From IMG/VR virus record IMGVR_UViG_3300042517_000150, positions 1 through 36,935 of that record: a DNA stretch of 36,935 nucleotides; one strand, given 5' to 3'. Origin of the DNA: a virus. The translations under genes were made by a program, and so were the position numbers. Positions 1 through 36,935 of the stretch are shown one piece after another. The notes below the pieces were generated by a model. It worked only from the letters and a program-made list of their open reading frames with translations. It did not search any database and was not told where the DNA came from. Positions within the stretch are counted from its first letter, which is position 1; every line of letters begins with the position of its first letter.

Positions 1-913
1 AGCGGGCAGCGTAGCCAACGCCTTGACTGCGGGCACCGGCATTTCGTACAGCGTTGGCACAACCTACAACGGCTCGGTCGCCGTTACAATCAACAACTCC
101 GCACCTGATCAGGTAGTGTCGCTGACCGGCGGCACAGGCATCAGTACGTCCGGTACGTATCCGAGCTTTACCATCACCAATACTGCGCCTGACCAGGTGG
201 TGTCGTTAACCGGCGCTGGCACGACCAGCATCTCGGGCACGTACCCTAACTTCACCATCACGTCGAACGATCAGTACGTCGGTACGGTCACAAGCGTGTC
301 CGGCACCGGTACGGTCAACGGTATTAGCTTGTCGGGTACGGTGACGTCCAGCGGTAGTCTGACACTCGGTGGCACCCTGACTGGGGTGGATCTGACTAGC
401 CAAGTGACCGGCACGCTGCCGATTGCAAACGGCGGTACCGGCCAGACGAGCGCGAGTGCAGCCTTTAACGCCTTGTCGCCGGTCACCAGCACGGGCGATC
501 TGATTATCGGCAACGGGGCAAATAGCTCTACCCGCTTGCCCATTGGCGCCAACAATTACGTGCTGACCTCGAATGGCACGACGGCGGTTTGGGCGGTAGC
601 GACCGGCTCGGGCGCAACGATTACGAACGACACCAGCACGTCAACGAACGTCTATCCGACCTTTGCTGCAGCTACGTCTGGCTCGCTGTCGACCATCTAT
701 ACCAGCAACGCCAAATATCTGTACAAACCTAGCACAGGTGAATTAACATCAGAGCATTTCATAGCAGGCAACGGCATCTACGTTAACAGTTTGACTATAG
801 ATGTCAGCTATACAATTGCTTCGGGTACGTCAGGTATGTCGGCAGGCCCGGTAACGGTCGCCAGCGGCATAACGGTGACGGTGGCAAGCGGCTCACGGTG
901 GGTGGTGTTATGA
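1..913 (+). CDS. Tail fibre protein, C-terminal part (continues from 36475-36935)
   Basis: This is the 3' two thirds of a tail-fibre gene whose 5' part lies at 36475-36935. Codon 1 is completed by the last two bases of the window plus base 1, and the frame stays open to the TGA at 911-913, giving about 457 residues in all. The protein is a low-complexity Gly/Thr/Ser/Asn-rich beta-repeat chain with segments such as TGGTGIS, SGTYP.FTIT and NGGTGQTSA, which are typical of trimeric phage fibres. The last eight residues, SGSRWVVL, are identical to those of the fibre-like protein at 6477-7367. It follows the gp10-like tail gene, so it should sit at the distal end of the short tail and bind the host surface. 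A TTG at 23 could be read as a start but has no ribosome binding site and lies inside the longer frame. Confidence 0.85.
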   Translation, partial: AGSVANALTAGTGISYSVGTTYNGSVAVTINNSAPDQVVSLTGGTGISTSGTYPSFTITNTAPDQVVSLTGAGTTSISGTYPNFTITSNDQYVGTVTSVSGTGTVNGISLSGTVTSSGSLTLGGTLTGVDLTSQVTGTLPIANGGTGQTSASAAFNALSPVTSTGDLIIGNGANSSTRLPIGANNYVLTSNGTTAVWAVATGSGATITNDTSTSTNVYPTFAAATSGSLSTIYTSNAKYLYKPSTGELTSEHFIAGNGIYVNSLTIDVSYTIASGTSGMSAGPVTVASGITVTVASGSRWVVL

Positions 914-1782
914 ACGATATTACAACTGTTGGATCGCAAGCTCTGCAAACTTTACTCAGCGTGGAAAATGCCGAGGAAACTTTGCTACAGTTGCCCCAAG
1001 TTGACTGCCCTGTCGTTCATCATTTTGGGCCGAACATTTGTATCCGGGAAGTGTTCATGCCTGCGGGCACGCTGGCTATAGGCCATAGACAAAAATTTGA
1101 GCATATGAACATCATGCTCCGCGGAAAAGTTATGGTAGTTGACGACGATGGTGTCACTCAAATATTAACCGCTCCGCTAATTTTTGTTGGGAAGCCAGGG
1201 CGAAAAATTGGGTATGTTTTAGAAGATATGGTTTGGCAAAACATTTACTCTACTGATTTAAAAGATATTGACGCTGTAGAAAACATGTTCATAGAGAAAA
1301 GCGAACATTGGCAAGACGACCGCGCGGCTAAATTTAAGGTGGCTCAAATAGAGCATATGGTTGACCGCGTTGACTATGACGAAATACTGCATACCTTTGG
1401 TATTTCGCATGAGCTCGCTCGGCAACAATCCGAAAATGAAGACGATCAAATTTGGTTGGATATTGGTAATGTTCGCGTGACAGATTCGCCAATAGAAGGT
1501 AAGGGTTTATTTGCTACGTCGCCGATATCAGCTGGCGAAGTAATTTGCCCTGCTAGAGTAAACGGTATGCGTACACAAGCGGGGCGATATACAAATCACG
1601 CTGCCAACCCAAATGCCGTTATGGTGGCAACTGACGCTGGCGATATAAATTTAGTGGCTCTACGTAATATAGCGGGCTGCGTAGGTGGTGATATGGGCGA
1701 AGAAATAACTATTGATTACAGGGCAGCCTTGCGATTGGCTGGCGTGGAGTTTAGCGAGCAGGAGGTTTTATGTCAGCCGTAG
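910..1782 (+). CDS. Cupin-like plus SET-domain fusion protein
   Basis: The protein has 290 residues from the ATG at 910, which overlaps the fibre stop as ATGA; a GTG at 898 would add four residues. Residues about 38-115 resemble a cupin-like domain seen in phage proteins (H59, the EHMNIMLRGKV stretch at 64-74, then APLIFVGKPGRKIGY and EDMVWQ). Residues about 186-271 carry SET methyltransferase motifs: EGKGLFAT near 196-203, the N-H-x-x-N-P-N cluster at 229-235 and EEITIDY at 264-270. SET proteins transfer methyl groups from S-adenosylmethionine to lysine; the target here is unknown. It lies between a tail fibre and the ejection proteins and overlaps the next gene by 13 bases, so it may be virion-associated or delivered with the DNA (inference). 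Bases are visibly more A/T-rich than in the fibre genes, suggesting a separate origin. Confidence 0.8.
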   Translation: MNDITTVGSQALQTLLSVENAEETLLQLPQVDCPVVHHFGPNICIREVFMPAGTLAIGHRQKFEHMNIMLRGKVMVVDDDGVTQILTAPLIFVGKPGRKIGYVLEDMVWQNIYSTDLKDIDAVENMFIEKSEHWQDDRAAKFKVAQIEHMVDRVDYDEILHTFGISHELARQQSENEDDQIWLDIGNVRVTDSPIEGKGLFATSPISAGEVICPARVNGMRTQAGRYTNHAANPNAVMVATDAGDINLVALRNIAGCVGGDMGEEITIDYRAALRLAGVEFSEQEVLCQP

Positions 1783-2447
1783 CAACAGCAATTGTAGGCA
1801 GCACATTGGTAGGCGCATACGGCGCAAATAAAGCGTCTAAAGCACAGTTGCAAGGCGCTAGGGAAGGTGCGGCTGCCGAACGGGAAATGTTTGAGCGTCA
1901 AGTTGAGTTACAGCGCCCATTTAGAGAGGCGGGGGAACAGGCGCTTAACAAACTTTTACCTATGGCAATGAACTACAAGCCTTTTAGCCTAAAAGATTTT
2001 GAGCTTGACCCAGGGTACCAATTTCGAATGCAAGAAGGGCGCCGCGCAGTCGAAAACAGTATGTTAGCTCGGGGTATGGGGCTATCAGGGTCTATGCTTC
2101 GCGGGGTTACTCGGTATGGCCAGGGGATAGGGTCGGAAGAATTTATGAACGCCTATAACCGCTTTCAAGCTAACCGCGCTAATGAAATGAACCCGTTGCA
2201 AGCTTTAGCGGGCGTGGGGCAAACCTCTGCAAATACTTTAAGTGGCGCGGCAGGGCAGCTAGGCTCAAGTCTAAGTAACTTAGCTGTTGGCGCCGGAAAC
2301 GCCAGAGCGTCCGCGTATGCTGGTACCGCAAATGCGTTGGCAAGCGGCATAGGTCAAGGGTTGAATTACTACCAAGGCAATCTGGCGGCAAAACAACAGC
2401 AGCAAAACTTTAATACCTACATGAACTACCTTAAAGGGGTAGCTTAA
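1770..2447 (+). CDS. Internal virion / DNA ejection protein (P22 gp7-like type)
   Basis: The protein has 225 residues, starting at an ATG preceded by a strong GCAGGAGG site. It begins with a small-residue helix (VATAIVGSTLVGAYGANKAS), continues into a charged helix, then a conserved-looking centre with DPGYQFRMQEG and ENSMLARGMGLSGSMLRG. The C-terminal half is rich in Ala, Gly, Asn and Gln. This architecture is common for small internal proteins of podoviruses that are ejected with DNA and help build the trans-envelope channel. It is the first of three consecutive genes of this kind (1770-6473). The assignment rests on composition, motif resemblance and position, not on a catalytic motif. Confidence 0.7.
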   Translation: MSAVATAIVGSTLVGAYGANKASKAQLQGAREGAAAEREMFERQVELQRPFREAGEQALNKLLPMAMNYKPFSLKDFELDPGYQFRMQEGRRAVENSMLARGMGLSGSMLRGVTRYGQGIGSEEFMNAYNRFQANRANEMNPLQALAGVGQTSANTLSGAAGQLGSSLSNLAVGAGNARASAYAGTANALASGIGQGLNYYQGNLAAKQQQQNFNTYMNYLKGVA

Positions 2448-2448
2448 T

Positions 2449-3987
2449 ATGGCTCAAATTGACCCCAGCATAGCGCTTAGCATCAGACCGGCTCAAATTG
2501 AGTCGCCGTTAGTGCACGCCGCGCGGGCAGCCGAGTTGCAGGGCGCGCAGCAAAATCAGTTCATGAACATGCTCAAAATGAAAGAGTATGTTGATGAAAC
2601 GCGCAATAAAAATGCGATGACAAAATGGCTGGCCACAAAAACGCCTCAAGACCTAAATAGTGAAGAAAACTTGAACCAGCTTGCCACCCAGTTTGGGGCG
2701 CAAGGTTTGGCGTTAGCTAAGCAAATTGACGATCGCAGAAAAGCGCAAGGCGAGGCTTTATATCGGGGGGCACAAACAAGCGACCTTGAATCACAAACAG
2801 CAAAACGCCGCTACGAGCTGGGCGAAACTCAACGGACAAACGCAATAAAAACAATAGCCGGTTTTCGTAACAGTCAAGAAGCCCTTGACATGCTGTATGA
2901 GTCTGAAGCTAACGGAGCTATCCCCGCCACCGCCGCCGCAGAAATTCGCCGCAGGATGCCTGAAAACGAAGAAGATTTTCCGGCGTTTAAGCAAGAGTTA
3001 ATTGCGACGCTTATGCCCGCAGAAAAACAACTTGAGCATACGCAACCAAAACCAGAAAAACTAGACCTGAGCGGTAAGATTGTACTGGTCGACATGAACC
3101 CGAACAGCCCCACGTATAAGCAAGTAATACGTGAAGACGTAAAAACCGCTGCGCCTGCCGCACGTACGGAAAGCCCGTTAGCGCGTCTGCAACGCGAGCG
3201 CGCAGAACTTGTTGCCGCTAACCCTACAGACCCCCGCATCGCGCAGTTGGACGACGCTATCGGCAAAGAAACCGGCAAGACTATGACTGCCGAACAGAGG
3301 AGCCAAGAGCAGGATCGAAACGAACGTCGTCGAATAGAGCGTGAACGCCTTAACTTAGAGCGTTACAAAGCGTATAGAGGTGAAGGCTCTGGCGGGGGGC
3401 CGGGCACTAAGCTGGAAAAAGGCGAGCGTTGGAACGCGGAAGAGCAGCGTATCGAGACGGTGCCAGGCAGCAAGCTGTTCGTCGCGCAATCAGGCGCTCA
3501 CGGTAAAGATAGGGCGGCATTAGTTGCGGTTGAAACGAAAACTAAATCCGCCGTTGATAAGATAAACGAAATTTTAGACCCTAAAAACAAAGCTGGCTTT
3601 GACGCTAACTTTAGTGGCGCGGTACCTTACGGCGCTTATATTACCGGTCGCTTTGCGCCTGACAGCCGTCGCCGTATTGAAAGCCTAAAGTCTGACATGA
3701 AGGCCGCAGGGTTAGAATTGATTCGCGCTGGTGGTCAATCGATTGGCCAGATTACGGAGCGCGAATGGCCTATCTTAGAAAATATGATTGCCGGTATTAG
3801 TCCCGAAATGACGCCTGAAGCTGCCCGCGCAGAGTTTAAGAAAGTGGCTGCGTACATGGAGCGGTTAAAAGATAACGCCAAGGAAGCATATCAAACTGAA
3901 TGGGGCGACACGCAATATTTTAAGCCCGTGCAAGGTGGTAAGCCCCCACGCGGCGCTGGCGCTTCAGACCCGCTAGGAATTCGATAA
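2449..3987 (+). CDS. Putative internal virion / ejection protein
   Basis: The protein has 512 residues and starts two bases after the previous gene. The N-terminal 100 residues are Gln/Ala-rich helices. The middle, about 210-320, is highly charged and probably coiled-coil (ERRRIERERLNLERYKAYR). The C-terminal 160 residues look globular, with FDANFSGAVPYGAYITGRFAPDSRRRIESLKSDMK and GGQSIGQITEREWPILENM spread over about 380-440. That C-terminal part resembles uncharacterised structural proteins of environmental podoviruses. Position between two other probable ejection proteins suggests it is packaged inside the capsid. No enzymatic motif was recognised. The stop overlaps the next ATG as TAATG. 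Confidence 0.6.
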   Translation: MAQIDPSIALSIRPAQIESPLVHAARAAELQGAQQNQFMNMLKMKEYVDETRNKNAMTKWLATKTPQDLNSEENLNQLATQFGAQGLALAKQIDDRRKAQGEALYRGAQTSDLESQTAKRRYELGETQRTNAIKTIAGFRNSQEALDMLYESEANGAIPATAAAEIRRRMPENEEDFPAFKQELIATLMPAEKQLEHTQPKPEKLDLSGKIVLVDMNPNSPTYKQVIREDVKTAAPAARTESPLARLQRERAELVAANPTDPRIAQLDDAIGKETGKTMTAEQRSQEQDRNERRRIERERLNLERYKAYRGEGSGGGPGTKLEKGERWNAEEQRIETVPGSKLFVAQSGAHGKDRAALVAVETKTKSAVDKINEILDPKNKAGFDANFSGAVPYGAYITGRFAPDSRRRIESLKSDMKAAGLELIRAGGQSIGQITEREWPILENMIAGISPEMTPEAARAEFKKVAAYMERLKDNAKEAYQTEWGDTQYFKPVQGGKPPRGAGASDPLGIR

Positions 3988-6473
3988 TGGCCACGCTTGC
4001 TGAAATCCGCACGCAATACCCGCAATATGCTGACATGTCAGACGCAGCGTTGGCGGATGCGCTGCACAAAAAATTTTACTCCGACATACCGCGCGAGGAA
4101 TTTAACGTCAAGATTGGTTTGTCTGGAGCCCCCGCGCCTGCGCCTGCGCCAGCGCCCGCTCCTGCAGCAGCGTCGAGCGAAGTGCCCGGCCCTCGCCAAG
4201 AAAGCGCGGCGTCGTACTATGGCCGCGCAATGGCGGCGCCTTATGCTGGGTTTAAGCGAGGGTTTCAGGACATTACGGATACCGCTGCGCTATTGCTCTC
4301 AAAAGGCGTAGATAAGGTAACCGGTACTGACAACGCATCTAAAGCCGTGCAAGCCGAAATTGATCGTCAGAAAGCCGAGTATGAACGGCAATACGGCGAG
4401 TTTGGCAGCGCCGATGTAGGTCGTTTTGCCGGCAGCGTAACTGGCACGGCTCCTGTAGGCAGCGTAATAGCCGCACCAATTAAAAAAGGGGTAGAGATGG
4501 CGCCTTCATTGGCTCGATATCTAACGCCTTTAGTCACGTCTTTGGAAACGGGTGGGTTTAAAACCGGTTTAGACGCGGGGCTTAAATCTTCCGCTGTTAA
4601 GGCTGTTGGTGGCGGCGCTACAGGCGCAGCATCTGCTGCGGCTATAAATCCTGATGACGCGACCGCAGGCGGAACCATTGGTGCGCTGCTGCCTTCCGTT
4701 GTCATGCCTGTCGCGGGAAAAGTTTTTGATTACGGTCGCAAACTAGCCGACCTAAAAGGCGCTAACTACCTTGAAGCAGTAGAAGGTAAAGGCCGCGAGA
4801 TTATTAACTTACTGCGATCGGACGCCGCGCGGATAGTTCCTGGTAGCGCGCCCACCGCAGGTGAAGTAGCTGCGCCAGCAGGCAGCACTGGGTTTTCTGC
4901 TATGCAAGCTAACCTAATCAAACGGCCTGAGGTAGCGACTGTATACGCCGAAAATGCCGCGCAAACTAACGCCGCTCGCCTAGCACAAGAAGAGCGAGTT
5001 AAATCTTTGCGAAAAGGCGCGTTCAAAAAAGTACTGGATAAAATTGATAGCGCGTTGACTAATGTGAGCCAACGCGAAACCGGTGAAGCATTACTAAAGG
5101 CAGCAAAAGCCGAACAAAAACTGGTTAAAACGAGCGTTATCGAGCCGGCGTATAACGCCGCGTATAAAGCTGCGGGCGACTCTAAGATAGACGTGTCTGG
5201 CGTAGTAAAAACTGCCGAAAACATTTTAGAACGAAAGCTGTCGGACTTTGCGCCAGAAACAGCGCCAAACACGGTGCGTAAGTTGTTGGCGCTTAAGCCC
5301 AAAGGTGAGCCTGAAGCAGCGTTAGGCAAAGGTAAAATTTCATCCAAAATAACTAAGCCGGCGTCAGAAGCCACGGCGCCTGCCGAAGCTACGTTGCAGC
5401 AGCTCGACGACATCAGAAAAGCCATTAACGCTGACATACAAGCCGCTAAAACTTCGCAAACGCCATCTTCCGACATGACTCTGCGCAACTTGTACAAGTT
5501 GCATGAGGCTATTGACGACGCGATCGGCAAGAGCGGTAATCTGTCGGACGAGGCAAAAACGCTGTACGCCAAAGCGGTGCAGACCTACCGTACCGAATAC
5601 GTGCCACGTTTTAAGACCGGCATGAACGCCAATCTATTTAAGCAGACTTCGTTAAACGAGCCAAAGATTATGGCCGACGACGTAGTAGGCAAGTATTTTC
5701 AGCCTAAAGGCGAGCGCGAAGCCGAACAGTTTATTACGATGTTTGGCAAAGATCCTAACGCGCTCAAAGTAGCCAAGGCCGGCATAGAAGACCTTTACCG
5801 TCAAAGAGTGGTAGATGCTGCAACAGGCCGCGTAAACATGACTAAGCATGCCGCGTTTATGAAAGACTACGCGCGGCCAATAGCGCTTATGGATGACGCC
5901 GGCATGGGGCTGCGTAAAGGTTTTGACGCCATCGGCGCAGACGCCGCGCGGTTGGCGCGTATTCAAGAGTTGATTGATAAGACAGGCAATAAGCTGCGGC
6001 CACCGCTCCCACCAGGCTCTAACGCTATGCTGGTGGAAAAGCGCATTGCTGAGATAACCAAAAATTTATCTCCAGAACAACTGCGCGCAGTTAACGCTGT
6101 GCGGAATGATTTGGCTCGCGAGGCAGAATACGTTAGATTGGCTCAGTTGGGCGGCGCGGGCGATCAAGGAACCGCTGTTGCCACTAAAGCCGCCGCCGAA
6201 GGGGGGCTGCCGGCGCCTAGTTTGCTTAGCGTGCCGCTCACCATATTTAATAATGCGGTTAAACGCTTAACATTAAAAATGGACGATAAACTTGCGCTAG
6301 AAATTGCTCGCGAGTTAACTAGCCCGGCGTTGGCGGCGCAGTCTATAGAAAAGGCGATCAACCGCCGTTTTGGGCAAGAAGTAACGGATGAGATGCTACA
6401 ACGCGCCGCACCTTTTGTGGCACGAGGGGCAGCTCAAGCGCCTGCAGACCGAAACAATCTTAATCGTAGGTGA
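3987..6473 (+). CDS. Large internal virion / ejection protein
   Basis: The protein has 828 residues and is the largest of the ejection-protein cluster. The N-terminus (EIRTQYPQYADMSDAALADA, then LHKKFYSDIPREEF) is a short module found at the start of large injected proteins and transglycosylase-like virion proteins of many podoviruses. It is followed by an Ala-Pro repeat linker (residues about 49-62) and a Gly/Ala-rich region with possible amphipathic or membrane-interacting helices around 140-235. The remaining 550 residues are mainly alpha-helical and charged. No lysozyme or transglycosylase catalytic motif is obvious, so a scaffold or channel role is more likely than peptidoglycan cleavage. 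It is translationally coupled to the previous gene by a one-base overlap. Confidence 0.7.
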   Translation: MATLAEIRTQYPQYADMSDAALADALHKKFYSDIPREEFNVKIGLSGAPAPAPAPAPAPAAASSEVPGPRQESAASYYGRAMAAPYAGFKRGFQDITDTAALLLSKGVDKVTGTDNASKAVQAEIDRQKAEYERQYGEFGSADVGRFAGSVTGTAPVGSVIAAPIKKGVEMAPSLARYLTPLVTSLETGGFKTGLDAGLKSSAVKAVGGGATGAASAAAINPDDATAGGTIGALLPSVVMPVAGKVFDYGRKLADLKGANYLEAVEGKGREIINLLRSDAARIVPGSAPTAGEVAAPAGSTGFSAMQANLIKRPEVATVYAENAAQTNAARLAQEERVKSLRKGAFKKVLDKIDSALTNVSQRETGEALLKAAKAEQKLVKTSVIEPAYNAAYKAAGDSKIDVSGVVKTAENILERKLSDFAPETAPNTVRKLLALKPKGEPEAALGKGKISSKITKPASEATAPAEATLQQLDDIRKAINADIQAAKTSQTPSSDMTLRNLYKLHEAIDDAIGKSGNLSDEAKTLYAKAVQTYRTEYVPRFKTGMNANLFKQTSLNEPKIMADDVVGKYFQPKGEREAEQFITMFGKDPNALKVAKAGIEDLYRQRVVDAATGRVNMTKHAAFMKDYARPIALMDDAGMGLRKGFDAIGADAARLARIQELIDKTGNKLRPPLPPGSNAMLVEKRIAEITKNLSPEQLRAVNAVRNDLAREAEYVRLAQLGGAGDQGTAVATKAAAEGGLPAPSLLSVPLTIFNNAVKRLTLKMDDKLALEIARELTSPALAAQSIEKAINRRFGQEVTDEMLQRAAPFVARGAAQAPADRNNLNRR

Positions 6474-6476
6474 TAA

Positions 6477-7367
6477 ATGGCATCCCTAACCCCAACACCC
6501 AAGCAGCAGTTCTTCGACGCCAACGGGAATCCGTTAGCCGCTGGTAAGGTTTACACCTACGCCGGCGGCACGACGACACCGATTGCGACGTACACGAATC
6601 AGGCGGGCAGCAGCACCAACACCAACCCGATTATTCTCGACTCGCGCGGCATGGCCAACATCTGGCTGCAGCCGACTGTTGCGTACAAGTTCTTGATCAC
6701 CGACGCGAACGACGTCACGCAGTACACCACCGACAACATCTTGGTGCCTGTCGACAACCTGTCGTTCAGCTCGCCGCCACCGATCGGTAACGTGTCGCCT
6801 AACACTGGCGCGTTCTCCACCTTGTCGGCTACCGGCAACGTCACCTTCTCCGGCTTTGGCTACGTGCAGATGCCCACGGGGGCAACGACTGACCGGCCTG
6901 ATGCGCCTGCTGACGGCATGTTCCGCTACAACACCACGCTGAACCTGTTCGAAGGGTTTGTTAATGGCGCCTGGGGTCAGGTCGGCGGCGATGCGGGTGC
7001 CACCGGCGGCGGTAACGACGAGGTGTTCATCGAGAACGACCAGACGGTCACGATCAGCTACACCATCCCTTCGACCAAGAATGCCATGACCACTGGCCCG
7101 ATCACGCTAGGCGGCGGGTTTGTCGGCACCGGCAGTATCGCAGCCACCACGCTAACGATCGACAGCGTCACATCCGGCGCGTTAGGCGTCGGCTCGGTGA
7201 TTGTAGGCACCAACATTACGGTAGGCACTAAGATTGTGGCGTTGGGCGATGGTACCGGCGGCGAAGGTACCTACGAAGTGGACATTTCGCAGTCGGTGTC
7301 GTTGGACGCCATCACAGCGCCAGTCGTCGTTACCGTCTCATCCGGCAGCCGCTGGGTTGTTTTGTAA
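6477..7367 (+). CDS. Tail fibre / tailspike-like protein with inserted beta module
   Basis: The protein has 296 residues from an ATG preceded by AGGTGA. The N-terminus ([20 protein letters not shown], then [12 protein letters not shown]) is a common phage tail-fibre head domain, followed by [19 protein letters not shown] and later [22 protein letters not shown], a fibre stalk motif. Near residues 215-275 it carries a module of the type [13 protein letters not shown]...[16 protein letters not shown], a beta repeat that occurs in many unrelated phage structural proteins. The chain ends in [12 protein letters not shown], nearly the same as the end of the fibre at 1-913. Bases are G/C-rich compared with the upstream ejection genes. 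Probable role is receptor binding or fibre extension. Confidence 0.75.
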
Positions 7368-7377
7368 AGGATAAATC

Positions 7378-7965
7378 ATGGCTTCTTTAGTTCTCGCAGG
7401 CGATACGTCCGGTTCGATTACGGTATCTGCTCCTGCTGTAGCGGGTAGTACGACACAGACGTTGGTGAACGTCACAGGTACGTTAGCTCCGGTGGTGTTG
7501 GGTACTGCTCAAACTGCACCTTTTACAGACAACACTCGCGCAGAATTTACTGGTATTCCTCCGTGGGTTCGCCGGATTACGGTGATGTTAAGCAACATAA
7601 GTACTAACGGAACATCTTTTCACCAAATACAGATTGGATCAGGTTCATTTGCCACTTCAGGCTATACCAGCCAGTTTTGGGGAGGAACAGGCACTAGCAA
7701 CGTAATAACTACGGGGTTTGGTATTTTTTCGATAACTACTTCTACAAATACGTTTGCCGGGTCTATTATTTTGACAAATATTAGCGGTAATACTTGGGTT
7801 TCTAATGGAAATTGTGCTTTTACAAACGTAAATTCTGTAGGCTGGAGTTCTTCTGGCTCATCTGGAACCGCTATTTCTGGAACACTAGACCGTATTCGTG
7901 TTCTTACCGTCAACGGTACAGACACCTTTGATACCGGCAGCGTCATCAACATCCTATACGAGTAA
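7378..7965 (+). CDS. Small tail appendage protein, paralogue of 8849-9382
   Basis: The protein has 195 residues and an AAGGATAAATC ribosome binding site. It is Thr/Ser/Gly-rich and probably all beta. The core signature FTGIPPWVRRITVMLSNIS, GNTWVSNG and LDRIRVLTVNGTDTFDTGSV, ending in INILYE, is matched in order by the protein at 8849-9382. This family occurs in phage tail-fibre regions and is likely a structural or adhesin-like knob; no enzymatic residues were recognised. It lies in a run of small fibre genes after the spike-like gene. Confidence 0.65.
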   Translation: MASLVLAGDTSGSITVSAPAVAGSTTQTLVNVTGTLAPVVLGTAQTAPFTDNTRAEFTGIPPWVRRITVMLSNISTNGTSFHQIQIGSGSFATSGYTSQFWGGTGTSNVITTGFGIFSITTSTNTFAGSIILTNISGNTWVSNGNCAFTNVNSVGWSSSGSSGTAISGTLDRIRVLTVNGTDTFDTGSVINILYE

Positions 7966-7974
7966 GGAACGATC

Positions 7975-8424
7975 ATGGCTGGAACTATCGTAGCAGATAC
8001 CATTCGAGCAGACAGTACAAGTACGCTGGTGCTAAGAAACGGTGTAGCGAACACGCCACCGACAATTCAAGATAACGCAGGTACGCAAATTGGTACGTTC
8101 TGTCGTGCTTGGGTGAACTTTGATGGAACAACCAACGTCGGCGGCTTTTGTACAATTCGTGGGTCGTTTAATGTGACTACCGTTGCGGATAACGGAACAG
8201 GTGACTATACGGTGAACTTCACCAATGCGTTGCCGGATGCTAATTATTCAGTAGTGCTTACAGGAAACCAAACAACGGCAGGGAACGCTGTTGGTGGAAC
8301 ATTGATCTATGGCACAGGAACGCCCGCGACTATGCTTACAACTTCTGTTCGGGTTAATTCCGGAAACACATCAACAGGAACGCTGCTTGACCGAGGCGTC
8401 ATTTCTGTCGCCATCTTCCGCTAA
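7975..8424 (+). CDS. Small fibre/appendage protein
   Basis: The protein has 149 residues with an AAGGAACGATC ribosome binding site nine bases after the preceding gene. It begins with MAGTIVADTIRADSTSTLVL and contains RAWVNFDGTT, RGSFNVTTVADNGTGDYTVN and FTNALPDANYSVV, a beta-rich module I recognise from C-terminal knob domains of many phage tail fibres. Here it stands alone as a separate polypeptide, which suggests that the fibre is assembled from several chains or that it forms a decoration on the fibre. Function beyond structural is not visible. Confidence 0.7.
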   Translation: MAGTIVADTIRADSTSTLVLRNGVANTPPTIQDNAGTQIGTFCRAWVNFDGTTNVGGFCTIRGSFNVTTVADNGTGDYTVNFTNALPDANYSVVLTGNQTTAGNAVGGTLIYGTGTPATMLTTSVRVNSGNTSTGTLLDRGVISVAIFR

Positions 8425-8433
8425 GGACTAACC

Positions 8434-8637
8434 ATGAAACTCATCATCTACCCTAACGACACCGGCGGTATCTGCATTCTGACACCTGCTCCTGAGTGCG
8501 GCTTGAGTCTGCAAGAGATTGCTGCTAAAGACGTACCTGCTGGCAAGCCTTGGAAGATCGTAGACGCTGCTGATATTCCGGCTACACGCGAATTCCGTGA
8601 TGCTTGGACGGCTGACTTTACTGAGGTGACTGAATGA
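8434..8637 (+). CDS. Small protein of tail-fibre assembly type
   Basis: The protein has 67 residues after an AAGGACTAACC ribosome binding site. The pattern IIYPNDTGGICILTP... KDVPAGKPWKIVDAADIP... FRDAWTADF is one that I recognise from small proteins placed next to phage tail-fibre genes. They are usually paired with a second small helical protein, as here with 8634-8858, and are thought to help fibre folding or assembly. The ATGA overlap with the next gene implies coupled translation and a shared function. Assignment is by resemblance and context. Confidence 0.65.
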   Translation: MKLIIYPNDTGGICILTPAPECGLSLQEIAAKDVPAGKPWKIVDAADIPATREFRDAWTADFTEVTE

Positions 8638-8858
8638 TCTCGATAGACTTTGACAAGGCCAAGTTGATTACTAAAGATCGGCTTCGTGCTGAACGCACAC
8701 CACTCCTGGCTGCTCAAGATGTCGCATTTCAACGTGCGCTAGAGGCTAATGGCGATACAGCAGCGATTGTGGCTGAGAAGCAGCGTCTGCGTGACATTAC
8801 GTCTCAAGTGGATACTTGCACGACTTTGGATGAACTGAGGGGGCTATCATGTCAGTAA
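8634..8858 (+). CDS. Small helical protein, probable tail-fibre assembly chaperone
   Basis: The protein has 74 residues. The motif DFDKAKLITKDRLRAERTPL followed by a DVAFQRALE segment, a charged helix and an LRDITSQVDTCTTLDELRGL end resembles small fibre-chaperone proteins found at the 3' side of tail-fibre genes. It starts by ATGA overlap with the previous gene, and its last ten bases overlap the start of the next gene. It is predicted to be cytoplasmic and not part of the mature virion (inference from the family). Confidence 0.65.
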   Translation: MISIDFDKAKLITKDRLRAERTPLLAAQDVAFQRALEANGDTAAIVAEKQRLRDITSQVDTCTTLDELRGLSCQ

Positions 8859-9382
8859 TCATTAACGGTAGCGCAGGTGTTACTACGAACAGCGGTGCTG
8901 TGTATGACAGCCTGCAACGTGGTACAGCCTTAACAGCAGTCACAAACTTTACGACTTCGGCGGACTTTACCAACATTCCTACGTGGGTACGTCGAATTAC
9001 GCTTATATTTTCCGATATTAGTTTAAGTGGATCGGATAATGTTCTTGTTCAGATTGGTGATTCTGGAGGCCTAGAAACAACTGGCTATTTAGGCGCTAAC
9101 GGTTACGCTATATCCGGTGCTGCAACCGTAGCAGGTAATTTTACGACAGGGTGGGGCATTGCCGTAGGCAGCGCATCTGGCGTGTTTTTTGGAACTATGC
9201 AGATAGTTAACTTAACAGGCAACACTTGGGTGTCTTCATTTTCAGGTGGGTTTTCAAACGCAGCCGCATTTAGTGGCGGCGGCGGTAATAAAACACTTTC
9301 GGCGCAGTTAGACCGCGTTAGCGTAACCCGTACAGGCACAAACACCTTCGACGCTGGCACAATCAACATTATTTTTGAATAA
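8849..9382 (+). CDS. Small tail appendage protein, paralogue of 7378-7965
   Basis: The protein has 177 residues. It starts at an ATG inside the end of the preceding gene, with GAGGGGG just upstream (around 8837-8843). It shares with 7378-7965 the ordered signature FTNIPTWVRRITLIFSDIS, VQIGDSGG, GNTWVSS, LDRVSVTRTG and a TFDAGTINIIFE end. The two proteins therefore arose by duplication. The N-terminal 40 residues differ from those of the paralogue, so attachment partners may differ. Probable structural or adhesin-like appendage. Confidence 0.65.
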   Translation: MSVIINGSAGVTTNSGAVYDSLQRGTALTAVTNFTTSADFTNIPTWVRRITLIFSDISLSGSDNVLVQIGDSGGLETTGYLGANGYAISGAATVAGNFTTGWGIAVGSASGVFFGTMQIVNLTGNTWVSSFSGGFSNAAAFSGGGGNKTLSAQLDRVSVTRTGTNTFDAGTINIIFE

Positions 9383-9385
9383 GCG

Positions 9386-9607
9386 ATGGATTCGCAGATT
9401 CTTTTCAATATCGCAGTAGCGATCGCCGGGTTCTTCGGCGGGTGGGTGCTGAACAACATCCACCGCTCGATCGACCGGCTGGACACCGACGTGCGTGCCC
9501 TGCCGCACACCTACGTTACCCGCGAGGACTACAAAGACGACATGCGCGAAGTGAAGGACATGCTGGGTAAGATTTTCGATCGGCTGGAGCATAAGCAAGA
9601 CAAATGA
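9386..9607 (+). CDS. Small membrane protein of the lysis cassette
   Basis: The protein has 73 residues, with one hydrophobic segment at about 5-22 (ILFNIAVAIAGFFGGWVL) followed by a charged, probably coiled-coil tail. This is a type II membrane protein layout seen for small proteins upstream of holin and endolysin genes. It could be an accessory holin, an inner-membrane spanin-like protein or a membrane anchor. The stop overlaps the next start as ATGA. The start lies four bases after the stop of the appendage gene, with only a weak ribosome binding site. Confidence 0.6.
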   Translation: MDSQILFNIAVAIAGFFGGWVLNNIHRSIDRLDTDVRALPHTYVTREDYKDDMREVKDMLGKIFDRLEHKQDK

Positions 9608-10221
9608 TCGATCCGGTAACAATCGGTCTGGCGGTTGCGGGCGTCAAGGCGGTTGTTACTGGCGTTAAAGAAGCCGCTGCACTTGCTCGCGAAGCCTTTG
9701 ACGAAATCAATGGCGCGGTAGAGTCCGGCAAGACGTTGGCCGACTCCATGTCGGGCGTTACTAAGTTCTTCTCTGCCGCAGGCAAATACGAAACCCAGCG
9801 CACACAGCTAGAAGAAGCCCGCGCAGCTCAAGAGGCCGCGGTCGCTAAAGGCCACACGGTGCCGGAATACATTTCAGACGCCGAGTACGTCATCGAGATG
9901 ATGATCATTGATCGCCAGATCAAACAGTACTACGACGACATCAAACATATTTTCATCTACCACTTCCAAGAAGCAGGCATGTGGGATGAGTTCTGGGCGC
10001 GTATGGGTAAGCTCAGAGGCGAACGAGAAGCCAAAGCCGAGGCGCTGCGCAAGGCAGAGACAGAAAAGCGCCTGCAGGCCAAAGTCGCCGAGATGAAGCA
10101 ACGGCGCGCTAGACAAGCGGTCATAGCCCACATAGAGCTGTTAGTCACGGCGGTTATTCTTGCCGTTATCGTGGCGGGCTTCTGCTGGGGTATGTGGTGG
10201 ATGTTTCAACAAGGAGGTTGA
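9604..10221 (+). CDS. Membrane-anchored lysis-region protein of unknown function
   Basis: The protein has 205 residues. The N-terminus contains an Ala/Val-rich helix (PVTIGLAVAGVKAVVTGVKE). The middle contains a motif with YVIEMMIIDRQIKQYYDDIK. A long basic and charged helix at 130-170 follows, and a single transmembrane segment lies near the C-terminus (about 178-200, with LVTAVILAVIVAGFCWGMWW). It lies between the small membrane protein and the holin, so a role in lysis or membrane remodelling is plausible. No domain was recognised with confidence. Confidence 0.6.
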   Translation: MIDPVTIGLAVAGVKAVVTGVKEAAALAREAFDEINGAVESGKTLADSMSGVTKFFSAAGKYETQRTQLEEARAAQEAAVAKGHTVPEYISDAEYVIEMMIIDRQIKQYYDDIKHIFIYHFQEAGMWDEFWARMGKLRGEREAKAEALRKAETEKRLQAKVAEMKQRRARQAVIAHIELLVTAVILAVIVAGFCWGMWWMFQQGG

Positions 10222-10222
10222 C

Positions 10223-10627
10223 ATGCTAGATGCTCTATTAAATATCGGCGGTAAGCTGATCGACAAACTAATCCCCGACCCGGAACAGAAGGCCAAGGCG
10301 CAGCTGGAACTCGCCAAGATGGCGCAAGACGGCGAGCTGGCCAAGATGGCCAACGAAACCGACTTGTACAAGACTGAGCAGAACAATCTGACCGAGCGCC
10401 TAAAGGCCGACATGGGCAGCGATAGCTGGCTGTCGAAGAACATCCGCCCGCTAACGCTGGTGTACATTCTGGTGGCGTACATGGCGCTGGCAATCCTTGA
10501 CGCCGCAGCGTTGGATATCGCGGACTCGTTCGTAGAGCTGCTAGGGCAGTGGGGTATGTTGGTTATGTCCTTCTACTTCGGCGGCAGAACGCTTGAGAAA
10601 ATTATTGATATGCGAGCAAAGAAATGA
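10223..10627 (+). CDS. Holin, three-transmembrane type (GTA-holin-like)
   Basis: The protein has 134 residues from the ATG at 10223, which has a strong AAGGAGG site eight bases upstream; a longer frame exists upstream but lacks such a site. The N-terminal half is a charged helix with LLNIGGKLIDKLIPDPEQKA, then a conserved-looking SWLSKNIRPLTLVYILV. Hydrophobic segments near 77-92, 95-105 and 108-120 fit the family described as holin of three TMs for gene-transfer-agent release. It would form the inner-membrane lesion that frees the muramidase encoded next. The stop overlaps the next ATG as ATGA. Confidence 0.8.
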   Translation: MLDALLNIGGKLIDKLIPDPEQKAKAQLELAKMAQDGELAKMANETDLYKTEQNNLTERLKADMGSDSWLSKNIRPLTLVYILVAYMALAILDAAALDIADSFVELLGQWGMLVMSFYFGGRTLEKIIDMRAKK

Positions 10628-11136
10628 TCGACAATTTCCGCGAGGCTTTGCAGGCCGTTTTGTTGCACGAAGGCGGGTTCGTTAACCATCCAAAAGACCC
10701 AGGCGGCATGACCAACTTGGGCGTCACCAAAAAGGTATGGGAAGAATGGGTCGGTCATCCTGTTGGCGAAAGCGAGATGCGGGCGTTGACGCCAGAAACG
10801 GTGGCGCCGATGTACCGGAGAAAGTACTGGGACGCAGTCAAGGGCGACGAGCTGCCGTCGGGGCTGGATTACCTGATGTTCGACTTTGCGATCAACGCGG
10901 GGCCGGGACGGGCGATCCGCACCATGCAGAAGGCGATCGGAACAAATCCTGACGGCGTCATCGGCCCGAAGACAATGCAGGCGTTAAAGGACGCAGACCC
11001 AACGGATTTGATCGCCAAGTTTAGCGTAGAAAAAGAACTGTTCTACAAGGCGCTCCCGACGTTCGCCACCTTCGGCAAGGGGTGGCTACGTCGAGTAGAC
11101 GAGGCTAAGTCACATGCGGTAACGATGCTCGCGTAA
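10624..11136 (+). CDS. Endolysin, GH108 N-acetylmuramidase
   Basis: The protein has 170 residues. The GH108 signature is clear at residues 16-35: EGGFVNHPKDPGGMTNLGVT, with E16 as the expected catalytic acid. The C-terminal half (GLDYLMFDFAINAGPGRAIR, then NPDGVIGPKTMQAL) matches the peptidoglycan-binding domain that accompanies GH108. It cuts the glycan backbone of peptidoglycan at the end of infection. No signal peptide is present, so release depends on the holin just upstream. Its last 27 bases overlap the end of a minus-strand gene. Confidence 0.92.
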   Translation: MIDNFREALQAVLLHEGGFVNHPKDPGGMTNLGVTKKVWEEWVGHPVGESEMRALTPETVAPMYRRKYWDAVKGDELPSGLDYLMFDFAINAGPGRAIRTMQKAIGTNPDGVIGPKTMQALKDADPTDLIAKFSVEKELFYKALPTFATFGKGWLRRVDEAKSHAVTMLA

Positions 11137-11298
11137 CTGCTGGCAGATGACGCGGTCGCGTGTGGTCTGCCACACGGTCATGTCCTTCGCTGTGCATTCA
11201 GTCGGGGTCGGCCCCTTGGGCTCGGGCAAACCGATGGCAAGAAAAGTAAACGTGGCCACCGCGATGGCCGCGTAGTACACCACCACAAGGTCTTTCAT
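11110..11298 (-). CDS. Small membrane protein at end of the minus-strand operon
   Basis: The protein has 62 residues. The N-terminus has a hydrophobic segment (LVVVYYAAIAVATFTFLAIG) followed by a short polar tail with two cysteines and MTVWQTTRDRVICQQL, a motif I associate with small phage membrane proteins. The ATG overlaps the stop of the preceding gene as ATGA. The 3' end overlaps the endolysin gene tail to tail by 27 bases. Function unknown. Confidence 0.6.
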   Translation of the reverse strand: MKDLVVVYYAAIAVATFTFLAIGLPEPKGPTPTECTAKDMTVWQTTRDRVICQQLREHRYRM

Positions 11299-11477
11299 AT
11301 CCGTAGCAGCCTCCCAAGCAGTTTGGTGATCGGCGACGCCTCATACGGCTCAATGCCTAGCATCACGTCCTGCACGAACCGCTCCTCGGGCGTCGCAGGC
11401 TTCTGATAGAACTGCGGCGTGTAATGCGAACCGATCTTAGGGGGTTCTTCTTTGATAAAGTAACCATCACGAAGCAT
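11295..11477 (-). CDS. Small phage protein of unknown function
   Basis: The protein has 60 residues from the ATG at 11477, chosen because AGGAGGA lies just upstream on the minus strand; an ATG 27 bases earlier has no comparable site. It contains EEPPKIGSHYTPQFYQKPAT and PEERFVQDVMLGIEPYEASP. No known domain was recognised. It overlaps both neighbours, as usual in this operon. Confidence 0.6.
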   Translation of the reverse strand: MLRDGYFIKEEPPKIGSHYTPQFYQKPATPEERFVQDVMLGIEPYEASPITKLLGRLLRI

Positions 11478-11712
11478 CTTTCTTCCTCCTATCTTCATTT
11501 GCACGGCGTGCGTTAACTGCTTTCTTTTTTATTAACGCTGCCTCTTCCTTAGTATAAACAGGTTCTGCGCCGTTGGCCGTTGCTTTCAGCCACACCTCGG
11601 CGGTGTAGGCGCCTGCCCCGCACGCCTTGCACTTACGCTGGCGTCGCAGGCCACCGGCCATCTTGATGACGTTGACGACGTAGGTACGTTCACTGCACTG
11701 CATACATTTCAT
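11467..11712 (-). CDS. Small zinc-ribbon protein (NrdR-like ribbon)
   Basis: The protein has 81 residues. The N-terminus is a four-cysteine ribbon, C-x2-C at residues 3-6 and C-x2-C at 28-31 (RQRKCKACG), similar to the zinc ribbon of NrdR. The ATP-cone domain of NrdR is absent, and the rest is a basic Lys/Arg-rich helix ending in RRANEDRRKK. It may bind nucleic acid, for example as a small transcription factor. The ATG overlaps the previous stop. Confidence 0.65.
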   Translation of the reverse strand: MKCMQCSERTYVVNVIKMAGGLRRQRKCKACGAGAYTAEVWLKATANGAEPVYTKEEAALIKKKAVNARRANEDRRKKDAS

Positions 11713-11903
11713 GGTCGTACCGCCTTGGCCATGATCTCGATCCGCTCCCGTGCGTCACGCAGGGCGCAGTACCGCTGGTGCAGGCGCTGCAGGATAGAGC
11801 TGCGGCGCTCGTTCATGGATTCGTGTGTCAGCATCGCGAACACCTCCTCCTCGGTCATAGTGGGCAGTTGGTCATTTAGACTGCGCCAGCTTAGCTTTTT
11901 CAT
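11709..11903 (-). CDS. Small helical phage protein
   Basis: The protein has 64 residues, strongly helical, with WRSLNDQLPTMTEEEVFAML and RRSSILQRLHQRYCALRDAR. It resembles small proteins that recur in environmental podovirus early operons, but no function is known to me. The gene overlaps the upstream gene (11872-12045) by 32 bases and the downstream one by four. Confidence 0.6.
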   Translation of the reverse strand: MKKLSWRSLNDQLPTMTEEEVFAMLTHESMNERRSSILQRLHQRYCALRDARERIEIMAKAVRP

Positions 11904-12045
11904 GTTCTACCTTTGATTCAATTTCAGCTACTTTGGTCATCGCACGCTGGAAGGCGTTGGCGATCTGGTTGTATTCCTTCATGCGCTGACGTTCTTCTGT
12001 CTGCGCGGCTTTCAGTTTGGCTTTCCAGTAATCAATTCTTTTCAC
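11872..12045 (-). CDS. Small coiled-coil protein, GTG start
   Basis: The protein has 57 residues from the GTG at 12045, chosen because TGGAGG lies nine bases upstream and because the peptide VKRIDYWKAKLKAAQTEER starts naturally there. An in-frame ATG at 12096 would force a long overlap with the gene at 12032-12178. The sequence is one long charged helix (KVAEIESKVEHEKAKLAQSK at the end), probably a coiled coil. Function unknown. Confidence 0.55.
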   Translation of the reverse strand: MKRIDYWKAKLKAAQTEERQRMKEYNQIANAFQRAMTKVAEIESKVEHEKAKLAQSK

Positions 12046-12178
12046 GTTGTTCGGCCTCCAGTTCGCGCAGGTCGTTGGCGACATCCGACACGCCATGCCA
12101 GTCGGATCTAGCGATCATGACGTGCAGATAGTCGATCAGAATCTCGCGCTGTGTTTCGTATTTGGTAAAGTCAGTCAT
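12032..12178 (-). CDS. 48-residue phage protein (short gene)
   Basis: The ATG at 12178 overlaps the stop of the gene at 12175-12477 as ATGA. The peptide starts MTDFTKYETQREILIDYL and contains DWHGVSDVANDLRELEAE, ending at a TGA at 12032-12034. I recognise this pattern from small proteins of environmental podoviruses. The 3' end overlaps the GTG start of the next gene by 14 bases. Helical and acidic; function unknown. Confidence 0.7.
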   Translation of the reverse strand: MTDFTKYETQREILIDYLHVMIARSDWHGVSDVANDLRELEAEQREKN

Positions 12179-12477
12179 CGTATTGGCTCCATTGTAGGTT
12201 GTACTGCGATTGAAATTGAACGTCTAAACTGCGTTAGCGGCATGATGCGCTGGCTGCCGTCGGCCATTTCGATGTGCGCAAACCCTTGCGCGGACGACCA
12301 GCAGCCATAGTAGGCACGCTGGCGACCGTCGATGTCGAACATCAAGAAGCGGCCCCGGCAGGCGTCAACGCGGTCTTGCGTTAGCACGGTCTGCACGCTG
12401 ATGTCGTTGGTGTAGGTCAGGTACCCAGGCTCGGCGGCAACGGGTGCGGCCAACAGTAGTAAGAGTAGGTGTCTCAT
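12175..12477 (-). CDS. Small secreted (signal-peptide) protein
   Basis: The protein has 100 residues from the ATG at 12477, which has GAAGGAG upstream and overlaps the previous stop as ATGA. The N-terminus, MRHLLLLLLAAPVAAEPGYL, is a clear signal peptide with an Ala-x-Ala cleavage site near residue 17. The mature part has CRGRFLMFDIDGRQRAYYGC and a predicted beta-rich fold with two cysteines that could form a disulphide. It should act in the periplasm. Its role in infection is unknown; superinfection exclusion or envelope modification are possibilities only. Confidence 0.65.
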   Translation of the reverse strand: MRHLLLLLLAAPVAAEPGYLTYTNDISVQTVLTQDRVDACRGRFLMFDIDGRQRAYYGCWSSAQGFAHIEMADGSQRIMPLTQFRRSISIAVQPTMEPIR

Positions 12478-12881
12478 GTGTTCTTCTCCTTCAGCTTGGC
12501 TTCGATGGCGCAGGCAAAGTCCCCCCAATTTGGGTTTGCCAAATGTAGCTCTTGTATTTCGTAAGCCGTCAGCCCCTGCCATTCGCGCTGTGGTGGGGCG
12601 GTGTAGAGTGGGTGCCATCTGTTTTCTTTCGCCCACTTTTTATACACGGTCACGCTACCGTATGCTCCGGGTTCATGCCACGCCACCGGCTCCGGTTCAG
12701 GCTGCGCCACCGGCTCCGGTTCAGGCTGCGCGAGTCGGGCGCGGAGGGTTTTGATTGCAGCGTCATACAAGTCGCTTCCTTCTGGCTGCTTGATCTTTTC
12801 TCTGCTAGTCACAAACACTCTTGCGTGTTGCATCGCATCCAGCACCTGCTGCGCTTCCTCGCGGGTTAGTGTGATGGTCAT
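12474..12881 (-). CDS. Small phage protein with Pro-Glu repeat linker
   Basis: The protein has 135 residues from the ATG at 12881, preceded by GAGGCAACA. An N-terminal helix (TREEAQQVLDAMQHARVFV) is joined by a tandem AQPEPEPV linker to a C-terminal segment with WHPLYTAPPQREWQGLTAYE, a motif common in phage and metagenomic early proteins. No catalytic function is known to me. The linker is encoded by a 24-bp perfect tandem repeat at 12682-12729. The first eight codons are almost identical at DNA level to those of the gene at 13086-13226. Confidence 0.65.
   Translation of the reverse strand: MTITLTREEAQQVLDAMQHARVFVTSREKIKQPEGSDLYDAAIKTLRARLAQPEPEPVAQPEPEPVAWHEPGAYGSVTVYKKWAKENRWHPLYTAPPQREWQGLTAYEIQELHLANPNWGDFACAIEAKLKEKNT
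12682..12729. repeat. Two perfect tandem copies of a 24-bp unit
   Basis: The units at 12682-12705 and 12706-12729 are identical and begin GCCACCGGCTCCGG. A degenerate third copy precedes them near 12660. They encode the Pro-Glu linker of the gene at 12474-12881, in frame (8 residues per unit), so copy number can change without breaking the gene. Confidence 0.9.
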
Positions 12882-12888
12882 TGTTGCC

Positions 12889-13089
12889 TCACAGATCAGG
12901 GTCAATCCAAAACCCAGCGCCAAAGATCAGCGGGATGGGGTCATAGTCTTCGCCTTCGGCCTCTTGAATTTCTTTTTGCAAGTTGGTGCATTTCTCATGC
13001 AAATCCATCACTAAGGCGTAGACTTTTTGGCCTTCTTCTTGGTATTGGTTGTGCAATTTCTTTAACTCGTTAATTTCTTTTGGTGTCAT
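12889..13089 (-). CDS. Small coiled-coil protein
   Basis: The protein has 66 residues, starting by overlap with the stop of the preceding gene (ATGA). It is a charged helix with heptad-like spacing (EINELKKLHNQYQEEGQKVY and HEKCTNLQKEIQEAEGE), ending in an acidic and hydrophobic tail. Nothing indicates a specific function. Confidence 0.6.
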   Translation of the reverse strand: MTPKEINELKKLHNQYQEEGQKVYALVMDLHEKCTNLQKEIQEAEGEDYDPIPLIFGAGFWIDPDL

Positions 13090-13226
13090 TGTGGTTTCTC
13101 CTCATCTCCAAAATCCATATCAGCAGAATGCGGCACATCGTCATGCACGATCACGCCATTTTCTTCAGGCAGAAACCTGCCGCAAACAACGCAGTAATAA
13201 CCTTCCTCGCGTGTTAGTGTGATCAT
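13086..13226 (-). CDS. 46-residue CxxC knuckle protein
   Basis: The ATG at 13226 overlaps the helicase stop as ATGA and has GGAGG upstream on the minus strand. The peptide contains YYCVVCGRFLPEENGVIVHD, a single C-x2-C zinc knuckle, followed by HSADMDF and an acidic end. A histidine pair after the knuckle could complete a metal site. Function unknown. The first codons repeat those of the gene at 12474-12881. Confidence 0.6.
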   Translation of the reverse strand: MITLTREEGYYCVVCGRFLPEENGVIVHDDVPHSADMDFGDEEKPQ

Positions 13227-14560
13227 TTCAGTGCCTCCAATGCGATGTCTGAGATGGCTCGTTTGTCGTGCAGGGCGGCCCAGATTTTCTCGTCGACCGT
13301 TCTCTGTGCCATAAGGATATACACCCATACCTCTCGCAGTTGCCCGGAACGATGCAGACGTCCGACGGTCTGCTCGTACAGCTCAAGGCTCCACGGTAGG
13401 GATATAAAAGCAATGCAGCTGCCTCCGTGCTGCAGGTTGAGTCCGTGTCCCGCGCTTTTCGGGTGAATGGCCATAAGCTCGACCAGCCCATTATTCCAAC
13501 GCGCCACCGCGTCCACATCATCCAGCGTCTGAACCTGCGGATAGCGACGCTTAATCTCTGCAAGCTCCTCCTGAAACTGGTAGACCAATAAGGTATTCGC
13601 ACGCTGGTTCTCCTGTAGTAGTTCATCCAACCGATCAAACTTGTGACTGCTAAACCACACCGCCGTCTTGCTCGAGGTAAACTGACCCGGCACGGCAGAC
13701 GCGGTGCGCTGGCTGTCGTACGCAAAGCCAGACGCCATCTGTTGCAACTTTGATGTAACAGCCGCGGCGTTCGCCGCCAGTATCTCGGCGCTCGGAAACT
13801 GCACCACGAAGTCTTTCTTCATCTTCTCGTACGGCGCGCGGTCGTCTAGTTCACACCGCAGCTCGACGACGTGACACGGCGGCAGCTTGTCCTTGTAGAC
13901 ACCTGGCTCCAGCAGGTACGTCGCAGGCTTGATGCGCTCCATGACCTGCTGCAGCGCGCCTGGGCGCGGCGTCCACTCGCCGAAGTCTCGGTTCATGCAG
14001 ACGAAGTATTGCTGCAAGAAGGCGCCCTTGGCACGGCCTAAAAGTTTCTCGTCGACGATCTTGCACTGACCGAACACGTCTTCAAGGCCGTTGCTGGTGA
14101 ACGATCCGGTCAGACCCCAGCGAATCTTGAACTGGTCGATGACCTTGTGCAGCGCCTTGAAGCGCGTGCCGGAGGGGTTCTTAAGTTTGGTCAGCTCGTC
14201 GAACACGATGGCGTCGAAGTCGGACAGGTTCTGTTCAGCCAACCACTGAATGTTGTCGTAGTTGATGATGACGATCTCGCTGGTCGAGCGCAGTGCTGCT
14301 GCGCGATCCTTTGGGCTGCCGACCGCCACGCGGTAAGTCAATCCCGGCGACCACTTCGGCACCTCAATCGGCCAGACGTCCGTACACACGCGCTTGGGCG
14401 CCAGCACAAGGAAGCGACTGGCGTGCCCGTCGTTGACCATCGCCTGCATGGCGGTCAGCGTGATCGCGGTCTTGCCTGCGCCCACGGGCGCTAAGATCAT
14501 CGCCCGATCGCGCTCGTACAGGAAGTCAGCCGCTTCGTCCTGGTAAGGTCTAAGCTGCAT
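13223..14560 (-). CDS. SNF2-type superfamily 2 DNA helicase/translocase
   Basis: The protein has 445 residues from the ATG at 14560, preceded by AGAGG; upstream in-frame starts lie inside the previous gene. Motifs in order: QLRPYQ at the start, Walker A PVGAGKT (25-31), motif II FDELTKLKN (120-128) with DEL in place of DEAH, motif III LTGS (150-153), motif V SAGHGLNLQHG, and motif VI QTVGRLHRSGQ (397-407). This is the compact phage SNF2 family. It likely remodels protein-DNA complexes or helps replication and recombination with the adjacent VRR-NUC nuclease. Confidence 0.92.
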   Translation of the reverse strand: MQLRPYQDEAADFLYERDRAMILAPVGAGKTAITLTAMQAMVNDGHASRFLVLAPKRVCTDVWPIEVPKWSPGLTYRVAVGSPKDRAAALRSTSEIVIINYDNIQWLAEQNLSDFDAIVFDELTKLKNPSGTRFKALHKVIDQFKIRWGLTGSFTSNGLEDVFGQCKIVDEKLLGRAKGAFLQQYFVCMNRDFGEWTPRPGALQQVMERIKPATYLLEPGVYKDKLPPCHVVELRCELDDRAPYEKMKKDFVVQFPSAEILAANAAAVTSKLQQMASGFAYDSQRTASAVPGQFTSSKTAVWFSSHKFDRLDELLQENQRANTLLVYQFQEELAEIKRRYPQVQTLDDVDAVARWNNGLVELMAIHPKSAGHGLNLQHGGSCIAFISLPWSLELYEQTVGRLHRSGQLREVWVYILMAQRTVDEKIWAALHDKRAISDIALEALK

Positions 14561-14834
14561 CGTTGCCTCTGGCGCGGATAAGTTCTTGGCAATGATTTTT
14601 AATGCCGTAGGCAAATTTTGCAGAATCAGGACTGTCATACATAGACGCAGACCCGACTGCGTCATTACACGCTTCTGCACACGCCTCGCGTTCGGCTGCT
14701 GCGACTAAAGCGGCAAAGTGTTCAAGATGTTCTTCCGACATTCCTATCTTTACCCCGGCCACCCCAGCCGGGTAAGTAACGCCAGCAACTTCCCGCGCCA
14801 TGCGCAGAATGTCATCTCTGTTTAATCCATTCAT
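14550..14834 (-). CDS. Small phage protein of unknown function
   Basis: The protein has 94 residues. The ATG at 14834 has GAGGGAG upstream; a TTG one codon earlier is less likely. It contains RDDILRMAREVAG and EHFAALVAAAEREACAEACN, a helical pattern very common in phage early proteins with no assigned role. It overlaps the VRR-NUC gene by 23 bases and the helicase by 11 bases. Confidence 0.6.
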   Translation of the reverse strand: MNGLNRDDILRMAREVAGVTYPAGVAGVKIGMSEEHLEHFAALVAAAEREACAEACNDAVGSASMYDSPDSAKFAYGIKNHCQELIRARGNDAA

Positions 14835-15084
14835 CAACCATCTCCCTCGACCATAAACAGGCGTAGTTTTGTTTTAGCAACAGTACGTCGTTGCGAAATA
14901 TTTTTTGTAGCTCTGACAACCGTCCGGCTTTGGTTTTCAATTCGACAAACCATGTGCTGCCATCAGGCAGACAAGCAATGCGGTCACTCACGCCGCGTTG
15001 CGTTGGCGACTTGAACTTGTACGTTCTGCCGCCAGCACGCTCGACCGTCCAGACAAAGTATTTCTCGATTTCTTTTTCTAACAT
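14812..15084 (-). CDS. VRR-NUC domain nuclease
   Basis: The protein has 90 residues, a typical length for stand-alone phage VRR-NUC proteins. The PD-(D/E)XK core is visible: E3 or E6 in the first helix (LEKEIEKYFVW), SDR at about 33-35 after KSPTQRGV, and the FVELKTKAG strand at about 46-54 with E48 and K50, followed by LSELQ. Members are junction-resolving or nicking nucleases, usually partnered with SNF2 helicases as here. It is the first gene of the minus-strand operon. No ribosome binding site lies upstream, and the -10 box of its promoter is only six bases away from the ATG. Confidence 0.88.
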   Translation of the reverse strand: MLEKEIEKYFVWTVERAGGRTYKFKSPTQRGVSDRIACLPDGSTWFVELKTKAGRLSELQKIFRNDVLLLKQNYACLWSREMVDEWIKQR

Positions 15085-15090
15085 GGCGCA

Positions 15091-15119
15091 AATATAAAGG
15101 CTAAAAAAGTATTTGACAA
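15091..15119 (-). promoter_or_regulatory. Sigma70-like promoter for the minus-strand operon
   Basis: On the minus strand TTGTCA (15114-15119) and TATATT (15091-15096) are separated by exactly 17 bases. Transcription would start about position 15084, at the A of the VRR-NUC ATG, implying a leaderless mRNA. Its -35 box overlaps the opposite-strand -35 box by five bases. Confidence 0.65.
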
Positions 15120-15141
15120 GGATTATTTTAGGGGCTACAGT
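15113..15141 (+). promoter_or_regulatory. Sigma70-like promoter for the plus-strand replication operon
   Basis: TTGACA at 15113-15118 and TACAGT at 15136-15141 are separated by 17 bases. Transcription would start near 15148, leaving a leader of about 27 bases with GGGAG before the ATG at 15175. It is placed back to back with the minus-strand promoter. Confidence 0.7.
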
Positions 15142-15174
15142 CGAGGCTCAATCACTACACGGGAGTACAGTCAA

Positions 15175-15354
15175 ATGAATGTAGAAGACATTTTTGATGC
15201 AGACGGCACAGCCCTGCAAGCAGCATTAGACCTAATCGAGGTCATCATCAAAACCGATCCCGGCGTTTACGACGAAACGGCTGCGCCGGTACTGCTGTTG
15301 TTGCGTCAACGCCTGTCTAGTTCATGGCGTAACGAGCCAGTGGGGGTGAAATAA
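15175..15354 (+). CDS. 59-residue early protein (short gene)
   Basis: The first gene of the plus-strand replication operon. The ATG has GGGAGTACAGTCAA upstream, and the TAA overlaps the next ATG as TAATG. The peptide contains DADGTALQAALDLIEVIIKT and DPGVYDETAAPVLLLLRQRL. I recognise this from small proteins adjacent to the Cas4-like nuclease in environmental phages. Helical; role unknown, perhaps an accessory factor of replication or recombination. Confidence 0.75.
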   Translation: MNVEDIFDADGTALQAALDLIEVIIKTDPGVYDETAAPVLLLLRQRLSSSWRNEPVGVK

Positions 15355-16478
15355 TGAGTCACTCTAATATCGTCGGCGGTTCCACCGCCAAGCGCGTCAT
15401 CAACTGCCCGGCGTCGGTCGCCTTGTGCGCCAAGATGCCGCCCAAACCCTCTAACGAACACGCCGACCGCGGCACGCTGCTGCACAATGTGATCGCCGAG
15501 TTGCTGGAGTTCGACAAGAAGCCCGAGCAGTGCATCGGTGCCGCATACAAGGATCAGGTACTCACACAGGAGCTAATCGATGAGAAAATTATTCCCGCTC
15601 TCGCGGCCCTCGATGAAATTGATCCGGACAAGCGAATGGAGTACATGGTTGAGACTCGCGTTGGCTTTGGTGATTTTCTACCTGATGTTTTCGGCAGCAC
15701 TGATTTGCTTGGCCGCCGTGATAACCGTGCATTCGTTATCGATTGGAAGTTCGGTGACGGGGTAGTCGTTGACGCCGTTGAGAATCCGCAGTTGCTGTTC
15801 TACGCAGCCGCTGCCATGCGCACCGAAGCCGCCAAGTGGGTGTTCGAAGGCGCTGACGAGATCGAGTGCATCATCGTGCAGCCGCCGATGATCCGTCGTT
15901 GGGTGACGACGTTCGAGCGTGTGCGTGAGTTCGAGCAAGAGCTGCGCTACGCGGTTAACCTGTCCTCCTGGCCAGAGCCACCGATGCAGACGGGTGATCA
16001 CTGCCGCTGGTGTACGGCCAAGCCGATCTGTCCGCAGATGACTGGCGCTGTTGAACGTGCGTTGAAGTTGCAACTGGTGAACCTGCCTGCTGAGCAGATC
16101 AGTCAGCAGCTACAGCAGGCGGACGCGATCGAGGACTATCTGCGTGACCTGCGTGCGTTAGCGTTTCAGATGCTTGAAAACGGACACCCGGTGCCAGGTT
16201 ACAAACTGGTCGCCAAACGTGCGACGCGTCAGTGGGTGAGTGACGCAAAGATCGAAGCATGGGTTGACGCGAACAATATCAAGGACGCGTACGAGCCAGT
16301 AAAAATAAAGTCGCCTGCACAGCTCGAGAAGACGCTGAAAAAGGCTAAAATCGAATTTCCCGCTGAGATGGTGGTTGCTATCTCATCGGGCGATACGTTG
16401 GCACCGGACTCTGATCCGAGGCCAGCGGTGTTGCAAATCGGGAAGCAGTTAACTGCAGCCCTCTCTAAACTTCAATAA
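15354..16478 (+). CDS. Cas4/RecB-like PD-(D/E)XK nuclease (DUF2800 type)
   Basis: The protein has 374 residues. Nuclease motifs in order: RGTLLHNVIAELLE (about 39-52), FGSTDLLG with the metal-binding Asp (about 113-120), VIDWKFGDG (about 128-136) and NPQLLFYAAAA (about 144-154). Cysteines flank the core, with C18 and C25 (INCPASVALC) near the N-terminus and a C-x2-C-x5-C group in HCRWCTAKPICPQ (about 218-230). These fit an iron-sulphur cluster as in Cas4 and AddB relatives. It probably processes DNA ends in phage recombination with the protein encoded next. Confidence 0.85.
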   Translation: MSHSNIVGGSTAKRVINCPASVALCAKMPPKPSNEHADRGTLLHNVIAELLEFDKKPEQCIGAAYKDQVLTQELIDEKIIPALAALDEIDPDKRMEYMVETRVGFGDFLPDVFGSTDLLGRRDNRAFVIDWKFGDGVVVDAVENPQLLFYAAAAMRTEAAKWVFEGADEIECIIVQPPMIRRWVTTFERVREFEQELRYAVNLSSWPEPPMQTGDHCRWCTAKPICPQMTGAVERALKLQLVNLPAEQISQQLQQADAIEDYLRDLRALAFQMLENGHPVPGYKLVAKRATRQWVSDAKIEAWVDANNIKDAYEPVKIKSPAQLEKTLKKAKIEFPAEMVVAISSGDTLAPDSDPRPAVLQIGKQLTAALSKLQ

Positions 16479-16489
16479 GGAGTACAGTC

Positions 16490-17134
16490 ATGTCCAATAT
16501 CGTAACCTTCAAAGGCGCTAACCTGCCTGCAGTATCTACCCTCTCTACCGCGCTGCGTGCGCTTGAGACTGAAGTCGGCCCAGCAGGGTCGGTCATCCTG
16601 AAAATGGACAAGACCGGCCATTGGGTGTTTGGTGCAGACCAAACCGAAGTCGAAGCTGAGTCGACTTGGGCGATCAATCCGTTTTCTTTCGTGCATGGTT
16701 ACATCGCATGGGGTGACGGTGAGGTCTTGGGTGAGAAGATGGCGCCGGTCACCGATCCGCTACCTGAAATTGACGTCGCTCCCGGCGGCGCTAAGAATGG
16801 ATGGCAAAAGCAGGTCGGCATGTCGCTGAAGTGCGTCTCTGGCGAAGACCAAGGGGTGGAAGCACGCTACACCGTCACGTCAGTCGGCGGCAAGAGTGCG
16901 GTCAATACGCTTGCCGTGGCTATTGCGCAGCAAGTTGAGAAAGACCAAAGCAAGCCGGTGCCGATCGTGCGTCTGAAGAAAGACCACTATCAGCACAAGT
17001 CGTACGGTCGCATCTTCACGCCAGTCTTTGAGATTGTCGAGTGGGTCGGCATGGACGGCGAGCGCGACGAAGCGCCTGCAGAAGAAGCAGCGCCTGCTGC
17101 CGAGGCTGCACCAGCACGTCGTCGTCGCGGTTAA
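16490..17134 (+). CDS. Probable ssDNA-binding/recombination protein
   Basis: The protein has 214 residues with an AAGGAGTACAGTC ribosome binding region. It is mostly beta, with TGHWVFGADQTEVEAESTWA, NPFSFVHGYIAWGDGEVLGE and KSYGRIFTPVFEIVEWVGM, and it ends in an acidic/Ala-rich tail capped by ARRRRG. Its place after the Cas4-like nuclease and before the polymerase is where phages often carry an ssDNA-binding or annealing protein. The family was not identified with certainty, so the function is inferred from context. Confidence 0.55.
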   Translation: MSNIVTFKGANLPAVSTLSTALRALETEVGPAGSVILKMDKTGHWVFGADQTEVEAESTWAINPFSFVHGYIAWGDGEVLGEKMAPVTDPLPEIDVAPGGAKNGWQKQVGMSLKCVSGEDQGVEARYTVTSVGGKSAVNTLAVAIAQQVEKDQSKPVPIVRLKKDHYQHKSYGRIFTPVFEIVEWVGMDGERDEAPAEEAAPAAEAAPARRRRG

Positions 17135-17222
17135 GTAACACGGGCCCAAAGCGGATGCCGGAAGCTGGAACGCACCACCAGCATGAGAAAGCCGGACGCA
17201 GCGAGTAGGCCCACCCTTTCTA

Positions 17223-17293
17223 TGGCTCTGGTCATTTTGATGTCAGGTACCCTTGGTCGGATCTGCCTGACAGCGGTCGAATGACCGGAGCCA
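17223..17293 (+). promoter_or_regulatory. Structured RNA leader upstream of the HNH gene
   Basis: Bases 17223-17236 pair with 17280-17293 (14 bp with one G-U), and inside that TGTCAGG at 17241-17247 pairs with CCTGACA at 17266-17272. The only GGAG before the HNH start (17287-17290) lies in the 3' arm of the outer stem, so folding would hide it. A competing small hairpin, GGTC-GAAT-GACC at 17275-17286, would open the outer stem. The rest of the gap, 17135-17222, has only a 17-codon frame and a short GCTGG/CCAGC stem. Confidence 0.5.
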
Positions 17294-17303
17294 CCCCTAC
17301 ACT

Positions 17304-17813
17304 ATGAAAAATCTAAACGTACAGTGGAAGCCCATAGCCGGGTATGAAGGCCGGTATGAGGTATCAACCGAAGGCCATGTTTGGTCTAGGACGACGCACG
17401 ATTACCTTAAGCCAAACAGAATGACGCACGGGTATTTGTGCGTGCATTTGTATAAAGGCGGTAAACGCACGCGCAAAGTTTGCACAATTCATCAATTGGT
17501 GGCCAAGGCATTTTTGCGTAACCCAAAAGGTTATACCGAAGTCAACCATAAAAATTTTATCCGAACAGACAACCGCGTTGAAAACTTAGAGTGGGTTAGC
17601 CGCAAAGAAAACGTACAGCACGCGTTAGCTGCGGGGCGAAGAGTAAAGCCAGAGAAAAAAGTAAAAGGCATATCAATAGCCACAGGCTTAGTCTATTCAT
17701 TCAATAGTTTGATAGAAGCTGAGATAGCCATGCGCGGCAAACAAACAGGCGGCATAAGCCACGCATTAGCCAAAAATCGCCCCGCCTACGGTTGCGTATG
17801 GTGGCTGGCGTGA
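17304..17813 (+). CDS. Free-standing HNH homing-type endonuclease (NUMOD4-HNH)
   Basis: The protein has 169 residues. The N-terminus (WKPIAGYEGRYEVSTEGHVW) is a NUMOD4 DNA-binding motif. The HNH_3-type core follows: IHQLVAKAFLRNPKGYTEVN, then H-K-N-F-I-R-T-D-N-R-V-E-N-L-E-W, with the usual D-G after the second His replaced by N-F. A C-terminal stretch (ATGLVYSFNSLIEAEIAMRG) looks like a NUMOD1-like helix-turn-helix. Such genes are mobile and cut near conserved phage genes. It sits directly before the polymerase, overlapping its GTG start, and is visibly more A/T-rich than its neighbours, which suggests recent gain. Confidence 0.85.
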   Translation: MKNLNVQWKPIAGYEGRYEVSTEGHVWSRTTHDYLKPNRMTHGYLCVHLYKGGKRTRKVCTIHQLVAKAFLRNPKGYTEVNHKNFIRTDNRVENLEWVSRKENVQHALAAGRRVKPEKKVKGISIATGLVYSFNSLIEAEIAMRGKQTGGISHALAKNRPAYGCVWWLA

Positions 17814-19786
17814 CAATACTTTGGGGTGATTTCGAAACGAGAAGCCGGTGCGACCTTCCGTCGCGCGGCGGGTACAACTACAGCTTAGACGCAAGCACAA
17901 CCATTCTGTGCTTTTCCTATGCTATTGGAGACGACGATGTACAGACATGGACGCCAGATCAACCATTCCCTGAGTCAGTATCAGAACACATTCGCGCTGG
18001 TAAACAACTGCGGTTTCATAACGCCGGTTTTGATCGTCAGATCTTTTGGAACATCTTATGCCAAGATTTTGGCGTACCCCGGCCTGCGCTTGAGCAGTTC
18101 TACTGCACCGCTACTCAAGCGCGTGCTAACTGCCTACCGGGCAGCCTTGAAGACGTCGGACGCGCCATTAGCAGTGTTATGCGAAAAGATCATCGAGGAT
18201 CGCAACTTATTAGACTTCTATCAGTACCTCGCGCTGACGGCACCTTCAATAATGACCCGGCCTTGATGGCGGAGATGATCGCGTACTGCGAGCAGGACGT
18301 CCGTGCCATGCGCGCCATCAGTAAGGCCATGCGCGACCTATCAGACGACGAGCTGCTCGATTACCACGTCAATGAGCGCATTAACGATCGTGGCGTGTTG
18401 CTTGACCTGCCGCTTTCGCAAGCCGCGATCAGCTACGCGTCGCAGGAAACCGACGACATCGAGCGGATTGTCGCCGAAGTGACTGAGGGTGAGATCAAGT
18501 CCGTGCGCAGTCCGCGCATGCGTGAGTGGGTGCTGGAGCGCGTCGGGCCGCAGGCGAAAGAGATGATGGTGGTCTACAAAGACGGCGAAAAGAAGTACAG
18601 TATCGATAAGGCCGTTCGCGCTAACTTGCTTAACTTTGCAGAGGAAAACCCCGATGAGATTCCGGCCAATGTTGCGGACGTCATTCAATGTGCGGACGAC
18701 CTCTGGGCGTCTTCGGTCGCAAAGTTCAGCCGCCTTGCAGCTCTCGCGGATGTTGAAGACCATCGCGTACGGGGCGCATTCGTTTTCGCTGGTGGATCAG
18801 CCACTGGCCGCGCCAGCTCCTACGGCGCCCAGGTTCACAACTTCACTCGTAAGTGCGCCAAAGAACCCGACGCAGTACGCCACGCTATGGTGCGAGGCCA
18901 CAGCGTCACCCCAAGATTTGGAAAACGCATTACAGATGTTCTCCGGGGAATGCTCCGGCCCGCATTGATCCCTGCGCCCGGACACTCCTTCGTTGTCGCC
19001 GACTGGTCAGCCATCGAGGCACGCGTCACGCCGTGGGCGTCCGCTGACCCGCAGGCCGAGTCGGTGCTGGACGTCTTCCGACAGGGGCGCGACATTTATA
19101 AGCGCGAAGCCGCAGGCATCTACCGTATGCCCGAGGAGGACATCGGCGACGAGTCCGAGGAGCGCCAGATCGGCAAGGTCGCGATTCTCTCGCTCGGCTT
19201 CGGTGGCTCGGTCGGCGCGTTCTCGGCGATGGGCCGCAATTACGGCATCGTGCTGCCCGAGTCCGACTCCCGCCGGATCGTTGACGCATGGCGTCGCGCT
19301 AATCCGTGGGCGGTGCGCTACTGGAGCAAGCTCGAAGAGGCGTACACGCGTGCGCTACGCAACCCAGGGCGCGAGTTCCCGGTCGGTCGCATCACCTACA
19401 TGTATGACGGTCAGCACCTGTGGTACGCGTTGCCGTCAGGGCGCATCCTATGCTATCCATTTGCTAAGTTCGAGGGTGACGAGATCACCTACGTCAAGGC
19501 GGCATGGAAGCCTGCAGCGGATGCGAAGGAATGGCCGAGAGCGCGCTTGTGGAGGGGACTCGCCTGTGAGAACATAACGCAGGCAATCGCGCACGACTTG
19601 CTGCGGCATTCTTTACGCCAACTTCCCGAAACAGTCCTACACGTTCATGATGAGATCGTTCTCGAGGCCGCTGACCCTGAAGCATCCAAGCAGCGGTTAG
19701 TCGAGGTCATGTGTACGGCGCCTGCATGGGCGCAAGGGTTGCCCCTGAAGGCAGGCGTTAAAGTAATGGAGCGGTACGGAAAATAA
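17810..19786 (+). CDS. DNA polymerase, family A, with N-terminal 3'-5' exonuclease
   Basis: The protein has 658 residues from the GTG at 17810, which overlaps the HNH stop as GTGA and has GGTGG upstream; an in-frame ATG at 17798 is possible. The exonuclease starts with DFETRS (D7, E9). Polymerase motif A is VVADWSAIEARV with D398; motif B starts at R452 (RQIGKVAILSLGFGGSVGAF, K456); motif C is HVHDEIV with D614 and E615. This is the phage-type replicative PolA. It lies in an operon with the primase-helicase and the recombination nuclease, and should copy the phage genome. Confidence 0.95.
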   Translation: MTILWGDFETRSRCDLPSRGGYNYSLDASTTILCFSYAIGDDDVQTWTPDQPFPESVSEHIRAGKQLRFHNAGFDRQIFWNILCQDFGVPRPALEQFYCTATQARANCLPGSLEDVGRAISSVMRKDHRGSQLIRLLSVPRADGTFNNDPALMAEMIAYCEQDVRAMRAISKAMRDLSDDELLDYHVNERINDRGVLLDLPLSQAAISYASQETDDIERIVAEVTEGEIKSVRSPRMREWVLERVGPQAKEMMVVYKDGEKKYSIDKAVRANLLNFAEENPDEIPANVADVIQCADDLWASSVAKFSRLAALADVEDHRVRGAFVFAGGSATGRASSYGAQVHNFTRKCAKEPDAVRHAMVRGHSVTPRFGKRITDVLRGMLRPALIPAPGHSFVVADWSAIEARVTPWASADPQAESVLDVFRQGRDIYKREAAGIYRMPEEDIGDESEERQIGKVAILSLGFGGSVGAFSAMGRNYGIVLPESDSRRIVDAWRRANPWAVRYWSKLEEAYTRALRNPGREFPVGRITYMYDGQHLWYALPSGRILCYPFAKFEGDEITYVKAAWKPAADAKEWPRARLWRGLACENITQAIAHDLLRHSLRQLPETVLHVHDEIVLEAADPEASKQRLVEVMCTAPAWAQGLPLKAGVKVMERYGK

Positions 19787-19789
19787 AAA

Positions 19790-19809
19790 AGCCGCCTGGC
19801 AGGGCGGCT
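19790..19809 (-). terminator. Hairpin with T-tract on the minus strand
   Basis: AGCCGCC (19790-19796) pairs with GGCGGCT (19803-19809) around a six-base loop. Read on the minus strand it is followed by a run of five Ts and then ATTT (19789 down to 19781). On the plus strand no T-tract follows. It lies between two plus-strand genes, so it either stops antisense transcription or acts as a weak plus-strand attenuator or mRNA end. Confidence 0.6.
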
Positions 19810-19829
19810 CAACCAAATGGAGGGGTCAC

Positions 19830-22148
19830 TTGGAATTTCTTGATTATTACACAAAACTCGCGCCTGAAGGCGAGACGGCGCTGATTGTGCGCCAAAAGCC
19901 ACAACTGAAAGACGGTGAGCTGCAGTTCCATGCCGATGGTGCGATCAAATGCACATGGCCTGCTGCGCTACCCGACGCGCGCAAGATCAAGCCCGATCAG
20001 GCATGGTACGGCAACACGGCGTCGTTTATCGTCGAGCGGTTCGTCGATGGTAAGCCGGGCGCGTCTGCCGCGAATTGCGAGTACGTCCTAGTCATGGTGT
20101 TAGACGACGTAGGCGACCCGATCAAGGCGCCGAAGACGCCGCAGCTGCCGCCGACATGGATCATCGAGACGTCCGCTGGATCGTTCCAGTGGGGCTATGC
20201 GTTTAGCCTAGACGATCAGCCAACGAAGGCCGAGTACGCTGCAGCCATCAAAGCGATCGCTGACGCAGGCTACACCGACCCCGGCGCCTGCAATGCCGTG
20301 CGCAACTTCCGTCTGCCGGGGTCGATCAATCTAAAGCCCGGGCGCGACCGGTTCGCTGCACAGCTGGTCGAGTTTCATCCCGAGCGCGAGTACACCCTCG
20401 AGGCTATTTGCGACGCGCTTGGCGTGACACCTGCGCCTGCCGAGTCGCTCGGCGTGCGCCCGATCCGCTTGTCGGATGATGGGGCCGATGACGTGATGGC
20501 GTGGCTCTCGGGGCAGGGGGTGTTGCTGTCGCTACCGAATCCTGCAGGGTGGGCAGGCGTCATCTGCCCGAACAGTGCCGAGCATACCGATGGCAACCCG
20601 GAAGGGCGCTACAGCCCTGCTACGCGCTCGTACTGCTGCCTGCACTCGCACTGCATCGACTTAGACTCGAACGTGTTCCTCGATTGGGTGGCGGCCAATG
20701 GCGGCCCCAAGCACGCGCCTGGACTGCGTGACGAGCTGCTGGCGCAGACGATGAGCCATACCCTGTCGCAGTTGACCCCGACCGAAGCATTTCCCGATAC
20801 CGCGGCTGAGATAATCGCCGATGTTGAGAAAAAACAGCGCGACCGAGTCGAGAAGGCCGACTGGTATACCCGCTACGCCTATATCGAGTCCGAAGACGCT
20901 TATTTCGACCTGCACGACCGCCGCGAGATCGCGCGCGGTACCTTCAATGCGCTCTATCGGCATGTGACCTGTTTCTCGATTCATCCGAGTAAGACCAAGC
21001 GCCGCATTGAGGCGTCCGTCTGTTTCGATGAGAACCGCCAGAAGCTGGGCGCCTTGACGTTGGCCGGTATCACCTACGCGGCAGGCGAGAGCGTCCAAGT
21101 GGCGCGTGAGGGGCAGGTGTACGGTAATCGCTGGATTGATCACCGGCCGGTGGCAACCACCGGTAACCCGCGCGTCTGGCTCGAGCATGTCGAGCGGATG
21201 ATTCCGGACGTGTCCGAGCGCGAGCATGTGCTAAACGTGATGGCCTACAAGCTGCAGAACCCGAACAAAAAGATTAATCACGCGGTGCTGCATATCGGTA
21301 ACCCAGGCTCGGGTAAGGATACCCTCTGGCAACCGCTGCTATGGGGCATTGGTGGCGAGTCGCTCGCGAACGTGTCGATTGTGCGCAACGAAGAGATTAT
21401 GTCGCAGTGGGGTTATGCGCTCGAGTCCGAGGTGATGGTCTTCGAAGAGCTGCGCCAAGCGGAAGCAAAAGATAGACGCGCGCTCGAGAACCATCTAAAG
21501 CCCATTATTGCAGCGCCGCCCGAGTTCCTGCAGGTGAACCGCAAGGGTCTGCACCCGTACCAAGCGCTGAACCGCATTTTCGTTTTAGCGTTCTCGAATG
21601 AGCGCGTGCCGCTTAGCCTGCCATCGGATGATCGGCGATGGTTTGTGACCTACTCAGACGCGCCGAGAATGGCCGAGCGTGACGCGCAGGCGATATGGGA
21701 CTGGTATCAGGCGGGCGGGCTTGCCACGGCCGCAGGATGGCTCTATCAGCGTGACGTGTCACGATTCAACCCAGGCGCTGCGCCGCCGTTGACCGAAGCG
21801 AAAATGATTATGGTCGAGCAAGGGCGCTCTACCGCTGAATCGTACCTAGTCGATATGATGCGCGCGCGCTTGGGTGAGTTCTCGACAGGGGTGGTGGCGA
21901 GCCCGTTCTACGCGCTTTGTGAGCGTATTGTGCATGGCGCGCCGTCTGGCGTGAAGATACCGCAAGCGGCGCTCTTACATGCGCTTAAAGAGGCGGGCTG
22001 GGTCGACATGGGGCGCTTAAAGTCGCGCGAGTATGACGCGAAAAAGCACGTATTCTGCGCGCCTGAGCTCGCCGACACGCCGAAGTCAGAGCTCAGACGC
22101 ATGGTCGAACAGGTACCGGTTCCGGCCGCCGTTCGGCTTGTCAAGTAA
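19830..22148 (+). CDS. Primase-helicase (RepB-like primase, DUF5906 D5-type ATPase)
   Basis: The protein has 772 residues with a TTG start supported by TGGAGGGG just upstream; no in-frame ATG lies nearby. The N-terminal 200 residues resemble RepB-type primases (WGYAFSLDDQPTKAEY, then AVRNFRLPGSINLKPG). A zinc-binding segment follows at about 245-275 (C-P-N-S-A-E-H ... YCCLHSHC). The C-terminal half has Walker A GNPGSGKDTLW (about 489-499) and downstream VMVFEELRQAEAKDRRALEN and SDDRRWFVTY, as in DUF5906 helicases. It should prime and unwind DNA for the polymerase encoded just upstream. It is the last gene of the plus-strand replication operon. Confidence 0.88.
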   Translation: MEFLDYYTKLAPEGETALIVRQKPQLKDGELQFHADGAIKCTWPAALPDARKIKPDQAWYGNTASFIVERFVDGKPGASAANCEYVLVMVLDDVGDPIKAPKTPQLPPTWIIETSAGSFQWGYAFSLDDQPTKAEYAAAIKAIADAGYTDPGACNAVRNFRLPGSINLKPGRDRFAAQLVEFHPEREYTLEAICDALGVTPAPAESLGVRPIRLSDDGADDVMAWLSGQGVLLSLPNPAGWAGVICPNSAEHTDGNPEGRYSPATRSYCCLHSHCIDLDSNVFLDWVAANGGPKHAPGLRDELLAQTMSHTLSQLTPTEAFPDTAAEIIADVEKKQRDRVEKADWYTRYAYIESEDAYFDLHDRREIARGTFNALYRHVTCFSIHPSKTKRRIEASVCFDENRQKLGALTLAGITYAAGESVQVAREGQVYGNRWIDHRPVATTGNPRVWLEHVERMIPDVSEREHVLNVMAYKLQNPNKKINHAVLHIGNPGSGKDTLWQPLLWGIGGESLANVSIVRNEEIMSQWGYALESEVMVFEELRQAEAKDRRALENHLKPIIAAPPEFLQVNRKGLHPYQALNRIFVLAFSNERVPLSLPSDDRRWFVTYSDAPRMAERDAQAIWDWYQAGGLATAAGWLYQRDVSRFNPGAAPPLTEAKMIMVEQGRSTAESYLVDMMRARLGEFSTGVVASPFYALCERIVHGAPSGVKIPQAALLHALKEAGWVDMGRLKSREYDAKKHVFCAPELADTPKSELRRMVEQVPVPAAVRLVK

Positions 22149-22149
22149 A

Positions 22150-22172
22150 GAAAAACCCGCCGAAAGGCGGGT
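22150..22172 (-). terminator. Rho-independent terminator of the second minus-strand operon
   Basis: ACCCGCC and GGCGGGT form a seven-pair stem around a TTTC loop on the minus strand (22155-22172), followed by four more Ts (22154-22151) and a C. It lies just beyond the last minus-strand gene. Because the plus strand shows an A-tract before the same hairpin, it may also slow transcription leaving the primase-helicase gene. Confidence 0.85.
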
Positions 22173-22204
22173 CAAAGGGTGAAACGCGCTTGGAGAGTGG
22201 CGCG

Positions 22205-22264
22205 CTATAAACCTAGCACGATTGCAAGTGCGGCCGCAAGCAATAATCCTAAGAGCGCGAACAT
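22205..22264 (-). CDS. Possible 19-residue transmembrane micropeptide
   Basis: The ATG at 22264 overlaps the stop of the preceding gene as TAATG, and the frame ends at TAG 22205-22207. All 19 residues are Met, Phe, Ala, Leu, Gly, Ile or Val, a length that could just cross a membrane. The start lies in the right place for translational coupling, and the terminator follows 33 bases later. It may be chance; the similar 28-residue gene at 24054-24140 makes it more credible. Confidence 0.4.
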   Translation of the reverse strand: MFALLGLLLAAALAIVLGL

Positions 22265-22671
22265 TAGCCGCCCCCCGATAGATAATCGGCCGCTTCACCT
22301 TCTAGGCGCTTGATTGTCGATTCCTTCAAATAGCACGCGATATCGGCCGGACTGTCGCCTACGTGGGCGTATACTAGCCAAGCGGTGGCATTGACGCCTA
22401 TAGAGGCGTCAGCGGCCTCATAATCGACCCATACGCGAAACATAACATCATCAAGCAATATCTCGACGCGCTCCAGGTAGTGCGGATAATCGCGGTTTTT
22501 AGCGGCCACGGCGGCCGCATCTTCGCGCGCTGAATTCTCGGCCGCGCCTTGTAATTGTTCAATATGATCAATTACCGTCGCCAATTCGCCGGCCTGAAAT
22601 TCGCCGCCGCCTATAACTACCGTTTCGCGATTACGCACTGCATGTTTCATATTGGCAATAAACGTATTCAT
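22264..22671 (-). CDS. Early protein of unknown function
   Basis: The protein has 135 residues from the ATG at 22671, which overlaps the upstream stop as TAATG and has GAGG eight bases before it. An ATG at 22686 is an alternative. The N-terminal part has VVIGGGEFQAGELATVIDHI, the middle is Ala-rich and helical, and the C-terminal part has MFRVWVDYEAADASIGVNAT and a YLKESTIKRLEGEAADYL end. It resembles no family that I can name. Confidence 0.6.
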   Translation of the reverse strand: MNTFIANMKHAVRNRETVVIGGGEFQAGELATVIDHIEQLQGAAENSAREDAAAVAAKNRDYPHYLERVEILLDDVMFRVWVDYEAADASIGVNATAWLVYAHVGDSPADIACYLKESTIKRLEGEAADYLSGGG

Positions 22672-22940
22672 TAAAAAACCTCGCATAGTGGGATTGTCGG
22701 GTCATACTGCGCGGCCGTTTCAGCGCTGGCGCCAGCGTACTGAACCGGCTGCAGAAAATTGAGCGAGTCGAACCGGCGAATGTATTCGGCCGTCGATACC
22801 GACTCAGTCCAGAATGGAAACTTGCGGATATCTTTCGGTTTTTTCGGCCGATAGGGTTTGCGCGCAAGCTTGGCTAATTCGATCGGGTCGCGGTCAAATT
22901 TCACTTTATAGGTTGTTTTGTCAATGACTATAGTTTGCAT
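22671..22940 (-). CDS. Early protein of unknown function
   Basis: The protein has 89 residues, starting after ACTAATGGAGGGTTAACACT. It is basic in the middle (LARKPYRPKKPKDIRKFPFW) and ends with a hydrophobic/acidic tail (YDPTIPLCEVF). The first strand (TIVIDKTTYKVKFD) suggests a small beta domain. It belongs to the minus-strand cluster with the DUF7227-type gene. No function can be given. Confidence 0.6.
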   Translation of the reverse strand: MQTIVIDKTTYKVKFDRDPIELAKLARKPYRPKKPKDIRKFPFWTESVSTAEYIRRFDSLNFLQPVQYAGASAETAAQYDPTIPLCEVF

Positions 22941-22944
22941 AGTG

Positions 22945-23097
22945 TTAACCCTCCATTAGTATTTTTTTGAGATACGGGATTGCATAGCCGGTCAAATTCG
23001 ACAGTTCTTTGAGTGTCATATTGAGATTTTGCTCATATATCCGCCGGATATCTTCGTGTGTGAGCCCGTTGATTGAGCGCTTTAGTGTGTATGCCAT
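22945..23097 (-). CDS. 50-residue probable helix-turn-helix protein (short gene)
   Basis: The ATG at 23097 is preceded by ACTAATGGAGGGTAAACA; the TAA ends at 22945, five bases before the next gene. The peptide has SINGLTHEDIRRIYEQNLNM followed by TLKELSNLTGYAIPYLKKIL. The last part fits a helix-turn-helix pattern (L-K-E-L-S-x-L-T-G then a recognition-like helix). It may be a small transcription regulator of this operon; the prediction is by eye only. Confidence 0.55.
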   Translation of the reverse strand: MAYTLKRSINGLTHEDIRRIYEQNLNMTLKELSNLTGYAIPYLKKILMEG

Positions 23098-23115
23098 TGT
23101 TTACCCTCCATTAGT

Positions 23116-23343
23116 TTAGATTGTGCAACACCCGCAACAAGGCGCATCAATGCAGCGGCCGCGCGCGTTGCGGTAATAGTCACGCGGCCCATGTTCGCCG
23201 ATCAGCGTGACCGTATCGATTCGGGCCGCGCGGCGCTCCAATAGCACCGAGCGGCCGCGTTGCCATTGAATGATGTCGCCTGGTAGGATCCGCGCGCCGG
23301 TGGCCGCGCAGAATCCGTCGTATTTTGCTGTGATCGTTTTCAT
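23116..23343 (-). CDS. Small cysteine-rich early protein
   Basis: The protein has 75 residues from the ATG at 23343, which follows the previous stop by one base (TAATATG). It starts with AKYDGFCAATGARILPGDII, which looks like a short zinc-finger or treble-clef beginning (C..C missing its partner), and ends in CIDAPCCGCCTI with five cysteines in the last 12 residues. The cysteine cluster could bind a metal. The encoding DNA is very rich in GGCC and CGGCCG. Confidence 0.6.
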   Translation of the reverse strand: MKTITAKYDGFCAATGARILPGDIIQWQRGRSVLLERRAARIDTVTLIGEHGPRDYYRNARGRCIDAPCCGCCTI

Positions 23344-23344
23344 A

Positions 23345-24028
23345 TTAGGCCGCCTTTTGCATGAAAAATACTTTTTCCGCCTTTTTGGCGCCGGATCCGT
23401 GGGCCAAGAATCCGACGATCGTCGGCCGATCCGAGCGCGCGCACAATTGACAATCCGCGCACGAAACATCGTCACGCAATTGCGCGGGGCAAGTGACGAC
23501 CAAGCGGCCGGCCGGCGTGCGGTTTTTAGCGCCGGCGTCAATCGGCAGAATTGTGACGACGGGACCGGCGCCGGTATCGGCGAGCGCGTCGGCGTGCGTT
23601 AAATCATTGGCCGATAGATTGATCGTAAAGCCGGCCGCATTGGCCGCTTTAATCTGCGCGAGATTGTCGGCCGTCGCCGGCTTGTGAGTGTAAGTAAAGC
23701 CACGGCGGCCGGCATTGGCCGCCACTAGCATTTCGAGCGCGGCCGGATTAATCGAATTGTCAAGGCCTGGTAAATCGCCGGCCTGATTGTGGCGCCACAA
23801 TTGGCCGGCCGGTAGCGCAGCTATAGCGTCGCAGAAGCTTTGCCAATCTAAGCCGCGCTCGCCGGCCGTCACCGCGCGCCAGTGGAGCGCGAGCGGGCCG
23901 CCGTCGGCATAACACCCGCCGCTTTTGAGCGGGCACGCGCTCGGGCACGATAGGGCCGACGTTGTCGAAACAGGTATCGGGCCGGTTTTTACGTTATTTG
24001 ATTTCAGCGTCAAGTGTACGGTTTTCAT
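23345..24028 (-). CDS. DUF7227-type cysteine-rich protein
   Basis: The protein has 227 residues and begins with the family hallmark HLTLKSNNVKTGPIPVSTTS. Cysteines lie at 28, 32 and 39 (C-P-S-A-C-P-L-K-S-G-G-C-Y) and at 180, 190, 193 and 196 (C-x9-C-x2-C-x2-C). Between are GQLWRHNQAGDLPG (76-89), RRGFTYTHKPA (108-118) and GPVVTILP (155-162). The arrangement suggests an alpha/beta barrel-like fold with one or two metal or Fe-S sites, but the family has no established function known to me. The gene sits in a GGCC-dense stretch unlike the rest of the genome. Confidence 0.7.
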   Translation of the reverse strand: MKTVHLTLKSNNVKTGPIPVSTTSALSCPSACPLKSGGCYADGGPLALHWRAVTAGERGLDWQSFCDAIAALPAGQLWRHNQAGDLPGLDNSINPAALEMLVAANAGRRGFTYTHKPATADNLAQIKAANAAGFTINLSANDLTHADALADTGAGPVVTILPIDAGAKNRTPAGRLVVTCPAQLRDDVSCADCQLCARSDRPTIVGFLAHGSGAKKAEKVFFMQKAA

Positions 24029-24053
24029 GGTCGGATCACTTTCAAAAAAGTTT

Positions 24054-24140
24054 TTAAAATGACATTAGAACGAAAAGAAAAGCCCACAGGTACAGAAAAG
24101 CGATAAGACCTAATAACATTTCGAAAATTGTTTGTTTCAT
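24054..24140 (-). CDS. 28-residue transmembrane micropeptide (short gene)
   Basis: The ATG at 24140 overlaps the stop of the preceding gene as ATGA, with AAAGGGGC about eight bases upstream, and the frame ends with TAA at 24054-24056. The peptide starts MKQTIFE and continues into 21 almost wholly hydrophobic residues including YLWAF, a single membrane helix with a short charged N-terminus. Good translational signals make it a likely real gene. Function unknown. Confidence 0.6.
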   Translation of the reverse strand: MKQTIFEMLLGLIAFLYLWAFLFVLMSF

Positions 24141-24331
24141 TTGCGTGCCCCTTTCAATTCGCGATATAACGCTTGCGCTTCTGAGTCTAAATTGTCGACG
24201 TATGCATCGAAGCGGCCAAGTAGCTCGGCGCCGTCGACGTCATCGGCGAGGACATTGAATAGTTCCCATAAATCTGCGCCGGCTTTACTTACCTTGCTTG
24301 CTGCATAAATTCGGTCGGCTAAGTGTGTCAT
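24137..24331 (-). CDS. Small acidic early protein, first gene of the second minus operon
   Basis: The protein has 64 residues from the ATG at 24331, which has AAAGGGG upstream; a TTG at 24349 would add six residues but lacks a site. It is helical and acidic (GADLWELFNVLADDVDGAEL and YVDNLDSEAQALYRELKGA). It is the first gene read leftward from the control region and could be a small regulatory or host-interaction protein; no family recognised. Confidence 0.6.
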   Translation of the reverse strand: MTHLADRIYAASKVSKAGADLWELFNVLADDVDGAELLGRFDAYVDNLDSEAQALYRELKGARK

Positions 24332-24393
24332 TTGCGCCCCTTTGCTCAAAAATTAGTCAATTATTTTGCAGCACAATCATTTACAACGCCTAC

Positions 24394-24422
24394 AAAATAT
24401 CACGAATTCAGAAAATGTACAA
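24394..24422 (-). promoter_or_regulatory. Candidate promoter of the second minus-strand operon
   Basis: On the minus strand TTGTAC (24417-24422) and TATTTT (24394-24399) are separated by 17 bases. Transcription would begin near 24387, giving a leader of about 55 bases to the ATG at 24331. The match to sigma70 consensus is fair, not strong. Confidence 0.4.
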
Positions 24423-24452
24423 GAATGTTTTGCACTAATTTTCGCTGCTATT

Positions 24453-24787
24453 TGTGGACTACGTGGGTCAAAGTGTGGACTATGAAAATCGGCGCGATTG
24501 TCCACGCCACATTCGAGGGACAGTGCGGCTTTTGGCTATTTGTGGACAATGTGGACAATAAAATCTATCAAACCTTAGGAAGTTAAAATAGTTATCATAC
24601 TGCTAATGGATTGTACGGTCACGTGTGCGCACACGCGCACGCCACCAATTTTTTTTGCCTCTGTAGATTGTCCACATTGTCCACATAGCTTTTTGGCAAC
24701 ATTTTGTCCGGCAAAAAGTTATCCACAGATTCGATTCTTTTTTGTTAACACTTTTACGTCCGCGCGGCCACCGGTTTGTGTGGACAA
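24453..24787. other. Candidate replication origin: cluster of DnaA boxes
   Basis: Exact TTGTCCACA boxes lie at 24668-24676 and 24677-24685 (plus) and at 24541-24549, 24550-24558 and 24779-24787 (minus), and the classic TTATCCACA box lies at 24719-24727. One-mismatch or two-mismatch copies are at 24453-24461, 24474-24482 and 24498-24506. Two doublets form a perfect 19-bp inverted repeat, 24541-24559 against 24667-24685. Between them are an A/T-rich stretch (24556-24606) and a 14-bp palindrome, CGTGTGCGCACACG (24622-24635). No credible gene is present. TTATCCACA and TTGTCCACA are known high-affinity boxes for bacterial DnaA; origin function here is inferred. Confidence 0.65.
24541..24685. repeat. 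Perfect 19-bp inverted repeat, arms 107 bp apart
   Basis: TGTGGACAATGTGGACAAT at 24541-24559 is the exact reverse complement of 24667-24685. Each arm contains two DnaA-type nonamers in direct orientation, so the four boxes point toward the centre in two pairs. Confidence 0.9.
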
Positions 24788-24815
24788 TTTGCATGGTCCA
24801 CATGTGCAAACATCG

Positions 24816-24935
24816 GTTAGTTAGTGCTTACTAACCTGGGCAAGTTAGTTAGTGCTTACTAACCTGGCAAAAGTTAGTGAGTGCTTACTAACTTATCCGG
24901 CTGACAACAAAAAGAGTGAGTGCTTACTAACCTGG
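24816..24935. repeat. Four spaced copies of a 16-bp palindrome (operator or iteron)
   Basis: The core AGTGCTTACTAAC begins at 24823, 24851, 24880 and 24919 (steps of 28, 29 and 39 bases). The first two copies are perfect 6-4-6 palindromes, GTTAGT-GCTT-ACTAAC; the last two have GTGAGT as the left arm. Copies 1, 2 and 4 are followed by CTGG. They lie just upstream of the G-tract and TerS gene. Spacing near whole helical turns for the first three suggests binding of a dimeric regulator or initiator on one face of DNA. Confidence 0.85.
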
Positions 24936-25010
24936 GGGGGTGGGGGGCCCGCGGCCGGACGGTCACGTCCACGGAGGTCTTGCACAAAATTTTTTATTTT
25001 TTTAAAAAAT
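24934..25010. other. G-tract and A/T tract before the terminase genes
   Basis: GGGGGGGTGGGGGG (24934-24947) is followed by a GC-rich spacer and by a 25-base run of only A and T (24986-25010). A weak promoter-like pair, TTGCAC (24980-24985) and TAAAAA (25003-25008), 17 bases apart, could drive the packaging genes. A GGAGG (24974-24978) precedes a 23-codon TTG frame (24980-25051) that overlaps the TerS start. The stretch could serve as unwinding element, promoter or packaging signal; none is proven. Confidence 0.4.
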
Positions 25011-25026
25011 CCATTACCATGCCGCC

Positions 25027-25479
25027 ATGGGCATACATTCGTTACCGCTGACGGTTCGCAAACTTGAGGCCACGGAGTCGCGCCTACAGGCCATCTACGA
25101 CGCAGCTAAGCTCGGACTGAAGGGCGACACACTGGCGTTAGCTGCAGGCATGTTGCCGCAGGAGTACCGGCACCTCTGCGAGATGGATCCGGTGGCGACG
25201 ATGGCTGAGCAGAAGGGGCGCGCTGACGGCGAGTTGGAGGCGTCTGCGCTGCTGCACGACGCCGCCCGTAATGGTGACGCCAAGGCGGCGTTAGCGATCC
25301 TGCAGCACGCCCACGGTTGGACGGCGCGTCAGGAGATCAGCGTCGACGTCACGAACAAGATCAGTATCACCCAGGCGCTGCAACAGGCGCAGTCCCGCGT
25401 CATCGACGGGCTGATCACGGAACAGAAACCGGAGTATCTGGAACATGCCACAGAACGCTCTCGCGCCCACGCCGGTTAA
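25027..25479 (+). CDS. Terminase small subunit (probable)
   Basis: The protein has 150 residues and is encoded two genes before the large terminase. The N-terminal part has a helix-turn-helix-like stretch (IYDAAKLGLKGDTLALAAGM), followed by QEYRHLCEMDP, a helical GRADGELEASALLHDAARNG with ALAILQHAHGW, and a C-terminal oligomerisation-like helix. This order fits small terminases that bind the packaging site. No good ribosome binding site lies immediately before the ATG. The 3' end overlaps the next gene by 35 bases. Confidence 0.75.
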   Translation: MGIHSLPLTVRKLEATESRLQAIYDAAKLGLKGDTLALAAGMLPQEYRHLCEMDPVATMAEQKGRADGELEASALLHDAARNGDAKAALAILQHAHGWTARQEISVDVTNKISITQALQQAQSRVIDGLITEQKPEYLEHATERSRAHAG

Positions 25480-26131
25480 CGTACTGCGACAAGCAGTCGG
25501 CGCTGACGCGTACACCGCACCCACCACGCCGCTACAAACCTTTTCGCCGCGCCCTGGCGTAACCTTTGTCGGACAAGTGCATGGTGAGCCCATGACACTG
25601 CCTGCTCGCATCAAAGCAGAAGCTGCGCAACACGGCGCGTACTACGAAGGCACGGGCGGCGACAAGCTGCCGGGCGTAGCGTACAAAGGGTCGTGGGACG
25701 ACGCAGCCGCTAAAGCAGTCAAAGGGTACCCGTCAGAATTTCTGTTTACGCTGTTTACCAACACGGACGTAAACAAGCAAAAAGACGTGCTGCCTAGCGA
25801 CAAGACGATATTTGACAGCATCTTGGAAAACCAAGACAAGTTTGGGTATTTCAAAGACCGCAAGTTTGACAGCAAAACCTTGGCGACTTTTCTGCAAAAC
25901 ATGGGGCCGGAGTTTTTGCAAGAAGCCCAACGCCCGGCGTCAAAAGAAAACGTAGCGGCGTTCTTAGACCGGGGTGAGCGAGAGATGTGGGATGCTGACG
26001 ACACGCCCGCACGTCAGATGGCCAACAAAGCTAACGAACACCGCCAACGCTGGCTGCTGTCGCAGCCTAAAGGCGTGTACTTTATAGGCTCCGACCACCT
26101 GCAAGACTTGAAGCGACTGCAAGGTAAATAA
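25445..26131 (+). CDS. Unknown protein between the terminase subunits
   Basis: The protein has 228 residues, with its ATG inside the 3' end of the small terminase gene and its TAA overlapping the TerL ATG by one base. It contains a proline-rich N-terminus (about 1-45), AEAAQHGAYYEGTGGDKLPG, a Lys/Asp-rich helical middle with YPSEFLFTLFTNTDVN and FGYFKDRKFDSKTL, and it ends in SQPKGVYFIGSDHLQDLKRL. No domain was recognised. Position suggests a role in packaging or head assembly, or a moron gene inserted between the two subunits. Confidence 0.6.
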   Translation: MPQNALAPTPVNVLRQAVGADAYTAPTTPLQTFSPRPGVTFVGQVHGEPMTLPARIKAEAAQHGAYYEGTGGDKLPGVAYKGSWDDAAAKAVKGYPSEFLFTLFTNTDVNKQKDVLPSDKTIFDSILENQDKFGYFKDRKFDSKTLATFLQNMGPEFLQEAQRPASKENVAAFLDRGEREMWDADDTPARQMANKANEHRQRWLLSQPKGVYFIGSDHLQDLKRLQGK

Positions 26132-27669
26132 TGGCCCAGCAACCCATTTATGACGCCGAGGGCGAGCAGCTCTTAATGACACGACTGTGGGCGCCACAGC
26201 TCGCAGATGACCCCGAGGCGTTCGTGCTGTTCGCCTTTCCGTGGGGGCAACCCAACACACCGCTCGCTAAGTTCAAAGGCCCGCGCACCTGGCAGCGCAA
26301 GATACTGCGCAGGATCGCCACGCACATCAAGACGAACAAAGGGCAGGTCGACATGGACGCCCTGCGCACCGCAGTCGCGTCCGGTCGAGGCATCGGTAAG
26401 TCCGCCCTCGTTAGCTGGCTCGTCTTGTGGATGCTGTCGACCCGCATCGGGTCGAGTGTGATCGTCTCCGCCAACTCAGAAGCCCAGCTCCGGTCGGTTA
26501 CATGGGGTGAGTTGACTAAGTGGCAAGCGATGATCATCAACAGCCACTGGTGGGAGATCAGCGCAACAAAGCTAATCCCAGCGAAGTGGCTGACCGAGCT
26601 GGTCGAGCGCGACTTGAAGAAAGGTACGCGCTACTGGGCAGCCGAGGGTAAGCTGTGGTCGGAAGAGAACCCGGACAGCTACGCGGGTGTCCACAACCAC
26701 GACGGCATGATGCTGATCTTCGACGAAGCGTCAGGTATCCCGGACGCCATCTGGTCGGTCGGTGCGGGCTTCTTTACCGAACCGATCCTAGACCGGTACT
26801 GGTTCGCGTTCTCTAACCCGCGGCGTAATCAAGGCTACTTCTACGAGTGTTTCCACGCCAAGCGTAACTTCTGGCACACGGAGAACATTGACTCCCGAAC
26901 GGTCGAGGACACGGACAAGCAAATCTATGAGCAGATCATTGCGGAATATGGCGAGGATTCGCCACAGGCTCGGGTTGAAGTCTACGGTGAATTCCCTTCG
27001 GCTGGCGAAGATCAGTTTATTGGTGCGTCTGCTGTCGACGATGCCGCCAGTCGGCCACGTTACAAGGACGCGACGGCGCCAATTGTTATCGGCGTTGACC
27101 CAGCTCGAGGCGGCGCGGACGCAACGGTGATCGTGGTCAGGCAAGGCCGCGACCTGATCGCGATCAAGCGGTACCACGGCGAGGATACGATGACGACCGT
27201 GGGGCGGGTGATCGATGCGATTGAGGAGTACCGGCCAGCGCTGACGGTGATCGACGAAGGTGGTCTGGGCTACGGCATACTTGACAGGTTGAAGGAACAG
27301 CGATACAAGGTTCGCGGAGTGAACTTCGGATGGAAGTCCAGCAAACCGGTCATGTGGGGCAACAAGCGCGCCGAGATGTGGGGGCTGATGAAGGAGTGGC
27401 TGAAGACAGCCAGCATCCCGAACGATCGGCAACTGAAGGCGGACTTGACAGGCCCGATGAAAAAGCCTGACTCGTCGGGGACGATCTATCTGGAAGGCAA
27501 GAAAGAGATGAAGTCGCGCGGACTGGCCTCACCAGACGCGGCGGATGCACTAGCGGTGACGTTCGCGTTCCCGGTAGCTAGCCGTGAATCAGGGGTAGAA
27601 CGTGCAACACGACGCAGCGACGGCTACATGCCGCGCGTAGCAGCCGCAACCGGCTGGATGGGGGCGTGA
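26131..27669 (+). CDS. Terminase large subunit (ATPase-nuclease)
   Basis: The protein has 512 residues, usual for this family. The ATPase has Walker A SGRGIGKS (about 84-91) and Walker B MMLIFDEAS (about 193-201), and the coupling-like SNPRRNQGYF (about 228-237) follows. The nuclease domain has VDPARGGAD (about 322-330), VIDEGGLG (about 372-379) and SPDAADALAVTFA (about 469-481), giving the acidic triad. It packages DNA into proheads through the portal encoded downstream. The C-terminal residues overlap the next ATG (TGATG). Confidence 0.95.
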   Translation: MAQQPIYDAEGEQLLMTRLWAPQLADDPEAFVLFAFPWGQPNTPLAKFKGPRTWQRKILRRIATHIKTNKGQVDMDALRTAVASGRGIGKSALVSWLVLWMLSTRIGSSVIVSANSEAQLRSVTWGELTKWQAMIINSHWWEISATKLIPAKWLTELVERDLKKGTRYWAAEGKLWSEENPDSYAGVHNHDGMMLIFDEASGIPDAIWSVGAGFFTEPILDRYWFAFSNPRRNQGYFYECFHAKRNFWHTENIDSRTVEDTDKQIYEQIIAEYGEDSPQARVEVYGEFPSAGEDQFIGASAVDDAASRPRYKDATAPIVIGVDPARGGADATVIVVRQGRDLIAIKRYHGEDTMTTVGRVIDAIEEYRPALTVIDEGGLGYGILDRLKEQRYKVRGVNFGWKSSKPVMWGNKRAEMWGLMKEWLKTASIPNDRQLKADLTGPMKKPDSSGTIYLEGKKEMKSRGLASPDAADALAVTFAFPVASRESGVERATRRSDGYMPRVAAATGWMGA

Positions 27670-27929
27670 TGGCAACGAAAAAAGGCGTGTCGTTGAGTGT
27701 TGGCCGGGGCGAGAAGCTGCCGGTCAGCAAGGGCGCGGGGCTGACCGCCAAGGGGCGAGCGAAGTACAACGCAGCAACCGGCTCGAACCTAAAGGCACCG
27801 GCACCGAACCCGCAAACAAAAGCGGATGAAGGGCGTAAAAAATCGTTCTGCGCCCGCATGGGAGCGGTTGCCGCCAAGGCGAAAGACGGCGAACGCGCGA
27901 AAGCGTCACTTAAACGATGGAAGTGCTGA
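27669..27929 (+). CDS. Small basic phage protein (DUF6321-like)
   Basis: The protein has 86 residues from the ATG at 27669, one base overlapping the TerL stop. The pattern EKLPVSKGAGLTAKGRAKYN, then SNLKAPAPNPQTKADEGRKK, SFCARMGAVA and a final LKRWKC is one that I recognise from small proteins encoded between terminase and portal in many environmental phages (DUF6321 as far as I recall). Very basic with conserved cysteines; it may bind DNA or the packaging machine. Confidence 0.75.
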   Translation: MATKKGVSLSVGRGEKLPVSKGAGLTAKGRAKYNAATGSNLKAPAPNPQTKADEGRKKSFCARMGAVAAKAKDGERAKASLKRWKC

Positions 27930-27931
27930 CT

Positions 27932-28087
27932 ATGGCGACGAAACCAGGGTTGTACGAAAATATCCACCGAAAACGCGAGCGCATCAAGGCCGGTTCTGGC
28001 GAAAAGATGAGGAAACCCGGCTCGCCCGGCGCCCCGACCGCGAAAGATTTCAAGCAGTCTGCGAAAACGGCCAAAAAGGGGAAGTAA
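27932..28087 (+). CDS. 51-residue basic phage protein (short gene)
   Basis: The ATG lies three bases after the preceding stop. The peptide begins MATKPGLYENIHRKRERIKA and contains GSGEKMRKPGSPGAPTAKDF, ending in a Lys-rich tail. I recognise this pattern from small proteins of many phages placed beside terminase and portal genes. Function unknown; strong positive charge suggests nucleic acid or capsid interior contact. Confidence 0.75.
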   Translation: MATKPGLYENIHRKRERIKAGSGEKMRKPGSPGAPTAKDFKQSAKTAKKGK

Positions 28088-28088
28088 A

Positions 28089-28232
28089 ATGCCACTCGTT
28101 AAGTCGAAATCGGAAAAGGCGTTCAAGCAAAACGTGCGCACTGAGGCAAAAACGAAGCCCATCAAGCAGGCTCTAGCAATTGCGTACGCTACCAAGCGCG
28201 CAGCCGCCAAACCAGCGAAAAAGATGAAGTAA
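28089..28232 (+). CDS. 47-residue basic phage protein (short gene)
   Basis: The ATG lies two bases after the preceding stop, and the TAA abuts the portal ATG. The peptide begins MPLVKSKSEKAFKQNVRTEA and contains KPIKQALAIAYATKRAA, a common small phage protein pattern. It is Lys/Ala-rich and helical. Third in a row of tiny basic genes before the portal. Confidence 0.75.
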   Translation: MPLVKSKSEKAFKQNVRTEAKTKPIKQALAIAYATKRAAAKPAKKMK

Positions 28233-30488
28233 ATGGACTATACCGGCATAAATAAGGCAGCAAAAGTCGCGGATGTGGGCGGAAATCCGCCGCCTGACGA
28301 CATCAAAAAAGACACGCAAGACGTCTTGGCGACCATGCGAAAGCGCCTGCAAATGGCGCTATCCGCCATGTCGGAGACGCGGGAAGATGAGCTAGACGAC
28401 CTGCGGTTCTATGCCGGTTCGCCCGACAACCATTGGCAGTGGCCCGCCGACGTGCTGGCAACCCGTGGTGCAGTGCAAGGCCAGACGATCAACGCGCGGC
28501 CAACGCTGACCATCAACAAGCTGCCGCAACACGTGCGGCAGGTGACGAATGATCAAAGACAAAACCGTCCAAGCGGCAAAGTTATTCCTGCTGACGACAA
28601 CGCCGACCCGGAAGTCGCCGAAATCTACAACGGCATGGTCAGGCACATCGAGTACATCTCTGACGCCGACGTCGCCTACGACACCGCCTGCGAAAACCAA
28701 GTCGCCTACGGCGAAGGTTACATCCGCATCCTGACGGAATACTGCGACGACGACACGTTCGACCAAGACATCAAGATCGCGCGTGTGCGCAACTCGTTCT
28801 CGGTCTACATGGATCCGACCATCCAAGACCCATGCGGTGCGGATGCCAAGTGGTGCTTCATCACCGAAGACCTGCAGCGCGCCGAGTACGAGCGCCTGTT
28901 CCCAGACGCCAGCCCGCTGTCAACCTTGCAAGTGCAAGGCGTGGGCGACCAGTCGATTTCGGTCTGGATCAACCAAGACACCGTGCGGATCGCTGAGTAT
29001 TACTACATTGAGTACGACAATGCGACGCTAAACCTGTACCCCGGCAACATGACGGCGTTCGAAGGTTCGCCCGAGGCCAAGCAAATGAAGCAGATGGGTA
29101 TCAAGCCTATCCGCACCCGTCCGGTACATGCCAAGCGGGTCAAATGGTGTAAGACCAACGGCTACGAGATGCTGGAGGAGCGTGACTGGGTCGGCAAGTG
29201 GATCCCGGTCGTGCGTGTGATTGGCAACGAGTTCGAGGTCGACGGTAAGAGTTACATCTCAGGTCTGGTGCGTAACGCGAAAGACGCGCAGCGCATGTAC
29301 AACTACTGGACGAGCCAAGAAGCTGAGATGCTGGCCTTGGCACCGAAAGCACCGTTTATCGGCTACGGTGGCCAGTTCGAAGGCTACGAGATGCAGTGGA
29401 AGACGGCCAACACGCAGAACTGGCCGTATCTAGAGGTCAACCCAGACGTAACAGACGGCTCCGGCGCTGTGTTGCCGCTACCGCAACGGGCGGCCCCACC
29501 GCTGCCACAGACCGGCCTGATTCAGGCCAAGATGGGTGCGTCGGACGATATCAAGTCGACCACAGGGCAGTACGACACCAGTCTGGGAGCGACATCGAAT
29601 GAGCGATCGGGCAAGGCAATTATGGCGCGTGAGCGTCAGTCTGATACTGGCACTTATCATTACGTGGACAATCTGGCGCGGGCTATTCGGCACGTTACCC
29701 GTCAAATTGTTGACATAATCCCAAAGATTTACGACACCCAGCGTGTGGCTCGCATCATTGGTGTGGATGGCGACACGCAGATGGTCAAGCTCGATCCGAC
29801 CCAGCCAATGCCGGTCAAGAAGATCGTTGATCAGAACAACATCGAGATCGACAAGATTTACAACCCCGGCGTCGGTAAGTACGACGTCGTGGTAACCACC
29901 GGCCCGTCCTACATGACCAAGCGTCAGGAGGCACTGGACGCGATGGGCATGATCCTGCAATCCAACCCGCAGCTCTGGCAAGTCGCAGGCGACCTGTTTA
30001 TCAAGAACATGGACTGGCCAGGCGCGCAGGAGATGGCACAACGCTTTGCTCGCGTCATCGATCCAAAGGTGCTGGGCGACGGTTCGGACGACTCGCCCGA
30101 GATGCAGATGGCCAAGCAGCAGATCGAGGCGATGGGCCAAGAGATGGATCAGCTCCAACAAATGCTGCAGAACGTCGGCAAGTCGATCGAGGTGCAGGAC
30201 TTGGAGCGCAAGAACTTCGAAGCCGAGATCAAGGCGTACCAAGCAGAAACGCAACGCCTGTCCGCCGTGTCTGGCGCTATGACACCGGATCAGGTGCAAG
30301 ACGTCGTCATGCAAACGCTGCGCGACGTCATGAGCGCAGGCGACTTGGCGATGAGCGAGGGTGGCCTAGAACTGCCGGGCGAGATGCCGATGCAGGAAAT
30401 GCCGCCGGAAATGCAACAAATGCCGCCGGAAATGGGTATGATGCCGCCTGAAATGGCAGAAATGCCGCCCGAGGAGCCAAGAGTATGA
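28233..30488 (+). CDS. Portal protein (P22-type)
   Basis: The protein has 751 residues, close to P22 gp1 (about 725). Family features include DDLRFYAGSPDNHWQWPADV near the start, INKLPQHVRQVTNDQRQNRP, DPTIQDPCGADAKWCFI, then NYWTSQEAEMLALAPKAPFI, and a coiled-coil C-terminal region. The last 35 residues are Met-Pro-Pro-Glu repeats (QMPPEMGMMPPEMAEMPPEE), a flexible tail. It forms the dodecameric channel for packaging and ejection. The stop overlaps the next ATG as ATGA. Confidence 0.95.
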   Translation: MDYTGINKAAKVADVGGNPPPDDIKKDTQDVLATMRKRLQMALSAMSETREDELDDLRFYAGSPDNHWQWPADVLATRGAVQGQTINARPTLTINKLPQHVRQVTNDQRQNRPSGKVIPADDNADPEVAEIYNGMVRHIEYISDADVAYDTACENQVAYGEGYIRILTEYCDDDTFDQDIKIARVRNSFSVYMDPTIQDPCGADAKWCFITEDLQRAEYERLFPDASPLSTLQVQGVGDQSISVWINQDTVRIAEYYYIEYDNATLNLYPGNMTAFEGSPEAKQMKQMGIKPIRTRPVHAKRVKWCKTNGYEMLEERDWVGKWIPVVRVIGNEFEVDGKSYISGLVRNAKDAQRMYNYWTSQEAEMLALAPKAPFIGYGGQFEGYEMQWKTANTQNWPYLEVNPDVTDGSGAVLPLPQRAAPPLPQTGLIQAKMGASDDIKSTTGQYDTSLGATSNERSGKAIMARERQSDTGTYHYVDNLARAIRHVTRQIVDIIPKIYDTQRVARIIGVDGDTQMVKLDPTQPMPVKKIVDQNNIEIDKIYNPGVGKYDVVVTTGPSYMTKRQEALDAMGMILQSNPQLWQVAGDLFIKNMDWPGAQEMAQRFARVIDPKVLGDGSDDSPEMQMAKQQIEAMGQEMDQLQQMLQNVGKSIEVQDLERKNFEAEIKAYQAETQRLSAVSGAMTPDQVQDVVMQTLRDVMSAGDLAMSEGGLELPGEMPMQEMPPEMQQMPPEMGMMPPEMAEMPPEEPRV

Positions 30489-30847
30489 ACTGCGCCAATT
30501 TTGTAGGCATTCTGTTTTTAGGCCGGGATGTCGCCCATTCGGTGCATCTGAACACCCGCAGCTACGCCAAACACGTCGCTTTGAACACGTTTTACGACGA
30601 GATTGTCGACCTAGCGGACAAGTTTGCCGAAGCCTACCAAGGCCGTCACGGTCTGATTGGCGCTATTTCGCTGCAGTCGACCAAGAAGCCTGGCAACATC
30701 GTTGAGTTCTTGCAAGATCAGCTCGAAGAAATTGAGTCGATGCGCTACAAGGTGGTCGATAAGTCGGACACTCCGCTGCAGAACATCATCGATGAGATCG
30801 TTGGGCTGTACCTGTCAACCCTATACAAATTGAAGTTTCTTGCTTGA
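30485..30847 (+). CDS. Small helical protein (DUF5856-like)
   Basis: The protein has 120 residues, coupled to the portal stop. Features include HSVHLNTRSYAKHVALNTFY, DEIVDLADKFAEAYQGRHGL and a C-terminal IIDEIVGLYLSTLYKLKFLA helix. Conserved H/E/D positions and four-helix layout recall ferritin-like or Dps-like small proteins; I recognise it as a phage family (DUF5856 as far as I recall). A metal-binding role is possible but not shown. Confidence 0.7.
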   Translation: MNCANFVGILFLGRDVAHSVHLNTRSYAKHVALNTFYDEIVDLADKFAEAYQGRHGLIGAISLQSTKKPGNIVEFLQDQLEEIESMRYKVVDKSDTPLQNIIDEIVGLYLSTLYKLKFLA

Positions 30848-30855
30848 GGTAAATC

Positions 30856-31122
30856 ATGGCAAATTACACCTATATCACCGCGTCGACCAACATCAAACCG
30901 ATGGCGGGTAAGTTGAAAGGCATCTTTGTCAGTGCTGCCTCCAGCACCCCGACTATCGCCGTCTATGATTCGGCTGCCGCCACGACGACTGACGTCATTC
31001 TGGATACGTTTACCCCCGCCGGTGCAACATCGTACATGTTGCCCTTGGATGGCGCATATGCAAAAAATGGCATTTATGTGGCAATCGGTGGTACAGTAAA
31101 AGCAACAGTGATTTACGAATAA
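30856..31122 (+). CDS. Small head decoration-type protein
   Basis: The protein has 88 residues with AGGTAAATC upstream. It is all-beta in character (KLKGIFVSAASSTPTIAVYD, then DTFTPAGATSYMLPLDGAYA and KNGIYVAIGGTVKATVIYE). Placement between portal and scaffold, and composition, fit a small structural head protein. No defined family. Confidence 0.6.
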   Translation: MANYTYITASTNIKPMAGKLKGIFVSAASSTPTIAVYDSAAATTTDVILDTFTPAGATSYMLPLDGAYAKNGIYVAIGGTVKATVIYE

Positions 31123-31176
31123 ATTCGCAGTACCCGTACTGGCACGGCAAGCCAGGGATTCTCAAGGGAATCGACA

Positions 31177-31950
31177 ATGTCTGATGAAGTACAAAATGAA
31201 CTAGCGGCAGTGCCCGCGCCGGAACCGGAACTAACGGCAGTACCGGAACCCGAAGTAACAGCGCCGGAAACTGAAGAGCCAAAACCAGCCAAGACCTTCA
31301 CACAAGAAGAGTTAGACGCTGCGATTGGCAAGCGGCTTGCAAGAGAACAGCGTAAGTGGGAAAGAGAACAAGCTCGGCGACAGCAGGAAACTGCACCGCC
31401 CGCGCCAGCTCCTTCGTTAGAGCAATTTGAGTCGGTTGATCAGTACGCGGAAGCGTTAGCTGCTCAAAAGGCAGAAGAGTTGCTTGCTAAGCGAGAAGCT
31501 GACCGCGCTCGCATGGAAACGCTCGAGGCTTACCACGACCGTGAGGAAGAGGCCAGAGGCAAGTACGAGGACTTTGAACAAGTCGCGTACAACCCGAACC
31601 TACCGATCACGACCGTGATGGCTGAGACAATCCAAGCGTCGGATGTTGGGCCAGACTTAGCGTATTACCTTGGCACCAACCCGAAAGAAGCTGATCGTAT
31701 TTCTCGTCTGTCGCCGTATATGCAAGCCAAAGAGATTGGCAAGATTGAAGCTAAGTTAAGCGACAATCCGCCGGTCAAGAAAACGACAAGCGCCCCACCG
31801 CCGATCGCGCCCATTAGTGGCCGTGGCACTGGAGCACCGGCTTACGATACGACCGACCCACGTTCTATCAAGAACATGTCGACGTCAGAATGGATCGAAG
31901 CGGAGCGCCAGCGTCAGATTCGGAAGTTGGAAGCTCAACGTAACCGCTAA
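31177..31950 (+). CDS. Scaffolding protein
   Basis: The protein has 257 residues and directly precedes the coat gene. It has an acidic, Pro/Glu/Ala repeat N-terminus (about 1-45), then FTQEELDAAIGKRLAREQRK and a long charged coiled coil (about 45-130), followed by IQASDVGPDLAYYLGTNPKE and DRISRLSPYMQAKEIGKIEA. The basic C-terminal helix (SEWIEAERQRQIRKLEAQRN) is as expected for the coat-binding end of P22-like scaffolds. It directs prohead assembly and leaves before packaging. Confidence 0.85.
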   Translation: MSDEVQNELAAVPAPEPELTAVPEPEVTAPETEEPKPAKTFTQEELDAAIGKRLAREQRKWEREQARRQQETAPPAPAPSLEQFESVDQYAEALAAQKAEELLAKREADRARMETLEAYHDREEEARGKYEDFEQVAYNPNLPITTVMAETIQASDVGPDLAYYLGTNPKEADRISRLSPYMQAKEIGKIEAKLSDNPPVKKTTSAPPPIAPISGRGTGAPAYDTTDPRSIKNMSTSEWIEAERQRQIRKLEAQRNR

Positions 31951-31966
31951 TTTTTTAAGGACTATC

Positions 31967-33169
31967 ATGGCAAACTCGATTCTTACTATCGACATGATCA
32001 CCCGCAAGGCGCTCGAAATCCTCGAGAACAACCTGGTGATCACTCGTAACGTCAATCGTCAATACGACGATTCTTTCGCCGTTGAAGGCGCTAAAATCGG
32101 TTCGACTCTGCGTATTCGTTTACCAGATCGCGCTTTGGTAACTGACGGTGCCGCTCTGCAAGTGCAGGACGACAACGAACAGTTCACCACCCTGACTGTT
32201 GCTTCGCAGAAGCACATCGGTGTTAACTTCACCTCCGCCGAACTCACCATGCAGTTGGATGACTTCGCAGAGCGTGTTCTGAAGCCTCGTATTTCGCAGT
32301 TGGCATCCAGCATCGACGCTGACGTTGCTAACGCATACAAGGGCGTGTTCAACTCGGTTGGTACCCCTGGCACCACCCCATCGACTTCGCTCGTTCTGCT
32401 GCAAGCTCAGCAGAAGCTGAACGAAAACGCTGCTGTGATGGCACCACGCTACGCAACCGTTAACCCAGCTGCTAACGCTGGTCTGGTTGAAGGCATGAAA
32501 GGTCTGTTCAACCCGACCGACACCATCAGCCGCCAGTTCAAGAACGGCATGATGGGCATGGGCGTGTTGGGCTTCGACGAAGTCAACATGTCTCAGTCGA
32601 TCAAGCAGCACACCAACGGCGATTGGGGCACTTCCATCACCGTGACTTCGACCGTCACTACCGAAGGTCAGTCGACTCTGCCAATTAGCTTCACTGGCTC
32701 GTCGAAGACTTGGAACGTGGGCGACGTGTTTACCATCGCTGGCGTGTTCGCAGTTAACCCACAGACTCGTGAGTCCACCGGCTCGCTGCAGCAGTTCACC
32801 GTGACTGCCGCTGCAACTGGTAGCTCTACTGCGACTTTGTCGATCAGCCCTGCGCTGTTCTCCGCAAGCCAAGCACTGGCCACCGTTACTTCGTTGCCTG
32901 CAGCAAGCGCTGTAGTAACCATGCTGGGTAACGCAAATGGTCAGTACGCTCAGAACTTGGTCTACCACAAGGATGCGATCACTTTCGCAACCGCCGACCT
33001 GCTGATGCCACAAGGCGTGGACATGGCTTCTCGCCAAGTTCACAACGGTATTTCGATGCGTATTGTTCGTCAGTACGACATCAACAACGACCGTCTGCCT
33101 TGCCGTATCGACGTTCTGTACGGCTACAGCACAATCCGTCCGCAAATGGCTTGCCGCCTCTGGGGCTAA
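31967..33169 (+). CDS. Major capsid protein (P22 coat-type)
   Basis: The protein has 400 residues from the ATG at 31967, which has TAAGGA upstream; an in-frame extension upstream overlaps the scaffold gene and is rejected. The N-terminus (LTIDMITRKALEILENNLVI, then TRNVNRQYDDSFAVEGAKIG) is characteristic of P22 gp5-like coats. An inserted domain with GSSKTWNVGDVFTIAGVFAV and STGSLQQFTVTAAATG (about 240-290) resembles the extra domain of P22 coat. The C-terminus has MRIVRQYDINNDRLPCRIDV. Codon use is strongly biased, as for an abundant protein. Confidence 0.93.
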   Translation: MANSILTIDMITRKALEILENNLVITRNVNRQYDDSFAVEGAKIGSTLRIRLPDRALVTDGAALQVQDDNEQFTTLTVASQKHIGVNFTSAELTMQLDDFAERVLKPRISQLASSIDADVANAYKGVFNSVGTPGTTPSTSLVLLQAQQKLNENAAVMAPRYATVNPAANAGLVEGMKGLFNPTDTISRQFKNGMMGMGVLGFDEVNMSQSIKQHTNGDWGTSITVTSTVTTEGQSTLPISFTGSSKTWNVGDVFTIAGVFAVNPQTRESTGSLQQFTVTAAATGSSTATLSISPALFSASQALATVTSLPAASAVVTMLGNANGQYAQNLVYHKDAITFATADLLMPQGVDMASRQVHNGISMRIVRQYDINNDRLPCRIDVLYGYSTIRPQMACRLWG

Positions 33170-33176
33170 GCACTGG

Positions 33177-33194
33177 TGGGGGCTTCGGCCCCCA
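33177..33194 (+). other. UUCG-tetraloop hairpin after the coat gene
   Basis: TGGGGGC-TTCG-GCCCCCA forms a seven-pair stem with an extra-stable UUCG loop. No T-tract follows. It is one of three like hairpins, each placed just after a structural gene, and probably protects mRNA 3' ends or weakly terminates transcription. Confidence 0.8.
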
Positions 33195-33223
33195 TTGACG
33201 ACTCTATTTGAAAGGAAATTATC

Positions 33224-33637
33224 ATGGCACTTCCTAACGGCGCAGGCGGCTATCAGATTGGTGATGGCAACCTTAACGAAACCATTTTTCAAGTTATCCC
33301 CGTTCCTGCTACTGCAACTGCAACTGCAACACTGACTGCAGATCAGATTCTGAACGGCATTCTGCTGGGTAGCCCCGGCACATCGGCTGCCAGCTACACG
33401 CTGCCAACCGTAGCTGCTCTCGAGGCTGCACTGCCTAACTCCGATAAGCCAGGCGTTTCGTTTGACTTTTCTGTTGTCAACGTCGACGGTTCTAGCTCGG
33501 GCGTTATCACACTGGTGACCAACACCGGTTGGACGCTCGTAGGTTTGATGACTGTTGTTGCGACTGCAGGCACAGCCCAAATCTTCCGCGCTCGTAAGAG
33601 CGGCGTGGGTACTTGGACTCTGTATCGCATCGGCTAA
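33224..33637 (+). CDS. Head decoration-type protein
   Basis: The protein has 137 residues after GAAAGGAAATTATC. It starts with ALPNGAGGYQIGDGNLNETI and continues through a Thr-Ala repeat (PATATATATLTADQIL), then a beta-rich part with FDFSVVNVDGSSSGVITLVT and GTAQIFRARKSGVGTWTLYR. This kind of small protein follows the coat gene in many environmental podoviruses and likely decorates the capsid. It is bracketed by UUCG hairpins. Confidence 0.65.
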   Translation: MALPNGAGGYQIGDGNLNETIFQVIPVPATATATATLTADQILNGILLGSPGTSAASYTLPTVAALEAALPNSDKPGVSFDFSVVNVDGSSSGVITLVTNTGWTLVGLMTVVATAGTAQIFRARKSGVGTWTLYRIG

Positions 33638-33644
33638 AAACTCT

Positions 33645-33660
33645 GGGGGCTTCGGCCCCC
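33645..33660 (+). other. UUCG-tetraloop hairpin, second copy
   Basis: GGGGGC-TTCG-GCCCCC, a six-pair stem, extended by one G-U pair at 33644/33661. It shares the GGGGCTTCGGCCCC core with the hairpins at 33177 and 34097. It follows the decoration-type gene by seven bases. Confidence 0.8.
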
Positions 33661-33678
33661 GTTTCTAAAGGAACCACC

Positions 33679-34092
33679 ATGTCATCCAATACCAAACCGA
33701 TCGGCGTGGCCTACGAAGATCAGAACATCATCGGGTCTGACTCGGTGATGTCTGGTGGCGAGTTGGGCTACACCGCAGAAGCAAGCGGCACCGTAACTCA
33801 AGCAACTAGCAAATCGACTGGCGTGACCTTGAACAAGTCTGCTGGTCAAATTACTATGAACGACGCCGCTTTGGCTAACGCCACAAACGTCTCGTTTACG
33901 TTGACTAACAGCACTATCAGCGCTAAAGACATTGTGGTCTTGAGCGTTGCAGCCGGTGCTACTGCTGGTGCGTACAACTGCTGGATTTCTGGCAAATCTA
34001 CCGGAAGCTGCACAATCACATTGCGCAACCTTTCCGGCGGTTCATTGTCTGAGGCGGTTGTCATTAACTTTGCAGTAATTCACGTACTGTAA
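33679..34092 (+). CDS. Head structural protein
   Basis: The protein has 137 residues from the ATG at 33679, which has AAAGGAACCACC upstream; the frame extends further up but into the previous gene. It is beta-rich: GVAYEDQNIIGSDSVMSGGE, GVTLNKSAGQITMNDAALAN, then ATNVSFTLTNSTISAKDIVV and SGKSTGSCTITLRNLSGGSL. This resembles beta-sandwich domains of phage head fibres or decoration proteins. Placed between the two UUCG hairpins 33645 and 34097. Confidence 0.65.
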   Translation: MSSNTKPIGVAYEDQNIIGSDSVMSGGELGYTAEASGTVTQATSKSTGVTLNKSAGQITMNDAALANATNVSFTLTNSTISAKDIVVLSVAAGATAGAYNCWISGKSTGSCTITLRNLSGGSLSEAVVINFAVIHVL

Positions 34093-34096
34093 AACC

Positions 34097-34114
34097 ACGG
34101 GGCTTCGGCCCCGT
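34097..34114 (+). other. UUCG-tetraloop hairpin, third copy
   Basis: ACGGGGC-TTCG-GCCCCGT, seven pairs, four bases after the stop of the head protein gene and eight bases before the next ATG, so it could also shield the next ribosome binding site. Confidence 0.8.
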
Positions 34115-34121
34115 CTACCCT

Positions 34122-34325
34122 ATGCCTATTATTTATCTACAGCACCCCGTTCACGGCTTCAAAATCGCCAACATGGAAATGGAGGCTGAATTTGATGAAC
34201 AAAACGGCTGGGAACGCTATAATCCCGACACGCCTTCGACTCCCGAAGTAGCGGCGCCAGCCAACGCGCTGGATGTCAAACGTCGTCGTAGCCGCCCGCC
34301 TGTAGAGGTAGCAGCGGCAGAATAA
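34122..34325 (+). CDS. Small head-tail region protein
   Basis: The protein has 67 residues, beginning IYLQHPVHGFKIANMEMEAE and containing DEQNGWERYNP, a pattern I recognise from small proteins preceding the tail-accessory gene in related phages. The C-terminus is disordered and basic (DVKRRRSRPPVEV). No clear ribosome binding site is visible because the UUCG hairpin directly precedes the start. Probably a minor structural component. Confidence 0.65.
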   Translation: MPIIYLQHPVHGFKIANMEMEAEFDEQNGWERYNPDTPSTPEVAAPANALDVKRRRSRPPVEVAAAE

Positions 34326-34334
34326 GGAGCTTGA

Positions 34335-35045
34335 ATGGCAACCGCCTTTGACCAGATTAAGGCAGCGCTTCGGCTGATTGGCCAACTGGCTGAAGGTGAA
34401 GAGCCATCACCGCAGGCTGCTCAAGATGCGCTAAACGCCATGAATCAGATGATTGATTCGTGGAATACCGAGCGTCTGGCTGTGTTTTGTACTGAAGATC
34501 AGGTGTTCAACTGGCCGCCGGATCTAATTACCCGCACCCTTGGCCCGACTGGCGACTTTGTCGGCAATCGTCCTATTCTGATTGACGATGCAACGTATTT
34601 CCGTGATCCGCAGACCAACGTGTCTTACGGCATTAAGCTGATCAACCAGCAGCAGTACAACGGCATTGCGGTCAAGACGGTCACCAGCACCTACCCGCAG
34701 GTTATGTTTGTGAACAACACGTTCCCAGACATCACCATGACCATCTACCCCAAGCCAACGCGCGTGCTGGAGTGGCATTTTGTGTCGGTGCAGCAGCTAA
34801 CCAAACCGGCAACGCTTAACACCGCGCTGTCGTTTCCGCCGGGCTATCTGCGTGCGTTCAAGTACAACCTAGCAATGGAAATCGCCAACGAGTTTGGTGT
34901 TGAGCCCATGCCGCAGGTTACTCGGATTGCGATGACGTCTAAGCGTAATCTGAAGCGCATCAACAACCCAGACGACGTGATGTCGATGCCTTACTCGCTG
35001 GTCGCTACTCGCCAGCGGTTCAACATCTACGCGGGTAACTACTAA
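34335..35045 (+). CDS. P22 gp4-like tail accessory / head-completion protein
   Basis: The protein has 236 residues after AAGGAGCTTGA. It contains FDQIKAALRLIGQLAEGEEP, NAMNQMIDSWNTERLAVF, and a C-terminal LSFPPGYLRAFKYNLAMEIA with a final VATRQRFNIYAGNY. This matches the gp4 family that extends the portal after packaging and stabilises packaged DNA. It is followed by a gp10-like protein, as in P22. Confidence 0.88.
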   Translation: MATAFDQIKAALRLIGQLAEGEEPSPQAAQDALNAMNQMIDSWNTERLAVFCTEDQVFNWPPDLITRTLGPTGDFVGNRPILIDDATYFRDPQTNVSYGIKLINQQQYNGIAVKTVTSTYPQVMFVNNTFPDITMTIYPKPTRVLEWHFVSVQQLTKPATLNTALSFPPGYLRAFKYNLAMEIANEFGVEPMPQVTRIAMTSKRNLKRINNPDDVMSMPYSLVATRQRFNIYAGNY

Positions 35046-35048
35046 GCC

Positions 35049-36482
35049 GTGAAGACGCCTATCCTCGGTCAAGCCTACGTGGCTCGCAGCCTTAACGCTG
35101 CGGACGCGCGGATGATCAACTTGTTTCCCGAGACGGTGCCTGCGCCTGACGGCAAAGAGCCTGCGTTCTTAAACCGTGCCCCAGGCTTGCGTAGGCTGGG
35201 GGTGGTGGGCACTGGCCCTATCCGTGGCTTGTGGTCGTACGGCAATTACATGTACGCCGTCTCCGGCACTAAGTTTTACCGTATTGACAGCAACTGGGCA
35301 GCCGTTCCGCTAGGCAATGTCAGCGGCACGGGGCCAGTGTCGATGGTCGACAACGGCACGCAGCTCTTCATTGCGGCTAACCCCGACGGCTACATCTACG
35401 ACGCAGCTACTGAGGAATACGCCGAGATTACCGACGTGGACTTCCCCGGCGCGGTGACTGTCGGCTATCTAGACGGCTACTTTATCTTCCAAGAGCCTAA
35501 CTCGCAGAAGTTCTGGACGTCTGAGCTGCTTGACGGCACCCAGATTGACCCGCTGTCGTTCGCTAGTGCTGAAGGTATGCCCGACAACTTGGTGTCGCTG
35601 TTTGTCGACCACCGCGAGGTATGGCTGTTCGGCACTCAGTCGGTTGAGGTCTGGTACAACGCAGGCGACACGCCGTTTCCGCTGGCTCGTATCCAGGGTG
35701 CGGTCAATGAGATTGGCTGCGCGGCGACCTTCTCAGTGGCTAAGATGGACAACTCGCTGTTCTGGTTAGGGTCTGACGCCCGTGGCCAAGGCGTGGTGTT
35801 TCGTGCCAACGGCTACACCGGCCAGCGCATCTCGACCCATGCGGTTGAGTACGCTATCCAAAGTTACGGCACCATCTCTGACGCGATCGCGTTTACCTAC
35901 CAGCAAGATGGCCATGCTTTTTACGTGCTGAGCTTTCCGACCGCCCAAAAAACATGGGTGTTTGATGTAGCTACCGCCGCATGGCATGAGCGCGCTGGCT
36001 TTGCCAACGGCGAGTTTATTCGCCACCGTGCCAACTGCCAGACGTTCTTCAATAACGAGGTAGTGGTCGGCGACTTCCAGACGGGCAAAATTTACGCGTA
36101 CGACCTTGACGTGTTTGCTGACGACACGCTGCCCCAGAAGTGGCTGCGGTCATGGCGGGCGCTGCCGCAAGGGCAGAACAACCTAAAGCGTACCGCCCAG
36201 CACGCGCTGCAGCTCGACTGCGAGTCGGGCGTTGGGCTGGTCACTGGCCAAGGGTCTGACCCGCAGGTCATGCTGCGCTGGTCGGACGATGGCGGTCACA
36301 CCTGGTCAAACGAACATTGGGCTGGTATCGGCAAGATGGGTGAGTATGGCTTCCGTGCCTTCTGGCGGCGGCTGGGCATGACTAACAAGCTGCGCGACCG
36401 CGTCTACGAGGTGTCTGGCACCGACCCCGTCAAGATCGCCATTATGGGTGCCGAACTCGCTTTGTCCGGCACCAATGCCTAA
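35049..36482 (+). CDS. P22 gp10-like packaged DNA stabilisation / tail hub protein
   Basis: The protein has 477 residues, close to P22 gp10 (472), with a GTG start at 35049. It begins KTPILGQAYVARSLNAADAR then MINLFPETVP, and contains beta-propeller-like repeats such as VSMVDNGTQLFIAANPDGYI, TVGYLDGYFIFQEPNSQKFW and DNLVSLFVDHREVWLFGTQS. The end, RLGMTNKLRDRVYEVSGTDP, is typical of the family. It forms the second tail hub layer and docks the fibres. It overlaps the fibre start by eight bases. Confidence 0.92.
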   Translation: MKTPILGQAYVARSLNAADARMINLFPETVPAPDGKEPAFLNRAPGLRRLGVVGTGPIRGLWSYGNYMYAVSGTKFYRIDSNWAAVPLGNVSGTGPVSMVDNGTQLFIAANPDGYIYDAATEEYAEITDVDFPGAVTVGYLDGYFIFQEPNSQKFWTSELLDGTQIDPLSFASAEGMPDNLVSLFVDHREVWLFGTQSVEVWYNAGDTPFPLARIQGAVNEIGCAATFSVAKMDNSLFWLGSDARGQGVVFRANGYTGQRISTHAVEYAIQSYGTISDAIAFTYQQDGHAFYVLSFPTAQKTWVFDVATAAWHERAGFANGEFIRHRANCQTFFNNEVVVGDFQTGKIYAYDLDVFADDTLPQKWLRSWRALPQGQNNLKRTAQHALQLDCESGVGLVTGQGSDPQVMLRWSDDGGHTWSNEHWAGIGKMGEYGFRAFWRRLGMTNKLRDRVYEVSGTDPVKIAIMGAELALSGTNA

Positions 36483-36935
36483 CGCAGATAACGAGCCGCA
36501 GATACCCAAGAACCAGTCGCCGATCACCGATGATCGGACAGGGATGGTGTCGCGGGATTGGTATCGGTTTTTCTTAAACCTACTTAACAAAGCCAATCAA
36601 GGCGGTGGTGGCGGTACCGGCACAGTCACGTCGGTTAATGTGTCGGGCGGCACCACGGGGTTAACGACCTCTGGCGGGCCGGTGACCACCTCCGGCACCA
36701 TCACGCTCGCGGGCACCTTAGATGTCGATAACGGCGGCACGGGAGCTACCACAGCAGCCAACGCCCGCACGAACTTGAGCGTGCCGAGTACGACAGGATC
36801 AGGCGCGTCTGGTACGTGGGGCATCGACATCACCGGCAATGCGGCTAACGTCACCGGTACGGTAGCAATTGCCAACGGCGGCACCGGCCAGACTTCGGCA
36901 GCGGCGGCCATTACAGCTTTGACAGGCACGCAGAC
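36475..36935 (+). CDS. Tail fibre protein, N-terminal part (continues at 1-913)
   Basis: The ATG at 36475 overlaps the gp10-like stop. The first 40 residues (VSRDWYRFFLNLLNKANQ) form the virion-attachment end seen in fibres that follow gp10 genes. After a GGGGGTG linker the chain turns into beta repeats: TVTSVNVSGGTTGLTTSGGP, NGGTGATTAANARTNL, then TGNAANVTGTVAIANGGTGQ. It runs off the window two bases into codon 154; base 1 completes a Thr codon and the frame goes on to 913. Confidence 0.85.
   Translation, partial: MPNADNEPQIPKNQSPITDDRTGMVSRDWYRFFLNLLNKANQGGGGGTGTVTSVNVSGGTTGLTTSGGPVTTSGTITLAGTLDVDNGGTGATTAANARTNLSVPSTTGSGASGTWGIDITGNAANVTGTVAIANGGTGQTSAAAAITALTGTQ

Follow-up and report, generated by a model that had tools for sequence, protein, structure and literature searches.

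A cluster of DnaA-box-like 9-mers located about 2.3-2.7 kb downstream of a phage primase-helicase gene is most likely an iteron origin and not a counterpart of a bacterial oriC; it would include a single conserved DnaA box and be recognized by a primase-helicase with its specificity in the wing of the C-terminal domain. We consider the array most likely to be a phage origin recognized by the phage's own primase-helicase because the repeat and a few residues of that protein change together in about 100 relatives. The window, meaning the whole stretch of DNA analyzed, is a virus record of 36,935 bases. Phage genes surround the array, including those for a family A polymerase, a DUF5906 primase-helicase, an SNF2-type helicase, and P22-like portal and coat proteins. 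As the initial annotation stated, the array sits between divergent genes: small leftward ORFs, among them a 70-aa ORF at 24137-24349 (orf 24137), lie to its left, and to its right a rightward operon, with an ORF at 25027-25479, runs into the large terminase gene. The array stretch is likely non-coding, though mechanically called ORFs cross it (24323-24586, 24603-24809 and 24606-24824).

Exact matches to TTRTCCACA number six in the whole window and all fall within 24541-24787; five are TTGTCCACA and one is TTATCCACA. Shuffled versions of the window contained a mean of 0.38 matches (sd 0.58, maximum 3) and none of 100 shuffles reached six, so that both the count and the clustering far above chance described in the initial annotation stand. 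Besides TTATCCACA, four extra sites differ from TTGTCCACA by one mismatch. Three of these form the left cluster: TAGTCCACA at 24453-24461 and again at 24474-24482, both on the minus strand, and TTGTCCACG at 24498-24506 on the plus strand. Relatives carry other 9-mers at the position of the first. The middle doublet (24541-24558, minus strand) consists of two exact copies of TTGTCCACA head to tail with a 9-bp period, and the right doublet (24668-24685, plus strand) of two further exact copies inverted relative to the middle ones; together they make the perfect 19-bp inverted repeat reported earlier (24541-24559 and 24667-24685). An AT-rich stretch at 24560-24619 (70% AT) is, by its base composition, a candidate unwinding element. 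To the right of the doublets are TTATCCACA at 24719-24727 (plus strand) and a far-right pair, made up of an exact TTGTCCACA at 24779-24787 (minus strand) and the fourth near match, TGGTCCACA at 24794-24802 (plus strand), which lies just past the end of the cluster as first reported. In all, nine TTGTCCACA-like 9-mers are present, and 10 of the 14 sites in the whole window within one mismatch of TTGTCCACA fall in 24440-24810.

Two other sequence elements were seen nearby. A block resembling GTTATCATNATGCTAATA (24579-24612 in the window) recurs, as judged by eye, between the middle and right doublets of relatives, even where the iterons differ. To the right of the origin a 24-nt palindromic repeat, GTTAGTTAGTGCTTACTAACCTGG, is present four times (24816-24935), possibly as an operator or a packaging site. 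Of 68 matches to its core pattern in relatives, 67 follow immediately downstream of the iterons; 34 of the 45 close typed loci have the pattern, as do 6 of the 55 distant ones.

Relatives were taken from viral_contigs (80 of 308 to 597 per scan). Removal of duplicates reduced 195 loci with the primase C-terminus to 120, of which 115 extend at least 2500 bases downstream. We could assign a repeat type to 100 of the 120; the other 20 were dropped as too short (5) or low-scoring (15), and one pair of typed loci has an identical origin core. The layout of the array is largely kept among these phages, with a left cluster, a middle doublet, the AT-rich stretch, a right doublet or triplet, TTATCCACA and a far-right pair, while the 9-mer that fills it differs and changes largely in concert across the array. 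The commonest type is TTGTCCACA (36 of 100 typed loci); other relatives carry TTGCCCACA, TAGCCAACA, TGACCCACA, TGACTAACA or TGACGTGCA, none of which is a DnaA box, and there are others besides. The outer bases of the repeat are nearly constant and the inner bases variable; the typing scan held T1, C8 and A9 fixed, and an unfixed scan of a smaller set returned the same motifs. Copy numbers for the TGACTAACA type are inflated, because its core, ACTAAC, is found also in adjacent palindromes. Some arrays, such as those of L005 and L085, have mixed motifs, which we read, without proof, as degenerate recognition or as arrays in transition. Of 80 loci fetched by their large terminase (TerL), many of which do not extend over the entire origin, 70 contain no more than one exact TTRTCCACA, frequently a lone TTATCCACA located upstream of the terminase. 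Because the repeats switch among relatives, we rejected a DnaA-box cluster as the main function of the array.

The single TTATCCACA behaves differently. In the clade whose primases are at least 72.5% identical to that of the window, the site at 24719 is constant in 40 of 45 typed loci: an exact TTATCCACA is present in the origin region of 31 of the 36 loci with repeats other than the GTCCAC type and of all 9 GTCCAC-type loci. It is thus kept alike with either kind of repeat, and is independent of iteron type within this clade. More distant loci have an exact TTATCCACA in none of 24 with other types and in 7 of 31 of the GTCCAC type; these seven may be iteron variants. Over the 1.33 Mb of typed loci, 50 of 52 exact copies fall inside the origin region. 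By these sequence patterns, TTATCCACA appears to be the only element of the array that behaves like a DnaA box. Iteron plasmids use a DnaA box as a helper in opening, and our analysis suggests that host DnaA likely acts as a helper through TTATCCACA in the close clade.

These observations bear directly on the proposal of the initial annotation that the cluster is a bacterial-style origin, at which DnaA boxes recruit host DnaA to open the phage DNA. Its appeal lies in the six exact 9-mers, in the retention of TTATCCACA and in the fact that the commonest repeat type is itself a DnaA-like sequence. However, close relatives hold 9-mers that are not DnaA boxes at the same positions while TTATCCACA stays, other 9-mers occupying most of the typed loci, and the repeats track a phage protein, as described below. 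Conservation of the boxes in relatives, named at the outset as a test, is therefore found for the single TTATCCACA and fails for the doublets, whose sequence switches. Cumulative GC skew, for which a minimum near the cluster had been predicted, does not turn near 24.6 kb; the detrended curve reaches its lowest point at 822 and its highest at 30530. GC skew is a weak test for origins in phages, since the coding strand dominates it. That an origin lies here is well supported, by indirect evidence; dependence on host DnaA is unsupported, because five of the six exact 9-mers, the TTGTCCACA copies, belong to the switching class that covaries with the phage primase-helicase. We regard a DnaA-driven origin as improbable.

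Since the repeats switch, the factor that changes with them should be phage-encoded. The candidate is a primase-helicase of 772 amino acids, encoded on the plus strand at 19830-22148, which we propose as the iteron-binding initiator on the grounds of its DUF5906 and PHROG DNA primase matches, its NrS-1-like helicase region and the covariation set out below. Residues 464-665 match NrS-1 chains in the PDB by sequence (6k9c, 6k9e and 6lrb; E about 1e-10). The full-length structural model is of intermediate quality (mean pLDDT 65.1, pTM 0.39), and in a fold search its helicase region matched NrS-1 first, together with PriRep1 (7pds), SaPI5 (7ola) and D5-type chains. DUF5906, the PHROG primase match, 6k9c and these fold matches place the helicase region in the D5/NrS-1 type. 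The C-terminal domain (residues 668-743, 21831-22058, plus strand) was delimited on an AlphaFold2 model of residues 640-772, in which block means are 87-97 over model residues 31-120. Helices at 668-678, 693-701 and 712-721 are followed by a hairpin (725-730 and 739-743) with residues 731-738 at its tip; many positions of the helix ahead of the hairpin are invariant or nearly so. No Pfam family matched this domain, and on its own it gave weak matches to solved folds (E above 0.1 in one search, best Z 6.2 in another), so that the term winged helix stands on the order of the elements. On the model, the domain is a predicted winged helix with the putative specificity segment at the tip of its wing.

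That segment comprises residues 729-741 (22014-22052, plus strand), with the wing tip at 731-738 and the key residues K731 and D736, and was defined by covariation and the model. In alignments a short C-terminal stretch (LKSREYDA in the window protein) varies along with repeat type, even when the window protein is set against those of L085 (98% identical) and L090, overall identities being 96-98% (types assigned by eye). When the repeat core was predicted from the nearest neighbor, residues 729-741 were correct for 75.6 of 100 loci and the rest of the protein for 49.9. With neighbors at least 85% identical left out the values were 59.3 and 25.8, and with those at least 80% identical left out, 43.1 and 2.9. 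Among 760 sliding windows along the protein, those touching about 719-749 stand out; for 13-residue windows with neighbors at least 90% identical left out, the top score was 0.73, against at most 0.42 for windows that start outside the segment. Within clusters, repeat and segment were concordant in 701 of 852 pairs, and none of 2000 permutations was as high (mean 545, maximum 643). Parsimony on a 97-tip FastTree tree placed changes of repeat type on 37 branches and of residue 731 on 25, with both on 14; ranked by such co-change among 397 columns, residue 731 came first, T750, which is outside the wing, second, and residue 736 third. Covariation with these controls marks the protein and its repeats as a putative initiator-iteron pair. 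No earlier report of covariation between wing and iterons was found in the open-access literature, as judged by titles and the openings of abstracts.

A first comparison of neighboring genes used a separate set of 73-80 loci, which served nothing else; how well each gene predicts the repeat type was scored afterwards. Ten other genes within the fetched flanks scored 0.23-0.59 against 0.56-0.79 for the segment in the same loci; orf 22264 (12 loci, too few) and the 70-aa orf 24137 were left out of the scoring. The portal gene came nearest (0.59 versus 0.69, 40 loci), and the two genes between primase and origin, orf 22671 (0.26 versus 0.79, 43 loci) and a DUF7227 gene (0.23 versus 0.56, 22 loci), were among the worst predictors, which makes linkage alone an unlikely cause. 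Two neighboring genes carry the provisional labels 'DUF2815-like' and 'VRR'; the family scans assigned neither a family. A position between divergent genes would also suit operators of the flanking operons, bound by the C-terminal domain of the primase-helicase or by another regulator, with no origin present. The covarying protein is nonetheless a primase-helicase rather than a regulator, and all ten other genes scored within the fetched flanks predict the repeat type less well, so that we give this explanation very little credence. Much the same holds for exchange of the primase 3' end and the origin as one recombining block, in which wing and repeats would travel together without touching. 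Phage genomes are mosaic, and wing and origin are only about 2.3 kb apart. Yet the genes in between, and also the parts of the primase beside the segment, predict worse than the segment, and the same residues pair with the same bases in distant clades; block exchange too is very unlikely.

Residue-base associations were counted over 68 distinct combinations. At base 6 of the repeat, K731 occurs with C in 36 of 36 and R731 in 4 of 4 (40 of 40 for K or R), N731 with T in 5 of 5, and M731 with A in 2 of 2. A731 is found with A (7), T (4), C (4) and G (1), and G731 with C (3) and T (1). At base 5, D736 accompanies C in all 33 cases, and each of the 25 cases with T at base 4 has D or E at residue 736. 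It would make chemical sense for lysine or arginine to read the guanine paired with C6, and for aspartate to read cytosine. Some MAG contigs outside the typing set (genome_contigs) were also inspected: of the seven examined out of 12 loci there, three (L325, L322 and L323) agree at base 6 with the rule for residue 731, judged after the fact. L325 also fits the full type, the 9-mer of L323 is not among the typed types, and the array of L322 is weak. No array was seen in L326, and L324, L327 and L328 end too soon for an array to be judged.

The code is imperfect. Identical segments occur with several repeat types: RIKSRDHDTKKHV (3 and 2 loci), RINTREHATKKHI (2 and 2), RLKSREFDTRKHI (3 and 1), RLASREHSTKKHI (4 and 1) and LLKSRAHTTKKHV, which has three types. 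In 21 pairs of proteins that are at least 95% identical and share the segment, the repeat types differ, and exceptions to the rule linking wing and repeat include L055, L152 and L268. We see about an even chance that a simple code operates, in which residue 731 reads base pair 6 of each iteron (K or R reading C, N reading T, M reading A, and A reading mostly A or T) and residue 736 reads base pair 5 (D reading C); that the phages have repeatedly changed address by altering the wing together with the entire array, the selective force probably being co-infecting relatives, satellites or nucleases aimed at the origin; and that the DnaA-box look of TTGTCCACA is convergence or mimicry. Read in this way, the 14 shared branches, which come from one tree, would each be such a change of address.

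From the comparison we infer binding, origin activity, opening and loading, and a role for DnaA. The primase-helicase would bind the 9-bp repeats through its C-terminal winged helix, assemble on the tandem and inverted doublets, open the AT-rich stretch between them, load itself and prime. Wing residues 731-738 would set specificity for the variable inner bases, wing and repeats would switch together in relatives, and host DnaA at the single TTATCCACA would probably help opening, as in iteron plasmids. We hold it to be highly probable that the array is an iteron origin, that the protein binding it is a self-loading primase-helicase like SaPI Rep, Cch2 and P4 alpha, with a wing specificity switched many times, and that the array contains one auxiliary DnaA box. 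Counting against such an iteron origin are its distance of about 2.3 kb from the initiator gene rather than a place directly beside it, the lack of a skew turn, the imperfect code and the rank of T750. Least probable of all is a decoy that sequesters host DnaA and halts host replication, with no origin: several DnaA-like 9-mers do lie in one place, but the same array is kept in relatives whose repeats are not DnaA-like, and a decoy needs no match to the wing of a phage initiator. As for plasmid-like maintenance, raised in the initial annotation, the window proteins scanned, which cover part of the ORFs, matched no plasmid-maintenance family.

The closest parallels to the proposed iteron origin are known replication systems of mobile elements. 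According to PMC7581432, the self-loading staphylococcal helicases SaPI Rep (in SaPI5 a primase-helicase) and SCCmec Cch2 use a C-terminal domain to bind short iterons, which lie downstream of their genes. They resemble the protein described here in having a D5-type helicase, fused to a primase in SaPI5, and were recovered by the fold search (7ola, 7pds); they differ in that their origin is directly downstream of the gene, whereas here it is about 2.3 kb off. A further difference is the conserved DnaA box in one clade here, along with natural switching of wing and iterons over about 100 relatives. The alpha protein of phage P4 has a Toprim-type primase and is described as binding origin repeats through a C-terminal winged helix, according to PMC4234260. 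At 777 amino acids (NC_001609) it is a primase-helicase of nearly the same length, and P4 ori and crr are annotated with 8-bp type 1 repeats, mostly TGTTCACC, some of them 9 to 11 bp apart. No sequence relation to P4 alpha was detected by hhalign of A2 and A1 with shallow profiles (E values of 0.19 and 0.039, at probabilities of about 0.3% and 1.3%); the P4 alpha domain is not among the fold matches listed, which carries no weight against a relation. In the satellite PLE of Vibrio cholerae the DNA-binding domain of RepA covaries with an iteron origin and only cognate pairs replicate, and a change of origin escapes the phage nuclease Odn, according to PMC8263062. That escape offers a reason for origin switching. 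The PLE case is one of RepA_N domain exchange between two groups with iterons of about 30 bp, as opposed to a few altered residues in a wing, and RepA, unlike the protein here, is no primase-helicase. O proteins of Stx phages and their iterons are treated in PMC7466680. The NrS-1 primase-polymerases are the closest solved relatives of the helicase region, and gave no match over the C-terminal domain in the sequence search. With a bacterial oriC the array shares TTATCCACA, clustered 9-mers and an AT-rich stretch; it differs in that the other 9-mers vary in relatives and track a phage protein.

Among named phages, the best TerL match is DSL-LC05 (71.6% identical), placed in the proposed family Luchaoviridae in PMC10611076. 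Its annotation gives it a primase/polymerase of a type of its own; among the 40 of 283 matches listed, the single record that matches this primase over its full length is another one; and the 4.4 kb inspected contain neither a strong T......CA array nor TTATCCACA. Rhodoferax phage P26218 has, by its annotation, other replication genes. The primase of MW202483 is 50.6% identical and its wing differs; repeats resembling TTGTTTACA and TTACATTCA are present, and this phage is too distant to score. A gene annotated 'dnaa protein helix-turn-helix' lies near its primase gene (L321, 9424-9720), possibly a phage-borne DnaA-like DNA-binding protein. L325 and L322, both with this primase-helicase, were binned in one Rhodoferax MAG and have different iteron types, a hint at the host group and at iteron types that co-occur.

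Shifts in initiator specificity are difficult to investigate, since they require the protein to change in step with every one of its sites. The approximately 100 natural initiator-origin pairs assembled here, some with initiators 96-98% identical, are a ready set for asking how residues are matched to bases and what leads phages to switch origins. They also call for care in annotation: the iterons of a phage initiator can look like a statistically striking DnaA-box cluster, and the two can be told apart only through relatives.

Two further genes of the window were noted. A NUMOD4/HNH endonuclease gene at 17304-17813, between a 214-aa gene and the polymerase gene, looks recently inserted, because a close copy was found only in L083 among 24 relatives compared. 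At 898-1782, beside tail-like genes, the window encodes a phage protein with a match to a SET domain.
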